From: Leucobacter musarum subsp. musarum
GTDB lineage: Bacteria > Actinomycetota > Actinomycetes > Actinomycetales > Microbacteriaceae
NCBI RefSeq assembly: GCF_001273845.1
Contig: NZ_JHBW01000068.1
Location: forward strand, 1 to 64,000
Direction: 5' to 3'
Length of the DNA stretch: 64,000 nt
Made by a program: the position numbers and the translations under genes. The notes beneath the pieces are model-generated. The model searched no databases. It worked only from the letters and a program-made list of their open reading frames with translations, and had not been told where the DNA came from. Positions 1 through 64,000 of the stretch are shown piece after piece. The first letter of the stretch is position 1. Each line of letters starts with the position of its first letter.

Positions 1-46
1 GGGTGGGGTCGCGAAGAGGTCGGGGTGGGGTGGGGGGTGGGGGCGG

Positions 47-78
47 GGCGTGGGGTGGGCGTCTGCCCACCCCACGCC
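47..78 (-). terminator. GC hairpin after the TPP-enzyme gene
   Basis: Two perfect 14-bp arms (47-60 and 65-78) around a 4-base loop lie just past the stop codon of the leftward TPP-enzyme gene. There is no U-tract on the leftward transcript; a C-rich run follows instead. It probably stops transcription or protects the 3' end, but it is not a textbook intrinsic terminator. Confidence 0.55.
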
Positions 79-85
79 GCAGTAC

Positions 86-1975
86 CTACTCCGCGTCGGG
101 GATGTCGAGGCCGTTCACGCGCTGGATCTCACGCTGGTACTCGGCAACGACGCTGCGCGAGACCCGGCAGTCGAGCAGGATCGTGCCGTACGCCCCGTTC
201 TCCGACCAGGTGCGCAGCGCATCGAGGTCGTCGAGGCCGCGCACGCGCACGCCGGTCGCGCCGAGCGCCGACGCCATCCCAGCGAAGTCGACATCGGGGA
301 TGAGCATGGGGCCCTCGTCGAGACCCATCGCGCCGTACAGGTGCACCTCGGCGCCGTACGCGCCATCGTTCCAGACCACGATGACGGAGCTCGACGCCGT
401 GCGGATCGCCGTCTCGAGGTCGGCGAGCGCCATCAGGCCGCCGCCGTCGCCCGTGCTGAGCACCGTCGTGGTTCCGGGCGCTGCGGCGGCCACACCGGCC
501 ACCGTCGAGAACCCCAGGCCGATCGTTTGGTAGGCCGTGCCCACCATGATCATGCGCTCGGGCGACTCCACCGGCCAGTACATGTTCGCCCATCCGAGGA
601 AGTGCCCGCCATCGGTGGTCACGTGGCGCTCCGCGGGCAGAAGCTCCCCGAGGCGCGCAGCGACTGCACGGGGGTCGAGGCGCCCATCGGCGCACAGCCC
701 GCTCGAGATGCCGGCGCTGCGCGCGCGCAGCGCCCCATCGGGCTCAAGCCCGGCGACGCGGTCGCGCCATCCAGCGCCGGCCCCGCGCACCGCGGTCACG
801 CCCGCGAGGATACGTTCGACCGTTTCGAGCGCGTCGCCCTGGAGCAGCTGGTGGGTGATCGGTCGGTTGGTCTTCGGGGCGGCAACCTGTTCCGTGTCGA
901 CGCGCAGCACGGTGGTGCCCGCGCCGAAGAGATCGCCGAAGCGCATCGTGAACTGGTTGAGGCTGGCGCCGACGACGAGTACGACGTCTGCGGTCTCGAC
1001 GAGCTCCATGGCGGCGTGCTGGCCGAATCCGCCGGTCACGCCGAGATCGAACTGCGACGCCGGGAAATGCCCGCGTCCGAGTGCGGTCGAGGACGTGATG
1101 GCACCGAGCGCGTCGGCCAGTTTGCCGAGCGCAGCGGAGGTGCCTGCCAGGTGCGCGCCGTGGCCGGCGATGAGGAGGGGGCGCTCGGCGCCCAGAAGTG
1201 CGCGCACGGCGGCCTCGACCTGGTGGTCTGCGGGCCGCATCTGCACGATCGAGGTCGACGATGTTGCGGGGCCGGTAGCGAGGGCGCTCGAGGAGCCGGA
1301 GCCGGAGGCAGTCGCCGCTGAGGCCTGCCCCGAACCCGACGCGGACGCGGACGCTGCAGCCACCGCCGACCCTGCGACCGATGCTGAGAGTGCCGCAATG
1401 ACCGCGGGATCGTCGAGGTCGATGCCGTGAGCCGGCACGGCGGGCGCACCGGATACCACGGAAGTCACGAGTGCGGCAGGTGCTGCGACAGCCGAAGAGA
1501 CAAGATCGTAGGGGATCGCGAGGACCACAGGCCGGCGCACGCGTAGCGCGTAGGCGACCGCGCGATCCACCGTGCGTTCGATGTTCGTTACCGAGAGGGT
1601 GTGCGTGCGGATGCCGAGGGCGGCCGCGAGCATTTCTTGGTCGACGTCCCACGGGCGCGGGCCCGTGCTGGGCGCGTCGCCGACGACGACGAGCATGGGG
1701 GTGTGCGCCTGCGCCGCCTCGGCGAGTGCGGTGAGCGCGTTGGTGAAGCCGGCGCCATAGGTGGTGGTCGCGATCGCGAGCTTGCCGCTCACGCGGGTGT
1801 AGGCATCGGCGGCGGCGACGGTGCCGGCCTCGTGGCGCACCGCGACGTATCGGAGGCCGAGCGCGTTCAACTGCTCGATGAGGTGGGCGTTGCCGTTGCC
1901 CATGAGGCCGAACGAGGCGGCGGAGTGGGGTGCGAGTGCGGTCGCGAGCGCGCGCACCAGAGTGGTGTCAGACAT
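86..1975 (-). CDS. Thiamine-pyrophosphate-dependent enzyme (acetolactate synthase/benzoylformate decarboxylase family)
   Basis: A 629-residue TPP enzyme of the acetolactate synthase-like superfamily. The N-terminal PYR domain carries the cofactor-activating Glu in RHEAG (E49). A central TPP_M domain follows, and the C-terminal PP domain has the Mg/TPP motif GDGGG followed about 26 residues later by WND. The exact substrate, a 2-keto acid, cannot be read from sequence. An ATG at 1975 is preferred over GTG at 1978 because AAGGA sits 6 bases before it. An oddity is a roughly 50-residue Ala/Ser/Gly-rich stretch (about residues 195-243) between the first and middle domains, where family members normally have a short linker. 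The gene lies downstream of an IclR regulator on the same strand and may belong to the same aromatic or keto-acid catabolic unit. Family assignment is firm; function is open. Confidence 0.85.
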   Translation of the reverse strand: MSDTTLVRALATALAPHSAASFGLMGNGNAHLIEQLNALGLRYVAVRHEAGTVAAADAYTRVSGKLAIATTTYGAGFTNALTALAEAAQAHTPMLVVVGDAPSTGPRPWDVDQEMLAAALGIRTHTLSVTNIERTVDRAVAYALRVRRPVVLAIPYDLVSSAVAAPAALVTSVVSGAPAVPAHGIDLDDPAVIAALSASVAGSAVAAASASASGSGQASAATASGSGSSSALATGPATSSTSIVQMRPADHQVEAAVRALLGAERPLLIAGHGAHLAGTSAALGKLADALGAITSSTALGRGHFPASQFDLGVTGGFGQHAAMELVETADVVLVVGASLNQFTMRFGDLFGAGTTVLRVDTEQVAAPKTNRPITHQLLQGDALETVERILAGVTAVRGAGAGWRDRVAGLEPDGALRARSAGISSGLCADGRLDPRAVAARLGELLPAERHVTTDGGHFLGWANMYWPVESPERMIMVGTAYQTIGLGFSTVAGVAAAAPGTTTVLSTGDGGGLMALADLETAIRTASSSVIVVWNDGAYGAEVHLYGAMGLDEGPMLIPDVDFAGMASALGATGVRVRGLDDLDALRTWSENGAYGTILLDCRVSRSVVAEYQREIQRVNGLDIPDAE

Positions 1976-2190
1976 CACAGATCCTTCGGGAGGGACACGA
2001 AATACAGGGAACCGTGTATGTCTCGCCGGCGGCTTCGCTCAGCAGCAGCGCCCCTTTTTCGAGCGCCTTCTCCGGCCGGGTCGGGGTGAACCGACCGAAC
2101 TGGACGATCTCATCATACTGGCGGATCGCGTTCGGTGCTCAGTGGTTCTCGCGATGGCAGAGCGGCGTTTCGCGGCCCTGATCGCCGTGC

Positions 2191-2967
2191 CTAGCGGTAA
2201 CTCTGCGCGATGCGCTCGGCGGCTTCCTGGAGCGCATCGACAACCTCGCCGATCGTATCGGGCACTTTGAAGTGCACGACGGCGATCGCTGCGGGAGGTT
2301 CGCCGGCGATGCGCAGCGGCACCGCGATGCCCGTGACGTCATCGATCACTTCGGCTCGACTGATTGCGTAGCCGTTGCGCCGCGCCTCGCTGCCCGACTT
2401 GCTCATCTCGGGTTCGCCGAGGTACGCCTTGCGCTCGGCGCGCGTCAACGATGACTCGATTGCGTGTCCGGGGGCGCCGCGATGCAGCGGGTGGCGCACG
2501 CCGGGGTTGCGGGCGATAGTCGCGGCGACGTTCGACGGCTCGGCGGTGACGAGCGTGACGACCTCGTCGGCGTCGAGCACGGTCACGAATGTGGTCATGC
2601 CGAGTTCATAGGCGACTTCGGTGATCACGGGCATCGCGGCGGTGTGCAGCGCGGGGGCGACTCCGCGCGCCAGCACCATGAGCTTCGGGCCGAGCCGAAT
2701 GTGGCCGGCTTCGTTGCGTGCGACGAATCGGCGCTCCTCGAGCGACCGCAGGATCCGGTACGCGTTCGAGCGGTGCACGCCGAGGCCGGAAGCAAGTTCG
2801 GCAATCGACATCGGTGTGCCGGCCTCGGCGAGCAATTCGAGCGCGCGGAGGCCCCGGGAGAGCGTCTGCGAGCCGGCAGTGCCGCCGGTACCGCCGGCCG
2901 CACCGGCGGTCGTGCCCGGAGCGGTGCTCGCCTCGGTCTCGGGTGCGGCGTCGCTCTGAGGGGTCAT
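2191..2967 (-). CDS. IclR-family transcriptional regulator
   Basis: A 258-residue regulator. After a disordered Ala/Gly-rich N-terminus comes a winged HTH (SRGLRALELLAEAG through LGVHRSNAYRILRSLEERR, about residues 40-90), then the IclR effector domain. The ATG at 2967 was chosen because the longer reading upstream has no family similarity and would run across the divergent promoter. It is divergent from the monooxygenase gene at 3111, and an 8-bp inverted repeat (3051-3073) lies between them. IclR proteins typically control adjacent aromatic or keto-acid catabolic genes, so it probably regulates the monooxygenase and possibly the TPP enzyme; that link is inference. Confidence 0.9.
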   Translation of the reverse strand: MTPQSDAAPETEASTAPGTTAGAAGGTGGTAGSQTLSRGLRALELLAEAGTPMSIAELASGLGVHRSNAYRILRSLEERRFVARNEAGHIRLGPKLMVLARGVAPALHTAAMPVITEVAYELGMTTFVTVLDADEVVTLVTAEPSNVAATIARNPGVRHPLHRGAPGHAIESSLTRAERKAYLGEPEMSKSGSEARRNGYAISRAEVIDDVTGIAVPLRIAGEPPAAIAVVHFKVPDTIGEVVDALQEAAERIAQSYR

Positions 2968-3050
2968 GCGTCCATTCTCTCGGATCGTTTGGGTTCGCGT
3001 GTTGCGCACGGCGCAGTCGCCACATATTCTTGCTGTGCAGTATTCAGACT

Positions 3051-3073
3051 GCGTGTTCAATTATAGAACACGC
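3051..3073. promoter_or_regulatory. Candidate IclR operator
   Basis: A perfect inverted repeat, GCGTGTTC (3051-3058) and GAACACGC (3066-3073), around the AT-rich spacer AATTATA. It lies in the divergent gap between the IclR gene and the monooxygenase gene, about 38 bases before the latter's start. Arm length and AT-rich centre fit a dimeric winged-HTH site. Binding by this IclR protein is inferred from position. Confidence 0.55.
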
Positions 3074-3110
3074 TCCCGGCGGCTACACCGTCGGGCAGTG
3101 AGGAGAAACA

Positions 3111-5015
3111 GTGCAGTTCCACCACCACGGCTACGTGTCCACCGACCCCCGCATTCTTCCCGCGGCCGGTGTCGGCCTCGACCGCCCCGCAGATCTGCCC
3201 GAGAACATCGACGTGCTGATCGTCGGTTCGGGCCCCGCCGGCATCGTCACGGCGGCGCAGCTCGCACAGTTCCCGAACGTCGTGACGCGAGTGGTCGAGC
3301 GTCGCGACGGTCGACTCGTGCTGGGCCAGGCCGACGGCATCCAGGCGCGCAGCGTCGAGACGTTCCAGGCGTTCGGGTTCGCCCAGCAGATCACGCAGGA
3401 GGCCTACCGAATCACGGAGACCGATTTCTGGAGCCCTGATCCCGAAAACCCGGGGAACATCGTGCGGAGTTCGATCACGCCCGACGACCCGAAGGGCATC
3501 AGTGAGTTTCCGCACCTCATCGTGAATCAGGCTCGGGTGATCGACTACTTCGCCGAGTACGCGCGTCGAGCGCCGGCCCGCGGCGACGTCGACTACGGAT
3601 ACGAGTTCGTGGGCCTCGAAGTGACGGGCGAGGGGGAGTACCCGGTCACCGTGATGCTGCGTCGCATCACGGGGTACACCGGAGCCGGCATCAACGCCGA
3701 GAAGACCAACGACGACGCGGGTGAGACCGTTATCGTGCACGCGAAGTATGTGGTCGGCGCCGACGGTGCCCGCTCCAGCGTGCGCCGGGCCATCGGCGGC
3801 ACACTCGCCGGCTCGACCTCGCTGCACGCCTGGGGTGTCATGGACGTGCTCGCCGTCACCGACTTCCCCGACTTCCGGAAGAAGTGCATCATCCACTCGC
3901 AGGCCGGAAGCATCCTGCACATCCCGCGCGAGGGCAACCACCTCGCGCGCATCTACGTCGACCTGGGCGAAACCGACGAGCACGATGCGGGGAAGGTGCG
4001 CGGCACCGCCCTCGAAGACGTCATCGCCCGAGCGAACGCGATCCTGCACCCCTACACGCTCGATGTGAAAGACGTGCCCTGGCACAGCGTGTACGAGGTC
4101 GCGCACCGGCTCACCGACCGGTTCGACGACGCCGCGACGTCGCCCGACGGCAAGGGCCGAGTCTTCTTGATGGGTGACGCCTGCCACACGCACAGCGCCA
4201 AGGCGGGGCAGGGCATGAACGTGTCGATGCAAGATGGGTGGAATCTGGGCTGGAAACTCGGCTACGTGCTCGAAGGGCGTAGCCCGGATTCGCTGCTGCA
4301 GACGTACTCCGACGAGCGCTGGGTAACCTCCAAGAACCTCATCGACTTCGACCACGAGTGGTCGACGCTGATGGCGAAGAAGCCGGAGGAGTTCGAGAAC
4401 CCCGGCGAGGTCGAGGAGTTCTACGTGCGCACGGCCGAATTCCCGGCGGGCTTCATGACCGAATACACCGAGTCGATGCTCATCGGGAACGACGTGCACC
4501 AGGAGCTCGCGAGCGGCTTTACGCTGGGCAAGCGCTTCAAGTCCGTGCTCACGACGCGGGTCTCGGACGCGGTCGATATCCACCTCGGCCATCACCATCG
4601 TGCCGACGGCCGCTTCCGCGTCTACGCCTTCGCTGACGCGACCGGCGAGCGACTCGATGACTGGGCGGCCTGGATACTCGACTCCGCCGACTCCCCGCTC
4701 GCCCGATTCACGCCGGAAGCAGCCGACATCGACGCGATCTTCGACGTCAAAGCCGTGTACCAGCAGCACCACCACGGCGTCGATCTCGAGCGCGTCTCGA
4801 AGCTTTTCCTGCCCGCGTCGGGCCCGTTCGGGCTCACCGATTACGAGAAGGTCTACGCAGCGCATCCCGACGACGACATCTTCGACGCCCGAGGCATCAG
4901 CCGTGACGGCGCCGTCGTGATCGTGCGCCCCGATCAGTACGTCTCGGCGATTCTGCCGCTCGACGATCCGGCGGGCGTCGCGGCGTACTTCGCCGAGTTC
5001 TTGCTCGAGCGCTGA
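3111..5015 (+). CDS. FAD-dependent monooxygenase, 3-hydroxybenzoate 4-monooxygenase (MobA)-like
   Basis: A 634-residue flavoprotein hydroxylase of the phenol 2-monooxygenase/3-hydroxybenzoate 4-monooxygenase group. It shows the FAD Rossmann motif VLIVGSGPAG (residues about 35-44), the conserved LGQADGIQARSVE segment near residue 75, and the second FAD motif GDACHTHSAKAGQGMN. A C-terminal thioredoxin-like domain is present, as expected from the length (about 640 residues is usual). The N-terminal opening (MQFHHHGY) also matches the MobA group. Such enzymes use NADPH and O2 to hydroxylate phenolic acids. No ring-cleavage dioxygenase is encoded nearby, so the actual substrate is uncertain. A GAGGAG-like Shine-Dalgarno precedes the ATG. 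It is divergent from an IclR regulator. Confidence 0.85.
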   Translation: MQFHHHGYVSTDPRILPAAGVGLDRPADLPENIDVLIVGSGPAGIVTAAQLAQFPNVVTRVVERRDGRLVLGQADGIQARSVETFQAFGFAQQITQEAYRITETDFWSPDPENPGNIVRSSITPDDPKGISEFPHLIVNQARVIDYFAEYARRAPARGDVDYGYEFVGLEVTGEGEYPVTVMLRRITGYTGAGINAEKTNDDAGETVIVHAKYVVGADGARSSVRRAIGGTLAGSTSLHAWGVMDVLAVTDFPDFRKKCIIHSQAGSILHIPREGNHLARIYVDLGETDEHDAGKVRGTALEDVIARANAILHPYTLDVKDVPWHSVYEVAHRLTDRFDDAATSPDGKGRVFLMGDACHTHSAKAGQGMNVSMQDGWNLGWKLGYVLEGRSPDSLLQTYSDERWVTSKNLIDFDHEWSTLMAKKPEEFENPGEVEEFYVRTAEFPAGFMTEYTESMLIGNDVHQELASGFTLGKRFKSVLTTRVSDAVDIHLGHHHRADGRFRVYAFADATGERLDDWAAWILDSADSPLARFTPEAADIDAIFDVKAVYQQHHHGVDLERVSKLFLPASGPFGLTDYEKVYAAHPDDDIFDARGISRDGAVVIVRPDQYVSAILPLDDPAGVAAYFAEFLLER

Positions 5016-5050
5016 CCCGCGCCGCGCTCGCCCGCACCGCACTGCGCACA

Positions 5051-5094
5051 TGACTGAGGCCCCCGGATCGCATCGAATCCGGGGGCCTCAGTCA
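5051..5094. terminator. Bidirectional terminator (18-bp perfect inverted repeat)
   Basis: Perfect 18-bp arms (5051-5068 and 5077-5094) with an 8-base loop lie between the converging monooxygenase and aldehyde dehydrogenase genes. The symmetry allows it to serve both transcripts. No strong U-tract follows on either side, which is common in high-GC actinobacteria. Confidence 0.8.
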
Positions 5095-5128
5095 AGCTGG
5101 CCGCTGCACGAGTCAGCAGCCGAAGGGC

Positions 5129-6487
5129 TTACTTCGCGGCGAAGCGGAAGAGCTTCTTATTCGCGAACTCAAGCATGCCGACCTTGCCGAGCTCACGGCC
5201 GTAGCCCGACTTCTTCACGCCGCCGAAGGGTACGTCTGCGCCCTCGAGGCCGGCGCCGCCGATGAACACCATGCCCACGTCGAGCTGGTTACCGACCTGC
5301 TCCGCGCGATCGAGATCGTCGCAGATGATGACCGAGCCGAGGCCGTAGGGCGAGGAGTTGGCGAGATCGATCGCCTCCTGATCGCTCGACACCTTGTAGA
5401 GCTGCGCAACGGGGCCGAATAGCTCCTGGCTGTATACGTCCATCGCCGGGGTGATGTTCGTGATGATCGACGGGGTGTAGAGGTTGCCGTCGGGGGTGTT
5501 GTTGCCCACGAGCAACTCGGCGCCCTGATCGATCGCGCCCTGCACCTGCTTCGTCAGGGTGCTGGTCGCCGCCGCCGACGACAGCGGACCGAAGTCGCCT
5601 GCCTCGTACGACTGGCCACCGATGGCCGCCTTGTACTTCTCGGCGAACGCGTCGAAGAGCGAGTCGATGACGACGATGCGCTTCGAACCGTTGCAGGCCT
5701 GCCCGGTGTTCTCCATGCGGCCGCCCACGGCGTGCTCGACCGCGTGGTCGAGATCGTCGGTGTCGAGCACGAGGAAGACGTCAGAGCCGCCCAGCTCGAG
5801 CACGCACTTCTTGAGGTGCTGGCCGGCCTGCGCGGCGACGATCGCACCGGCGCGCTCCGAACCGGTCAGCGAGACGCCCTGCACGCGGTCGTCGGCGATG
5901 ATGTCGGAGAGCTGCTCGTGCGTGGCGAACACGTTGACGTAGGCGCCCTTCGGGAACCCGGCGTCGAGGAAGAGCTGCTCGAGTGCGAGTGCCGACTCGG
6001 GGCACTGCGCGGCGTGTTTGAGTACGATCGTGTTGCCCAGAATCAGGTTCGGTACCGCGAAGCGGGCGACCTGGTAGTAGGGGTAGTTCCATGGCATGAT
6101 GCCGAGGATCACGCCGGTGCCCTGGAAGCGGAAGAACGACTTCAGGCCGTCTTCGACCTCGAGCTGCTCGTCGGCCAGCCACTTCTCGGCGTTGTCGGCG
6201 AACGCTGCGGTGATCGCGCCGGAGAACTCGGCCTCGCCGATCGACTGATCGAGGGGCTTGCCCATCTCGCGGTTGATGATCGCGCCGAGCTCGTCCTTGC
6301 GCTCGTCGAAGAGCTCCGCGGCCCGCTTGGCGAGGGCGGCGCGCTCGGCGACCGTGGTCTTACGCGACCAGTTCTGGTAGGCCTCCTGGGCCGACGCGAG
6401 CGAGGCCTCGATCTCCTCTGCGGTCGCGTCGGGGTACTCGGCGACTGTCTCGCCCGTAGCCGGATTGATGACGGCGAACGTGCTCAT
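5129..6487 (-). CDS. NAD(P)-dependent aldehyde dehydrogenase, succinate-semialdehyde dehydrogenase-like
   Basis: A 452-residue aldehyde dehydrogenase. The start is the ATG at 6487 (AAGGAG lies upstream), opening with FAVINPATGETVAEYPDA. The Rossmann-associated MPWNYPYYQVARF segment, the catalytic Glu in LELGGSD and the nucleophilic Cys in GQACNGSKR are all present. The length matches the shorter GabD/Sad type that lacks the N-terminal extension. It oxidises an aldehyde such as succinate semialdehyde to the acid; the precise substrate is not determinable. A second, more distant paralogue lies at 18225-19694. Confidence 0.88.
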   Translation of the reverse strand: MSTFAVINPATGETVAEYPDATAEEIEASLASAQEAYQNWSRKTTVAERAALAKRAAELFDERKDELGAIINREMGKPLDQSIGEAEFSGAITAAFADNAEKWLADEQLEVEDGLKSFFRFQGTGVILGIMPWNYPYYQVARFAVPNLILGNTIVLKHAAQCPESALALEQLFLDAGFPKGAYVNVFATHEQLSDIIADDRVQGVSLTGSERAGAIVAAQAGQHLKKCVLELGGSDVFLVLDTDDLDHAVEHAVGGRMENTGQACNGSKRIVVIDSLFDAFAEKYKAAIGGQSYEAGDFGPLSSAAATSTLTKQVQGAIDQGAELLVGNNTPDGNLYTPSIITNITPAMDVYSQELFGPVAQLYKVSSDQEAIDLANSSPYGLGSVIICDDLDRAEQVGNQLDVGMVFIGGAGLEGADVPFGGVKKSGYGRELGKVGMLEFANKKLFRFAAK

Positions 6488-6675
6488 AGGTGACTCACTC
6501 CTTAGTGATCGTCGGGGTTTGTGCACGCCCAGTCTCGCACACCCTGACCACCGAGCACTACCGCCCGACGTGTCGAAATCATGCGAATGTGCCGGGGGTT
6601 CGCTGAGCATTTCGCGCGTCAAAGTGCCTCGAAACTGCGAAATCAGTTGTCACTGGTGACCGGGCGAATGGCGGA

Positions 6676-7623
6676 TCACCGGAACGCTGCGCGCAACTCC
6701 GCCACCAGGTCGTGTCGAGCCGCGGCTCCGATGCGCGTGGGCAGCAGCGGGTACACGTGCACCTGGCCGGAGACCTCGTGCAGGGTGTGCGGCACCCCCG
6801 CCGCTGCGAGTCGCTCGATGAGCACGTGCGCGTCGGGGTTGAGCACGTCGTGGGTGCCCGAGTAGACGCTAACGGGGCCGAGGCCGGTGAGGTCGCCGAA
6901 GAGCGGACTCACAATCGGGTCGGTGAGCGGCAGTTCGCCCCGCCAGGCTTCGGCGAGCACCTCGCCGCCCGGCACCCCGAGCCAGGGGTCGTCGGGCTGC
7001 ACCTCGGGAATGCGCGGATTCGCCCAGGTGAGATCGAGCGCGGGCGAGATGAGCGCGGTGTGCGTCAGGCGGACGCCGCGGTCGCGCAGGGTGAGCGCCG
7101 CCGAGAGCCCGATCTGCCCGCCTGCCGAGTCGCCGACGAGACCCACGGTGCGACCTTCGGCGTGCAGCTGCTCGACGAGCGCGACGACGCCGTCGTGCGA
7201 ATCTGCCGCGGTGCCGAATGGCACGAGCGGATAGATGGGGACGACCACGTCGACGTCGACCTCGTGCGCGAGCTGCGCGATGAGGCGCCAGTGGAATCCC
7301 GAGATTTCGTTCACCCAGCCGCCGCCGTGCACGTACGCGATGACGGCACGCGGTGAGCTCGGTCGAGCGTTCGTCGACGGTGAGACCGTATAGATGGGCC
7401 AACCCGCCGACCGGGCTACGGCGACCCGCACCCCGTGCGGCAGCTTCTGCGGCGGTGCGTAGCTTGCGGGGCGCAGGGCGCGTTCGGCGATGCGATCCTG
7501 CGCGCCCTGCGCCGTGACGAAGGGGCGATTCGCGCGCAGCGCTTTCAAGACCAGGGGGACGGCGGCATCGGGAAGAATCAACGGAGCTCCTCGGGTTGGC
7601 TGCCGCCATCCTCGCAGGATCAT
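6676..7623 (-). CDS. Alpha/beta hydrolase, HSL-type esterase/lipase
   Basis: A 315-residue hydrolase of the hormone-sensitive-lipase group. It has the oxyanion-hole motif HGGGW, the nucleophile elbow GDSAGG, the acid Asp in SGTHDVLNPDA and the catalytic His in SGQVHVYPLL, so the triad looks intact. The ATG at 7623 is supported by GGAGG five bases upstream. A TTG at 7581, also with GAGGAG, is an alternative that would remove 14 residues. Such enzymes cleave short-chain acyl esters in the cytoplasm. It is divergent from the permease gene at 7700. Confidence 0.85.
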   Translation of the reverse strand: MILRGWRQPTRGAPLILPDAAVPLVLKALRANRPFVTAQGAQDRIAERALRPASYAPPQKLPHGVRVAVARSAGWPIYTVSPSTNARPSSPRAVIAYVHGGGWVNEISGFHWRLIAQLAHEVDVDVVVPIYPLVPFGTAADSHDGVVALVEQLHAEGRTVGLVGDSAGGQIGLSAALTLRDRGVRLTHTALISPALDLTWANPRIPEVQPDDPWLGVPGGEVLAEAWRGELPLTDPIVSPLFGDLTGLGPVSVYSGTHDVLNPDAHVLIERLAAAGVPHTLHEVSGQVHVYPLLPTRIGAAARHDLVAELRAAFR

Positions 7624-7699
7624 CCGCCCCTCCGCCAGCTTCGGCGACGCGTATAGGATGAGCGCTGACGTACCGAACCTCATCGAGGAGGAGCCTGCA

Positions 7700-9220
7700 A
7701 TGGCGAAGCACACGCTCAGTAATGCCACCGATACCGGACACATCCACGTTGGCAAGGGACTCAATCAGGGCGCGCTCGGCGTCGTCGGCTCGACCATCAT
7801 CGGGCTCGCCTCGACCGCGCCGCTCTACTCGCTCGCGGCCACACTCGGCTACGTGATCGTCGCGGTTGGCGCGCAGGCGCCGCTCGTGTTCGTCGTGGCC
7901 TGCATTCCGATGGTCTTTGCGGCGTTCGCCTACCAGGAACTCAACCGCGAGATGCCCGACTGCGGCACGACGTTCGTGTGGGGTGCCAAGGCGTTCGGCC
8001 CGATCACGGGGTGGATCGGCGGCTGGGCGGTCGCGGTGTCGGCGGTGATGGTGCTCGCCAACGTCGGGGAGATCACCGGAAAGTACTTCTGGCTGCTGCT
8101 CGGCAACGAGGAGTTCGCCGACAACCGCGTGATCGTCGTGGCGACCTCGGTGGTCTTCATGGCGCTGATGACCTTTGTGAGCACCATCGGCGTGCAGATC
8201 GGCGAGCGCCTGCAAATGGTGCTCATGACGATCCAGATCGTCGCGATGGTGCTGTTCGGCGGGCTGGCGCTCTGGCACGCACTCGACGGCAGCAACGCCG
8301 GGTCGATCGCCTTCGACTGGCAGTGGTTCAATCCGGGCGAGCTGACATCGTGGTCGGGCTTCATGGAGGCCGTGCTGCTCGCGCTCTTCATCTACTGGGG
8401 CTGGGATACCTGCCTCGCGCTGAACGAGGAGACGAAGAACCCGCGGAAGACCCCGGGGCGGGCGGCGATCTCGACGATCGTGATCCTCATCGTGCTGTAC
8501 GTCGGCATCTCGATCGCCGTGATGATGTTTGCCGGGTTCGGTGACACGGGCTTCGGCCTCACCAACGAGGCGAACCTCGACGACGTCTTCACCGTGCTGG
8601 GCGGCGCGCTCTTCGGGCCGTGGGGCTGGTTCCTGCTGCTCGGCGTGATGCTGTCGGCGGCCTCGTCGACACAGACGACCATTCTGCCCACCGCGCGCGG
8701 CACGCTCTCGATGGCGGTCTACCGGGCGCTGCCCGCGAAGTTCGCCGAACTGCACCCGAAGTTCAAGACGCCGTGGTTCTCGACCACGGTGATGGGGGCG
8801 GCGGCGATCGTCTACTACGTCGGCATGTCGATTCTGTCTGAAGACATGCTCGCCGATTCGCTCACCTCCATGGGCCTCGCGGTCGCGCTCTACTACGCGA
8901 TCACCTCGTTCGCCTGTGTCTGGTACTTCCGCGACACGCTGCGAGACAGTGCCCGCAACCTGTGGATGCGCGGCATCTTGCCGGCTCTCGGCGGCATCCT
9001 GCTCGCCTACGCGTTCGTGCAGTCGTGCATCGACATGATCAGCGTCGATTACAGCTACACCGTCATCTTCGGTATCGGCGGCGCCTTCGTGATCGGCGTC
9101 GGGGCGATTCTGCTCGGCTTCGTGCTGCTCGGCATCTGGTGGCTGCGGCCGAACGCGAAGCCGTACTTCCGGCGCGAGAGCCTCAACCGCGATACCCCGA
9201 TCCTCGTTCCCGACGAGTAG
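7700..9220 (+). CDS. APC-superfamily amino-acid permease
   Basis: A 506-residue polytopic membrane protein with about 12 hydrophobic helices. Helix 1 contains the broken-helix substrate motif (STIIGLASTAPLYSLAATLG), typical of the actinobacterial APC permeases for amino acids or amines. The ATG at 7700 follows a strong GAGGAGGAG ribosome site; the longer reading upstream is non-coding. It probably imports an amino acid or amine by proton symport. An amine oxidase lies downstream at 9717, so an amine substrate is conceivable but unproven. Confidence 0.88.
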   Translation: MAKHTLSNATDTGHIHVGKGLNQGALGVVGSTIIGLASTAPLYSLAATLGYVIVAVGAQAPLVFVVACIPMVFAAFAYQELNREMPDCGTTFVWGAKAFGPITGWIGGWAVAVSAVMVLANVGEITGKYFWLLLGNEEFADNRVIVVATSVVFMALMTFVSTIGVQIGERLQMVLMTIQIVAMVLFGGLALWHALDGSNAGSIAFDWQWFNPGELTSWSGFMEAVLLALFIYWGWDTCLALNEETKNPRKTPGRAAISTIVILIVLYVGISIAVMMFAGFGDTGFGLTNEANLDDVFTVLGGALFGPWGWFLLLGVMLSAASSTQTTILPTARGTLSMAVYRALPAKFAELHPKFKTPWFSTTVMGAAAIVYYVGMSILSEDMLADSLTSMGLAVALYYAITSFACVWYFRDTLRDSARNLWMRGILPALGGILLAYAFVQSCIDMISVDYSYTVIFGIGGAFVIGVGAILLGFVLLGIWWLRPNAKPYFRRESLNRDTPILVPDE

Positions 9221-9240
9221 GCCGGCCGGATCGCCTGAAC

Positions 9241-9291
9241 CGTTACGGGGTCTTCACGGAGTCGCGCGCGACCTGTGACGGCCCCGTAACG
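9241..9291 (+). other. Stem-loop between permease and small membrane gene
   Basis: Ten-base arms (9241-9250 and 9282-9291) enclose about 31 bases. Those bases hold a second small hairpin, GTCGC/GCGAC, at 9261-9272. It follows the permease stop codon by 20 bases. It could act as a terminator or a processing structure; there is no U-tract. Confidence 0.45.
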
Positions 9292-9312
9292 CACTTCCCG
9301 TGGAATAGACGC

Positions 9313-9654
9313 ATGGGTGAGCGGCTGCAGATGAAGAAGGTCTTGTCGATCTGGATCGGCATGTACCCGGTGAACGTGGCAACGTCGTGGGTCATCACGA
9401 TGCTGCCGTGGTGGGGCGGGGTCGCGATTCCTGCTCGATCGGCGATCGTGGTGACCGTGGTCGCGCCGATCATGACCCTGGTCATGATGCCGGCCGTCAC
9501 TCGACTGCTCGCTCCGTGGCTGCGTCGGCGACCCGAGCACCGCGAACACGAAGCGCAACTCTGCGCCAGGCTCGACGCGCTCGCGAGCGAACTGGCTGCC
9601 GTCTCGCTCGTCGACGCGCCCGGGCACTCCCGCTCGCCCGCAGCTCACCGCTAG
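9313..9654 (+). CDS. Small two-helix membrane protein
   Basis: A 113-residue protein with two predicted membrane helices (about residues 8-33 and 42-65), ending in a charged cytoplasmic tail. The helix pair and the segment MTLVMMPAVTRLLAPWLRR resemble the C-terminal membrane module found in some antibiotic-biosynthesis-monooxygenase (ABM) proteins, but no ABM domain precedes it. An ATG at 9331 (MKKVLSIW) is an equally plausible start. No function can be given. Confidence 0.6.
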   Translation: MGERLQMKKVLSIWIGMYPVNVATSWVITMLPWWGGVAIPARSAIVVTVVAPIMTLVMMPAVTRLLAPWLRRRPEHREHEAQLCARLDALASELAAVSLVDAPGHSRSPAAHR

Positions 9655-9716
9655 TCTGAGGACCACGCGAAGGAGCGGGGCGCGCGGCGTCTCGCGGCGG
9701 AGCACGGGAGGTCACA

Positions 9717-11081
9717 ATGGAGCGATTCGACACGGTGGTTGTCGGAGCCGGCGTTTCCGGACTGACCGCGGCGCGGTTTCTCGCGCTCGCCGGGCAGCGG
9801 GTGGTCGTGCTCGAAGCGCGCGATCGCATCGGCGGACGCACGTGGAGCGAGCGCGCCGACGGGGTCGCGACCGACGTCGGAGCCTCGTGGATTCACGGCA
9901 TCGATGACAATCCGCTCTACGACGTGGTGCGCGCGTTCGGGATGCGCGCGGTCGAATTCACGGTCGGCAGCTATCAGCCGGGCGGCCGGTCGATCGTTTA
10001 TTACGGCGTCGATGGTGCTCCGCTCACCGCGGCGGAAACGAGCGCGTTCATCGCGGATGTGCACGCAGCTGATGCGCGACTCGCCGAGACGATCGCGGCT
10101 GCCGAAGCCGGGGCCAGCTACGCCGACGCGATCGACCGCACCCTCGCCGCACTTGAGTGGGACGACGAACGCGGCGCGCGCGTGCGGGAGTTTCTGCGTC
10201 ACCGCTCTGAAGAGCAGTACGGTGCGTCGGCAGAGCGGCTGGACGCGCACGGGCTCGACGATGATCAGGTCGACGGCGACGAGGTCGTCTTTCCTGACGG
10301 GTACGACCGGTTGGCGCATGGTCTCAGCGCCAATCTCGACATCAGGCTCGAGCAGGCGGTGCAGCGCGTCGACTGGTCGACTGGCGGGGTTAGGATCACC
10401 ACGAGCCGTGCCGAATTCACCGCCGACCGTGCGGTCGTGACCGTGCCGGTCGGCGTGCTCAAATCAGACGCGTTCGTCATCGAGCCGGCGCTCCCGGAAC
10501 CGGTGGCGCACGCGCTCGCCGGACTCGAGATGAACGACTTCGAAAAGGTGTTCCTTCGCTTTTCAGAGCGCTTCTGGGACGAACGCGTGTATGCGGTGCG
10601 TCGACAGGGGCCGGCGGCTGAGTGGTGGCATTCCTGGTACGACCTCACCGGGCTGCACGGGGTGCCGACACTGCTGACGTTCGCCGCCGGCCCTGCCGCG
10701 AAGGCGACGCGCGAGTGGAGCGACGACGAGATTGCTGCGTCAGTGCTCGCCTCGTTGCGTGAGATCTACGGGGTCGCCGTCACCGACCCCGATGTCGTGC
10801 GCGTGTCGCGCTGGCGCGACGATCCGTTTGCACGCGGATCATACGCGTTCATGACGCCCGGGGCACGACCGGAGGAGCACGATCTGCTCGCGACTCCGAT
10901 CGGTGACGCAACGGGGGCCGGTGCCGTGCTGCACCTCGCCGGCGAGGCGACCTGGACGGAGGATCCGGCGACCGTCACTGCGGCACTCCGGTCAGGGCAC
11001 CGTGCCGCCGAACGCATTCTCGGGAGGGCACTCGACTTCGCGACCCTCGCACCCGAGGTGCCGACGTCGACCGCCGACTAA
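9717..11081 (+). CDS. Flavin-dependent amine oxidase (monoamine oxidase family)
   Basis: A 454-residue FAD enzyme of the amine oxidase family. The N-terminal dinucleotide motif VVVGAGVSGLTAARFLA is followed by the RIGGRTWS signature. The C-terminal FAD-contact segment LHLAGEATWTEDPATVTAAL is also present. The GGGAGG ribosome site precedes the ATG by a few bases. Members oxidise primary amines, polyamines or amino acids to aldehyde, ammonia and H2O2. The permease and aldehyde dehydrogenase nearby could handle substrate and product; that pathway is inference. No signal peptide is seen, so it is cytoplasmic. Confidence 0.87.
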   Translation: MERFDTVVVGAGVSGLTAARFLALAGQRVVVLEARDRIGGRTWSERADGVATDVGASWIHGIDDNPLYDVVRAFGMRAVEFTVGSYQPGGRSIVYYGVDGAPLTAAETSAFIADVHAADARLAETIAAAEAGASYADAIDRTLAALEWDDERGARVREFLRHRSEEQYGASAERLDAHGLDDDQVDGDEVVFPDGYDRLAHGLSANLDIRLEQAVQRVDWSTGGVRITTSRAEFTADRAVVTVPVGVLKSDAFVIEPALPEPVAHALAGLEMNDFEKVFLRFSERFWDERVYAVRRQGPAAEWWHSWYDLTGLHGVPTLLTFAAGPAAKATREWSDDEIAASVLASLREIYGVAVTDPDVVRVSRWRDDPFARGSYAFMTPGARPEEHDLLATPIGDATGAGAVLHLAGEATWTEDPATVTAALRSGHRAAERILGRALDFATLAPEVPTSTAD

Positions 11082-11085
11082 CCTC

Positions 11086-11973
11086 CTACGACTCGCGCCT
11101 GTGTGCGCGTCGTCGCTGCACCGAGCGCACGATCCACCAGGCGATGCCGGCAACGGCGCCGCCGAGCACGAGCCAGGGGAGCAGCACGGCGATGAGCACG
11201 AGTGCGCCGGCACCGGCGGCTCCGAGCGAGCCGACCCCCGCGACCAGGCCTTCCCAGAAGTTCTGGGGCCCGCCGCCGGGCAGCGTGCTCGGCGCGGTCA
11301 GCGTCACGAAGATCGTGGACTGGTCGACCTGATCCTCGAGCGCATCGAGCTGCGCCTGCAGCCCATCGAGGTCTTGCTGACGCTGCGACAGCGCGGTCTC
11401 CGCTTCGATCAGCTCGCTCGTCGACGCCGCGCCCTGCATCAGCTGCGTCAGCCGCTTGACGGAATCCTGCAACGCGTCGACCCGCGCCTGCAGGTCGACG
11501 TGCTGAACGGTGACGTCGACCGATGAGCGATTCTGCGAGACGACCTCGCCGAGGCCGGTGAGCGCCTCGAACGCATCATCCATGCGATCGGCGGGAACGC
11601 GTACGGTCAAGCTCGCGCTCTCCGAGAAGCCGTCGCCGCCCCGCGTCAGGTTCTCCGACTCGATCGTGCCCCCGACCTCTGCGACTGCCGCGCGTGCGCG
11701 ATCCACCACGTCTTCGGGGTCGGCGATCTCAATCGTGAGATCGCCGGTCGCGATCACGGACTCACCGGCGGCATCTGCACCACTGCTCGGTTCGCCGCCT
11801 CGCTTGCCGCTCTGCACTCCGGCCTCGGGCAGGGCCTGGTCGAGGAGCGCCGTGGAGCCGCCGGCGGCCGAGGCGTCGGAGGTGCTCGACGAGCCGAACG
11901 CCGTGCATGCGGTGAGCGGAGCAATGATGAGCGCGGCCGCGACGAGCGCGGGCAGTGATCGACGGAGGTGCAT
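11086..11973 (-). CDS. DUF4349 domain lipoprotein
   Basis: A 295-residue envelope protein. It has a lipoprotein signal peptide with lipobox LTAC (Cys about residue 23). A DUF4349 domain follows, with an extended coiled coil (about residues 150-220, ending ETALSQRQQDLDGLQAQL). A C-terminal transmembrane helix and basic tail (RRRAHRRES) finish it. The ATG at 11973 is used; GTG at 11979 is possible. Function of DUF4349 is unknown; a role in cell-envelope sensing or scaffolding is speculation. It converges on the amine oxidase gene with only four bases between stops. Confidence 0.82.
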   Translation of the reverse strand: MHLRRSLPALVAAALIIAPLTACTAFGSSSTSDASAAGGSTALLDQALPEAGVQSGKRGGEPSSGADAAGESVIATGDLTIEIADPEDVVDRARAAVAEVGGTIESENLTRGGDGFSESASLTVRVPADRMDDAFEALTGLGEVVSQNRSSVDVTVQHVDLQARVDALQDSVKRLTQLMQGAASTSELIEAETALSQRQQDLDGLQAQLDALEDQVDQSTIFVTLTAPSTLPGGGPQNFWEGLVAGVGSLGAAGAGALVLIAVLLPWLVLGGAVAGIAWWIVRSVQRRRAHRRES

Positions 11974-12075
11974 GGTCACACGATAGAGGCGAATATCGCG
12001 CTGTCGAGCGTCCGCGGCTGTGTGAATACTGCGCGTGGCCGTATCGTTACCGATGCGTCCCCTGACCCCGTCGGG

Positions 12076-13299
12076 TTAGGGGAGCGGAATCGTGAGCGTG
12101 CCGGTCTCGGTGGGCGGCTCGATCGAACGGCCGCGCAGATCGGGCATCCACTTCATCGTCGCGAGCGCGACAATCGTGCCGCAAAGCAGCAGCGTCGCTG
12201 AGACGAGGATGGCGCCCTGTGCCTGCGCCGCGTCGATCGCTACGCCGGCGAGCGCCGAACCGATGGCCACACCGACGAGCTGGCCGGTGCCGATCCACCC
12301 GTAGGCCTCCGCAGTCTCAGAGAACCGCACGGTGGAGCTCACGATGGTCGAGATCGCCGCAAAGGTCGGTGCCGTGCCGAGCCCGCCGATGAAGAGCACC
12401 GCGCTGAGCCACCAGATATTGAGGCTGACGAGGCACGCGAGCGTACCGACGAGCACGACGAGCAGGCGCAGCGCAGTCGACCAGGGCCGCATCTCGCGAT
12501 GGCCGATGAGCAGGCCGCCCACGAGCGAACCGCCGGCGAACACGGCGAGCACGATGCCCGATTCCATGCTGCCGTGACCGCCGTGCGGCCCCGCGAAGGC
12601 GGCGACAATGCCGGCTTCGATCGCGGCGAACGAGGCGACAAGAAAGAAGCCGATGACGGTCGAGATGACCACGGTGGGGTAGCGCAGCACCGCGCCGAGG
12701 CCGCGCTTCGACGGCGGCAGCACGACCGTGCCGAGAGCCGGGCTCGAAATGAACCACGCGCCGCCCAACAGCATGAAGCCGGCGGCCACGCAGAGCCCAG
12801 CGGTCGTTGAGAACTGCGAGGTGACGAACACTGCGACGACGGGGCCGACGACCCAGATGATCTCTTGTGCCGATGCGTCGAGCGAGAAGAGCGCGGAGAG
12901 CTGTTTGCCCGGAACGAGTTTCGGGTACAGGGTGCGCACGGCCGGCGTGATCGGCGGGGTCGAGAGTCCGACGAGCAGCGCGATGCCGGTGACGATGACC
13001 AGCGGCAGATGCACGACGGCGATGAGCACGAGCAGCACGGCGCAGGCGATCGAGGTGACGGTCAGCACTGGGCGCATGCCCCAGCGCCCCATGAGACGGC
13101 TGCTCAGCGGGCCAGAAATCGCTTGGCCGATGCTCTGCGTCGCGAGCACGAGCCCAGCAGAACTGTAGTCACCGTAGGCGAGCTGAATGTGAAGCAGCAC
13201 GATGATCGACAGCATTCCGAAGGGAAAACGAGCCAGCAGCTGCGAGCCCAAAACGCGGAACACCCCCGGGTTCCGCCCCAAATCACGATACACGCCCAT
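12076..13299 (-). CDS. MFS transporter
   Basis: A 407-residue major facilitator with about 12 membrane helices. The start (MGVYRDLGRNPGVFRVLGSQ) is placed at the ATG at 13299, because upstream sequence contains the terminator of the neighbouring gene. Helix 2-3 region PLSSRLMGRWGMRPVL matches the MFS loop motif. The short N-terminus and overall form fit drug/metabolite exporters, but substrate is unknown. It precedes the DUF4349 gene on the same strand, with a GC stem over its stop codon (about 12059-12082). Confidence 0.85.
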   Translation of the reverse strand: MGVYRDLGRNPGVFRVLGSQLLARFPFGMLSIIVLLHIQLAYGDYSSAGLVLATQSIGQAISGPLSSRLMGRWGMRPVLTVTSIACAVLLVLIAVVHLPLVIVTGIALLVGLSTPPITPAVRTLYPKLVPGKQLSALFSLDASAQEIIWVVGPVVAVFVTSQFSTTAGLCVAAGFMLLGGAWFISSPALGTVVLPPSKRGLGAVLRYPTVVISTVIGFFLVASFAAIEAGIVAAFAGPHGGHGSMESGIVLAVFAGGSLVGGLLIGHREMRPWSTALRLLVVLVGTLACLVSLNIWWLSAVLFIGGLGTAPTFAAISTIVSSTVRFSETAEAYGWIGTGQLVGVAIGSALAGVAIDAAQAQGAILVSATLLLCGTIVALATMKWMPDLRGRSIEPPTETGTLTIPLP

Positions 13300-13431
13300 C
13301 AGGCGAGTATACGCGTGAAATCCGCGCAATTCGAGCCGATGATCGCCGATTTCGTGCGTCGAGTGGGTGAAGATCACGCGAATCCGAGGCGAAGTGTGCC
13401 TGCGGGGACGGAAAGTGTGTGGAGCAATGCA

Positions 13432-13475
13432 CGACGCCGGGCGAATCTTCTCACGAGAGGATTCGCCCGGCGTCG
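13432..13475 (-). terminator. Terminator after the DEAD-box helicase gene
   Basis: Perfect 16-bp arms (13432-13447 and 13460-13475) whose 12-base centre can pair further. It lies 34 bases past the helicase stop codon and before the MFS gene on the same strand, so it most likely separates the two transcription units. Confidence 0.8.
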
Positions 13476-13508
13476 AGATCACCGGTGCGGCGGGACACCG
13501 CACCGGCT

Positions 13509-15128
13509 TCAACTGCTGGTGGAGTAGACCGTGCTGCTGCCGCCGCCCTGAGCGCGACGACCGGTGCGACGACGTGCGCCGTCGCCCCCGCCGCGCTGCT
13601 CGCCCGAGCGGCCCTGGCCGCCCTGGCTGCGCTGCTGGCCGCCGCGCTCGCCCTGCGGCTGCCCGCCCTGGCCGCGACGCTGGCCGCCCTGGCCCTGGCC
13701 ACCCGAACGACGGCCCTGTCCGTCGCCCGATTGGCCCTGCTGCTGGCCGCCCTGACCACCGGCGCTGCCGGCACCCGACGCGCGGCCGCGGCCACCGCGG
13801 CTGCGCTTGCGCTTTGCATTGGCACCCGTGCTCGAACCCTGCCCAGCAGGGTTGTGGCCGGCGGCCCGCTGCTGCGCGGCCTGAGCCTCAGCGCGCTTGC
13901 GCTCGGTCTCGCGCGCGTCGACGCGCGGCGCGACCTCGCCGATCAGCTCGAGTACCTCGGGGTCGACGGTTGCTGCGTTCGGGTTCACCGAGCGGGGCTT
14001 GACGTTGATCTTCGCTGCACGCATGATCTGGCGCATCTCGCCCCGCTGCTCGGGGAGCACGAGCGTGACGACATCGCCCTCGTTGCCGGCTCGCGCCGTA
14101 CGCCCGGAGCGGTGCAGGTAGGCCTTGTGCTCGACCGGGGGATCGATGTGCACGACGAGATCGACGCCGTCGACGTGCACACCGCGGGCGGCGACGTCAG
14201 TGGCGACGAGCACCTTGGCGTCACCGCTGACGAACTCGGCGAGGTTGCGATCGCGTGCGTTCTGCGACAAGTTGCCCTGCAGCTCGACTGCGGGGATGCC
14301 GCGGGCCGTGAGCTGCTTCGCGAGCTTCTTCGCCTGGTGCTTCATGCGGGTGAAGAAGATGCGACGCGCGGTGCCCGAGGCGAGTGCCTCGATGAGCGCT
14401 TCCTTCTGCTCCTTGCCGGCGACCTCGAAGACGTGGTGCGTCAGCTGCGGCACCGGCGACTCGGCTGAATCGACCGAGTGCAGGATCGGATTGTGGAGGT
14501 ACTTCTTCACCACATTGTCTACGCCGTTATCGAGCGTCGCGCTGAAGAGGAGGCGCTGGCCCTGCTTGGGGGTCGCGTTCAGGATGCGGGTGACGACGGG
14601 CAGGAACCCCATGTCGGCCATGTGATCGGCCTCATCAAGCACGGTGATCTCGACGCAGCTGAGGCCGACGAGACGCTGCTTCATGAGATCGTCGAGACGG
14701 CCGGGAGCGGCGACGACGATGTCGATGCCGCCTTCGAGGGCGACTTCCTGGCGACGCTGCGGCACGCCGCCGAAGATGGTGGTCACCTTGACGCCCACCG
14801 GGTCGGCGAGCATCTTGACCGTCTCGGCGATCTGCGTCACGAGCTCACGCGTGGGAGCCAGCACGATGGCGCGCGGGCGGTTCGGGCGACGCTTCTGGGC
14901 GGCGCCCTCTGCCAGGTTTGCGACGAGGGGGATGCCGAATGCGATGGTCTTGCCCGAGCCGGTGCGGCCGCGGCCGAGTACGTCGCGGCCGGCGAGGGTA
15001 TCGGGAAGGGTATCGCGCTGGATCGGGAAGGGGGCGGACTTGCCGTTCTTCGCGAGTGCGTCAGCGATGGGGGCGGGGACACCGAGCTCGAGGAACGTGG
15101 GCGTCTGAGGAGTGGTCTGTTCGGTCAC
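13509..15128 (-). CDS. DEAD-box ATP-dependent RNA helicase with Arg/Gly/Gln-rich tail
   Basis: A 539-residue RNA helicase. The GTG at 15128 is chosen because GAAAGG lies upstream and the protein then opens with the Q-motif region (FLELGVPAPIADAL). Motifs seen are I (GRTGSGKT), II (LDEADHMADM), III (FSATLDNG) and VI (HRSGRTARAG). From about residue 395 the sequence becomes a long tail rich in Arg, Gly and Gln (repeated GGQ and GQ blocks). Such tails bind RNA and promote condensate formation in other DEAD-box proteins. Likely roles are ribosome assembly and mRNA turnover, particularly in cold. It is divergent from the GNAT-AAA+ gene across a 338-bp gap. Confidence 0.92.
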   Translation of the reverse strand: MTEQTTPQTPTFLELGVPAPIADALAKNGKSAPFPIQRDTLPDTLAGRDVLGRGRTGSGKTIAFGIPLVANLAEGAAQKRRPNRPRAIVLAPTRELVTQIAETVKMLADPVGVKVTTIFGGVPQRRQEVALEGGIDIVVAAPGRLDDLMKQRLVGLSCVEITVLDEADHMADMGFLPVVTRILNATPKQGQRLLFSATLDNGVDNVVKKYLHNPILHSVDSAESPVPQLTHHVFEVAGKEQKEALIEALASGTARRIFFTRMKHQAKKLAKQLTARGIPAVELQGNLSQNARDRNLAEFVSGDAKVLVATDVAARGVHVDGVDLVVHIDPPVEHKAYLHRSGRTARAGNEGDVVTLVLPEQRGEMRQIMRAAKINVKPRSVNPNAATVDPEVLELIGEVAPRVDARETERKRAEAQAAQQRAAGHNPAGQGSSTGANAKRKRSRGGRGRASGAGSAGGQGGQQQGQSGDGQGRRSGGQGQGGQRRGQGGQPQGERGGQQRSQGGQGRSGEQRGGGDGARRRTGRRAQGGGSSTVYSTSS

Positions 15129-15466
15129 GGGGACCTTTCGTGCACAGGCGCGAGCGTGCATCAGTCGCGCAGCACCGGTGCGGTGGGCGAGACGAGCAGC
15201 GTCGCGGCAATGTCGGCGAGTGCGCGGTTGCGCATCCGTTCGCCGCGGAGAGTCGGAGGTCTGGCAGCCGCTCACGGGCCGCCGCCTGCTGAGAATCAGC
15301 GACGCACGAGCCGGCACGGCCGACTCGCAACCGCCAGTCTAGCGGAGGCGACCCTGAGCCGTCATCCTGCCGAGAACTTTCCACAGGCGGAAATATCCGC
15401 GATCTTTCGTCCACAAGTTGCCGAGAGCGCATGTTGCGGTCGGAACGGTTCTGCCAGCATGAGCGC
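15129..15466. promoter_or_regulatory. Divergent intergenic region, helicase / GNAT-AAA+
   Basis: This 338-bp stretch holds no convincing gene. It should contain the promoter and long 5' leader of the helicase gene and the promoter of the rightward gene. A short inverted repeat, GCGGA-AATA-TCCGC (15387-15400), is the only symmetric element I see. I could not assign -35/-10 boxes with confidence. Confidence 0.5.
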
Positions 15467-16759
15467 ATGACTCGTATCACGATCCGCGAATTCCACGACG
15501 ACGACCTCGACGCCGTTGTTCGGCTCTGGTGGGAGGCGCGCTCCACATCGGAACAGCCCGTCTACTCGCTCGCCGAGGTCACGGCGTCGTGTCGGGAAGA
15601 CCACGCGATGGTCGCCGTCCGAGACGATCGCATTGTCGCGGCGGCGGTCGGTCGTGCCGCACACGCGCAGGGGTGGATCGTGTTCTTCGGCGTCGATGAG
15701 AACGCGCGCACGGAGAACATCTCAGGGGCGCTGCTCGACGCGCTCGAGCGCAAGATGGCGCCTCTCGGGCTGGGCACGCTGTCGGTGCTCATGCCCGAGG
15801 GCAGTCGCATCGATCTGCTCACCGCGAACGGATTCCAACTGCAGCACAACCTCCGTTACCTTGAGCGGCAGATGCCGGTGCAGCGGCGCGAACTGGAGGT
15901 GCTCAAAGACCTGGGCGGTCGCATGCTGCCGCGCCACCTGTGGGAGCAGGTCGCGGGTATGCGCCGCGAGAAGCAACTGCTCGAAGAGCGCCTGGTCGCG
16001 CCGCTCGCGCAGCCCGACCTCGCCGATCGATACGGCGTGGTGCCGCCCCACGCGGTGATGCTGTTCGGGCCGCCCGGAACCGGCAAGACGACGTTTGCGA
16101 AAGCGGTGGCCTCGCGGCTCGACTGGCCATTCGTCGAGGTGTTCCCGTCTCGGCTCGGCGATGGTTCCACGAGTATGGCGTCATCGCTGCGCAGCGTCTT
16201 CGAGCACATCGCGGAACTCGAGCACGGCGTCGTCTTCATCGACGAGGTCGAAGAGATCGCGTCGCAGCGCAGCGACCCGCCGACGCCGACCCAGGGGGTG
16301 ACGAACGAACTCCTGAAGATCGTCGCCGACTTCCGCGATCGCGAGGGCATGCTGCTCGTCTGCGCGACGAACTTCGTGCGCGCTCTCGACGCCGCGTTCC
16401 TGCGTCACGGCCGATTCGACTACGTCCTGCCGATCGGTCTGCCCGATGCCGAGGCGCGCGAGGCGATTTGGCGCAGGTACGTGCCGAGCGGCGTTGCGGA
16501 GGCGATCGACTTCGCTCGTCTGGTCAACGAGAGCGACGGGCTCACCCCCGCAGACATCGAATATGCGGCTCGGCGCGCCTCGCAAGACGCGTTGGCGCGA
16601 GTGCTCCGGGGCGGCGCGGGGGCGGCTCAGGCCACCGGATCCCGCACCGACCTCACGAGTGACGACTACCTCGCCGCGCTCGCCGTGACCCGCGCGACGG
16701 TCTCCGAGGAACAGCAGTCCGCGTTCCTCGAAGACATCGACACGCTCGCGCGGCTCTAA
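15467..16759 (+). CDS. GNAT acetyltransferase-like domain fused to AAA+ ATPase
   Basis: A 430-residue protein in two parts. Residues about 1-130 look like a GNAT fold (MTRITIREFHDDDLDAVVRLWWEA opening, split around later strands). Residues about 160-420 form a classic AAA+ module with Walker A GPPGTGKT (201-208), Walker B VVFIDEVEE (about 255), a sensor-1 Asn in CATNFVR and an arginine-finger-like RHGRFD. The ATG at 15467 is chosen; the earlier ATG at 15431 has no GNAT-like sequence after it. The GNAT part seems short of a clear acetyl-CoA loop (Q/RxxGxG/A), so it may be a binding rather than catalytic domain. Its 3' end overlaps the opposing MFS gene. No function is known to me. Confidence 0.75.
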   Translation: MTRITIREFHDDDLDAVVRLWWEARSTSEQPVYSLAEVTASCREDHAMVAVRDDRIVAAAVGRAAHAQGWIVFFGVDENARTENISGALLDALERKMAPLGLGTLSVLMPEGSRIDLLTANGFQLQHNLRYLERQMPVQRRELEVLKDLGGRMLPRHLWEQVAGMRREKQLLEERLVAPLAQPDLADRYGVVPPHAVMLFGPPGTGKTTFAKAVASRLDWPFVEVFPSRLGDGSTSMASSLRSVFEHIAELEHGVVFIDEVEEIASQRSDPPTPTQGVTNELLKIVADFRDREGMLLVCATNFVRALDAAFLRHGRFDYVLPIGLPDAEAREAIWRRYVPSGVAEAIDFARLVNESDGLTPADIEYAARRASQDALARVLRGGAGAAQATGSRTDLTSDDYLAALAVTRATVSEEQQSAFLEDIDTLARL

Positions 16760-18144
16760 CGGGCGTCGGCGTCCCGAAGGTCGGGGAGCGAGACAAGACC
16801 CGAGTCGCTCAGCGACTGATGCTTCGTCTCGGGAGCCCAGAGCACCGACACGATGAGCCCGACTGCCAGTACGCCGGCGAGCACGAGCATTGTCGGGCCG
16901 ACGCCGAACGACGCCATGAGCACGGGCAGCAGGAAGGTGCTGATGACCGACCCCAGTCGACTGATCGCCGTGGCGAACCCGATGCCCGAAGAGCGCACCG
17001 GCGTCGGGAAGCTCTCCGCAGGGAAGACGCCCACGAGATTCGAGACGGCCGACAGTACGAAGGTGAAGACGGCGAAGAGCACGACCGACACGACGGTGGC
17101 AGCGGTCGGCGCGAGCGCCAGCGCGACCAGTGAGCAGGTCAGCACGATGAGGGATCCGATGAGGAACCCGCGACGTGTGAACTTGGCGGTCGCCCAGATG
17201 CCGGCAAGCGCGCCGGCGAGCAGGAAGACGTTGAGGTACACCTCGACGGCGTAGCCGCTGCCGGTGCTCGCGAGGTTCGAGAGGCCCATGCTGTCGAGGA
17301 TGTTGGGCAAGAACGTGTAGATCGCGAAGTAGGGCATGACGATGCACGCGAAGAAGATGCAGTTGAAGAGGGTGCGCCGCAGATACCTGCGGCTGAAGAG
17401 CGCCGAGAAGCCGCCGGCCTCGGTTTCGACCTCGCGCTGCATCACGACGTTCGTGCCGAAGTGCTTGTCGAGGATCGCGCGAGCCTCGGCATCGCGCCCC
17501 TCGCGCTGCAACCAGCGCGGCGACTCGGGGGTGCCGATACGGGCGATCAGCACGATGGCGGCGATGAAGCCCGGCGCGATGAGCATCCAGCGCCATGCAT
17601 CCTCGATACCCGACTGCATGAACCAGATGCCGAGCATCGTCGCGAGCACGTACCCGAACGTCCAAATCACCGAAAACGACCCCAGGATTTCGCCCCGTCG
17701 CTTCTGCGGCAGGATCTCGGCGAGCATCGCGTGGCCCACGGCGTAATCACCGCCGATTCCGAGACCGAGGATGATGCGCAACGCGAGCAACTGCCAGGGT
17801 TCCTGCACCCAGAACTGCGCGAGCGTCGCAACGGTGATGACGACGAAGCTGATTGTGAAGATCTTCTGGCGGCCCAACCGGTCGGCGACCGAGCCGAAGA
17901 GCATGGCCCCGGCGAAGAGACCGAAGAGCGCCCCGGCGCCGAGCGCACCCGTCCACCAGGCGTTCAATTCCATGGCACCCTGCTGGCCAATGAGCACGAT
18001 GGCCATGCCGATGATGCCCACGGCGAAGCCGTCGTTGAAGTGCGCGCCGAAGGTCAGGGCGGTGATGCGGAAGTGGAATCGGTTGAGCGGCAGATGATCG
18101 AAATCGACGGTCTGCGTCTGCGCTGTGGGTGTGGTCTGAGTCAT
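16756..18144 (-). CDS. MFS transporter, metabolite:H+ symporter type
   Basis: A 462-residue transporter with 12 expected helices and an N-terminal cytoplasmic extension. The loop motif after helix 2 (GSVADRLGRQKIF) and the helix 4-5 signature (LGLGIGGDYAVGHAMLAE) match the sugar/aromatic-acid:H+ symporter group of MFS proteins. The ATG at 18144 is preferred to the one at 18165, since GAAG lies just before it. It follows the Fae-like/dehydrogenase operon on the same strand, with a hairpin between (18177-18210). It may import the substrate of that pathway. It shares its stop bases with the opposing GNAT-AAA+ gene. Confidence 0.85.
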   Translation of the reverse strand: MTQTTPTAQTQTVDFDHLPLNRFHFRITALTFGAHFNDGFAVGIIGMAIVLIGQQGAMELNAWWTGALGAGALFGLFAGAMLFGSVADRLGRQKIFTISFVVITVATLAQFWVQEPWQLLALRIILGLGIGGDYAVGHAMLAEILPQKRRGEILGSFSVIWTFGYVLATMLGIWFMQSGIEDAWRWMLIAPGFIAAIVLIARIGTPESPRWLQREGRDAEARAILDKHFGTNVVMQREVETEAGGFSALFSRRYLRRTLFNCIFFACIVMPYFAIYTFLPNILDSMGLSNLASTGSGYAVEVYLNVFLLAGALAGIWATAKFTRRGFLIGSLIVLTCSLVALALAPTAATVVSVVLFAVFTFVLSAVSNLVGVFPAESFPTPVRSSGIGFATAISRLGSVISTFLLPVLMASFGVGPTMLVLAGVLAVGLIVSVLWAPETKHQSLSDSGLVSLPDLRDADAR

Positions 18145-18176
18145 GTTCTTCGCTTTCGGCGTCATTGACGATAGTC

Positions 18177-18210
18177 GACCGGCCCGGGAGCGCGGGCTTC
18201 CGGGCCGGTC
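18177..18210 (-). terminator. Hairpin between aldehyde dehydrogenase and MFS genes
   Basis: Eleven-base GC arms (18177-18187 and 18200-18210) lie 15 bases past the dehydrogenase stop and 33 bases before the MFS start codon. It may terminate or attenuate the operon, giving lower expression of the transporter. Confidence 0.65.
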
Positions 18211-18224
18211 AGATGATGGGGGAG

Positions 18225-19694
18225 TTACGAGGCGAGGGGATCCGCGATGCCGACGTACACGGTCTCCAAGAATTCGCAGATGCCCTCAGCGCCGCCTTCG
18301 CGGCCGAGACCCGACTGCTTCACACCGCCGAACGGTGCAGCCGGGTTCGAAACGAGCCCGGTGTTGAGCCCGAACATGCCGGTCTCGAGACGCTCTGCCA
18401 GTCGCAGCGCTCGGTTGAGGTCCCGCGTGTAGGCGAACGCGACCAGCCCGTACTCGCTGGCATTCGCGAGGCGGATCGCCTCCGACTCGTCGGCAAAGGT
18501 CACAATGGGCGCGACCGGCCCGAAGATCTCTTCGCTCAAGATACGCGCGTGCTGGGGCACCCCGGTGAGCACCGTGGGCGGGTAGAAGTACCCCGCCGTA
18601 TCCGCGGGCGCGGCCCCGCCGAGCGCGATGGTCGCTCCTTCGGAGACCGCCTCATCGACGAGCCCCGACACCTTGGCGCGAGTCGCCTCGTCGATCAGCG
18701 GGCCGATAGTGACTTCGGCGTCGAGACCGTCGCCCTGCACGTACCCCGCCATGCGCGCAATGAGCTTGCGCGAGAACTCCTCGGCGACGCGCTCGTGCAC
18801 GAGCATGCGGTTGGCTGCGACGCATGCCTCGCCGCCGTTGCGCAGCTTGGCGACGAGCGCTCCTTCGACCGCCGCGTCGACGTCGGCGTCTTCGAACACG
18901 ATGAACGGGGCGTTGCCCCCGAGTTCCATCGACACGCGCAGCACCTGATCGGCCGAGTCGCGGATGAGACGCTTGCCGGTCGGGGTGGAGCCGGTGAACG
19001 AGAGCTTGCGCAGTCGATCGTCGGTGATGAGCGGGCCCGTGACCGCTCCCGCCTGCGACGTCGGAATGACGTTGACGACTCCCGCAGGGACGCCGGCTTC
19101 GAGCAGGATCGCCGCGAAGGCGAGCGCCGTGAGCGGCGTCTGCGACGCGGGCTTCAGCACCGAGGTGCAGCCGGCCGCGAGCGCCGGAGCGATCTTGCGC
19201 GTCGCCATCGCCAGCGGGAAGTTCCACGGGGTGATGAAGAGGCTCGGGCCGACCGGGCGGTGCAGCACGAGCAGGCGGCTGCGGCCGTCGGGGGAGAGCG
19301 TGTAGCGGCCATCTATGCGCACCGCCTCCTCCGAGAACCAGCGCAGGAACTCGGCTCCGTACGCGACCTCGCCGAGCGATTCGGCGAGCGGCTTGCCCAT
19401 CTCAAGCGTGATGATGCGGGCGAGTTCGTCGCGGCGCGCGATGGTGAGCTCCCAGGCGCGGCGCAGAATCTCACCGCGCTCGCGCGGCGGCTTCGCGGCC
19501 CAGGATTCCTGCGCCGCAACCGCGGCATCGAGCGCCGCGGCTCCGTCGGCCACGCTGGCGTCGGCGACCGAGGCGAGCGCTGCCCCGGTGGCCGGGTTCA
19601 CCACGGTGATGGTCGATCCCGAACTCGCGTCGCGCCATTCGCCGCCGATGAGCAACTGCGTCGGCGTGCCCTCGGGGAGCTGGGCCGCGCTCAC
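18225..19694 (-). CDS. NAD(P)-dependent succinate-semialdehyde dehydrogenase family enzyme
   Basis: A 489-residue aldehyde dehydrogenase of the GabD type. It starts with GTG at 19694, overlapping the TGA of the preceding gene by four bases (GTGA), which implies translational coupling. Features: TPWNFPLAMATRKIAPALAAG, the catalytic Glu in MELGGNAPF and the catalytic Cys in GEACVAANR. Full length for the family (about 480-490). In this operon it probably oxidises an aldehyde or semialdehyde produced by the upstream dehydrogenase. It is only moderately similar to the shorter paralogue at 5129-6487. Confidence 0.9.
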   Translation of the reverse strand: MSAAQLPEGTPTQLLIGGEWRDASSGSTITVVNPATGAALASVADASVADGAAALDAAVAAQESWAAKPPRERGEILRRAWELTIARRDELARIITLEMGKPLAESLGEVAYGAEFLRWFSEEAVRIDGRYTLSPDGRSRLLVLHRPVGPSLFITPWNFPLAMATRKIAPALAAGCTSVLKPASQTPLTALAFAAILLEAGVPAGVVNVIPTSQAGAVTGPLITDDRLRKLSFTGSTPTGKRLIRDSADQVLRVSMELGGNAPFIVFEDADVDAAVEGALVAKLRNGGEACVAANRMLVHERVAEEFSRKLIARMAGYVQGDGLDAEVTIGPLIDEATRAKVSGLVDEAVSEGATIALGGAAPADTAGYFYPPTVLTGVPQHARILSEEIFGPVAPIVTFADESEAIRLANASEYGLVAFAYTRDLNRALRLAERLETGMFGLNTGLVSNPAAPFGGVKQSGLGREGGAEGICEFLETVYVGIADPLAS

Positions 19695-20656
19695 GCGGCG
19701 GCCTCAGCCGAAGCGACGTCGGCCTCGGCGGGCAGCCGCAGCTCGGTGCCGAGCAGATCTTCATACAGCTTGAACGGGGTCATCTCGCCGGCGCGATCGC
19801 CGTAGCTGCGCTTCGCGCGGCGATAGATCTGCTCGACGAGCGACGACAGCTCCGCGGGAATGCCCACCGATCGCGAGAGGTCGATCGAGAGACCCAGGTC
19901 TTTGCAAGCGAGGGCGATGGCGAACCCTTCGTCGTAGTCGCCGTGGTCGAGAATCGACCGCACGTCGTGCTCCAAGAAGTTGCTATTCGCGGGGCTTGCG
20001 ATGAGTGAGCGGCGCAGCACATCGAGCTCGACTCCGGCTGCCGTGCCAATCGCCAGAACCTCTGCGGTCGCCACAAGATGCGAGAACCAAAGCTGGTTGA
20101 TCATGAGCTTGACGGCGTAGCCGGCGCCGGGGCGGCCGACGTGCAGAATGCGCTTGGGATCACCCATTGCCTCGAAGACCGGGAACAGAGAGGCGAACTG
20201 ATCGTCAGTCGCACCGACGAAGATCTGCAGGGCGCCGTTCGCCGCACCGACGGACATGCCGCTCACCGGAGCATCGACGATCTCGATGCCGCGTTCGGCC
20301 GCCTCGGCGCGCACGTGATTCGCGACGTCGGGCACGGAGGTCGACATGTCGATCCAGGTCTTGCCCTGCGAGAGCCCGGCGAGCAGTCCGTCGGTGCCCT
20401 GCAGTGCGGCCTCGATGATGCGCGGCGTCGGCAGCATCGTGATGACGACGTCGCTGCGACGGGCGACGTCAGCGGCAGTGTCGGCCCACTCGGCTCCGGC
20501 GGCGAGCTGCTCGGCAGCGGCTTCGCGGCGTACGTCGGTGACGACGAGACGGAACCCGGACGTCAGCAGGTTGCGGGTCATGCCCGACCCCATGTTGCCG
20601 AGGCCGATGAAGCCGACGATGGTGTTCTCAGTGGTGTGAAGATCAGCGTGCGACAC
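19691..20656 (-). CDS. NAD(P)-dependent 3-hydroxyisobutyrate dehydrogenase-family oxidoreductase
   Basis: A 321-residue beta-hydroxyacid dehydrogenase. The GTG at 20656 is preceded by GGAGG and gives a protein opening near the NAD motif GFIGLGNMGSGM. The substrate-binding signature (DAPVSGMSVGAANG) and the catalytic Lys in GAGYAVKLMINQ are visible. Relatives reduce tartronate semialdehyde or oxidise 3-hydroxyisobutyrate and similar acids. Its start overlaps the end of the Fae-like gene by 14 bases and its end overlaps the aldehyde dehydrogenase start, so the three are one coupled operon. Confidence 0.88.
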   Translation of the reverse strand: MSHADLHTTENTIVGFIGLGNMGSGMTRNLLTSGFRLVVTDVRREAAAEQLAAGAEWADTAADVARRSDVVITMLPTPRIIEAALQGTDGLLAGLSQGKTWIDMSTSVPDVANHVRAEAAERGIEIVDAPVSGMSVGAANGALQIFVGATDDQFASLFPVFEAMGDPKRILHVGRPGAGYAVKLMINQLWFSHLVATAEVLAIGTAAGVELDVLRRSLIASPANSNFLEHDVRSILDHGDYDEGFAIALACKDLGLSIDLSRSVGIPAELSSLVEQIYRRAKRSYGDRAGEMTPFKLYEDLLGTELRLPAEADVASAEAAA

Positions 20657-21173
20657 TGTTCGCCACCTCCTCGCTGGGGGTGTAGAAGGGATTTGACGTG
20701 GAATTGCGGAGTGCGACGACCTCGGCCGGGCGCGGGGTGTTCTCGGCACCCGCGATCAGCGCCTTGCGGGTGGCCTCGCGGTTGTTGCGGTAGATCTCGT
20801 CGTGGTCATCGGTGCCCGGGTTCACCCAGACGGCGACGATGAGCGCGTGGGAGTCGGCGAACTCCTGCGAGATCACCCCCTCGGCGACGGCGTCGGCGAC
20901 GCCTGCCGCGACTCCCGCCTGCGCCGGGCCCCAGATCGCGGTGCCGTGGAAGTCGCCCTCGGGGGCGGCCTTGGAGACGAACAGGGTCATGGGCTTGACC
21001 GGAACGGACGGCTGCATGACCGCGACGAACGGAACGAAGCCGGCGCTCGGTGACGCGAGCGCGGTCGCCCATGCGGTGCCGACTGCGCCGCGACGGTCGC
21101 CGAAGACCGTGTTGATGTGTGCGGCATTGACGCCGCTGCCGACGAAGCATTCGCCGAGCTGAACCGTGTCCAT
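20643..21173 (-). CDS. Formaldehyde-activating enzyme (Fae)-like protein
   Basis: A 176-residue protein that matches the Fae family across its length. The opening VQLGECFVGSG and the AAHINTVFGDRRG segment place a His at residue 19, corresponding to the conserved catalytic His of Fae. The region PVKPMTLFVSK and GPAQAGVAAGVADAVAEG are further family blocks. Canonical Fae condenses formaldehyde with tetrahydromethanopterin (H4MPT), a cofactor that actinobacteria of this kind are not known to make, and no H4MPT genes are in view. It may therefore act on another carbonyl compound or cofactor. First gene of a tightly overlapping operon with two dehydrogenases; divergent from an IclR regulator. Confidence 0.82.
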   Translation of the reverse strand: MDTVQLGECFVGSGVNAAHINTVFGDRRGAVGTAWATALASPSAGFVPFVAVMQPSVPVKPMTLFVSKAAPEGDFHGTAIWGPAQAGVAAGVADAVAEGVISQEFADSHALIVAVWVNPGTDDHDEIYRNNREATRKALIAGAENTPRPAEVVALRNSTSNPFYTPSEEVANSVAR

Positions 21174-21286
21174 GGGGACCTCGCTGTCTGGGATTCGGGT
21201 GGTGTGGACGCGCAGGTGCCGAGGCCCTGCGCTTCGATCTCGCCTGCCGAGCGTGCGGCAGTGAGGATGACGATAAGAAGCCGTCG

Positions 21287-21318
21287 CCGATATGCGCAAA
21301 CTTGGTTGCGCATATCGG
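21287..21318. promoter_or_regulatory. Operator: perfect 13-bp inverted repeat
   Basis: CCGATATGCGCAA (21287-21299) and TTGCGCATATCGG (21306-21318) are perfect reverse complements, six bases apart. They lie in the 187-bp gap between the Fae-like operon and the IclR gene, at a spot where a bound dimer could affect both promoters. Its symmetry and position make it the likely binding site of the neighbouring IclR protein. Confidence 0.75.
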
Positions 21319-21360
21319 TACCGTGGGGCATGCTGAGGTGCAGAATGAGAGGAGGGCGAC

Positions 21361-22329
21361 GTGACTGAGCCCACTGCGACGGCGCCACGAGCGTCGTCGG
21401 CCAGCGCATCGACGTCCGCTGATCCGGAACCCCTCGAGGCCGCCGCCCCAACCGGCGCCGATGCGCGGCGCACCAATTCCGCAGGGCTCGGCCGAGACAT
21501 TCGTCTGCTCGAATTGCTCGCGAGTGACGGCTCCACTCGCGTCGGCGGGTACGGGGTGACTGACCTCGCCCGCCTCACCGGACGCAGCAAAACGGTGGTA
21601 TCTCGCGCGCTCGCCACACTCGCCGAGTCGGGGCTCGCGGCTCGCGACGCCCGCACGGGTCGGTATTCCGTCGGCCCGAGACTCTTCGCGCTCGCCGCAC
21701 GATCATCAGAAGCGCAACTTGTCGCGAGCGGACGCCCGGTGCTCCGCGGTCTCGTGCGCGCCACCCACGAGACCGCGCACCTCTGCGTGCTCGCGCACGG
21801 CAACGTACTCACGCTGGCAAGCGAGCTCAGTCCGCACGAGCTCCGGTCAGCGGGGTGGGAAGGCACGGTCACCGCGGCGTGGCGCACCTCGTCGGGCCGC
21901 GTACTCGTCAGTGACTGGGACGAGCCCTCGCTGCATGCCTGGTACCGGGCGCACGGGCAGGATCGCACCGTCATCGATGACCAGGTCTTCGGGCGCGAGG
22001 CGAACCCGTTCTTCCTGCTCGACGAGCCCCCAGCGCTCTCTCGCATCTCCGACTACGCAGGTCTGCAGGCCGAGATCGACCGCATTCGGGGGTGCGGGTA
22101 CGCACTGCTTGACGAGGAGCTTGAAACCGGCATCGTCGGGGTCTCTGCACCGGTGCGCGATCACACCGGACGCATCATCGCCGCGGTCAACGTCAGTGGG
22201 CCAAAAGAGCGGCTCGGCGACAAGCTCGACGCGCTCGGAGCCGTCGTGCGGCAAGCCGGGGCGGCGCTCTCGCAGACGCTCGGCGGCGGCGATGGGGCAG
22301 TGCGCACGAATGTCGGTGGTGCGCGGTAG
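21361..22329 (+). CDS. IclR-family transcriptional regulator of the Fae-like operon
   Basis: A 322-residue regulator, GTG start with GGAGG six to eight bases upstream. An unstructured Ala/Ser/Pro-rich N-terminus (about 40 residues) precedes the winged HTH (LGRDIRLLELLASDG, then LARLTGRSKTVVSRALATL). The IclR effector domain follows, closing with GIVGVSAPVRDHTGRIIAAV. Members are usually repressors or activators released by a pathway metabolite. It faces the Fae-like operon, with a perfect inverted repeat between, so control of that operon and of itself is likely. Confidence 0.9.
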   Translation: MTEPTATAPRASSASASTSADPEPLEAAAPTGADARRTNSAGLGRDIRLLELLASDGSTRVGGYGVTDLARLTGRSKTVVSRALATLAESGLAARDARTGRYSVGPRLFALAARSSEAQLVASGRPVLRGLVRATHETAHLCVLAHGNVLTLASELSPHELRSAGWEGTVTAAWRTSSGRVLVSDWDEPSLHAWYRAHGQDRTVIDDQVFGREANPFFLLDEPPALSRISDYAGLQAEIDRIRGCGYALLDEELETGIVGVSAPVRDHTGRIIAAVNVSGPKERLGDKLDALGAVVRQAGAALSQTLGGGDGAVRTNVGGAR

Positions 22330-22406
22330 CGTCGAGTGCAGCGGCCCCGAGTTCTGGGTGCGCCTCGCGTCTGTTAGCGGATGCGTGATCGACGAGAGGA
22401 GCGCGC

Positions 22407-25400
22407 GTGTTCGTGCAGCAGCACCCTGACGGGTCGGGCTATCGGCTGGTCACCAGCGCCAGCGACCTCACCGCAGCGAGCAACTGCGAGTTCGCGTTCC
22501 TGCGTCGACTCGACGCCAAGCTCGGGCGCGATGTGGTCGTGCCGCCCGACGACGACCCGATGCTGCGCCGAGCCGCCCAGCTGGGCGACGCGCACGAAGC
22601 ACGCGTGCTGCAGGCGTATTTTGCCGAGCTGGGGCCTGGTTCCGTTGGGGAGCCGGGCGGCGTCGTCGAGATTCCGCGCCCGACGTCGATGTCGGCGCAG
22701 CACCTCTCCGAGGTCGCCTTCGCGACCGTCAACGCGCTGCTCGGCGGTGCCGATGTCGTCTTTCAGGCCACCTTCTTCGACCCCGCGCAACGGCCCGCCC
22801 GCGACGATGTACCCGAGATCGGCTTCGTGGGGTTCGCCGACTTCCTCAGGCGACGCCCCGATGGCCGATTCGAGGTGCAAGACACGAAACTCGCTCGGCG
22901 CGCAAAGGTGACGGCCCTGATGCAGCTCGCGGCATATGCCGAGCAGCTCGAACGGGTCGGGGTGCCCGTGCATGACAGCGCAGTGCTCATTCTGGGCGAC
23001 GGCGCCGAGTCGCGTCATCGCATCGCCGACATCGCCCCGGTGTTCCGCGCGCGCCGCCAGCGGTTGCACGCACTCATCGCGGAGCGCGCAATCGCGCGCG
23101 GGAGTGACGGTGCGATCGGATCGGCGCCACCGGTGGCCTGGGGGTCGCTCGATATCGTCGCTTGCGGTCGGTGCGAGGTGTGCGAGCCCGAGATCGAACG
23201 CACCCGAGATCCGCTGCTCATCGCAGGCATTCGCGCGGCGCAGCGCGACGCGCTCGTCGCGGCGGGCTTCGATTCGCTCGAGCGCGTCGCGGCGCTCACC
23301 GTGTCTGATCCGAGTTCCGAAACCGTGGTACCCGGGGTAGCGGCACCGGTGCTGCACCGTCTCGCCCAGCAGGCGCGTCTGCAGTGCGAAGTCACCGCAG
23401 ATGCGCCGCCTCCGGTTGCTGTCGTCGACGCGGCGGCGCTCGCCGCGATCCCCGCCGCCGATGCCGGCGATCTCTTCTTCGATTTCGAGGGCGATCCGCT
23501 GTACCGTGCTCCGGGCCCCGACGGCACCGCCCGCTGGGGCATCGACTACTTGTTCGGCATGGTCGACGTCGACGAGCAGTTCACCGCGCTCTGGGCGCAC
23601 GACCTCGACGCAGAGCGCGAGGCGCTCGAGCAGTTTCTCGAGCTGGTCGCCGACCGGCGGCGTCGGTTCCCGGGTATGCACATCTACCATTACGCCGCCT
23701 ACGAGCGAACGCACCTGGCTTCAATCGCCGCCCGGCACGGCGTCGGCGAGGCTGAAGTCGACGCACTGTTCCGAGACCATGTGCTGGTCGATCTCTACCC
23801 GATTGTGCGCGCAGCGCTGCGCATTGGTACAAGCTCGTACTCCATCAAGAAGCTCGAACCGCTCTACATGGGCGACGCGCTCCGCGATGCCGACGGGGTC
23901 ACGTCGGGCGCTCAATCAGTCACCGAATACGCCGAAGCGAGTGCTCAGTTGGGCTCGGCCGATAGTGACATTCGTGCCGAGGGCCAGCGCCGCATGGACG
24001 CCATCGGCGACTACAACGCATACGATTGCGTCTCGACACTGCACCTGCGCGACTGGTTGCTCGAGATTGCTCAGGCTCACGCCGTCACACCGTATACACC
24101 CGCACCGCTCGCCGAGGCCGGCGGCCCGCAGCTCGACCTCAGCGCGACCGGAGTGGCGCTCGCCGCGCACGCGGAACGTCTCGCGAGCGACGGGCAGCCC
24201 GGCGACCGCACAGCGGCAGCCATCGCCGCCAGCGCGATCGACTATCACGAGCGTGAGCAGAAGTCGTTCTGGTGGGCGCACTTCGCTCGGTTGATCGACC
24301 CGGTCGAAGATTGGGCCGACACGCGAGATGTGCTCGTCGTTGACCCGCAACGGAGCCGGGTCGTCGAAGCCTGGCACACGTCTCCGCGCGCCCGCAGCGA
24401 ACGCAGGCACGTGCAACTCGCCGGTGCTGCAGCACCCGGGTCGCGCTTCCGCGACGACGGTGACGCGTTCGCCGTGTACGCCTACCCGGCGCCGTTCCCG
24501 CAGTACGGTGCTGCGCCCGGGTCGCGAGGCGCCCGTCAGGTGACGGTGATCGAGGGCCACGATGACGGTGCGGTGATCCGAGAAACGGTGCCCGCGGGCG
24601 TCGAGCCGTTTGCTGACCTGCCCGTGGCGCTCACCCCGGGCCCTCCGCCTCGAGCGGGTGCGCAGAAGGGCGCGATCGAGGAGTGGGGTGCGGGCCTGGC
24701 GCGTTCGCTCGACGCCGGAGCTTTCCCCGCCGACCCCGTAGTCGATCTCCTGCGTCGCCAGCCGCCGCGTCTGCGTGGAGGCGACGAACTCGTCTCTGAA
24801 CATTCAGCTGAGGCGATCGCGCTCATGGGCGGTGACGCCGAAGCGGGCCGCATCGGGGCCGTCATCGCCTCCGTGCGCGCGCTCGACCGCTCGGCGCTCG
24901 CCGTGCAGGGGCCGCCCGGCACGGGTAAGACGTATCTTGCTGCGCGGGTCATTGCGCACCTCGTCGAGCATCACGGCTGGTTGATCGGGGTCGTCGCCCA
25001 ATCTCATCGGGTCGTCGAAAATGTGTTGAGCGGTGTGGTGTCGGCGGGGTTGCCGGCCGGGCTCGTCGGCAAGGCGACGCAGCGCGGCGCATCTGCCGCA
25101 GACATCGCCGCACTGCCGTTCACCGCGCTGCGAAGCGGGGGGCAGGCCGCGTTTCTCGCCGGGCACCAGCGGGCGGGTCGCGGAGCGGTCATCGGTGGCA
25201 CCGCATGGGACTTCAGCAACGCAGACCGCGTGGGCCGGCATCAGCTCGACCTGCTCGTCGTCGATGAAGCCGGCCAGTTCTCCCTTGCGCCGACGATCGC
25301 GGCATCCGTCGCCGCGAGGCGACTCCTCCTGCTCGGAGACCCGCAGCAGCTGCCGCAGGTCTCGCAGGGTTCCCACCCCGAGCCCGTCGACACCTCGGCA

Positions 25401-26081
25401 CTCGGCTGGCTCGTCGGTGATCACGAGACGCTCCCCGAGCAGCTCGGGTACTTCCTCGCCGAGACGCGGCGCATGCGGCCCGAACTCGCTGACGTGGTGT
25501 CCGAACTCGCGTACGAGGGGCGTCTCCGCGCGCATCCCAGCGCATCGCGGCGCGAAGTGACGGGCGTCGGCCCTGCCGGGCTGCATTGGCACCCGGTGCG
25601 GCACTTCGGTAACGCGACCTCATCACCGGAAGAAGCCGAGACCGTTGTCGCGACCGTGCGAGCGGCGTTGGCGGGTCGGTTGCGCGAAGCCGGGGGGCCG
25701 GAACGGCCGCTGACCGCTGCCGACCTCATCGTCGTCGCCGCCTACAACGCGCAAGTTGAGTGCGTGAGCGATGCGCTGCGCTCCCATGGCCTGGGTGACG
25801 TGCGCGTTGGCACGGTCGACAAGTTCCAAGGGCAGGAAGCGGTGATCGCGATTGTCACGCTCGCGGCGTCGAGCGCCGCAGACGTGCCGCGCGGCCTGGA
25901 GTTTCTCCTCATGCGCAACCGACTCAATGTGGCAATCAGCCGCGCGCAATGGTCCGCTCATCTCGTGTCATCTGACCGCCTCGGCGACGGGCTGCCGACA
26001 AGCGCCGAAGGCGTGACCGCTCTGTCGGGGTATCTCCGTCTTGTGGAACGCGCGCACGCCGCTAACGTGGAGGCATGGTGA
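22407..26081 (+). CDS. TM0106-type RecB-like nuclease / RNase H-like / SF1 helicase fusion
   Basis: A 1224-residue multidomain protein, GTG start after GAGAGGA. Residues about 1-190 form a RecB-like PD-(D/E)XK nuclease with the motif FEVQDTKL and a following QLAAYAEQL. A YprB-type RNase H-like exonuclease domain begins near residue 355 with FFDFEGDP. The C-terminal third is a superfamily 1 helicase: Walker A GPPGTGKT (835-842), DEAG (953-956), LLLGDPQQLPQ, the motif V region TVDKFQGQEA and motif VI NVAISRAQW. The set suggests a nucleic-acid processing enzyme for repair or foreign DNA, but the family's role is uncharacterised. It overlaps the next gene's start by seven bases. Confidence 0.88.
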   Translation: MFVQQHPDGSGYRLVTSASDLTAASNCEFAFLRRLDAKLGRDVVVPPDDDPMLRRAAQLGDAHEARVLQAYFAELGPGSVGEPGGVVEIPRPTSMSAQHLSEVAFATVNALLGGADVVFQATFFDPAQRPARDDVPEIGFVGFADFLRRRPDGRFEVQDTKLARRAKVTALMQLAAYAEQLERVGVPVHDSAVLILGDGAESRHRIADIAPVFRARRQRLHALIAERAIARGSDGAIGSAPPVAWGSLDIVACGRCEVCEPEIERTRDPLLIAGIRAAQRDALVAAGFDSLERVAALTVSDPSSETVVPGVAAPVLHRLAQQARLQCEVTADAPPPVAVVDAAALAAIPAADAGDLFFDFEGDPLYRAPGPDGTARWGIDYLFGMVDVDEQFTALWAHDLDAEREALEQFLELVADRRRRFPGMHIYHYAAYERTHLASIAARHGVGEAEVDALFRDHVLVDLYPIVRAALRIGTSSYSIKKLEPLYMGDALRDADGVTSGAQSVTEYAEASAQLGSADSDIRAEGQRRMDAIGDYNAYDCVSTLHLRDWLLEIAQAHAVTPYTPAPLAEAGGPQLDLSATGVALAAHAERLASDGQPGDRTAAAIAASAIDYHEREQKSFWWAHFARLIDPVEDWADTRDVLVVDPQRSRVVEAWHTSPRARSERRHVQLAGAAAPGSRFRDDGDAFAVYAYPAPFPQYGAAPGSRGARQVTVIEGHDDGAVIRETVPAGVEPFADLPVALTPGPPPRAGAQKGAIEEWGAGLARSLDAGAFPADPVVDLLRRQPPRLRGGDELVSEHSAEAIALMGGDAEAGRIGAVIASVRALDRSALAVQGPPGTGKTYLAARVIAHLVEHHGWLIGVVAQSHRVVENVLSGVVSAGLPAGLVGKATQRGASAADIAALPFTALRSGGQAAFLAGHQRAGRGAVIGGTAWDFSNADRVGRHQLDLLVVDEAGQFSLAPTIAASVAARRLLLLGDPQQLPQVSQGSHPEPVDTSALGWLVGDHETLPEQLGYFLAETRRMRPELADVVSELAYEGRLRAHPSASRREVTGVGPAGLHWHPVRHFGNATSSPEEAETVVATVRAALAGRLREAGGPERPLTAADLIVVAAYNAQVECVSDALRSHGLGDVRVGTVDKFQGQEAVIAIVTLAASSAADVPRGLEFLLMRNRLNVAISRAQWSAHLVSSDRLGDGLPTSAEGVTALSGYLRLVERAHAANVEAW

Positions 26082-27382
26082 ATCCCGGAGGTCCCATCAA
26101 GACACCGCCGTCACGCGGACTGCCCCCGCTGCCTGCCGACGGTGCAGCGGCCGAGGTCGGTCGGGCCACCGCCGACGCCGACGGACTCGCCGCAGGCGGC
26201 ATGCGCCGGGTCGCGGCACCCCCGAGCGTGTCTCGCCGGTCTGCCATTCCCGCGTTCGAAGTCATGCGCATCACTGAGCAGATCGCCCAGCGCCGCGCCG
26301 AGGGGCGCGACGTCGTGTCGCTGTGCGCTGGTGAGCCCAGCGCACGACCGGTACCCGGCACGCTGCGCCCGGCCGGATATACCGGCCCCCTGGGTACGGC
26401 ACCGCTACGCGAAGCCGTGGCCGGGCACTACCGGGAGTGGTACGGAGTCGACGTCGACCCGGCTTCGGTCGCGATCACGACCGGGTCTTCGGGAGCCTTC
26501 CAGCTCGCGTTCCTCGCGGCCTTCGATCCCGGTGACCGGGTGGCGCTCGCGAGCCCCGGGTACCCGGCCTACCGCAACATCCTGACGGCCTTGGGCGTCG
26601 AGGTCATCGAGATTCCGGCGGGCCCGGAGGCGCGGTACCAACCGACCCCCGTGCTCCTCGACCAGGCGGTCGCGGAGCACGGCGACCTCGCCGGGCTGAT
26701 TCTGGCGTCTCCCGCCAACCCGACCGGCACCATGCTCGATCGCCAGGCGCTGACCGCGCTCGTGGCCTGGTGCTCGCTGCGCGGCGTCAGACTCGTCAGC
26801 GACGAGATCTATCACGGCATCACGTTCGCCGAACCCGGAAGCGCGGATGCGCGCGGCGTGACCGCCCGTCAACTCGACGCGGAAGCGATCGTTATCAACT
26901 CGTTCTCGAAGTACTGGGGCATGACCGGGTGGCGACTCGGCTGGGCGTTGCTGCCCGACTCGCTAATCGCGCCGTTCGAAGCGCTCGCATCGAACTTCGC
27001 GCTGTCGCCCCCCGCTCCCGCACAGGAGCTCGCCCTCACCGCGTTCACGCCCGAAAGCTACGCGGAGCGCGATGCGATCGTCGCCGGGTTCGGTCGAGCG
27101 CGCCAACTGATTCTCGACGCCGAGTCGAGCCTCGACTGGGGCGTTGCCGCGCCATCAGACGGAGCGTTCTACTACTACTCCGAGCTCGGGCCGCAGCTCG
27201 ATCGTTTCACGGACTCGGTGACCTACGCCCGTGAACTGCTGAGCGGTGCTGACGTCGCGGTCGTTCCCGGCGTCGATTTCGACCCGATCGGGGGGTCGCG
27301 ATCGATCCGGCTCTCCTATGCGGCCGGAGAATCAGCCGTCGCGGAAGCGCTCGAGCGCATCCTCCGCTTCCAGCGCGGCTGA
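26075..27382 (+). CDS. Class I/II PLP-dependent aminotransferase
   Basis: A 435-residue fold-type I aminotransferase of the aspartate aminotransferase superfamily. After a poorly conserved, Pro/Ala-rich N-terminus the enzyme shows LASPANPTGTM, the PLP-ring Asp/Tyr region (RLVSDEIYHGI) and the PLP-lysine motif NSFSKYWGMTGWRLGW. The C-terminal Arg of the substrate pocket is in GSRSIRLSYA. Donor and acceptor are unknown. The ATG at 26075 falls inside the last codons of the nuclease-helicase gene, so it is co-transcribed although the functions look unrelated. An internal start at about 26264 (VMRITEQI region) would shorten it. Confidence 0.85.
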   Translation: MVNPGGPIKTPPSRGLPPLPADGAAAEVGRATADADGLAAGGMRRVAAPPSVSRRSAIPAFEVMRITEQIAQRRAEGRDVVSLCAGEPSARPVPGTLRPAGYTGPLGTAPLREAVAGHYREWYGVDVDPASVAITTGSSGAFQLAFLAAFDPGDRVALASPGYPAYRNILTALGVEVIEIPAGPEARYQPTPVLLDQAVAEHGDLAGLILASPANPTGTMLDRQALTALVAWCSLRGVRLVSDEIYHGITFAEPGSADARGVTARQLDAEAIVINSFSKYWGMTGWRLGWALLPDSLIAPFEALASNFALSPPAPAQELALTAFTPESYAERDAIVAGFGRARQLILDAESSLDWGVAAPSDGAFYYYSELGPQLDRFTDSVTYARELLSGADVAVVPGVDFDPIGGSRSIRLSYAAGESAVAEALERILRFQRG

Positions 27383-27416
27383 CATCGGCGGTGGGGTGAG
27401 GGGATCGAGACGCGGG

Positions 27417-27872
27417 TTAGGCAGCCAGGCGGATCGGCGTGCCGGTCGCGATGCCGATCCGGCTCTGCAACTGATCGGTGACCACGGGCTGCTCCGTGTC
27501 GATGCCGAGTGAAGCGAGCGCATCGGCACCCATCGGCCCGAGGTCGATGATGACGGCGGTCACCGACTCGGCGAGCGGCCCTTCGAGCGTCGCCACGGCG
27601 CGGGCCAGTGCCGACCGCACCGCCTTGCCGAGCATCGCTCCATCGGCATCCGCAGCGGTTCCGACTTCAGCCCGAGCGTAGGTCACGCCGTCGCCGGTGA
27701 TGATCTCGCCGATGACCAGAGCTCCGTCGCGGCGCACCGAGGCGTCGAGGACGGTGCTGGATGAACCGGGTGCGACCGTGGTAAAGGGGAGGGGAATGCC
27801 CGAAGGGGCGCCGCCGTCATCACCGTGGTGATGATCGGGCGACGCCCCTCCGAATGAGAACTTCAGATCCAT
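27417..27872 (-). CDS. Conserved hypothetical protein
   Basis: A 151-residue protein I do not recognise. It opens with a His/Asp/Gly-rich segment (PDHHHGDDGG, about residues 12-21) that might bind metal. A central part follows (ALVIGEIITGDGV), then a segment of alternating strands and helices (TAVIIDLGPMGADALASLGI). No signal peptide or membrane helix. It lies just upstream of alanine dehydrogenase on the opposite side of the converging aminotransferase, and on the same strand as alanine dehydrogenase (18 bases after that gene's stop), so it may be its second gene. Confidence 0.6.
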   Translation of the reverse strand: MDLKFSFGGASPDHHHGDDGGAPSGIPLPFTTVAPGSSSTVLDASVRRDGALVIGEIITGDGVTYARAEVGTAADADGAMLGKAVRSALARAVATLEGPLAESVTAVIIDLGPMGADALASLGIDTEQPVVTDQLQSRIGIATGTPIRLAA

Positions 27873-27889
27873 GGGATCCAGCGTACGCC

Positions 27890-29014
27890 TTAGGCGTTGG
27901 CTGCGAGGACCTCGTCGACGCTCGAGTAGGCGAGCTCGGGGAACGCGTCGGAGACACCCTTGAACGTCAGCACGCCCTCGTGAGCGTTCAGGCCCTTGGC
28001 AAGCGACTCGTCAGCGTTCAGCGCGGCCACCCAGCCCTTGTCGGCGAGTGCGACGACGTAGGGGAGGGTGGCGTTGGTGAGGGCAGCCGTCGAGGTTTCG
28101 GGGACCGCGCCCGGCATGTTCGCCACGCAGTAGTAGATCGAGTTGTGCACCTGGAAGGTGGGGTCGTCGTGCGTGGTGGGGCGCGAGTTCTCGAAGCAGC
28201 CGCCCTGGTCGATCGCGATGTCGACGAGCACCGAGCCCGGCTTCATCTGCGCGACCATCTCGTCGGTGACGAGCTTTGGTGCCTTCTCGCCCGGGATCAG
28301 CACGGAGCCGATGACGAGATCCGCGTCCTTGAGCGCCTCGGTGATGTTGTGCGCGTTCGAGGTACGGGTCTGAATGCGACCGTTGAACTCGTCTTCGAGC
28401 TGCTTGAGGCGGGGGATTGCAATGTCGATGACGGTGACCTCGGCGCCCATGCCGTACGCGATGCGCGCGGCCTGCTCGCCGGCAGCGCCGCCGCCGATAA
28501 CGACGACCTTGCCGCGACGGGTTGCGGTGACGCCGCCGAGCAGCACGCCGCGGCCGCCGTTGGCTTTCATCAGCGAGTACGCGCCGACCTGAGCGGAGAG
28601 TCGACCGGCGACCTCAGACATGGGGGCGAGCAGCGGCAGTGCGCGGCCGGCCTGCACCGTCTCGTACGCAATGGCGGTGGTGCCCGACTCGAGCACCTTC
28701 TCGGTGAGCGTCTTGTCGGCGGCGAGGTGCAGGTAGGTGAAGAGCACCTGGCCCTTGCGCAGCTTGTCGTACTCGGCCGCGATCGGCTCCTTGACCTTGA
28801 GGATCATGTCGGCCTGTGCCCACACGTCGTCAGCGCCCTCGATGATCTTCGCGCCGGCTGCAGCGTACTCGGCGTCGGTGATTGCCGAACCGACGCCAGC
28901 GCCGGCCTGCACGAAGACTTCGTGACCACGACGGGTGAGCTCGACGACGCCGGCCTGCGTGATGGCGACGCGGTTCTCGTTGTTCTTGATTTCGGTGGGG
29001 ATGCCGACGCGCAT
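27890..29014 (-). CDS. ald: Alanine dehydrogenase
   Basis: A 374-residue enzyme, of normal length, interconverting L-alanine and pyruvate plus ammonia with NAD. The start ([18 protein letters not shown]) at the ATG at 29014 is the standard N-terminus. The catalytic Lys in KVKEP and catalytic His in [10 protein letters not shown] are present, as is the NAD motif [21 protein letters not shown]. It is divergent from an Lrp/AsnC regulator, an arrangement found widely for ald genes, which suggests control by that protein and by alanine availability. Confidence 0.96.
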
Positions 29015-29200
29015 GAGATGCTCCAATGGAATCTGCGGTGAGTGATGCGGTGCCAGACCGCGGATGAGCCGGGTACGGCGCGATCCATTGCGGTCGAACC
29101 CTCTCATTGTGCAGTATGTTCGCCCGCTGTACACTTGGCCTGAATTCTCTTCGGCAATTTTTGTTGATGTGATCGAGATATAAGCGAAAGACGGGTTGCA

Positions 29201-29695
29201 GTGGCCGAAACCTCGAAGAATCTGCGCGGTGTGATCGAGCTTGACGATGTGGATCGCAAGATCGTCGACGAGCTGCAGGCGAACGGGCGCATGACGAACG
29301 CGGAGCTCGCCGAGCGCGTGGGGGTTGCCGCGTCGACCTGTATCGCCCGCGTCCGCAGTCTGGTGGCGCGCAAGATCATCACGGGGTTCACGGCGTCGGT
29401 GAATCCGCGCGCGATCGGGCTCGATCTCGAGGTGCTCGTGAGCGTCACCGTTCGCTCGGGGGCGCGTCAGCGCATCACCGAACTCAGCGACGAGTTGCGC
29501 GGCCTCCCCGAGGTGATGCAACTCTTCTTCCTCGGCGGTGTCGAGGACTTCATTATTCATCTCGCCGTGCGAGATTCCGATCATGTGCGCGATTTCGTCG
29601 TCGAGCACCTCTCGGCGCATCCGGCGGTGTCGTCGACGCGCACGAGCATCGTCTTCAGTCACCATCAGAATCCGATCCGCATGGAGGCATCGTGA
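29201..29695 (+). CDS. Lrp/AsnC-family transcriptional regulator
   Basis: A 164-residue Lrp/AsnC regulator, GTG start. The HTH is at about residues 11-60 (DVDRKIVDELQANGRM and AELAERVGVAASTCIARV), followed by the RAM effector domain. It is divergent from ald across 186 bp and is most likely its activator, as in other actinobacteria (AldR-type). Its TGA overlaps the GTG of the nicotinamidase-like gene (GTGA), so the two are co-translated. I see no clear symmetric Lrp box in the intergenic region. Confidence 0.92.
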   Translation: MAETSKNLRGVIELDDVDRKIVDELQANGRMTNAELAERVGVAASTCIARVRSLVARKIITGFTASVNPRAIGLDLEVLVSVTVRSGARQRITELSDELRGLPEVMQLFFLGGVEDFIIHLAVRDSDHVRDFVVEHLSAHPAVSSTRTSIVFSHHQNPIRMEAS

Positions 29696-30261
29696 CCCGG
29701 GCGCTGCTCGCCGTCGACGTGCAGAACGACTTCACCGAGGGCGGTGCGCTCGGGGTGATCGGCGGATCGGCCGTCGCGATCGGAATCGCCGCACTGCTCG
29801 AGACGTCGTCGTATGCGCTCGTCGTCGCCTCCCGAGATTGGCACGAGGCCGACGGCTCGAACGGCGGTCACTTTGCGGCGCCGGGCGTCGATCCCGACTT
29901 CATCACGACCTGGCCGGTGCACTGCGTGCAGGGGAGTGACGGCGCCGAATTCCATCCCGCGATGCCGCTGGATCGCATCGACGTGCACGTGCGCAAGGGC
30001 ATGGGCGAGCCGGCGTACTCAGCGTTTGAGGGTCGCACGACCGACGGACGCGGCCTCGCAGAGGTGTTGCGAGCCGCCGGAATCGAGGCAATCGATATCG
30101 CTGGCATCGCCACCGATTACTGCGTGCGGGCGTCGGCATTGGACGCGGTCGCGGCGGGCTTCGAGGTGCGGGTGCTCACCGACCTGATCGCGGGTGTGGC
30201 CCCCGAATCGTCGGCTGCCGCGCTCCGCGAGCTCGCCGAAGCCGGGGTCGAGTTCGTCTAG
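29692..30261 (+). CDS. pncA: Isochorismatase-family nicotinamidase
   Basis: A 189-residue hydrolase, normal for nicotinamidase/pyrazinamidase. The catalytic Asp lies in LLAVDVQNDF and the Lys in HVRKGMGE. The nucleophilic Cys is in GIATDYCVRASALDA. The metal-binding Asp/His pair is visible in ASRDWHEADGSNGGHF. It hydrolyses nicotinamide to nicotinate for NAD salvage. The start overlaps the stop of the Lrp gene, and its TAG shares bases with the stop codon of the opposing antiporter gene. Confidence 0.87.
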   Translation: MTRALLAVDVQNDFTEGGALGVIGGSAVAIGIAALLETSSYALVVASRDWHEADGSNGGHFAAPGVDPDFITTWPVHCVQGSDGAEFHPAMPLDRIDVHVRKGMGEPAYSAFEGRTTDGRGLAEVLRAAGIEAIDIAGIATDYCVRASALDAVAAGFEVRVLTDLIAGVAPESSAAALRELAEAGVEFV

Positions 30262-31991
30262 AAGGCGTTGGGATTGATACGTGCTTCGTGCGCATCGAGT
30301 GCGAGCTCTGCGGCGCGCAGGGTGTGCGAGCTGTAGCGGCCGATTGCGCGTTCTTCGAGCAGCGCCTCACGCTGCGCATCGAGGGCGACCCGAGTCAGTC
30401 TGCGGAAGCATGCCGCCTGCGTTTCCTGGGACTGGTGCGGAAGCGGCCCGGTCACCGGCGCGTTCAGGAACGAGATCGGGGCGAGTGCGCTCTTCGCGTT
30501 CAACCGCACACGTTTGAGGACGTCTTCCGTGGGCAGCACGTGACCTTCGTCGTTGTCTTCGTCGATTTCGAGTTCGTCTTCGAGCGCCGTGTTTGCCGCA
30601 TCGAAGAGGTCGCGGCTGAGCGACTGCAATTCGCCACTGTTCGAGCCCGTGTTCGCGCCCTCGGGCCAAAGCTTGCGAATGAAGAGCGGCAGCGTGAGCC
30701 CGTGGAGCAACAGGGTCAGTACGGCGACGAGAAACGCGATGAGGATCAACTGGGGGCGATACGGCACATCGGTCGAGATGGATTGCGCGGCGGCGAGCGT
30801 GACCACGCCGCGCATTCCGCTCCATGACAGCAGCACGCCGTCTCGCCAGCCCAGCTGCTGTTCCTGCTCGTGGGCGAGGTCGGCGCGCGATCGCTGCTCC
30901 AGAATTTCGAGCTTGCGCAGCTTGCGGGAGTCGGTGTCGGCTCGCCGCGCGCGCGACAGAATGCGTGTGAATCCGTCGCTGCGCTGCTGTATGCGCCCCT
31001 CGTCACCGCGCATCGTCCAGATCATGGGCACCATGAACGCGCCGCGCAGCAGGATGAGGATGACGACGAGCCCGACCGCGATGAGGGCGACATGTGCGAG
31101 TTGCAGTTCGGTGTCGTCGACCTCGTCGAGCAGGGTGTGCAACTGCAGGCCCATGATCAGGAAGACGCCGTTCTCGAGCGCGAACTGCACGGTGCGCCAA
31201 TTGAGGCGCTCGTTCATGCGGGCTTGCGGGCTGAAGCGCTTCGCCGCGTGGTGGCCGGTGTACAGGCCGGTGACGACGACGGCGAGCACGCCCGAGGCGC
31301 CGATCTCTTCCGCGGGCATGAACGCGACGAACGGAACGACGAAGGAGATGATGGTGTCGTGGACCGGATTGTGCAGTTTCGAGCGCACCCAGACCGTGAT
31401 GACGCCCATCACGATGCCGATCGCAATTGCCGCGATCACGGAGTAACCGAACGAGCCGGCGGCGTCCCAGAAGACGAAGCTGCCGGCGATGGCGGCGAGT
31501 GCGGTTTTCAAGAGCACCAGGGAGGTCGCGTCGTTGACGAGGCTTTCGCCCTCAAGGATCGAGACGAGTCGATCGGGCATGCCGAGCCGCTTGCCGATCG
31601 AGGTGGCGGCGACCGCGTCGGTCGGGCTGATCACCGCGCCGAGGGCGATGCCGACCGCCAGGGGAATCGGTGGAACGAGCAGGTGAATCACGAAGCCGAC
31701 GATCACGGCCGAGATGATGACGAGCAGCACCGACAGGCCGACCACCGGTCTGAAATTGCGGCGGAAGTCGACCAGCGGCACGTTGACGGCGGCCGAGTAG
31801 AGCAGCGGCGGGAGCACGCCGAGCAGAATGATCTCGGGGTCGATCTCGACGCGGGGCACGAACGGCAGATACCCAGCGCCGATGCCGACGACGACGAGGA
31901 TGAGCGGAGCCGCGACGCCGATGCGCCCGCCCAGGATCGAGGTGCCGACGAGTACGACGACGGCGGCGACTGCGATCAGGCCGAGTTCCAT
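30258..31991 (-). CDS. CPA1-family Na+/H+ antiporter
   Basis: A 577-residue monovalent cation:proton antiporter. The N-terminal two thirds hold 10-12 helices, with the ion-binding motif in ALGAVISPTDAVAATSI and the second signature LEGESLVNDATSLVLL. The C-terminal third is a cytoplasmic domain rich in acidic and coiled-coil sequence (LEDELEIDEDNDEGH). The start is the ATG at 31991 (MELGLIAVAAVVVLVG). It exchanges Na+ or K+ for H+ in pH and salt homeostasis. Convergent with the nicotinamidase gene, sharing four bases. Confidence 0.9.
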   Translation of the reverse strand: MELGLIAVAAVVVLVGTSILGGRIGVAAPLILVVVGIGAGYLPFVPRVEIDPEIILLGVLPPLLYSAAVNVPLVDFRRNFRPVVGLSVLLVIISAVIVGFVIHLLVPPIPLAVGIALGAVISPTDAVAATSIGKRLGMPDRLVSILEGESLVNDATSLVLLKTALAAIAGSFVFWDAAGSFGYSVIAAIAIGIVMGVITVWVRSKLHNPVHDTIISFVVPFVAFMPAEEIGASGVLAVVVTGLYTGHHAAKRFSPQARMNERLNWRTVQFALENGVFLIMGLQLHTLLDEVDDTELQLAHVALIAVGLVVILILLRGAFMVPMIWTMRGDEGRIQQRSDGFTRILSRARRADTDSRKLRKLEILEQRSRADLAHEQEQQLGWRDGVLLSWSGMRGVVTLAAAQSISTDVPYRPQLILIAFLVAVLTLLLHGLTLPLFIRKLWPEGANTGSNSGELQSLSRDLFDAANTALEDELEIDEDNDEGHVLPTEDVLKRVRLNAKSALAPISFLNAPVTGPLPHQSQETQAACFRRLTRVALDAQREALLEERAIGRYSSHTLRAAELALDAHEARINPNAF

Positions 31992-32041
31992 GACCCAATG
32001 GTACCGGGGTCGCCTCGGTGAATACGGGTCTGGGGTATGCC

Positions 32042-33304
32042 TCAGCGCACGATTACGCCACCCGCGGAAACCCCGTGGAATTCGGACCAGCTCTGGTTCG
32101 CGACCTCGAGCGCCGCGGTGTCGATGCGTGCTCCGGGGAAGGGGGTCACCTCGATTCCGCCGGCCTTGGTGCGCCCGCGCTTCCACGTGCCAACGACGCG
32201 CCCCCGGTTGACGACGGTCGCGAGGAACATGCCGTTGCGGCCGGGCACGATGCGCTCGAAGTGCTCCGGATCGAGTTGTGCGTCACGGTTCTGGTAGCCG
32301 AGCAGGTGCTCATCGAATGCCGCGAGCAGCTGCCATTCGGCGAGATCGGCGTCGGTGTTGACGTTGGCATCGGCGTCGGAAGCTGACATCGAATCGAGGA
32401 GTGCGGGATCGACCCAGAGCTTGCCGGCGACGCCGCGCACGGGGTCGCCCGCGTTGTCCAGTGCACGCGCTTCGACCAGGGCGCCCGATTCTGCGGCGGC
32501 CGCAATGCCGGTGCGGGCCTCGGTCACCGTCAAGCCCGTCCACCACGCAAAGTCTTTGTCGCGCACCGGGCCGCGCGCTGCGGCGTATCGCGTGGCGAGC
32601 TCTGCGAGCGCCTCGTCGCCTGCGAGCTCGCGGGGGGTCGTGATCCAGTCGCTCGAGCGCACGAGCAGCGGTTCCCCCGTCGCGCCGACCGGCCCGAACG
32701 TGGCCCACCCGTTTTGGCAGATCCACCAGATGAGGTGATATCTCCACGAGCTCTGCCAGTCGATGCCCGCAGCCGTCCAGGCCTCGGCCAGTGCTTCGCG
32801 ATCCAGCCCGGGGCTGGCTGTGTCGTGCCGTGCGTTGTCGATCGCGGCGAGCGACGTCTCGACCAAGTGCTCCAGCACGGCGTCGCTCATGCCGAGCATC
32901 TCGCGTCGTTTGGGGGCGCCGGCGAGTACCCGGTGATTCGTTGCGCGCTGCATCCAGCCGATGTCTTCGGCGGCGACGAGGTGCACCGTGCCGCGCATCG
33001 GCCATGAGCGCACGATGCGGTGCTCGGCGAAGGCCGCTTCGACGTCGGCGACGGTCGTTTCCGGGGCCCGAACTCCCAGCGCCCAGCGAGCCGAACGCCA
33101 GTCCTGCCCCTGTACCGCCAACATGCCGCGAGCGACATCGGCGATGCGCTTGGCGCCGGTGCGTGCTGTGCCTGCGCGTGCGGCAGCCGTTGTGCCCGGT
33201 GCCAGGCTGTGTACCGCAGCGGTCGAACCCTGGCCGTGCAGCGCTAAGCCCTGCGCCCGCATGCGGAGACGCAATTGGTCGCGCGGTGTGAGATCGTGAG
33301 GCAT
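32042..33304 (-). CDS. Winged-helix DNA glycosylase-like protein (AlkZ/HTH_42 family)
   Basis: A 420-residue protein of the family that includes the DNA glycosylases AlkZ and YcaQ. The family's catalytic QxQ motif is seen as MLAVQGQDWRSARWAL (Q65 and Q67). Following winged-helix repeats are recognisable (for example SWPMRGTVHLVAAEDIGWM). AlkZ excises bulky alkylated bases and unhooks interstrand crosslinks; this homologue could protect against alkylating agents, but its substrate is unknown. The ATG at 33304 is used. It lies 65 bases downstream of a dienelactone hydrolase gene on the same strand. Confidence 0.8.
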   Translation of the reverse strand: MPHDLTPRDQLRLRMRAQGLALHGQGSTAAVHSLAPGTTAAARAGTARTGAKRIADVARGMLAVQGQDWRSARWALGVRAPETTVADVEAAFAEHRIVRSWPMRGTVHLVAAEDIGWMQRATNHRVLAGAPKRREMLGMSDAVLEHLVETSLAAIDNARHDTASPGLDREALAEAWTAAGIDWQSSWRYHLIWWICQNGWATFGPVGATGEPLLVRSSDWITTPRELAGDEALAELATRYAAARGPVRDKDFAWWTGLTVTEARTGIAAAAESGALVEARALDNAGDPVRGVAGKLWVDPALLDSMSASDADANVNTDADLAEWQLLAAFDEHLLGYQNRDAQLDPEHFERIVPGRNGMFLATVVNRGRVVGTWKRGRTKAGGIEVTPFPGARIDTAALEVANQSWSEFHGVSAGGVIVR

Positions 33305-33369
33305 GCGCTCAGTGTAGGCCGCGCCGCCGACATCGCGCGGGCGAGGGCCGACGCGCGATCCAGCACCGC

Positions 33370-33954
33370 TCACACCTGATCGAGCCAGGCGCGCACGCGC
33401 GTCACGAGCAGATCCGTGGCCTCGGCGTCGAAGCCGGGGAGTGATCGATCGCAGAAGAGGTGACTGTCGCCGACATAGCTGTAGAGCTGCGCCGCACCGC
33501 CCGATTGCACCACGAGTTGCCGCGCCGACTCGATATCGCCCTCGAGCGCGAAGAACTCATCGCCATCGTGACCGTGAATCTGCGCAGGCAGACCGGCGGG
33601 CCAGGCGCCGATGGCCCAGTCCCCGCTGACCGGCAGGCACGCCTCGAGCAGCAGGGCACCCGCGGCATTCGCGCGCGTCTGCGCGAGGCGCTGCGCGTGT
33701 GTCACGCCCCACGAGATCCCGGCGTAGACCAGGCGATCGGGGAGGGGAGCGAGCGCGTCGCCGATCGCGTGCTGCACGTCGCCGGAGTCCAGCGTCTGGG
33801 CGAACGCGAACCCGTCTTCGATCGAGTCGAAGGTGCGCCCGGCGTAGAGATCTGGCGTGTGCACCCGATGCCGAGACCCGCCGATGCGCTCGGCCAGATC
33901 GCGCACGCCCGCAGTCAGTCCCTGAATATGGTGGAACATCACGACATCGACCAT
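33370..33954 (-). CDS. Dienelactone hydrolase-family protein
   Basis: A 194-residue alpha/beta hydrolase of the dienelactone hydrolase group. The nucleophile elbow is GISWG (Ser), where true dienelactone hydrolases have Cys, so this is more likely a general esterase. The acid and His residues would be in QIHGHDGDEFF and VGDSHLF. The ATG at 33954 is six bases after GGAGG, better than the GTG at 33957. Substrate is not known. Probably the first gene of a two-gene unit with the AlkZ-like protein. Confidence 0.8.
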   Translation of the reverse strand: MVDVVMFHHIQGLTAGVRDLAERIGGSRHRVHTPDLYAGRTFDSIEDGFAFAQTLDSGDVQHAIGDALAPLPDRLVYAGISWGVTHAQRLAQTRANAAGALLLEACLPVSGDWAIGAWPAGLPAQIHGHDGDEFFALEGDIESARQLVVQSGGAAQLYSYVGDSHLFCDRSLPGFDAEATDLLVTRVRAWLDQV

Positions 33955-34066
33955 CACGCACCTCCGGCGCAGGCAACGCCCGGTGCGGCGTCGCTGCTGA
34001 TACCGTACGCGTACGGCTCACGGGCGGCAAGCGCCGGGGCTCGTCGACCGCAGATCGGAGCACGGC

Positions 34067-34897
34067 ATGGGCAAGACGATCGTCATCACCGGAGCAAGCG
34101 ACGGCATCGGGGCCGCCGCGGCCCGCCGGTTGCACCGCGATGGGCACACCGTGGTGCTCGTCGGGAGGTCGGCCGAGAAGACCGCGGCGATCGCCGACCC
34201 GATCGGCGCGCACTGGTTCACGGCCGACTTCGCTGATCTCGCGCAGGTGCGCGCGCTCGCCGCAGCGCTCGCTGACGCATACCCCCGGATCGACGTGCTC
34301 GCGAACAATGCCGGCGGCATCATGGGGGAGCGTGCCGAGACCGTCGACGGTTTCGAGCGCACCTTCCAGGTCAACCATCTCGCCCCGCTTGCGCTCACAA
34401 CGGATCTGATGCCGGCGCTCATTGCGGGGCGGGCCACGGTGATTCAGACGGCGAGCCTCGCCGCACGCGTGTTCAGCCGCTTCGATATCGAGGATCTGCA
34501 GAACGCCCGTAACTACGCCCCGCAGCGGGCCTACGGTAACGCGAAGCTCGCCAACATTCTCTTCACCGTCGAACTGCAGCGCCGCTTCGGCGACGCAGGC
34601 ATTTCGGCCGCGGCATTCCACCCGGGCATCGTGGGTACCGGGTTCGCGAGCGATACCACTCATGTGATGCGCTGGCTGTATCACGGGCCCCTGCAGCGCC
34701 TCTTCACGGTCAGCCCGGAGCGCGGCGCCGATCAACTGGTCTGGCTGGCCGAGGGCGAACCCGGACGCACGTTCGCGCCGGGTGCGTACTACGAGTCGCG
34801 GGCGATCCCGAACCGCGTGAGCCCCGAGGTGCACGACCCCTGGATCGCGCGCGCCCTCTGGGAGCGGTCGGCGGAGATGCTGCGCGGCGGCGTCTAG
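34067..34897 (+). CDS. Short-chain dehydrogenase/reductase
   Basis: A 276-residue SDR. It has the NAD(P) motif TGASDGIG near the N-terminus, the NNAGG stabilising motif and the catalytic Tyr-Lys in RAYGNAKLANI (YxxxK). The extended helix after the catalytic site and the C-terminal length place it near the retinol dehydrogenase/WW-oxidoreductase-like SDR group. Reaction: reversible oxidation of an alcohol or reduction of a carbonyl; substrate unknown. Its TAG shares bases with the stop of the opposing old yellow enzyme gene. Confidence 0.88.
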   Translation: MGKTIVITGASDGIGAAAARRLHRDGHTVVLVGRSAEKTAAIADPIGAHWFTADFADLAQVRALAAALADAYPRIDVLANNAGGIMGERAETVDGFERTFQVNHLAPLALTTDLMPALIAGRATVIQTASLAARVFSRFDIEDLQNARNYAPQRAYGNAKLANILFTVELQRRFGDAGISAAAFHPGIVGTGFASDTTHVMRWLYHGPLQRLFTVSPERGADQLVWLAEGEPGRTFAPGAYYESRAIPNRVSPEVHDPWIARALWERSAEMLRGGV

Positions 34898-35979
34898 AAG
34901 CGTGCGCGCGCGTACTGCGGGGGGACGAGGTCAGCGGCACCCGGAGCCCGGAGTTCGTGCGCCCAGGCGATCGGCAGATGCGGGTCGGCGAGCAGCGGCC
35001 TGCCGAGTGTGATGATGTCGGCCTGACCCGACGCCAGAATGCCCTCGGCCTGCGCGGCGCTCGTGATGAGCCCGACGGCGCTCACGGGCAGTGCGTCAGC
35101 CGCGCGCAGATGCGCCGCAAGCGGCACTTGATACGACGGCCCCACTGGAATGCGCGCATCGGGCACGTTGCCGCCGCTCGACGCATCGACGAGGTCGGCC
35201 CCGTCTGCGCGCAACCACGCGGCGACCTGAGCAGCCTCGGCGACGTCGAACCCGCCATCGACCCACTCGGAGGCCGACACCCGCACCACGATCGGCAGAC
35301 CGGGGTGCGCCGCGCGGATCGCTTGCACGGTCTCGCGGAGCAGTCGAGCGCGGTGCGCGAGCGACCCACCATAGGCGTCGGTGCGCTGATTCGAGATCGG
35401 CGAAAGGAACTCGTGCAGCAGGTAGCCGTGTGCGGCGTGGATCTCGACCAGGTCGAAACCGGCACGCACGGCACGATCGGCCGCGGCGACGAAAGCCTCG
35501 ACGACCTCGGCCAGCTCGTCGACCTCCAAGGCTCGGGGAACCGCGAATGCTCCGAACGCAACCGCCGACGGGGCAACGGTTTGCCAACCGCCCTCATCGA
35601 GGGGCACGCTGCCATCGGCGAATCCCGGCAGCGACGGGTAGGTCGATCCCTTGCGTCCGGCGTGGGCCAACTGGATGCCGATCGCGGCGCCATGGGCGTG
35701 CGCGGCGCGCGTGATGCGCTGCAACGGTGCCACCTGCTCCTCGCTCCAGATGCCCGGGCAGCGCGGGCTGATGCGACCCTCCGGAGCGACTGCTGTCGCC
35801 TCCATGAACACCACACCCGCCCCGCCTCGGGCGAGCCCTCCCAAATGCTGCAGGTGCCAGTCGGAGACCACGCCGTCTTCGGTGTCGACCGAGTACTGGC
35901 ACATGGGAGCGACCCAGAGGCGATTGCGCACCTCGAGATCACGAATGGTGAACGAGCGGAACAGGTGAGGATCGGCCAT
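34894..35979 (-). CDS. Old yellow enzyme, NADPH dehydrogenase (YqjM-like)
   Basis: A 361-residue FMN-dependent ene-reductase. The conserved Cys of the YqjM class is in APMCQYSV and the paired active-site His residues are in EIHAAHGYLLHEFLSP, followed by NQRTDAYGGS. The start is the ATG at 35979 (MADPHLFRSFTIRDLEVRN). It reduces activated C=C bonds of unsaturated carbonyls, nitro compounds or similar oxidants with NADPH. The C-terminal FMN phosphate site (GLITSAAQAEGIL) is intact. Confidence 0.92.
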   Translation of the reverse strand: MADPHLFRSFTIRDLEVRNRLWVAPMCQYSVDTEDGVVSDWHLQHLGGLARGGAGVVFMEATAVAPEGRISPRCPGIWSEEQVAPLQRITRAAHAHGAAIGIQLAHAGRKGSTYPSLPGFADGSVPLDEGGWQTVAPSAVAFGAFAVPRALEVDELAEVVEAFVAAADRAVRAGFDLVEIHAAHGYLLHEFLSPISNQRTDAYGGSLAHRARLLRETVQAIRAAHPGLPIVVRVSASEWVDGGFDVAEAAQVAAWLRADGADLVDASSGGNVPDARIPVGPSYQVPLAAHLRAADALPVSAVGLITSAAQAEGILASGQADIITLGRPLLADPHLPIAWAHELRAPGAADLVPPQYARARF

Positions 35980-36104
35980 AGCTCCCGAGCCTACTCCGGC
36001 GATGTTTCGCGCGCGCCCCTCGCCCGAGCCGACCCAGCGACAGGAATGGGGGAGGTCGCTGGTACGTTGCATGCCATGACGTACACCGCAGAGGAGGCCG
36101 AACC

Positions 36105-37961
36105 ATGGGCACGCTGATGCGCATCCTGAAATTCACCCGCAGCCTGACGCCGTACTACATCGGCATCATGATCGCCGCGGCGGTCGTCACAGCCGCAGGT
36201 CTGGCCGTCCCGTTCATCACCGGCCGCGCGACCGACGTCATCGTCGCGGCACTCGGCGGTGCCGCGAGCGGGGATGGCGCCGCACCCGTGGCCACCGATC
36301 CCGGGCGCACCATCGCGACCGTGCTCGCGCTCGCCGCAGCACTGCTCGCGGTCAGCCTGATCGAAGCCGTCATCGGCAACATCGGCGGCTACTGGGGCGA
36401 CGTGATGAGTGCGAAGATGCGCACGATTCTGTCGACCCGATACTTCGCCCAGCTGCTCGCTCTGCCGCAGCGCTACTACGACACCGAGTTGACCGGCACG
36501 ATCGTGGCACGGCTCAACCGCTCAATTTCCGAGATCACCAACTTCATGAAGTCGTTCTCGAACCTCTTTGTGACGCTGCTGCTCACCACGATCTCGGTGC
36601 TCGCGATCAGCGCCTGGTACTACTGGCCCCTCGCCGTGCTGCTCGCCGTTGCGTATCCGGTCTACCTTTGGCTCACCGCACTCACGAGCCGCCGCTGGCA
36701 GCGCATCGAAGGTGAGAAGAACGAGCATGTCGATGTCGCCTCCGGCCGTTTCGCCGAGGTCGTCGGCCAGATGCGCGTGGTGAAGTCGTTCGTCGGCGAA
36801 ACCCGTGAGCTCCGCGCGTTTCGTGAGCGTTTCGATGCCACCGAAACGCTCACCGCCGAGCAATCACGTCACTGGCACCGCATGGATGCACTGCGCCAGG
36901 GGGTGCTCCACCTGATCTTCTTCGGGCTGTACGCCATCATCTTCGCGCGGACGGTGCTGGGCTACTTCACGATCGGCGAGATGGTCATGCTGGTGCAGCT
37001 GATGGCCATGGCGCGACAGCCGGTGACGAGCCTCAGCTGGGTCGTTGACACCGCGCAGCGAGCGATTGCGGGCTCGCAGTCGTACTTCGCGGTCATGGAT
37101 CTCGACCCGGTCGTCGTCGACGGCGGTGGCTCGCGGCCTGTCAATGCGGCGCCGGCTGACGCGTCACCGAGTGCGTCAGCGGATGGGCGCGCCGGGGGTG
37201 CCGCGGTCGCGTTCCGCGGCGTGCACTTCGGGTACGACGCCGATGACGACGTGCTGACCGACATCTCGTTCGACGTGGCGCCGGGGGAGCGCGTGGCCTT
37301 CGTCGGAGAGTCGGGCGGCGGGAAGACGACACTCACGAGCTTGTTGATGGGGCTGTACGGCGTGCGTTCGGGAACCATCGAGGTAGCTGGCGCGGGCGAC
37401 AGCATCGACGACCTCCGACGCAGCATCGGGGTCGTGTTTCAGGATCCCGCGCTGTTCTCCGGCACCATTGCCGAAAACATCGCCTACGGGCAGCCCGACG
37501 CGACCCGCGAGCAGATCGGAGCGGCGGCGCAGCGCGCTGCGGTCGACGTGTTCGTGCGTCGATTCCCCCGCGGCTACGACACGCTGATCGGTGAGCGCGG
37601 CGTCAAGCTCTCGGGTGGCCAGCGCCAGCGCATCGCGGTCGCCCGAGCCATGCTCAAAGACGCGCCGATTCTTGTGCTCGACGAGGCCACGTCGGCGCTC
37701 GACACCAAATCGGAGCGGCTCGTGCAAGCCGGCCTCGAAGACCTGATGCGGGGGCGCACCAGCCTGATCATCGCCCACCGGCTCTCGACGATCGCCGAGG
37801 TCGATCGCATCGTCACGCTGCGCGACGGTCGAGTCGATGAGATCGGCACCCCCGCAGAGCTCGCTCGATCGGGCGGCATCTATGCCGAACTGCTCGAGCT
37901 GCAGTCGTCGTCGACGCGCGACGACCGCAAGCGACTGCGTGTTTTCGAGGTCTTCGGCTGA
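36105..37961 (+). CDS. ABC exporter, fused permease-ATPase (MsbA/LmrA-like half transporter)
   Basis: A 618-residue half-size ABC exporter. Residues about 1-330 form six membrane helices. Residues about 365-600 are the ATPase, with Walker [10 protein letters not shown], signature [16 protein letters not shown], Walker [14 protein letters not shown] and an H-loop in IIAHRLST. The ATG at 36105 follows GAGGAGG; an alternative is the ATG at 36117. It presumably dimerises and exports a lipid, drug or peptide. Between the two domains is a Pro/Ala/Ser-rich linker (about residues 340-365). Confidence 0.9.
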
Positions 37962-38034
37962 TCGAGCGCTGCATTGTCGGCGGTCTGTGCCAGTGTTGTG
38001 GGTAGGCATCCCCGACGACTCTGAAGGAGGCACC

Positions 38035-39471
38035 GTGCACGAGATCCAGTGCCCTCACTGCCATACGGCGTTCACCGTCGACGAAGCCGGGTACGCCGAC
38101 ATTCTGAAGCAGGTGCGCGACCGCGACTTCGACGCGCAACTGCACGAGCGCCTGCAACTCGCCGAGCGCGACCAAGCCCGAGCACTCGAGCTGGCTGAGG
38201 CCGCCGCTGCGGGCGAGTTGCAGCGGGCTACTTCCGCGAAAGACGCCGAGATTCAGCAGCTCACGGCGCGGCTCGATGCCGGAGCCACGGCGCAGAAGCT
38301 CGCGGTCGCCGAAGCCCTCAGCGCGGTCGAGCGAGAGCGCGACGCGCTGGTCAACGACCTCGCGCAGGCGAAGCGAGACCAGCAGGCCGCGGGTGAGCTC
38401 GCCGAGGCGCAGCGCGCACGCGAACTGCATGAACAGGCAGCTGCACAGCAGGCTGAAGTGCAGCAGTTGCGCGCGAAACTTGACTCGATCGAGTTGGCCC
38501 GCAAGCTCGAGATCACCGAGGCCGTCAGTGCGGTCGAGCGCGAGCGCGATGAATTGCGCAGCGGCCTCGAGCGCGCGGCGCTTGAGAAAGAGCTCGCCGA
38601 GCGCTCGCTCAAAGAGTTCCATGCGGTGCAGTTGCGCGATCGCGACGGCGAGATCGAGCGGTTGAAAGATTTCAAGGCCCGGTTGTCGACGAAAATGATC
38701 GGCGAGACGCTTGAGCAGCACTGCGAGACGACGTTCAACCAGATTCGTGCGACGGCGTTTCCCAACGCGTACTTCGAGAAAGACAACGACGCCCGCTCCG
38801 GCAGCAAGGGCGACTACATCTTCAAAGACCTCGATGTCTCGGGCATCGAGATCGTCTCGATCATGTTCGAGATGAAGAACGAGGCCGACACGACGGCGAC
38901 GAAACACAAGCACGAAGACTTCTTGAAGGAGCTCGACAAAGATCGGCGCGAGAAGGGGTGCGAGTACGCCGTGCTCGTCAGTCTGCTCGAACCCGAAAGC
39001 GAACTGTACAACAGCGGCATCGTCGACGTCTCGCACCGGTACCCGAAGATGTATGTGATTCGACCGCAGTTCTTCATTCCGCTCATCACCCTGCTGCGCA
39101 ATGCTGCCCTGAACTCGCTGAAGTACAAGGCGGAGCTCGAACAGGTGAAGTCGCAGAACATCGATATCACCCATTTCGAAGCCGAGCTCGACACCTTCAA
39201 AAACGCGTTCGGGAAGAACTACGAACTGGCGTCGCGTCAGTTCCAAGAGGCGATCAAACGCATTGACACCTCGATCGCGGAAATGCAGAAGGTGAAAGAC
39301 AATCTGCTGAAATCGGAGAACAACCTGCGCCTCGCGAACGACAAGGCGCAAGGCGTGACCATCAAGAAGCTCACCCGCGGCAACCCGACGATGCAGACCA
39401 AGTTTGCCGAACTCGAACGCGGCGATATTACCCCCGGCGCCGAGGCGCGACAGGAGCCCGAACACTCATGA
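38035..39471 (+). CDS. DUF2130 protein, coiled coil plus nuclease-like domain
   Basis: A 478-residue protein. The GTG at 38035 follows GAAGGAGG and gives an N-terminal CPHCHTAF (CxxC) motif that may bind zinc. Residues about 25-205 are a long charged coiled coil with repeated A-E-R-D blocks. The C-terminal DUF2130 region contains IMFEMKNE, with an ExK resembling the active site of PD-(D/E)XK nucleases; this identity is inference. Its stop overlaps the ATG of the following helicase gene by four bases. The pairing suggests a joint nucleic-acid role. Confidence 0.75.
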
Positions 39472-42059
39472 ATTTGGGATCGATACTCGACTCCACCCGT
39501 TTCGAATCCTCCGATGACGCGTTCTCAGCGTTCGAGGAGTGGGCGTGGGAGCAACGCGCGCTCCGACTGTACCCCGCGCAAGAGGAGGCCGTGCTCGGCA
39601 TCGCCCTCGGCAGCAACGTCATTCTGGCGACGCCGACCGGTACCGGAAAATCTTTGGTCGCGCTCGGCGCCCACTTCATCGCACTGTCTGAACAGCGTCG
39701 CACGGTCTACACCGCGCCGATCAAAGCGCTCGTCAGTGAGAAGTTCTTCGACCTCGTCGATGTGTTCGGTGCCGATCGCGTCGGCATGGTGACCGGTGAC
39801 AGCTCGATCAACCCGGACGCGCCGATTCTGTGCTGCACCGCAGAGATCCTCGCCAACCTCGCGATTCGCGACCGCACCGCGGGCGGCATCACGCAGGTGG
39901 TCATGGATGAATTCCATTACTACGCAGAGCCCGATCGCGGGTGGGCTTGGCAGGTGCCGCTCCTGCTGATGCGCGATGCGCAATTCCTGCTCATGTCGGC
40001 CACGCTCGGCGACGTCACCGAGCTCGCCGGTGATCTCTCGCGTCGCACCGATCGCGACACGGCGCTCGTCACCGGTGTCGAACGGCCGGTGCCGCTCTCG
40101 TTCACGTACGAGGTCGCTCCGGCGCACGAGGTCGTCGAGCAACTGCTCGAAGATCGACAGGTGCCCGCCTATCTTGTGCACTTCAATCAATCGCACGCGG
40201 TCGAGCAAGCGCAGGCCCTCTCAAGCATTCGTATCGTCGACCGCGTAGGTCGCGATGAGATTGCCGCCGCGATCGGTGACTTCCGGTTCTCGACCGGATT
40301 CGGCTCGACGCTCTCGCGCCTGGTGCGGTCGGGCATCGGGGTGCACCATGCGGGCATGCTGCCCCGGTATCGCCGCCTGGTCGAGCAACTCGCGCAACGC
40401 GGACTGCTGTGCGTGATCTGCGGCACCGACACTCTCGGCGTCGGCATCAACGTGCCGATCCGCACGGTAGTCATCACGGCGCTCACCAAGTTCGATGGCG
40501 AGAAGATGCGCCGATTGTCGGCGCGCGAGTTTCATCAGATCGCGGGTCGCGCCGGCCGCGCGGGCTTCGACACCGAGGGCGACGTGATCGCACTCGCGCC
40601 CGAGCACGAGGTCGAGAATGCCAAGGCCGCCGCCAAAGCGGCTGCGAAGGCGACTGGCGGCAAGAAGGCGAAGCCGGCAAAGAAGAAGTCTCCGCCCCAA
40701 GGCTTCGTCGCTTGGAGCGAAGCCACGCTCGAGAAGCTCGTCGGGTCGCAGCCCGAAGCGCTCGTCAGTCGCATGCGCGTCACGCACTCGATGGTGCTCG
40801 GCGTCATCGGACGCGGAGAAACCCGAGAGGGGGAGGCGCTCGACACCATGCGCACCCTCGTGTTCGACAGCCACGAACCGCGCTCCGCGCAGTTCGCGCA
40901 CGCTCGCACCGCACTCGCGATCTTCCGCACTCTGCGTCAAGGCGGCATCGTCGAAGTGCACACCGATGGGCGCGGGCAGCAGCTGTTGCGCCTGACGGTT
41001 GAGCTCCAAGCCAACTTCGCGCTCAACCAGCCCCTCTCACCGTTCGCCCTCGCTGCCATCGAGCTGCTCGATCCCGAATCGACCGAGTACCCGCTCGACG
41101 TCATCTCGATCATCGAGGCGACGCTCGAAGACCCACGCGCGATTCTGCGTGCGCAAGAGCACAAAGCGCGGGGTGAAGCCGTCGCCGCGATGAAAGCCGA
41201 AGGCATCGAGTACGACGAGCGCATGGAACTGCTCGAAGCCGTCACGCATCCGCAACCGCTGAAAGAGCTCCTCGACGAAGCATTCGGCGAGTACACGAAA
41301 GAAGTGCCGTGGGCCCGTGACTTTGCGCTCCGGCCAAAATCGGTGGTGCGCGACATGATCGAGCGGGCCTTCGGGTTCCGAGACCTGGTGTCGTTCTACC
41401 AGCTGGGGCGTTCTGAAGGCGGCGTACTGCGATATCTCAGCGACGCGTTCCGAGCCATCGAACGAACCGTGCCTGAGCGAGCGAAGACTCCCGAACTCGA
41501 AGAGCTGCTCGACTGGCTCGGTGAACTCGTGCGGCAGGTCGACTCGAGCCTCATCGACGAGTGGGAGCAGCTCTCGAATCCCGACGTCGAGGCGCACCGC
41601 AAAGCGCGCGAGCTGCTCGGGCTCGACGCCGACGGCGCCGATGCTGCGGCCGCGCTCGCGCCGCCGACCCGCTCGGTGCTGACGAATCAGCGTGCGTTCC
41701 TCGTGATGCTCCGCAACGCACTGTTCCGCCGTGTGCAGGCGGCATCATTCGAACGCTATGCCGAGCTCGCCGAGCTCGATGGCTCGCGCGGCTTCGGCGA
41801 ACAGCGCTGGCGCGATGCGCTTGCCGACTACTACAGCGAGTACGACGACATTCGCGTCGATGCCGATGCTCGCGCAGCCGGGCTGCTCGAGATCGACCGA
41901 TCGAGCGCCTCCGAAGGGTTCTGGCGATTCCGTCAGGTGCTGCTCGACCCCGCCGGCGACCACGACTGGGCAATTGAGGGTTCGGTCGACCTGGCTGAGT
42001 CGGAAGCGGAGGGCGAGCCGATCGTTCGGGTCGAACGCGTCGGGGCCTTCGAAGGATAG
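39468..42059 (+). CDS. Ski2-like DExH helicase with DUF3516 region
   Basis: An 863-residue superfamily 2 helicase. Walker A is ATPTGTGKS, the DExH box is DEFH in [16 protein letters not shown], and later motifs are [20 protein letters not shown] and [13 protein letters not shown] Lys/Ala-rich insert follows (about residues 385-410, with KKAKPAKKK). The C-terminal half is the DUF3516-like domain found in actinobacterial homologues. The ATG overlaps the DUF2130 stop. Ski2/HelY-type proteins unwind RNA or DNA; the true role here is open. A hairpin ends the transcript. Confidence 0.87.
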
Positions 42060-42069
42060 AGTGCCGGGT

Positions 42070-42093
42070 GCCCGGCGCTCCAGCGCGCCGGGC
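42070..42093. terminator. Terminator between helicase and GH18 genes
   Basis: Nine-base GC arms (42070-42078 and 42085-42093) separated by six bases lie between the converging helicase and GH18 genes, 10 bases after the helicase stop. Probably serves both directions. Confidence 0.65.
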
Positions 42094-42119
42094 GATCCCG
42101 CGTCTCCCGGTACCTGGGA

Positions 42120-43736
42120 TTAGCTCCCTGCGTCACCCGCCGTGTCGCTCGATGCGTCAGCCTGCACTGCGGCGCCCGACCCGTTCGCACCCGTGGCCGC
42201 CTCGTTCGACGAACCGGTCACCTCCGCGATCTCAGCATCGGTGAGCACCCGCCACGGCGAGTCCTGCGGTTGCACCAGCGCGGCGTCCGGGCTGTCGCCC
42301 AGCGAATACCACTTCGCCTCGTACCCGTCGCCATCGAACATGACGCGGTCGCCGCGGCGGTACTCCTTCGTCTTATCCCAATCGGCGTAGGCGCCCGCGG
42401 GCAACTTCGGCCGTTCGATCGGCTTCTCGCCGTCGAGCACTGGGCCGAGCAAACGCCACGGCTGTGAGCCGTTCTCGGCAGCCTGATCGGGCTGATCGCC
42501 CTCGGTCCACCACTTCGCCTCGTACACATTGCGGTGCCAGACGACCTTCGTCTCTGCCGGGTACGCCGTCGTCTCGTTCCAGATCGGGTACGGGCTGGTC
42601 TCGGGGTCGTCTTCGACGAGCTCGACCGGGCCGTCGGTGTCGACCTCTTCCGCGACCTGAGCGATCGCGCCCGAGCGGTGCTCGCGCAGAATCTTCGTGA
42701 AGTCGCCCTTCTCCTGCGTCACACCGCTGCACGAATCCGAGACGGTCTTCGGATCGGGCCAGTTCGCATCGCACTGCTGGTCGCGGTTCAGCGACCACAT
42801 CGACATGCGGGCCATGCCGCGCTCGTCGGCGAACGTCGACAGCTTCTGGGCGTCTTCGAGGGTGAAGAGATCCTTGCGCGTATCGTTCTGGCCGATCATC
42901 GGGGTCGCCGAGACGCGGCTCCACGCGGTGGCCTCGCCGATGGGAGCGCCGATCTCCTGGTAGAGCGAGCGCAGCTGCGACTGCGTCGCGTCGAGGCTAC
43001 TCTCGACGGCCGGGTAGAAGTCTTTCTCCTTCTCGGAGTTGTAGTTCATCGTCATGACGTTGACGCCCGCGAGGTCGACACCGGCCTTGAGGTAGGCGCG
43101 GATCGCCTGAAGGCCCTCGAACGTCAGTCCATCGGGCGCGACCGGCAGCGTCAGCCAGACATCGAGCCCGTCCTTCTGTGCATCCTGCACCGTGCGAATG
43201 GCTGCGGCCTGACGTGCGATGCCGGCCTCGTCAGAGAGGAACGCACCCTCGATATCCATATCGACGCTGGCGAGTTCGTAGCGGTCGACAACGCTCGTGT
43301 ACCCCTCGACCAGCTTCGCCTCGTCGGTGCACTCGTAGGCGATGTCGTGGTTCGCCTGACCGCCGAACGACACCATGGCCGAACCGCCGAGGTTGCGCAG
43401 GCGCTGCAGCTTGCGGTCGAGGTCGAGCGAGTTCTCGGCTTCATCGAGACCGTAGTAGCCGCCCCATGAGGGGCTGCAAACGTCGTCGGGCGAAGCGACG
43501 ATGAACGACAGCACAACATTCTTCTGCCCCTCTTCGCCCGGCGATTCGAAGGGGAAGGTCGGGGTCGCGGTGACATCGACGTACGAGTCAAACCACGGAG
43601 TGCGCTCCGTGGCGACCGCGACGTCTTGCACGCGCGTCCACGCGTAGACGCCGCCACCAATGAGTCCCGCAATCACGACGACTACGACGCTGAGCCTCGC
43701 CCACGACAGTTTTCTCCCGGGATACCACTTCGCCAT
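42120..43736 (-). CDS. Membrane-anchored GH18-type glycosidase with two carbohydrate-binding modules
   Basis: A 538-residue exported protein. An N-terminal uncleaved-looking membrane segment (about residues 10-33) anchors it outside. A GH18 barrel follows; the catalytic region is VDMDIEG with E163 as the acid, although the first Asp of the usual DxxDxDxE is replaced by Ala156. Two CBM5/12-like modules with the shared YEAKWW/YEAKWY aromatic core occupy about residues 383-430 and 449-498. A Ser/Ala/Gly-rich tail ends the protein. Chitin or another N-acetylglucosamine polymer is a plausible substrate. Divergent from a large GT2 synthase. Confidence 0.87.
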   Translation of the reverse strand: MAKWYPGRKLSWARLSVVVVVIAGLIGGGVYAWTRVQDVAVATERTPWFDSYVDVTATPTFPFESPGEEGQKNVVLSFIVASPDDVCSPSWGGYYGLDEAENSLDLDRKLQRLRNLGGSAMVSFGGQANHDIAYECTDEAKLVEGYTSVVDRYELASVDMDIEGAFLSDEAGIARQAAAIRTVQDAQKDGLDVWLTLPVAPDGLTFEGLQAIRAYLKAGVDLAGVNVMTMNYNSEKEKDFYPAVESSLDATQSQLRSLYQEIGAPIGEATAWSRVSATPMIGQNDTRKDLFTLEDAQKLSTFADERGMARMSMWSLNRDQQCDANWPDPKTVSDSCSGVTQEKGDFTKILREHRSGAIAQVAEEVDTDGPVELVEDDPETSPYPIWNETTAYPAETKVVWHRNVYEAKWWTEGDQPDQAAENGSQPWRLLGPVLDGEKPIERPKLPAGAYADWDKTKEYRRGDRVMFDGDGYEAKWYSLGDSPDAALVQPQDSPWRVLTDAEIAEVTGSSNEAATGANGSGAAVQADASSDTAGDAGS

Positions 43737-43957
43737 TGCTGCCCCTTCACCCGCGCCCTCGCCCGACGGGTCTGGGATGCACCCTCTACCGGCTGTTTCC
43801 GTCAGCTATGCTATACGAGCGATAACACGAATCTTTACAAATACTCGGTGATTTTATGAGTGTTCGTAAGAAAACCCGCGAAGAGACGACCGTGTGTTTC
43901 GACACACCCTCGGTAGGACCGACGCGTGGACGACCGGTTCTTCAGGGGGTTTCAAGG

Positions 43958-46405
43958 GTGGCGAAGCAGACAGAGGCGAGCGCGAACGCGCGGAGACGGC
44001 AGTGGGGTGCGGAGCGGCGGTCGGAGCCGCTCGCGATCATGCACTCGCGCCCGAGTGGCGGTGCCGTCGTGTGGGCGCGGGCGGCCATTGTCGTCACGGT
44101 GCTGGCGTGGTTCTTCTACATGATTACCACGATCGTGCGCATGGTGATCGAGGGGCCGACGGAGTCGTTCATCTTCCACGTGCAGACGTGGGTCTATGGG
44201 CTGACGGTGACAGCGCTGACCTTCTCGGCGTTGATGTATCTCACGGCGCGATATGGCGCCCTGGTGCGCTTCCGCGAGCATCGCCGTGTCGAGCGCGCGC
44301 TCATCGATCAGCACTTCGCGGAGTCCGACTCCGACGTCACCGTGCTGATCCCGAGCTACGACGAGGAACCGGAGGTGGTGCGCTACACGCTGTGGTCGGC
44401 GGCGCTGCAGGAGTTTCCGTCGGTGCGCGTGGTCCTCCTCATCGACGACAAGGAGAAGGGGCTTGAAGGCGAAGCGCTCGCGCGCCTGAACCAGACCCGC
44501 GGGCTGCTGGGCGACATTCAGGAGGCACTCGAGTCGCCGCTGCACGACGCGCTCGAGGCGATGCGCCGGTTCCAGGAGGAGACCCCTGAGGTTCCCGGAC
44601 CCGAAGACGCCAAGCGCGCCGCCGAGGCGTACGCGGCCGCCGCGACCTGGTTCGACGAGTTCGCTGCGGCGGAGAAGATCGAAGACCACATGGCCGAGTT
44701 CTTCGCCGAACAGGTGCTGCTGGGGCTGTCGAACGACCTCCGTCTCACACGCCTGGCGCTGCATGCTGCGTTCGAACAGGGTGGATCGCCCGATCGCGAG
44801 CGCCTCGAGCAGCTCTACCGCCGCTTGATCTGGATCTTCAGCGCCGACATGAGCTTCTTCGAGCGCAAGAAGTACGCCTCGCTCTCGCAGGAGCCGAATA
44901 AGGCGATGAACCTGAACTCGTACATCTCGTTGATGGGCGGCCGCTACCGCATCGCCGACGAGACCGGGGTGCAGTTGCTCGAGCCGATCCGCGAACGCGA
45001 CGAGGTCGAACCCGACCTCGTGATCCCGGACAGCCGTTACCTGCTCACGCTCGACGCCGACTCGCAGCTCTTGCGCGATTACTGCGTGCGACTCGTCTAC
45101 TTGCTCGAGCAGCCCGAGAATGAGCGCGTCGCGGTGACGCAGACGCCGTACTCGTCGTTCCGTGGCGCCCCGACGCGCATCGAGCGCATCGCGGGCGCGA
45201 CGACCGACCTCCAGCACATTCAGCACCAGGGCCTCACCTACTTCAACGCTACCTTCTGGGTGGGCGCGAACGCGGTGATCCGCAAGGAGGCGCTCGCCGA
45301 TATCGCGGTCACCGAAACCGTGGGCGGGTTCGAGATCACGACGTACGTGCAAGACCGTACGGTCATCGAGGACACCGAGTCGAGCATCGACCTCGGCGCC
45401 CACGGCTGGTCGCTCGAGAACTACCCGGAGCGCCTGAGCTACAGCGCCACGCCGCCCGACTTCGGCTCGCTCATCGTGCAGCGCCGCCGCTGGGCGAACG
45501 GCGGTCTGCTGATCATGCCGAAGATGTTCGAGATGATCCGCATCCGCAAGGGCACCCCGGCGCGCGTGCGTCTCACCGAGAAGCTGCTGCGCACCAACTA
45601 CATGTCGTCGCTGGCATGGGCGAGCTTTGGCCTGATCTTCCTGCTCTTCTTCCCGTTCGACTCGCGCCTCTTGAGCCCGCTCGTCGTGGCCGCCGCGCTG
45701 CCGTACTTCATCTCGCAGGCGCTCGACCTCCGGGCAAGCGGCCACCGACTGAGCGATATCTTCCGCATCTACGGCTTCAACCTGGTGCTGCTGCCGGTGA
45801 ACTTGGCGGGTGTGCTGAAGTCGATGCAGCAGGGCGTCACGGGTGAGAAGATTCCGTTCGCGCGTACCCCGAAGGTCACGGGTCGCACGGCATCGCCCGC
45901 GATCTACGTGATTCTGCCCTTCGTGATCATCGCGTTCTCGGTGATCACCGCCTACCGCGACTTCATGCTCGGCAACTGGGGCAACTTCATCTTCGCCGGC
46001 TTCAACGCGATCATGGCCACCTGGGCCGCGGTCTCGTACATTGGCGTGCGCGCGGCGATCGTCGACGCGGTGCTCGGTGTCGTCGGCTGGCTCTACGTGG
46101 CTCCGAAGCCCAAGAAGCAGAAGGCCAAGAGCCTGGTCGACCCCGATGCCGAGGTTAACTGGCAAGCGATTTTGTACCACGGCGACCGTCGTCTGCGCCG
46201 CGATCTCACCCGCTCAAGCGACCGTCGTCGTCGCCTCGGCGGCGTGCGCAAAGAGGTCAAAGCGGTGGCCGAGCTCAGCGCCGGTGCCCCGCGCGTCGAG
46301 GTCAACGAGGTGACGCTTGCGGCGCCGACCAACTCGACCGACGTCGGCCCGATCATCACGCCGAACGGTGACAAGGCGACATCGCCCGACTGGTACCGCA
46401 AGTAG
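43958..46405 (+). CDS. Processive GT2 glycosyltransferase (cellulose synthase-like membrane protein)
   Basis: An 815-residue membrane enzyme from GTG 43958, eight bases after CAGGGGG; an ATG at 43856 would add 34 residues but has no ribosome site. Helices lie near the N-terminus (two) and C-terminus (four or five). Family motifs are SYDEEPE (about residue 132), IDD (about 163), DAD (about 366), IEDTES (about 471) and QRRRW (about 508). Between IDD and DAD sits a helical, charged segment of about 200 residues, far longer than in typical cellulose or hyaluronan synthases. It probably makes and secretes a beta-linked polysaccharide. The opposing GH18 gene may trim the product. Confidence 0.87.
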   Translation: MAKQTEASANARRRQWGAERRSEPLAIMHSRPSGGAVVWARAAIVVTVLAWFFYMITTIVRMVIEGPTESFIFHVQTWVYGLTVTALTFSALMYLTARYGALVRFREHRRVERALIDQHFAESDSDVTVLIPSYDEEPEVVRYTLWSAALQEFPSVRVVLLIDDKEKGLEGEALARLNQTRGLLGDIQEALESPLHDALEAMRRFQEETPEVPGPEDAKRAAEAYAAAATWFDEFAAAEKIEDHMAEFFAEQVLLGLSNDLRLTRLALHAAFEQGGSPDRERLEQLYRRLIWIFSADMSFFERKKYASLSQEPNKAMNLNSYISLMGGRYRIADETGVQLLEPIRERDEVEPDLVIPDSRYLLTLDADSQLLRDYCVRLVYLLEQPENERVAVTQTPYSSFRGAPTRIERIAGATTDLQHIQHQGLTYFNATFWVGANAVIRKEALADIAVTETVGGFEITTYVQDRTVIEDTESSIDLGAHGWSLENYPERLSYSATPPDFGSLIVQRRRWANGGLLIMPKMFEMIRIRKGTPARVRLTEKLLRTNYMSSLAWASFGLIFLLFFPFDSRLLSPLVVAAALPYFISQALDLRASGHRLSDIFRIYGFNLVLLPVNLAGVLKSMQQGVTGEKIPFARTPKVTGRTASPAIYVILPFVIIAFSVITAYRDFMLGNWGNFIFAGFNAIMATWAAVSYIGVRAAIVDAVLGVVGWLYVAPKPKKQKAKSLVDPDAEVNWQAILYHGDRRLRRDLTRSSDRRRRLGGVRKEVKAVAELSAGAPRVEVNEVTLAAPTNSTDVGPIITPNGDKATSPDWYRK

Positions 46406-46417
46406 GGTCGCGCCGGA

Positions 46418-46804
46418 TCACCCGGCCGCGGCACGCCGCACGGCGTCGGTGAGCAGCGTTTCGGCGCGCTCACCGACGACGCCGATCTCGGCGAGCTGTG
46501 CGACGGCTGCGAGGGCGATGCCGCGTGCGGCGGCCTCGATGGGGTCGTCGCCGAGCGACACGAACGTGCCGGCGCGGCCGCGCCCCTCGATGACGCCGCT
46601 CTCTTCGAGCGCGCGGTAAGCGGAGGCCACGGTGTTCGCCGCCACGCCGAGATGCGTCGCGAGACCGCGCACCGTCGGCAGCTTCGCTCCCGGTGCGAGG
46701 GAGCCGTCGGATACCGCGCGCACCACCGCGTCGTGCAGTTGGCGGAATGGAGGCTGGGCCGATCCCGCATCGATCGTGAACAGGTGGAGTGCGGCGTCGC
46801 TCAT
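46418..46804 (-). CDS. GntR-family regulator, YtrA subfamily
   Basis: A 128-residue regulator. The winged HTH (about residues 12-78) has PPFRQLHDAVVRAVSDGSLAPG, then TVRGLATHLGVAANTVASAYRALEESG. Only a short C-terminal helix pair follows, so it belongs to the small YtrA type. YtrA regulators usually control ABC exporters, and an ABC ATPase gene lies a kilobase away (47841), beyond the divergent ppx gene. The ATG at 46804 is used. Divergent from ppx with only 32 bases between starts. Confidence 0.88.
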   Translation of the reverse strand: MSDAALHLFTIDAGSAQPPFRQLHDAVVRAVSDGSLAPGAKLPTVRGLATHLGVAANTVASAYRALEESGVIEGRGRAGTFVSLGDDPIEAAARGIALAAVAQLAEIGVVGERAETLLTDAVRRAAAG

Positions 46805-46836
46805 GCAGTCAGCGTAACGCGCACTAGAATCGCACC

Positions 46837-47790
46837 ATGCGTCTCGGAGTGATCGACGTCGGATCAAACACCGTCCACCTGCTGGTTGTCGATGCCCACC
46901 CGGGCGCGAGTCCGGTGCCCTACCATTCGCAGCGCTCGGTGCTGCGGTTGATGCGGTACCTCGACGCCGACGGGGCCATCTCGGAAGAGGGGGTCGTACG
47001 TATCGTCGAGGCGATCCGCGAGAGCGCCGAAACGGCCCGCGAGATCGGCGTCGACGACCTCATCTCGACCGCCACGAGCGCGATTCGCGAGGCGACGAAC
47101 GGCGACGAGGTGCTCGCGCGCGTGACGCGGGAGACCGGCGTGGTGCTGCGGGTGCTGTCGGGGGAGGACGAGGCGCGCATCACGATGCTTGCCGTGCGTC
47201 GTTGGCTCGGTTGGTCGGCGGGGGAGGTGCTGCTGTTCGACATCGGCGGCGGCTCGTTCGAGATTGCGCAGGGCGCCGACGAGTATCCCGATGTGCAGGT
47301 GTCGCTGCCGCTGGGGGCTGGGCGATCCACCATCAATTTTCTCGCGGAGGATCCGCCTCCCCGCGAAGCCGTCTCGCGCTTGCGCGCGCACGCCCGGGCA
47401 GAATTCACGCGCGTGCGCGACGACCTCTTCGCCGACCGGCCGCGGCCGAAGCGCGTGGTGGGCACGTCGAAGACGATCCGCTCGCTCGCCCGGCTCGTGG
47501 GCGGCCCGTCGGACCCGGTGACCGGAGACCTCGCGCAGCTGCACTACGTCGGCCTGCGCGAGTGGGAGCCGTCGCTGCGCGAAATGCCGGGCGCCGTGCG
47601 CGAGTACCTGCCGGGCATCACGCCTGAGCGCGGCTACCAGATCATGGCGGGCGCAGTCGTGCTGCGCACCGCGATGAAGGTGTTCGGCGTCGAGACGCTC
47701 ACGATCTCACCCTGGGCACTGCGCGAGGGCATCGTGCTGCGCTACATCGACGCGCTCGACGGGCGCGGCGCGGAGCCGGTGCGGGGCTGA
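46837..47790 (+). CDS. Ppx/GppA-family exopolyphosphatase or pppGpp phosphatase
   Basis: A 317-residue member of the Ppx/GppA family. N-terminal GVIDVGSNTVHLLVVD and the second phosphate site LLFDIGGGSFEI are intact, and the third block is GTSKTIRSLARL. The length equals the short actinobacterial Ppx proteins, lacking the C-terminal HD domain of the enterobacterial enzyme. It degrades polyphosphate or (p)ppGpp; which cannot be told from sequence. Confidence 0.9.
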   Translation: MRLGVIDVGSNTVHLLVVDAHPGASPVPYHSQRSVLRLMRYLDADGAISEEGVVRIVEAIRESAETAREIGVDDLISTATSAIREATNGDEVLARVTRETGVVLRVLSGEDEARITMLAVRRWLGWSAGEVLLFDIGGGSFEIAQGADEYPDVQVSLPLGAGRSTINFLAEDPPPREAVSRLRAHARAEFTRVRDDLFADRPRPKRVVGTSKTIRSLARLVGGPSDPVTGDLAQLHYVGLREWEPSLREMPGAVREYLPGITPERGYQIMAGAVVLRTAMKVFGVETLTISPWALREGIVLRYIDALDGRGAEPVRG

Positions 47791-47840
47791 CGAGCTCACC
47801 TCGACGTGCGTCTGCCCCGCGTGTTTGCGAGGATGGATGC

Positions 47841-48470
47841 ATGATCGAGGTCGAGCGAGCCGTAGTCAGCGAGGGGGCCGTCACGCTGCTCCCCGAGACC
47901 AGCCTGCACGCCGCGGCGGGCGACGCCGTCGTCGTGCGCGGGCCGAATGGCGCCGGCAAATCGACCCTGCTGCGACTGGTCGCGGGCATGCGCGAGCCGT
48001 CACGCGGCTCGGTCACGATTGCCGGCAAGCGCGCTACCGCGAAGCACCGCGCGCTGCGCCGCACCGTTGCCGCGATGATCGGCCTTCCGCCGATGGCGCC
48101 CGATCTCACCGTGCGCGATCACGTGCGGCTCGTCGCGACGACTTGGGCCGGCAACGCGCCGAGCGCGGAGCGCCTGGCCGCAGAGGTGCTCGACGAACTG
48201 GGGCTGGCGGCGCTCGGGGAGCGCTTCCCACACGAGCTCTCGTCGGGGCAGACGCAGCTGTTCGGGCTCGCGTTGGTGCTCGCCCGACCGTTCGACGCGC
48301 TGGTGCTCGACGAGCCTGAGCAGCGGCTCGACGCCGATCGCATTCAGCTGGTGGTCGCGGCGCTGCGCAAGCGTCGCGCCCGAGGGGCCGCCATCGTCGT
48401 CGCCACGCACAGTGACGCGCTTGAGCGCGGGCTCGACGGCCGCGCGGTGCGCCTGCCGGCGGCGGCATGA
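47841..48470 (+). CDS. ABC transporter ATP-binding protein
   Basis: A 209-residue ATPase. Walker A is GPNGAGKST, the signature is LSSGQTQLFGLALVL (variant LSSGQ), and Walker B is ALVLDEPEQRLD. Its stop overlaps the start of the DUF6297 membrane gene (ATGA), its likely permease partner. The direction (export) is inferred from the compact ATPase and the absence of a binding protein. Confidence 0.9.
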   Translation: MIEVERAVVSEGAVTLLPETSLHAAAGDAVVVRGPNGAGKSTLLRLVAGMREPSRGSVTIAGKRATAKHRALRRTVAAMIGLPPMAPDLTVRDHVRLVATTWAGNAPSAERLAAEVLDELGLAALGERFPHELSSGQTQLFGLALVLARPFDALVLDEPEQRLDADRIQLVVAALRKRRARGAAIVVATHSDALERGLDGRAVRLPAAA

Positions 48471-50035
48471 GTTCGGGCGCGGGTCGCGCACTCGCGATCT
48501 GGCGGGCTCGGAGGCCGCGTAGCGGGGCGGATCGCGGCTACGTCGCCTACCTCATCGTGATGGTGGCGATCATCTGCGTCGCTCCGGCCGTGCGGGCGCT
48601 CTGGCTGGGCGTCACGACCCCGGAGGCGCTCGCCGCGCTCACGGCCCCCGGCACGGCTTCAACCGTGGGTGCCGTCGCCGCCACGCTCTGGGCGCTGGCG
48701 CTGGTCGCCGGCGGATTCCGCGGCCCCGCGCTGCGGCCACTGCTGCTCACCACGATCTTCGCCCGCAGCGATGCACCGCGCGCCCGCACGTTCGGGGGCG
48801 CGGTGCTGCTCGCCGGTGCCGCACTCACGGTCGCCACCACCCTCGTCGCCGGCTTCCTCGCCGCGGTATTCGCGAGCCACGGGCTCATCAGCGCGGGGCA
48901 CGCAGGGGAGCTGGTGGCGCTCGGCGCCCTCACCGGCGTGATCGCGACCGTCGCCTGGCTCGCGGGTCAGGCCGCACCGCGTGCGGCGCTCGCGGGTGCG
49001 GGCGGGGTGGCGATCCTGCTCGCTATCGGCTTGCTCGCGCCCGCGGGTGCTGTGCTCAGCGATGTCACTCCGTGGGGGTGGATCGCCTCCGCATGGGCGG
49101 GCGGCGCCTCGACGGCAAGCGCCGCGCTTGCGATTCCCGGGCTGACGCCGCTCGTCGCCCTCGCGTTGCTCGCCGTTGCCTTGCTCGTCTGCGCCCCGAT
49201 GCTGCTCGCACGACTCGACAGCGCGGCGCTCGAGACGCAGGCAGCACGCTGGGAGTCGCTGACGGCGCACGCCTACGGCATGGACTTCGCCGCGGCGATC
49301 TCGATCTACGGCGCCCGCCCGAAGCTCGGTCGGTCGCTCCGTGCCGTGCGCCCGGCATGCTCGCTGACCGCGACGTTCGTGCGCCGCGACGCTGTGGGGG
49401 CGGTGCGCACCCCGGGGCGGCTCATCGCGGGGGTGCTCGGCATCGCCGCGGGCAGCGTGCTGGTGGTGCTCGCCTGCACCGCGCCCACCCCGATCTGGGG
49501 CCTCGGCGCCGTGGCCGCAGTGCTGATGTTCGCGGGCGTGGGCCCGTTCACCGACGGGCTGCGGCACGCGGCGAGCGTCGCATCCGACTTGCCGCTCTAC
49601 GGCGTCAGCGACGAGCGATTGGTGGCGATGCACGCGGTGTTTCCGGCGGTCGTGGCGGCGCTGGTCGCGGCGTTGGTCGGCGCGGTGTCGGTGATCTTGC
49701 TCGGGGACACCGGCACCGGCTCCGACGCTTTGACACTGAGCATGCTCGTGCCGGTGCTCGCTGCAGCGGGCCTGGCACTCGTCGTGGTGCTCGCCCGAGT
49801 GAACGCTGCGCTCAAGGGGCATCTGTCGATTGCGATGCTCACGCCGATTCCGACGCCCGTCGGCGACGTGAGCGTGCTGGTGCGGCTCGCGTGGGCGCTC
49901 GACGGGGTCATCGTGGTCGCTGCGGCCGGTGCCGCCGTGGTGCTCGCCGGGGTCGCGCCGGTGTGGGCAATCGCGGCGGTGGGCGGCATGCTGCTCGTCT
50001 GCGTGACTCGCTGGCGCCGGCGTCGTGCGGGGTGA
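48467..50035 (+). CDS. DUF6297-family ABC permease-like membrane protein
   Basis: A 522-residue protein with about 12 hydrophobic helices and Ala/Val/Leu-rich composition. It resembles the actinobacterial DUF6297 family, which is usually encoded beside an ABC ATPase. No known permease motif is visible beyond that. The ATG overlaps the ATPase stop codon. Substrate and direction are unknown. Confidence 0.75.
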   Translation: MSSGAGRALAIWRARRPRSGADRGYVAYLIVMVAIICVAPAVRALWLGVTTPEALAALTAPGTASTVGAVAATLWALALVAGGFRGPALRPLLLTTIFARSDAPRARTFGGAVLLAGAALTVATTLVAGFLAAVFASHGLISAGHAGELVALGALTGVIATVAWLAGQAAPRAALAGAGGVAILLAIGLLAPAGAVLSDVTPWGWIASAWAGGASTASAALAIPGLTPLVALALLAVALLVCAPMLLARLDSAALETQAARWESLTAHAYGMDFAAAISIYGARPKLGRSLRAVRPACSLTATFVRRDAVGAVRTPGRLIAGVLGIAAGSVLVVLACTAPTPIWGLGAVAAVLMFAGVGPFTDGLRHAASVASDLPLYGVSDERLVAMHAVFPAVVAALVAALVGAVSVILLGDTGTGSDALTLSMLVPVLAAAGLALVVVLARVNAALKGHLSIAMLTPIPTPVGDVSVLVRLAWALDGVIVVAAAGAAVVLAGVAPVWAIAAVGGMLLVCVTRWRRRRAG

Positions 50036-50106
50036 CGTCGCGCCGCCGCCGCCGCGCGAATCAACTTTGAGGCACATCGGCACTTCGCCTGCTACAGTGG
50101 AGCCCG

Positions 50107-50215
50107 CAAGGGGAGTACTCCCGCTCGCAGTGTGCCCGTCATTACGGTTGCGTCGTCGCAGCCCGGGTCGCTGGCTCTGAACTGCATTCGCAGGGGCAGA
50201 GCGGAGGAGACCTTG
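50107..50215 (+). ncRNA. yybP-ykoY manganese riboswitch
   Basis: The leader of terC carries the family's conserved parts in order. CAAGGGGAGTA (50107-50117) is the 5' strand of P1 plus the first loop. CCGTCATTACGG (about 50136-50147) holds the CGTCA motif of the second loop. GGAGGAGACCTTG (50203-50215) is the closing strand, whose CCTTG pairs with CAAGG. These are the hallmarks of the Mn2+-sensing yybP-ykoY aptamer. No U-tract terminator follows, so control is probably at translation, through the GGAG site before the terC ATG at 50245. Transcript starts upstream of about 50100. Confidence 0.9.
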
Positions 50216-50244
50216 GTGAGTACCACCGAACCCTTGGAGCACCC

Positions 50245-51273
50245 ATGCAGATCACGCCGTTGGTGTGGATCATCACGATCCTCGTCACGATCGCTTTCTT
50301 CGTCTACGAGTTCTTCGCGCACGTGCGCAAGCCGCACGAGCCCACCATTGGTGAGTCGGCGCGCTGGTCGGCGTTCTACATCGGCCTCGCGCTGGTCTTC
50401 GGCGTCGGCATCGGTGTCGTCTCGGGCTGGAACTTCGGCGGCGAGTACTTCGCCGGCTACCTGACCGAGAAGGCGCTGTCGATCGACAACCTGTTCGTCT
50501 TCCTGCTTGTGATGGGTGCGTTTGCGGTGCCGAAGATGTACCAGCAGAAGGTGCTGATGGTGGGCATCATCATCGCGCTGATCTTGCGCGGCATCTTCAT
50601 CGCGGTCGGCGCGACGCTTATCGAGAACCTGAGCTGGATCTTCTACGCATTCGGTGCCCTCCTGCTCTTCCTCGCGTGGAAGCAGGCGTTCTCGAATCAC
50701 GAAAGCGACCCGGCGAATGGCCGCTTCATGCAGCTCGTGCGCCGCGTGCTGCCCGTCACCGACGACTACCACGGCGACAAGCTCACGGCGAAGATCGACG
50801 GCAAGCGCTTCTTCACCCCGATGTTCTTGACGATCGTCGCGATCGGCTTCATCGACCTCGTGTTCGCGGTCGACTCGATCCCGGCGATCTACGGCCTCAC
50901 GAACGAGGCGTACATCGTGTTCACCGCCAACGCCTTCGCGCTCATGGGCCTGCGTCAGCTGTTCTTCTTGATCGGTGGGCTGCTCGAGCGTCTCGTGTAC
51001 CTTTCGCAGGGTCTCGCTGTCATTCTCGCGTTCATCGGCGTCAAGCTCGTCTTCCACGCCCTGCACGTCAACGAGTTGCCGTTCATCAACGGCGGCGAGC
51101 CGATCCTCTGGGTGCCCGAGATTCCGATCTGGTTCTCGCTCGGTTTCATCGGTCTCACGATCACAGTCGCGACGGTGCTGAGCCTGCGGAGGACGCGCGG
51201 GCAGCGCACTGCCGTTGGTGCCCACGCGGCCGAAGATCAGGTGTCGGATCGCGCCGAGCTCGACCAGCGCTAA
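50245..51273 (+). CDS. TerC-family manganese exporter
   Basis: A 342-residue membrane protein of the TerC/Alx family with about nine helices. The acidic helix motifs EKALSIDNLFVFLLV and FIDLVFAVDSIPAI, which carry the metal-binding Asp residues, are both present. With a yybP-ykoY element in its leader, its job is most likely Mn2+ export under excess manganese, or manganese delivery to secreted proteins. Length fits the family. Confidence 0.94.
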   Translation: MQITPLVWIITILVTIAFFVYEFFAHVRKPHEPTIGESARWSAFYIGLALVFGVGIGVVSGWNFGGEYFAGYLTEKALSIDNLFVFLLVMGAFAVPKMYQQKVLMVGIIIALILRGIFIAVGATLIENLSWIFYAFGALLLFLAWKQAFSNHESDPANGRFMQLVRRVLPVTDDYHGDKLTAKIDGKRFFTPMFLTIVAIGFIDLVFAVDSIPAIYGLTNEAYIVFTANAFALMGLRQLFFLIGGLLERLVYLSQGLAVILAFIGVKLVFHALHVNELPFINGGEPILWVPEIPIWFSLGFIGLTITVATVLSLRRTRGQRTAVGAHAAEDQVSDRAELDQR

Positions 51274-51358
51274 GCCTGTGAGCGGGTCGGTGTCGTGGCG
51301 CCGGCCCGCTGAAGGCTGCGGGCGACACGCTTCCCAATAGGTCACTGATCGCTGTATA

Positions 51359-51374
51359 GTCAGCACATGCTGAC
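51359..51374. promoter_or_regulatory. Palindrome at the cmtR start (possible operator)
   Basis: Seven-base arms GTCAGCA (51359-51365) and TGCTGAC (51368-51374), two bases apart, straddle the cmtR start codon. Position suggests autorepression by the ArsR-type protein, but part of it is coding sequence, so it may be coincidence. Confidence 0.45.
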
Positions 51375-51726
51375 CATTTCGCATCGCCTTGACGCCATGA
51401 ATCGACTCGGTCGGGCCATGTCCGATGCGACGCGATCGCGCATCTTGCTCGCGCTCCTCGAGGCCCCCGGCTACCCGGCGCAACTCGCGCGCGATCTCGA
51501 CCTCACGCGCACGAACGTGTCGAATCACCTCGCCTGTCTGCGGGGCTGCGGCATCGTCGTGGCAGAGCCGGAGGGGCGTCAGACGCGCTACGAGATCGCG
51601 GACCCGCACTTGACCGCGGCGCTCAGCTCGCTGGTCGATGTGACGCTCGCGGTCGATGAGGCCGCGCCGTGCATTGACGCCTCGTGCCGCGTACCGGGCT
51701 GTTGCGAACCGGGCGGTGCGTCATGA
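51367..51726 (+). CDS. cmtR: CmtR-type Cd(II)/Pb(II)-sensing ArsR repressor
   Basis: A 119-residue ArsR/SmtB-family sensor. It follows mycobacterial CmtR closely, including the N-terminal MLT and RLGRAM. The DNA-recognition helix contains TRTNVSNHLACLRGCGIV. The metal ligands C57 and C61 (within that helix) and C102 are all in place, and C107, C112 and C113 add a Cys-rich C-terminus. Metal binding should release the repressor from DNA. Its TGA overlaps the ATG of the CDF gene. Confidence 0.9.
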   Translation: MLTISHRLDAMNRLGRAMSDATRSRILLALLEAPGYPAQLARDLDLTRTNVSNHLACLRGCGIVVAEPEGRQTRYEIADPHLTAALSSLVDVTLAVDEAAPCIDASCRVPGCCEPGGAS

Positions 51727-52406
51727 CCGCGACCGCACAGGTGCGCAGCCGCCCAGACATCTTGCGCCGCCGCATTCGGTGGGTCGTAGCGTTCACCATC
51801 GCTTGGAACGTCATCGAGGCGATCATTGCGCTGATTGCCGGCGGGGCCGCCTCGTCTGCAGCGCTCATCGGATTCGGCCTCGACTCGATCGTAGAGGTGC
51901 TCTCGGCGGCGGCGGTTGCGTGGCAGTTCAGTGCGACCGACCCGCAGCGGCGAGAGCGCACGGCGCTTCGCGTCATCGCGATCTCGTTCTTTCTGCTCGC
52001 TGCCTACGTGTCGGTTGACGCGGTGCTGTCACTCGCGAGTGCGCGCGATCCACAGCACTCGACGGTGGGAATCGTCTTGGCCGCGCTGAGCTTGATCGTC
52101 ATGCCGTTCTTAAGCTGGTTCGAGCGGCGCACCGGTCGCGAGCTCGGTTCGGCGTCGGCCGTCGCGGATTCGAAGCAGACGCTGATCTGCACGTATCTCT
52201 CCGCTGCACTACTCGTCGGGTTGGTACTCAACAGCGTGTTCGGGTGGGCGTGGGCTGACTCGATTGCCGCGCTGGTGATCGCTGGCTTCGCGGTGCGCGA
52301 GGGTATCAACGCGTGGCGTGGCGATGCGTGCTGCGCGACATCCGTTTCCGAGCTCACCGCGAGCGGCAGCGCGTCAGCGTGCCGAGACGGGTGCTGCGCG
52401 TCGTGA
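51723..52406 (+). CDS. CDF-type heavy-metal cation exporter
   Basis: A 227-residue cation-diffusion-facilitator-like exporter with five or six helices. Metal-site carboxylates lie in GFGLDSIVEV and in the later FGWAWADSIAAL. The usual cytoplasmic C-terminal metal domain is missing. Instead there is a short tail with DACCATS and ACRDGCC, which may gather thiophilic metals. The ATG at 51723 overlaps the cmtR stop. Cd, Pb or Zn efflux is the likely task. Confidence 0.85.
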   Translation: MTATAQVRSRPDILRRRIRWVVAFTIAWNVIEAIIALIAGGAASSAALIGFGLDSIVEVLSAAAVAWQFSATDPQRRERTALRVIAISFFLLAAYVSVDAVLSLASARDPQHSTVGIVLAALSLIVMPFLSWFERRTGRELGSASAVADSKQTLICTYLSAALLVGLVLNSVFGWAWADSIAALVIAGFAVREGINAWRGDACCATSVSELTASGSASACRDGCCAS

Positions 52407-52425
52407 ACCGCTCACGCTGAACTGA

Positions 52426-53361
52426 TTACCCCGCCGCCGGGTGCTCGCTGAGCGCGACGGCGTGGCGGATCGCCTGGGCGAGCTGTCGCACCGCCGTCGT
52501 GGGCTGGTCGCTGGTGCCTTCCCGGGGCGCGGCGAGCAGCACTGAGCGGGCGAAGCCGGGGTCGTCGATGGGCCGCAGCACGACGCCCGGGTGGAGGGGG
52601 CCGGCGGCGAGCTTGGCGACGAGGCCGATGACCATGCCGGCGGCGATCATGCCGAGCATCACCTGGAAGTCGTCGGTGCGAATCGCAACCTCGAGTTCGT
52701 GCCCCTCCGCGGCGAACGCGTCGACGAGCACGGTGTCCATGGGGTCGTCGAGGCTCGTGCCGAGCAGCCAGCGCTCGCCCCGCAAAGACATGAGCGAGTC
52801 GCGGTCGATCGTCGCGCGGGCGGCGAGCGGGTGCTCCTCGGGCAGGGCGAGCATGAGCGGATCGCGCAGCACCTCGGTCGTGATGATTTCGGGGCGCAGC
52901 GGCGCCTCGTACCCGGGAACCGAATACAGCAGTGCGGCGTCGATCGTGCGAGCGTTCACCGCGCTGACCAGCGGCCCGACCTCGAGCAGGGTCGCGTCGA
53001 TCTCGATGCCGAGGTCGGCGACCTGCGCCACGATCGAGGGCAGCAGCTTTGCGGCCGCGGTCGGAAACGTGCCGAAGCTGAGCCGTGCGCGACCCATCTG
53101 CGCGAGGTCTCGGGCGTCGCGCAGCGCCCGATCGGTGAGGGTCAAGATTTCTTCACCGCGATCCAGCACCAACACCCCGACCGGGGTGAGCGTCGAACCG
53201 CGCTTCGACCGTGCGATGACGGGGGAGCCGATGAGGCGCTCGAGATTGCGCAGGTGATAGTCGACGGTGGGCTGGCTCCAGGCGAGGGATCGCCCGGCCT
53301 GCGTCACCGAACCCTCCCGGTGCACGGCTCGGAGCGCCTGGAGCTGCCGCAGATCGATCAT
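52426..53361 (-). CDS. LysR-family transcriptional regulator
   Basis: A 311-residue LysR regulator. The HTH at residues about 4-63 reads LRQLQALRAVHREGSVTQA then TVDYHLRNLERLIG. The remainder is the two-lobed co-inducer domain. The ATG at 53361 is used. Divergent from the decarboxylase gene with an imperfect palindrome between, so it probably controls decarboxylase and permease in response to substrate or pH. Confidence 0.9.
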   Translation of the reverse strand: MIDLRQLQALRAVHREGSVTQAGRSLAWSQPTVDYHLRNLERLIGSPVIARSKRGSTLTPVGVLVLDRGEEILTLTDRALRDARDLAQMGRARLSFGTFPTAAAKLLPSIVAQVADLGIEIDATLLEVGPLVSAVNARTIDAALLYSVPGYEAPLRPEIITTEVLRDPLMLALPEEHPLAARATIDRDSLMSLRGERWLLGTSLDDPMDTVLVDAFAAEGHELEVAIRTDDFQVMLGMIAAGMVIGLVAKLAAGPLHPGVVLRPIDDPGFARSVLLAAPREGTSDQPTTAVRQLAQAIRHAVALSEHPAAG

Positions 53362-53407
53362 GATGTCCCTTATGCCATGTCGTGATCTCGAACGCAATTC
53401 GGATCGA

Positions 53408-53428
53408 GTCACACACAGTGTATGTGAC
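53408..53428. promoter_or_regulatory. Candidate LysR operator
   Basis: A 21-bp imperfect palindrome with outer arms GTCACA (53408-53413) and TGTGAC (53423-53428), and inner ACA/TGT pairs. Only one symmetric pair mismatches. It lies between the divergent LysR gene and decarboxylase gene, at about -55 to -75 from the latter's start codon, a usual LysR site. Confidence 0.65.
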
Positions 53429-53483
53429 CTCACAGCCGTTGCGGGGATTCCGCCGCGCAGCGCGGAGGGCCACGATGTGAGGC

Positions 53484-55022
53484 ATGCTGCATTCCGTTCT
53501 CACCGTCGCGCCCCGGTTCGCTCTCGACCACAGCCGTGCCCCCTATGCCGACGCCCTCGAAGCGCACGTTGCGCGCGGCCCGGTGCAGCTGATGGTGCCC
53601 GGCCACGGCGGCACCGAAGACGACCTCAGCGGGCGCCTCGCCCAGTTCCTCGGCGAGCGCGCGCTGCACCTCGATATTCCGATGCTCATCGACGGCGTCG
53701 ACCTCGCCGCTCCCGGCCAGACCGTGACCCCACTCGATGAGGCGCTCGCGCTCGCGGCTGACGCGTGGGGTGCCAAGCGCACCTGGTTCCTGACAAACGG
53801 CGCCTCGCAGGCGAACCGCACCATCGCGCTCGCAGCTCGCGGCCTCGGCGACCGCATCCTCGCCCAGCGCAGCGCGCACTCCAGCTTCAGCGACGGCATT
53901 CTGCTCGCGGGCATCACGCCGAGCTACGTCATGCCCAACGTCGATGCCGAGCACGGCATGGCCCACGGCGTCTCGCCCGCAGCGCTCGACGCGGCGCTCA
54001 CCGAAGCCGAGCAGCAGGGCACGCCGGCGCACGCCGTGTACGTCATCTCGCCGAGCTACTTCGGGTCGGTCGCCGACGTGCGGGGGCTCTCGGAGGTCGC
54101 GCACGCGCACGGTGCCCCGCTCATCGTCGACGGCGCGTGGGGTCCGCACTTCGGCTTCCACCCCGAGCTGCCCGAGTCGCCGGCCCGGCTCGGCGCCGAC
54201 GTCGTCATCTCGAGCACGCACAAGCTCGCGGGGTCGCTGACGCAGTCGGCGATGCTGCACCTCGGGCACGGCCCGTTCGCGGATCGCCTCGAGCCCCTCA
54301 TCGAGCGCGCCTTCAGCATGACCGCGTCGACCTCGACGAGCGCGCTGCTGCGCGGCTCGCTCGACATCGCTCGGCACGCACTCGCCACGGGCGAGGAGGC
54401 CATCGGGCGATCGGTCGCGGGAGCGCGTCGCTTCCGCGAGATCCTGCGCGCAGATGCCCGTTTCAGTATCGTGAGCGACACCTTCGACCGCTTCGCCGAC
54501 ATCGTCGACACCGATCTACTGCGGGTGCCGATCGACGTGAGCGGCGCGGGCGTCACCGGTCACTGGCTGCGTCAGCACCTTATCGAGCAGCACGAGATCT
54601 TCTTCGAGATGTCGACGGCGACCTCGATCGTCGCCGTGATCGGTGCGGGCAAGTCGTTCGACTTCGACGCCGTCTACCGCGCGATGGTCGCGAGCGTCGA
54701 GTCGCCCGAGGCTGACATTGAGCGTCGGGCCACGGGCGACGCCCACGACTTCCCGAACCTGCCGAAGCCCGGCGCCTACCGGGTCAGCCCGCGCGACGGG
54801 TTCTTCGGCGAGACCGAGGTCGTCTCTGCGGCCGAAGCGATCGGCCGGGTCTCCGCCGACACGCTCGCCGCCTACCCGCCGGGCATCCCCAACGTGATGC
54901 CCGGCGAAGAGATCACCGAAGAGGCGGTAGCCTTTTTGCAGGCTGTCGCGGCTTCTCCGACCGGATACGTGCGCGGGGCGATCGATCCGAAGATCGACCG
55001 TTTCCGAGTATTGCGGGGGTAG
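53484..55022 (+). CDS. Orn/Lys/Arg decarboxylase family enzyme (fold-type I PLP)
   Basis: A 512-residue PLP decarboxylase of the short Orn/Lys/Arg group (YaaO/Cad-like, without the N-terminal wing domain of the enteric inducible enzymes). The phosphate-binding region is TNGASQANRTI, the PLP-ring Asp is in PLIVDGAWGPHFGF (D216) and the Schiff-base Lys is in ISSTHKLAGSLTQS (K247). It yields putrescine, cadaverine or agmatine; which cannot be said. The following APC permease suggests amino acid/amine exchange. Confidence 0.88.
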   Translation: MLHSVLTVAPRFALDHSRAPYADALEAHVARGPVQLMVPGHGGTEDDLSGRLAQFLGERALHLDIPMLIDGVDLAAPGQTVTPLDEALALAADAWGAKRTWFLTNGASQANRTIALAARGLGDRILAQRSAHSSFSDGILLAGITPSYVMPNVDAEHGMAHGVSPAALDAALTEAEQQGTPAHAVYVISPSYFGSVADVRGLSEVAHAHGAPLIVDGAWGPHFGFHPELPESPARLGADVVISSTHKLAGSLTQSAMLHLGHGPFADRLEPLIERAFSMTASTSTSALLRGSLDIARHALATGEEAIGRSVAGARRFREILRADARFSIVSDTFDRFADIVDTDLLRVPIDVSGAGVTGHWLRQHLIEQHEIFFEMSTATSIVAVIGAGKSFDFDAVYRAMVASVESPEADIERRATGDAHDFPNLPKPGAYRVSPRDGFFGETEVVSAAEAIGRVSADTLAAYPPGIPNVMPGEEITEEAVAFLQAVAASPTGYVRGAIDPKIDRFRVLRG

Positions 55023-55029
55023 CGGCCCT

Positions 55030-55114
55030 GCGGCGCCTGCGACGGCGCCGCTCTGACTTCGCGGCCCACCGCCGCGGATTGCCCGAAGTACGGGCATCGC
55101 CCGGAAGACCGGGC
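55030..55114 (+). other. Three consecutive hairpins in the permease leader
   Basis: Hairpins with perfect stems: 55030-55051 (8 bp, six-base loop), 55081-55095 (5 bp) and 55099-55114 (6 bp, AAGA loop). They fill the 169-bp gap between the decarboxylase stop and the permease ATG. The first could be a terminator or attenuator of the decarboxylase message. No U-tract is present. Confidence 0.55.
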
Positions 55115-55191
55115 ACCCGGCCGCGCAATGCGACTCGGGACGAATAACCGGGCCTTCGAGCCCTGCGACAACGAAGTCTGGAGACACACGT

Positions 55192-56742
55192 ATGGCGAGC
55201 ACTCTGCGACAGCAGCTCTTCCGAGTGAAGCCTGTTCCGCAAGACGGGGGTGAGAGCGGGAGCCAGCTGAAGCGGAGCATCGGCCTCGTGCCGCTGACCA
55301 TGATCGGTGTCGGTGGCACGATCGGCACCGGTATCTTCTTCATTCTCTCCGAGGCCGTGCCGATCGCGGGCCCCGCAGTCATATGGTCGTTCATCATCGC
55401 CGGCCTCGTCGCCGGGCTGTCGGTGCTGTGCTACGCCGAGCTCGCGAGTTCCGTGCCGGTCTCCGGATCCTCCTACTCGTACGCCTACAGCACGCTCGGC
55501 GAGCTGCCGGCGATGGGTGTCGCGGCCTGTCTGCTGCTCGAGTACGGCGTCTCGACCGCCGCGGTGGCGGTCGGCTGGTCGCAGTATGTGAACCAGCTCG
55601 TCAAGAACGTGTTCGGCTTCGAGTTTCCGCATGAGCTGCTCTACGCACCCGAAGAGGGCGGCATCATCAACCTGCCCGCGGTGATCCTGATCGGCCTCTG
55701 CTGCTTGCTGCTCATTCGCGGCACCTCGCACTCGGTCGTCACCAACACGATCATGGTCGGCATCAAGATCGCCGTGCTGCTCTTCTTCGTGGCCGTCGGC
55801 ATCACCGGCTGGAACATCGATCACTTCGCGAACTTCGCGCCCTTCGGCTTCGCCGGTGTCATGACCGGTGCCGGGCTCATCTTCTTCTCGTTCGTCGGGC
55901 TCGACGCCGTCGCCACCGCCGGTGACGAGGCGAAGAACCCGCGTCGCAACCTGCCGATCGCGCTCATCGCGGCACTCGTCATCGTCACGACCGTCTACGT
56001 GCTCGTCGCCGTCACCGCGCTCGGTGCGCAGGCGACCGACGAGTTCGACGGGCAGAGCGCCGGGCTCTCGGCGATTCTCGAGAACATCGTCGGCGCCTCG
56101 TGGCCCGGCACCGTCGTCGCCGCGGGCGCCGTGATCTCGATCTTCAGCGTCACGCTCGTCGTGCTCTACGGCCAGACCCGTATCCTCTTCACCATGTCGC
56201 GCGACGGCATGGCTCCGAAGATCTTCAGCAAGGTCAACCCGCGCACCGGCACCCCGATCGCCAACACGATCATCGTGTCGATCATCGTCGCGATTCTCGC
56301 CGGCGTGATTCCGATCAACTTCCTCGCCGAGATGACCTCGATCGGCACGCTCGCCGCGTTCACCGTCGTGTCGGTCGCGGTCATGGTGCTGCGCCGCCGC
56401 GAGCCCGACCTCGAGCGCAAGTTCCGCGTGCCGCTGTACCCCGTGATTCCGATTCTGTCGATCATCGGCTGCCTCTGGATCATCAAGGATCTGCGCCCCA
56501 TCACCATCATCGTGTTCGTGATCTGGACCGCCGTCGTGCTGGTCTGGTACTCCTTCACCGGCCGCAAGAACTCGGTGCTCGGGCGCCGCATCGACACCGG
56601 CATGATCGTGCTCGTCGGGCCCGGCAAGTACCGCCTCGGCTCTGCCGACGGCGATCTGTACGACGGTGGGGAGTTGGAGGAGTCGGCGTCTGACTCTGCC
56701 CAGGTCGGCACCGCGGCGGATCGCGGAGCGTCGCGCGACTAA
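55192..56742 (+). CDS. APC-superfamily cationic amino-acid permease
   Basis: A 516-residue permease with 12 expected helices. Helix 1 has the substrate-loop motif GVGGTIGTGIFF. The loop after helix 8 and the consensus AVTALGAQ are typical of the CAT/APC group. It ends in an acidic cytoplasmic tail. It probably imports the amino acid for the decarboxylase just upstream and may export the amine product. A long structured gap separates the two genes, so expression may differ. Confidence 0.9.
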   Translation: MASTLRQQLFRVKPVPQDGGESGSQLKRSIGLVPLTMIGVGGTIGTGIFFILSEAVPIAGPAVIWSFIIAGLVAGLSVLCYAELASSVPVSGSSYSYAYSTLGELPAMGVAACLLLEYGVSTAAVAVGWSQYVNQLVKNVFGFEFPHELLYAPEEGGIINLPAVILIGLCCLLLIRGTSHSVVTNTIMVGIKIAVLLFFVAVGITGWNIDHFANFAPFGFAGVMTGAGLIFFSFVGLDAVATAGDEAKNPRRNLPIALIAALVIVTTVYVLVAVTALGAQATDEFDGQSAGLSAILENIVGASWPGTVVAAGAVISIFSVTLVVLYGQTRILFTMSRDGMAPKIFSKVNPRTGTPIANTIIVSIIVAILAGVIPINFLAEMTSIGTLAAFTVVSVAVMVLRRREPDLERKFRVPLYPVIPILSIIGCLWIIKDLRPITIIVFVIWTAVVLVWYSFTGRKNSVLGRRIDTGMIVLVGPGKYRLGSADGDLYDGGELEESASDSAQVGTAADRGASRD

Positions 56743-56841
56743 GCGTGTGCGAGCGGGCGAGCGTGGCGTGTGAGCGCCGTGCTCGCCTGCTGTGCTGCGC
56801 GTGGGCTGAGCCGGTGTCGTGCCAATCGATAGGCTGGCTGC

Positions 56842-57042
56842 ATGGACATGGAAGCTCTGGATCGCGCAGCCAAGTTGGCGCTGGTATTCAACATCGCGAT
56901 GTGGTTGTTCTTCACGATCATCGGTCTGTGGATCCTCTGGGCGATTATTCGCGGAGCGGTGCTGTCAGCCCTGCGGAAGCACTCCGAGGAGCAGTCTGGG
57001 GCTCGGTCCACGCCGGTCGAGCCGCCGCCCTATCGCGGGTAG
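56842..57042 (+). CDS. Small single-helix membrane protein
   Basis: A 66-residue protein with one or two hydrophobic segments (about residues 12-40, ALVFNIAMWLFFTIIGLWIL) and a Pro-rich tail (PVEPPPYRG). It is found alone, without a recognisable family. The helix and short tail suggest a membrane-associated regulatory or structural peptide. Coding status rests on a clean ATG and the hydrophobic profile. Confidence 0.55.
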   Translation: MDMEALDRAAKLALVFNIAMWLFFTIIGLWILWAIIRGAVLSALRKHSEEQSGARSTPVEPPPYRG

Positions 57043-57277
57043 GGGTTTTCGGCGAGACTGAGTACTCGATACCCAATATTCAGGGAAGCAAGGAGGTGGG
57101 GGAGTTGCGCGTCGTGACTCGTGAGCACCCGACGCACCCTCCGGTGGATCTGCTGCAGGTGTGGACGGGATACGTGTAGCGCAGCCGCTGCACCCATCCC
57201 ACCCGTATCTGCGGCGCCCTGGCGCTCGCGCGGTCGTCGGCTCTTGCCGTGCGACCCGAACTTTGGAGTACCCACCC

Positions 57278-58630
57278 ATGAATGACACCACGCCCACAAC
57301 TGATGCTGCTTCGGCTTCTGCTGCTGCGCCTGTGCTGAATCAGCCCGCTGCCGAGGGCACCCGGCTCGATGAGCTGTGGTCGATCCTGCCCGAAGAAGCG
57401 GCCGTCGACACCGAGGGTGTGCTGCACCTCGGCGGAGTGTCCGTCGAAGCGCTGGCCGAGCAGTACGGCACGCCGCTGTATGTGTATGACGAGGCAGGCC
57501 TGCGTCGGCAGATCCGCCGCTTCATCGATGGGCTGAGCGAGCGGTGGCTCGACTCCGAGGTGCTGTTCGCCTCGAAGTCGTTCCCGGCCGTCGGCATGTA
57601 TCGCATCGCCGCCGAGGAAGGTCTGTCTGTCGACATCGCCGGCGGGGGAGAGCTGCGGCTCGCACTCGCGGCCGGGGTGTCGCCGTCGAAGCTGCACTTT
57701 CACGGAAACGCGAAGACCGACGCCGAGCTGCGCATGGCGATCGAGGCGGGCATTGACACGATCATCGTCGACAACACTGACGAGCTCGATCGTCTGGAGC
57801 GCCTACTCACGAAGCCGCAGAAGCTGCTGCTGCGGGTGATCCCGGGTGTCGAGGCGAAGACGCACGCGTCGCAGGCGACCGGGGGAGACGATTCGAAGTT
57901 CGGCCTACCCATGGATCAGGCGCTGGCCGCGATCGAGCGCATGCGGGTGCACCCGCTGCTCGAGTTCGAGGGCGTGCACCTGCACATCGGGTCGCAGATT
58001 CTCGACGTGGAGCAGTTCGGCGAGGCCGTCGCGAAGATCTCCACCGCCGGCGAGTTCGATGTCTACGACGTGGGCGGCGGGCTCGGCGTGAAGTACACGT
58101 ACGACGAGGTCGCGCCGTCGGTTGCGGACTACCTCGACACGATCGTCGCTGCCGCGCGCGAGCATCTGCCCGCGGGCGCACGCATCATGATCGAACCGGG
58201 ACGCGCGCTAGTATCACGCGCCGGCGTGACGCTGTACCGCGTGACCACCGTGAAGCGCACGGGACGCACCTTCGTGGCCGTCGACGGTGGACTCGCCGAT
58301 CAGATGGACGCCGCGCTCACCGGGCAGCGTTTTGAGGCGCTGCTCGCCAACCGCGCGCTCGACCCTTGGACCGAGACGTCGCAGCTCGTGGGGCGCCAGT
58401 GCGAGTCGGGTGATCTGCTCGTTGATCGCGCCCCGCTGCCGCACGCTCGCGTGGGTGATCTGGCGGTCGTCGCGACGACCGGCGCCTACGGCTACACCCT
58501 CGCGAACAACTACAACGGAGCGCTCAAGCCGGCGATCGTGTTCGTGCGCGACGGGGCGGCGCGCCTGGTCGCACGCCGCGAGACGTACGAAGAGCTGCTG
58601 GCACTGCACGCGCCGGCGCTCGACGGCTAG
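57278..58630 (+). CDS. lysA: Diaminopimelate decarboxylase (LysA)-type PLP enzyme
   Basis: A 450-residue group IV PLP decarboxylase. The PLP lysine is in FASKSF, the phosphate-binding EPGRALVSRAG and the Cys-containing ESGDLL are present, and the DVGGGLGV motif lies in the barrel. Family standard is 420-460. It makes lysine from meso-diaminopimelate. The ATG at 57278 (MNDTTPTTD) is preceded by GGAG. Ornithine-specific homologues are related, so specificity is likely but not certain. Confidence 0.85.
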   Translation: MNDTTPTTDAASASAAAPVLNQPAAEGTRLDELWSILPEEAAVDTEGVLHLGGVSVEALAEQYGTPLYVYDEAGLRRQIRRFIDGLSERWLDSEVLFASKSFPAVGMYRIAAEEGLSVDIAGGGELRLALAAGVSPSKLHFHGNAKTDAELRMAIEAGIDTIIVDNTDELDRLERLLTKPQKLLLRVIPGVEAKTHASQATGGDDSKFGLPMDQALAAIERMRVHPLLEFEGVHLHIGSQILDVEQFGEAVAKISTAGEFDVYDVGGGLGVKYTYDEVAPSVADYLDTIVAAAREHLPAGARIMIEPGRALVSRAGVTLYRVTTVKRTGRTFVAVDGGLADQMDAALTGQRFEALLANRALDPWTETSQLVGRQCESGDLLVDRAPLPHARVGDLAVVATTGAYGYTLANNYNGALKPAIVFVRDGAARLVARRETYEELLALHAPALDG

Positions 58631-58780
58631 TTTCGCCGGGGCATCCCGGTCTTTCGGCCTCTGATCGGGGCGGCGACGCGCGCGGGTTGCGCGTGTGGCC
58701 GCCCCGTTTTGAATTCAGGAGAGCTTCAAGGTAGAGTTAACTCTCGGTGCCGCGCTCCTCGGAGCCGCGGATTTCCGCTT

Positions 58781-58855
58781 TGGGATATGGTGTAATTGGC
58801 AACACTACGGTTTCTGGTACCGTCATTCTAGGTTCGAGTCCTGGTATCCCAGCCA
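58781..58855 (+). tRNA. tRNA-Gln(CTG)
   Basis: Seven-base acceptor stem TGGGATA/TATCCCA, D-stem GTGT/ACAC, anticodon stem ACGGT/ACCGT enclosing TTCTGGT with anticodon CTG, and T-arm CTAGG-TTCGAGT-CCTGG. The encoded 3' end is GCCA. It marks the border of the BREX region on its right. Confidence 0.95.
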
Positions 58856-58861
58856 TTTTAG

Positions 58862-58895
58862 AGCCCCCGGTTTTTCGCCGGGGGCTTTGTTGTTT
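58862..58895 (+). terminator. Intrinsic terminator after tRNA-Gln
   Basis: Nine-base GC-rich arms (58862-58870 and 58878-58886) followed by TTTGTTGTTTT. This is one of the few textbook intrinsic terminators in the window, directly after the tRNA. Confidence 0.9.
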
Positions 58896-59071
58896 TGGTC
58901 ACCGTTACGGCTCTGGGTTATAGGCCCAAGAGAGTGGGTAGCCTCGCGCAGGGTCTGATCGGATCACCTGCGTGGCTTCAATCGGCCATGTAGGGATAAA
59001 CCCTTCTCAACGGGGTCTCGGTCGATATCATTTGAGGGACGGTCAGCGGTGGCCGGCGAAGGGAACCGTGG

Positions 59072-59269
59072 ATGACTGAGCCTTGGCTGTCGGCTGACGA
59101 CATTGCCGCGCATCTAGGCGTGACCAAGGACACGGTCTACACCTGGATCGCCGCGAAGAACATGCCCGCCCACAAGGTCGGGCGCCTTTGGAAGTTCCAG
59201 GCCAGCGAGATCGATGAATGGGTTCGCCGCAATGGAGCTGCCGTGTCAGACCAGGCCAAATCCCACTGA
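59072..59269 (+). CDS. Small excisionase-like HTH DNA-binding protein
   Basis: A 65-residue MerR-/AlpA-type HTH protein. It carries WLSADDIAAHLGVTKDTVYT and WIAAKNMPAHKVGRLWKF, the standard helix-turn-helix followed by the beta hairpin of the excisionase-like family. It stands 76 bases before brxA on the same strand. It could be a BREX regulator, or a remnant of an integrative element. It is not the WYL-type BrxR regulator. Confidence 0.82.
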   Translation: MTEPWLSADDIAAHLGVTKDTVYTWIAAKNMPAHKVGRLWKFQASEIDEWVRRNGAAVSDQAKSH

Positions 59270-59345
59270 CGAACAGTTCGGTCCGCAACCATGCCGGTGA
59301 TCGCCTGTATCCTGATCCACTGCCCAAATTCGAAAGGAGGTCCCC

Positions 59346-59963
59346 GTGGTCGCTGACCCAGCCGAACGCTACGCGCTGTCGTTCACTAGCGGTGGTCTCC
59401 TTACGCGCGAAGCCGCCGTGCTTGCGTCTCTTTATCTTTTAGAGCGTGACTGGGGTCAGGTGCGTAAGATCGCCGTCGAGCGAAACGTCCTGCAGGCGCG
59501 CACTTCCTCCTCGAGTATGCGGGTGATCCGCGAGACGGTCCAGCGGCTATCCGTGCTGACAGGCGCCGAGATCACTCTGCTCGCAGACGCTGGCCCGAGT
59601 GAGCGACAGGTGCTGATGTGGGCCGCAGCATGCCGTCGGTACAGCCTTATCGGGGAGTTTGCCGAAGAGGTCGTTCGCGAACGGTTCCTGCTGATGACCC
59701 CTAGTCTGAGCACTGAAGACTTTGACCGCTTCCTCATTGGCAAGAGCCTGTGGCATCCCGAGCTGGAGGAGCTGAAGCCATCGACGAGTAAGAGACTGCG
59801 TCAGAACGTGTTCCGGATGCTGCAAGACGCCGGACTCCGAGCGGAGAGCGGGACGCTCGTTCCTGCAGTGATGTCGGAACGTGTCATTGAGGTTTTGAGT
59901 AGGCGCACCCCAAGTGACATCCGATTCTTCCCGACGACAACATCCGCAGGGGCCGAACAATGA
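59346..59963 (+). CDS. brxA: BrxA (DUF1819), BREX system
   Basis: A 205-residue protein that matches the BrxA/DUF1819 family: FTSGGLLTREAAVLASLYL, followed by a region with RQVLMWAAACRRY and a late EELKPSTSKRL block. GTG start with an excellent AAAGGAGG. It is the first gene of the BREX operon, translationally linked to brxB by an ATGA overlap. BrxA is a DNA-binding accessory of phage defence; its exact part is not known. Confidence 0.9.
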   Translation: MVADPAERYALSFTSGGLLTREAAVLASLYLLERDWGQVRKIAVERNVLQARTSSSSMRVIRETVQRLSVLTGAEITLLADAGPSERQVLMWAAACRRYSLIGEFAEEVVRERFLLMTPSLSTEDFDRFLIGKSLWHPELEELKPSTSKRLRQNVFRMLQDAGLRAESGTLVPAVMSERVIEVLSRRTPSDIRFFPTTTSAGAEQ

Positions 59964-60568
59964 CAGAGACGAACCGCAGCGTGCAGAGCGACGAGAAGCA
60001 CGTCTATGACGTGCTTCGGAGTGAGCGATTCCTGAAGATGGAGGGGCTTTCGAAAGAGGTCCCCTTCTTTATCTATCACTTCCCACCTGCGTGGACGCAC
60101 GATGTTGTGAGCATGCGCGACCGGGTGCGGACGAAGCTCCAGAGCGACGACGGCCTCACGGTCGCCCAGATTGATTTGTACGATCTCGCCGTTGAGCTCC
60201 TCACTGAGCGTGGCGTCTGGGAGCGAGTCATCGACTTGGAACCCACGATGGACAAGGACGAGTTCCGCGAAGTACTGCAGGGGATGCTCGACCCGCATGA
60301 TCACATCGCACCCGCCATTCGCGCTCGCTTGCAGAACCATCCGAGCGACATCGTCTTCCTCGCCGGGCTTGGTGAGGTCTTCCCCTTCATCCGCACTCAC
60401 ACGGTGCTGGAGAACTTGCAGAGCGTTGTGGTGGGACTGCCGATGCTTGCGTGGTTCCCTGGCACGTACGAGTTCACACAGACGGCTGGCCATCAATTGC
60501 GCGCGCTGAATCTCAGCGCCAGTGACAGCTACTACCGGGCCAAAGACATTCTGGAGCAAGAAGCATGA
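59960..60568 (+). CDS. brxB: BrxB (DUF1788), BREX system
   Basis: A 202-residue DUF1788 protein. Family markers include KEVPFFIYHFPP, LYDLAVELLTERG, the block GLGEVFPFIRTHTVLENLQ and the ending GMPML-like VVGLPMLAWFPG. Usual size. Start overlaps brxA by four bases, and its own stop overlaps the brxC ATG, giving one coupled operon. It is an essential but poorly understood BREX component. Confidence 0.93.
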   Translation: MTETNRSVQSDEKHVYDVLRSERFLKMEGLSKEVPFFIYHFPPAWTHDVVSMRDRVRTKLQSDDGLTVAQIDLYDLAVELLTERGVWERVIDLEPTMDKDEFREVLQGMLDPHDHIAPAIRARLQNHPSDIVFLAGLGEVFPFIRTHTVLENLQSVVVGLPMLAWFPGTYEFTQTAGHQLRALNLSASDSYYRAKDILEQEA

Positions 60569-63500
60569 GTGCAACTGTGATCAATGAGATCTTCGCGAAG
60601 CCGATCGGCCGTGCGATTGAGGGCGTTATCAAGGCGGATGACACCTCGCACCTCGCGACCGAGGTCGAGGAGTATGTTCTCACGAATGAAGCCGCCAAAG
60701 GCCTTGATCATGTACTCGAGGCCTACACGAACTACACGAATGCTAACGGCGTGTGGATCTCGGGCTTCTTCGGATCTGGTAAATCGCACCTGCTGAAGAT
60801 GCTGGCGCATTTGCTCGGGAACATTGAGGGCCATGATTATCCACGTGCCCTCGTGTCGGAGCAGTTCCGTTCCAAGGCTGACGACGGGTTCCTGCCAGCC
60901 CTGATCGAGAAGGCCGATCGCATTCAGGCGCGCAGCCTCCTGTTCAACATCGATCAGAAGGCCACCCTGATCTCCAAGGATCAGAACGACGCCTTGCTGA
61001 AGGTCTTCGTAAAGATCTTCGACGAAGCGCGGGGGTACTACGGCAACCAGGGTCACATTGCTCGATTCGAGCGGGACCTTGATTCGCGCGGCCAGTATGA
61101 CGACTTCAAAACGGCGTTCGCGCGCGCTGCGGGAATCGATTGGGCGCGAGGCCGCGAACAGGCTGCGCTCGAAACAGGAAATATCGACAAGGCTTTCGCT
61201 GAAGTGAACGGCGCCGAGAGCTCAGGTATCATCCGCCAGTACAGTGCCAACTACTCAGTGTCGATCGATGACTTCGCCGAAGAGGTCGCGGCGTGGCTTG
61301 AAGAGCAACCAGCGGGATTCCGGCTGAACTTCTTCGTCGACGAGGTCGGTCAGTTCATTGGCACGAACACGCAGCTCATGCTGAACCTGCAAACCATCGC
61401 CGAGTCACTTGCCACGAAATGCAACGGCCGCGCGTGGATCTTCGTAACCTCGCAGGAAGACATGGAGAAGGTCGGCGGTGACCGGACCAAGCAGCAGGCG
61501 AACGACTTCTCCAAGATTCAAGCTCGCTTCAAGAACCGGCTCAAGCTCACTAGCCAGGACGTCGAAGAGGTCATCCGCAAGCGTCTCCTCGCAAAGACGG
61601 ATGCCGCTGCCGGTGAAGTCGCTACGGTGTACGACGCCGAGCACGCGAACTTCAAGACACTTTTCGACTTCGTCGAAGGTCGCCACTACCCGAACTATCG
61701 CGACGAGTCACGCTTCGTCGGTACGTACCCATTCGTGACGTACCAGTTCCCGCTCTTTCAAGCCGCGATCGAGGGCATCAGCGACCACAACATCTTCGAA
61801 GGACGCAACAGCTCCGTCGGTGAGCGGTCGATGCTCGGCGTCGTGCAACAGGTCGCAACTCACCTTGCCGATCGTCCGCTCGGATCCTTGGCATCGTTTG
61901 ACCAGATGTTCGAGGGCATCCGTGCCTCACTGAAGTCTGCAAATCAGCGGGCGATTATCAACGCCGAGAGCGCTACCGGGAGCGGCAAGCTCAGTGCGCT
62001 CGCAGTGCGCCTCTTGAAAGCACTGTTTTTGGTCAAGTACGTCGACAGCTTCAAGGCCACAGCTCGCAACCTCACCGTCTTGGTCTACGACCGATTCGGT
62101 ACAGATCTCATCCAGCTTGGCAAGGACGTCAACGAAGCCCTCAACGCACTCGAAGCGCAGACGTACATTCAGCGCAACGGCGACCTGTACGACTACCTGA
62201 CGAACGAAGAGCAGAAGATCGAGCAGGAGATCAAGGATGTCGACATCGATAACTCGGAAGTCTCCGCGAAGCTTAACAAGCTTCTTTCAGAGTCGGTCGT
62301 GAAGGCAACAAAGACCGTCGCGAAGAACGGTCAGAATTTCTCATTCGGGTACAAACTTGATGGCACCCCGTATGGCAAGCAGCACGAGCTGGCGCTGCAC
62401 TTCACTAGCCCCGAGACTGAGTTCAGCCTGGACCAGATCAAAGCGCACAGCGCGGGCCTCGATGAACTGCGCGTTGTTCTCCATGCCGAAACGAATCGGA
62501 TCCTCGCTGATCTTCGTTTGCTGCTGAAGACCGAGAAGTACGTCAAGCGTGCGCAGGGGTCGAGTCGCACCGCGATCGAAACCCGCATCCTCGGCGAGAA
62601 GGGCACCCAGAACGCCGAGCGCGAGAAGGAGATCATCGAAAGGCTCCGCACCGCGGTCGGCAGCGCGACGCTGATCCACAACGCTGCAGTGATCGACGTT
62701 ACCGCCAGCGATGCACAGACCCGAATCAACGACGGCTTCGCGAAGGTCATTGCGGCCACGTACACCAACCTGAACATGCTGGGCGGCAAGACTTTCAGCG
62801 AGCAGAGTCTGAACGGACTGGTAAACCCAGCAGGCGGCATGTTCGACGAGAGTCTCAGCATCCTGGAAGTGCCCGCCGATGATGTGCTCGGGCACCTGGA
62901 GATGCGTAGCAAGCGGCATGAGATGGTCACGATGAAGCAGCTCGTCGATAGGTACTCCGCCAAGCCTTTTGGTTGGGACCAGTGGTCAATCGCGGCGGTG
63001 GTTGCACACCTCGCCGGACAGTCGAAGATCGAACTGCAGCTCGACGGCAAAACGCTCGCCCGCACCGAGATCACCGGGACGCTGCGCAACACGCAGCGAT
63101 ACCCGAATCTCGTCGTCGCCCCACAACGGGTCTACGACCAGAAGATCGTAAACGCTTTCCGCAAGTTCGTCATCGAGTTCACCGACGACGGAAGCCTCAC
63201 GAAGGACACTGCCGAGCTTGGCCGTATCGGGAAGGAGCATCTCGATTCCAAGCTCGCCGAACTGAAAGCACTGAGGTCCGGTGCTGCCGCGTATCCGTTC
63301 ATCGATCAGTTGGACGAGCCAATCCGACTGCTGAGCGGACTGACGGCAAACAATGCAGACTGGTACCTGGAACATTTCAACGAGGCTGACACTACTGCGA
63401 ATGAGCTCCTTGATGCGAAGGACAACGCGATCGATCCGATCAAGGCATTCCTCAACGGCAACCAGCGCAGCATCTATGACGGGGCGACTAAGTTCATGCA

Positions 63501-64000
63501 GCTCAACCGTACGAACCTTGCGTTTCTTACGGCGAGCGTTTCGGACGGAGTCGAGACCGCACTCGAGGATCCACATATCTTCCGAGGCAACAGGACGACG
63601 CAGCTCGGAACGGCGATTGCCGCACTACAGGCGCAGCTGAACGGCATCGTTTCCATGGAACGAGACGCTGCCATCGGATCGATCAACGACTACTGGAAGC
63701 AGGTGCCGGTAAGCGCCGCTTTTGAGGCTGCGACCGAGGCCGCACGTGGGTCTGTGGCACGCAAGGCCGACGCTGCGCGGGCGCGAGTGCAGCAGGAGAC
63801 GCAGATCCCGGCGATCCGCAATCTCGCGGCGCAGTTCGCCGACACGACCTACCCGGCCATCCTGGACGAGCTGGAATCGACGCGACAGCCGCAGCCGGAC
63901 CCGGCCCCTTCAGCGGAACCCGGCGTTGAGCCGACATCGCACGGCACCGTCCCTCCGATGCAACCACTCAAACAGAGCATCTCTATCAAGAAACTCTCGC
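60565..64000 (+). CDS. brxC: BrxC, BREX ATPase, truncated by the window edge
   Basis: The first 1145 codons of BrxC, still open at the right edge, so roughly the last 50-100 residues are missing. The ATG overlaps brxB. Walker A is GFFGSGKSH (residues 67-75), as in other BrxC/PglY proteins, and Walker B is NFFVDEVGQF (D259, E260). A sensor-like FVTSQEDMEKVGG follows. The remainder is the long helical region, with a Pro-rich spacer before the end of the seen part (about residues 1112-1130). It is an AAA-type ATPase needed for host methylation and phage exclusion. In type 1 systems pglX, pglZ and brxL would follow. Confidence 0.95.
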   Translation, partial: MSATVINEIFAKPIGRAIEGVIKADDTSHLATEVEEYVLTNEAAKGLDHVLEAYTNYTNANGVWISGFFGSGKSHLLKMLAHLLGNIEGHDYPRALVSEQFRSKADDGFLPALIEKADRIQARSLLFNIDQKATLISKDQNDALLKVFVKIFDEARGYYGNQGHIARFERDLDSRGQYDDFKTAFARAAGIDWARGREQAALETGNIDKAFAEVNGAESSGIIRQYSANYSVSIDDFAEEVAAWLEEQPAGFRLNFFVDEVGQFIGTNTQLMLNLQTIAESLATKCNGRAWIFVTSQEDMEKVGGDRTKQQANDFSKIQARFKNRLKLTSQDVEEVIRKRLLAKTDAAAGEVATVYDAEHANFKTLFDFVEGRHYPNYRDESRFVGTYPFVTYQFPLFQAAIEGISDHNIFEGRNSSVGERSMLGVVQQVATHLADRPLGSLASFDQMFEGIRASLKSANQRAIINAESATGSGKLSALAVRLLKALFLVKYVDSFKATARNLTVLVYDRFGTDLIQLGKDVNEALNALEAQTYIQRNGDLYDYLTNEEQKIEQEIKDVDIDNSEVSAKLNKLLSESVVKATKTVAKNGQNFSFGYKLDGTPYGKQHELALHFTSPETEFSLDQIKAHSAGLDELRVVLHAETNRILADLRLLLKTEKYVKRAQGSSRTAIETRILGEKGTQNAEREKEIIERLRTAVGSATLIHNAAVIDVTASDAQTRINDGFAKVIAATYTNLNMLGGKTFSEQSLNGLVNPAGGMFDESLSILEVPADDVLGHLEMRSKRHEMVTMKQLVDRYSAKPFGWDQWSIAAVVAHLAGQSKIELQLDGKTLARTEITGTLRNTQRYPNLVVAPQRVYDQKIVNAFRKFVIEFTDDGSLTKDTAELGRIGKEHLDSKLAELKALRSGAAAYPFIDQLDEPIRLLSGLTANNADWYLEHFNEADTTANELLDAKDNAIDPIKAFLNGNQRSIYDGATKFMQLNRTNLAFLTASVSDGVETALEDPHIFRGNRTTQLGTAIAALQAQLNGIVSMERDAAIGSINDYWKQVPVSAAFEAATEAARGSVARKADAARARVQQETQIPAIRNLAAQFADTTYPAILDELESTRQPQPDPAPSAEPGVEPTSHGTVPPMQPLKQSISIKKLS

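Follow-up and report, generated by a model that had tools for sequence, protein, structure and literature searches.

The N-domains of VCP-like and Cdc48 ATPases recruit substrates or adaptors (eLife 2018, PMC6017811). In the gene considered here this position is taken by a domain of the GNAT fold, a combination that has been recorded in databases: RefSeq labels some members 'bifunctional GNAT family N-acetyltransferase/ATP-binding protein', and WP_007297117.1, encoded on plasmid pROB01 of Rhodococcus opacus, has the same architecture and length as the protein described below and is 46.6% identical to it over 99% of the chain. A literature search for the GNAT-AAA fusion found no paper. Since RefSeq already names members and no functional paper was found, GNAT-AAA is a known but uncharacterised architecture, which is rare but not unique. 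The gene is located in the window, i.e., the complete stretch of 64,000 nucleotides of Leucobacter musarum subsp. musarum that was analysed, and its product falls under the RefSeq bifunctional GNAT/ATP-binding proteins by architecture and full-length similarity. The following features were assigned.

15467..16759, + strand: GNAT-AAA gene, 430 aa plus stop (open reading frame; orthologues align full-length)
15467..15883, + strand: N-terminal GNAT domain, residues 1-139 (Pfam PF00583, fold matches, profile match to YpeA)
15707..15724, + strand: degenerate acetyl-CoA pyrophosphate loop (residues 81-86), which reads RTENIS instead of RxxGxG/A (alignment with loop-intact relatives)
15884..15961, + strand: conserved linker, residues 140-165 (invariant L146, GGR 150-152, W159, and GM 164-165)
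15929..16609, + strand: classical AAA ATPase module with lid, residues 155-381 (PF00004, weak AAA_lid_3, archaeal VCP-like alignment, fold search)
16067..16090, + strand: Walker A GPPGTGKT, residues 201-208 (all 81 homologues keep G201, G206, and K207)
16142..16192, + strand: pore-loop 1 region (FPSRLGDGSTSMASSLR, residues 226-242), which lacks the usual aromatic
16235..16246, + strand: Walker B FIDE, residues 257-260 (all 119 homologues keep D259 and E260)
16370..16372, + strand: sensor 1 asparagine N302 (invariant in 119 of 119)
16403..16414, + strand: arginine fingers R313 and R316 in RHGR (invariant in 119 of 119)
16748..16756, + strand: conserved extreme C-terminus A-R-L (ARL in 48 of 81)

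The reading frame is also open from an ATG at 15431, which would extend the protein to 442 aa, but 15467 is the point from which relatives align. The closest orthologue, from L. chromiiresistens, shares 89-90% protein identity. A single pattern scan of genome contigs yielded 51 orthologous loci, which together with the invariance of the AAA catalytic residues in all 119 homologues places the gene far above chance. Open reading frame and Pfam matches agree with the original prediction of a 430-residue chain that carries a GNAT N-terminus and an AAA+ C-terminus. With regard to the extreme C-terminus of 81 homologues, arginine is the penultimate residue in all tripeptides listed, and most end in A-R-hydrophobic.

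The occurrence of the architecture was surveyed in samples at the genus, family, class, and phylum level, in one pattern scan of genome contigs, and in plasmid and phage sets. It was observed in 27 of 54 Leucobacter genomes, 43 of 199 genomes of the family sample, 41 of 296 of the class sample, and 31 of 396 of the phylum sample, i.e., with a patchy spread. Plasmid copies were found in 23 records from Rhodococcus, Streptomyces, Arthrobacter, Tsukamurella, and kin; in 22 of these the match spans at least 80% of the protein. The phage and viral sets gave no full-length match to the fusion and matched the AAA part alone; a phage origin was rejected on these grounds. The architecture, described at the outset as unusual, is thus rare according to this survey of the domain combination, but it belongs to an established, RefSeq-named family of the Actinomycetota. 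A contig labelled 'Acidobacteria bacterium isolate G2_35' (L041) encodes a GNAT-AAA protein that groups with those of Cryobacterium and other Microbacteriaceae, and its label is probably wrong. Furthermore, two contigs labelled Frigoribacterium sp. JB110 and Microbacterium halotolerans (L021 and L022) have a common gene order, and their GNAT-AAA proteins are almost identical, pointing to mislabelling or transfer.

Several independent comparisons assign the N-terminal half to the GNAT fold. In the whole protein, PF00583 matches residues 17-105 with 22.6 bits (gathering score 20.7), and the E-value is 1.7e-05 when the N-terminus is searched alone. A profile search with the N-terminal half finds YpeA (E 1.2e-15), to which its sequence is most similar. 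The predicted structure of residues 1-150 (pLDDT 88.9) has the GNAT strands and helices in the expected order and matches the GNAT enzyme 2pdo in Foldseek (E 3.4e-09). VIA-align places the model on 4lx9 (Z 16.4, rmsd 2.6 over 128 residues) and, with Z about 16, on archaeal Ard1 and other N-terminal acetyltransferases. Thus the GNAT fold originally read from the N-terminus was recovered by Pfam, Foldseek, VIA-align, and the YpeA profile alike, and structure prediction, which might have returned another fold, returned this one. The likeness to YpeA-type acetyltransferases covers fold and sequence over residues 3-134 (PRK03624 at 9.8e-12), but the window protein scores 44.8 against a cut-off of 124, lacks the loop glycines and the canonical tyrosine, and is joined to an ATPase.

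The AAA half matches PF00004 at residues 197-324 (E 4e-27), and among solved structures it is closest to VCP-like and Cdc48 ATPases. It carries Walker A, Walker B, sensor 1, and two arginine fingers, so that the AAA+ module is intact as had been proposed. The Walker A lysine is likewise invariant in 119 of 119 homologues, and position 208 is occupied by threonine in 79 and by serine in 2 of 81. Due to the invariance of the catalytic residues in all 119 homologues, ATP hydrolysis is expected. With Cdc48/VCP and PAN the protein has in common the AAA catalytic residues, the fold, and the order of N-domain followed by AAA; it differs from Cdc48 and PAN in that a GNAT fold replaces the usual N-domain, in having one AAA module, and in a pore loop 1 devoid of the aromatic. 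No such aromatic was observed at positions 228-240 in 79 of 81 and 115 of 119 homologues in two alignments, which makes unfolding of the threading type less certain. The PAN model (136.2, cut-off 500) and the pup_AAA model of Mpa (67, cut-off 504.75) both remain below their cut-offs, and 20S proteasome/HslV subunits (PF00227) are absent from the organism's own genome and from 54 Leucobacter genomes, whereas the same model does detect HslV in E. coli. For these reasons a proteasomal role in the source organism appears unlikely. A C-terminal HbYX motif is absent, the protein ending in A-R-L.

In the window protein, both glycines of the RxxGxG/A loop are gone (R81-T-E-N-I-S in the alignment), and with RTENIS the loop departs from the Q/RxxGxG/A pattern of active GNATs. 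The missing acetyl-CoA loop pointed out in the original prediction is therefore real for the clade to which the window protein belongs, but not for the family: 71 of 119 homologues satisfy the RxxGxG/A rule, most members outside the window clade retain the loop, and WP_007297117.1 has an intact one (RGQGLG). Judged from these alignments, the missing loop is a derived state, deeper relatives having kept RxxGxG/A. In an 80-row tree built from the AAA part only, 36 loop-lost members including the window protein form one clade with support 99, which comprises Leucobacter, Brevibacterium, Yaniella, Tsukamurella, Frigoribacterium, and some Microbacterium and is embedded in loop-intact relatives; the same tree places another loop-lost group elsewhere. 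Parsimony requires two loop changes on this tree and five on a larger, rougher one. A single origin of all losses received a p-AU of 0.019 with locus L063 and of 0.074 without it, so that at least two independent losses are favoured by the test but not proved. The loss covers nearly the whole window clade and extends over at least four bacterial families, including Tsukamurellaceae, as well as a Tsukamurella plasmid, from which we conclude that the altered form persists. One Leucobacter protein (L096, RGDGAA) is counted as intact by the simple loop rule, yet all rows closest to it are loop-lost Leucobacter, and its loop looks like drift.

The loop change by itself is no proof that acetyl-CoA binding is lost. 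It is conceivable, though unlikely, that in spite of its non-standard loop the GNAT half has remained an active acetyltransferase, to which the AAA half delivers a protein substrate or for which it unfolds one. The retention of RxxGxG/A in most members outside the window clade is in agreement with such an enzyme, as are W70, E94, G101, and G122, which are mostly retained in loop-lost and loop-intact groups alike. On the other hand, nearly the whole window clade is devoid of both loop glycines, the loop is the fastest-changing part in Leucobacter and Brevibacterium, and the canonical tyrosine of Y-x-x-x-G-F was found in none of the 119 aligned homologues, loop-intact ones included. This tyrosine is not universal among active GNATs, many of which do without it.

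Neighbouring genes were called with a codon-based caller suited to GC-rich DNA. Among the neighbourhoods compared, no conserved partner gene was observed beyond the genus Leucobacter, and hence the gene context gives no pointer to the substrate. In Brevibacterium, a dihydrodipicolinate synthase-family gene and a TetR regulator gene are adjacent; in other genera, the neighbours are an MFS transporter, oxidoreductases, aceA/aceB, or encapsulin with a Dyp peroxidase. On the Rhodococcus plasmid pDK2 (L090 5817-10836), GNAT-AAA is flanked by Hsp20 genes on one side and by a Dyp-peroxidase/encapsulin pair on the other, which resembles a stress context. The glyoxylate-cycle genes aceA/aceB adjoin GNAT-AAA on Arthrobacter and Paenarthrobacter plasmids, and such metabolic neighbours would suit a loop-intact GNAT domain that senses acetyl-CoA and gates the ATPase, the window clade having lost sensing and running constitutively or on another ligand. 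That loop-intact members keep the loop yet lack the canonical tyrosine points in the same direction, but the neighbourhoods are highly variable and ligand gating is a conjecture, for which reason we consider this explanation quite improbable.

In 12 other Leucobacter loci, a RecB-like nuclease/helicase gene is located immediately 3' of GNAT-AAA on the same strand; the gap, measured in two loci, is 162 and 127 bases. In the window it is found 5.6 kb downstream, past an intervening block:

16756-22046, minus strand: MFS transporter, aldehyde dehydrogenase, 3-hydroxyisobutyrate-type dehydrogenase, formaldehyde-activating enzyme (Fae)
22407-26081, + strand: TM0106-type RecB-like nuclease fused to a helicase, 1224 aa

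An assignment of the downstream gene of approximately 1230 aa as PutA was rejected in favour of the TM0106-type RecB-like nuclease/helicase. Fae is unexpected in Leucobacter; it occupies residues 296-454 of a 467-aa frame that may be over-extended. The nuclease gene that follows in 12 Leucobacter loci, the patchy distribution, the plasmid copies, and matches of the AAA half to PADLOC IetA (E 2.8e-30) and NCBIfam IteA could indicate an anti-phage defence ATPase like IetA. However, the likeness is that of a related AAA module and is confined to the AAA half, the IteA score is 99.1 at a cut-off of 510 with Cdc48/PAN models scoring higher, no subtilase/peptidase (IetS) was detected among the neighbours scanned (12076-22046 and 22407-26081), and no nuclease link was seen outside Leucobacter, so that a defence role of this kind is very doubtful.

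The constraint on the GNAT half was compared with that on the AAA half. In Leucobacter, pN/pS amounts to 0.189 for the GNAT body when the loop is left out, to 0.183 for the AAA half, and to 0.452 for the loop itself; in Brevibacterium, the GNAT body (0.297) is less constrained than AAA (0.099). The slope of GNAT against AAA divergence is 1.79 across loop-lost pairs and lies between 1.20 and 2.04 in loop-intact groups, i.e., relative to AAA the GNAT half does not diverge faster in the loop-lost clade. R7, D13, E37, C42, R63, H66, Q68, E94, and E133 are fixed in all 36 members of this clade. In the genus and family surveys the GNAT-AAA frames are undamaged in nearly all genomes. One copy in the same bacterial family (G534:C1:1290575-1291855) has an internal TAG and is thus possibly a pseudogene. 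That the GNAT half is a decaying remnant without a role, as the repeated loss of the loop might imply, is hardly credible in view of the intact frames, the nine fixed residues, and a Leucobacter GNAT body under purifying selection equal to that on the AAA half, which argues against a simple relic. Based on this constraint and the unaccelerated divergence, the GNAT domain has probably retained a role for which the loop is dispensable. The loop loss and the constraint on the GNAT body also fit the earlier suggestion that the GNAT half recognises rather than acetylates its target.

We therefore put forward, with about an even chance of being correct, a Cdc48/PAN-like ring ATPase whose non-catalytic pseudo-GNAT domain selects a substrate or partner and derives from an acetyl-CoA-binding ancestor. 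The interpretation builds on intact ATPase residues, loss of the loop, and constraint on the GNAT body, as read from sequence comparison, and on a GNAT fold supported by modelling. By analogy with what is known of the family, this classical AAA ATPase, a single-ring relative of Cdc48 and PAN, would most likely assemble as a hexamer and use ATP to remodel or unfold proteins, with the GNAT-fold domain at the site of the Cdc48/PAN substrate-binding N-domains. In the ancestor of the family, acetyl-CoA probably bound to this domain; in the window clade, after the loop was gone, the domain would have become a non-catalytic receptor for a substrate or partner.

It is tempting to speculate, as a tentative extension, that the family at large represents bacterial AAA unfoldases with a GNAT-fold substrate receptor, in which an acetyl-CoA-binding form repeatedly gave rise to a pseudo-acetyltransferase receptor. 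If true, this would add a new type of N-domain to those of protein-remodelling motors, and the GNAT receptor might read protein N-termini or lysines, a guess that follows from N-terminal acetyltransferases such as Ard1 being the closest structural matches. In the loop-intact branch, the acetyl-CoA level might be linked to protein turnover. What bacterial AAA motors act on is the usual bottleneck in their study, and a receptor derived from an acetyltransferase would provide a testable guess. The loop-intact and loop-lost branches would then constitute a natural experiment on the importance of acetyl-CoA binding for a motor of this type.
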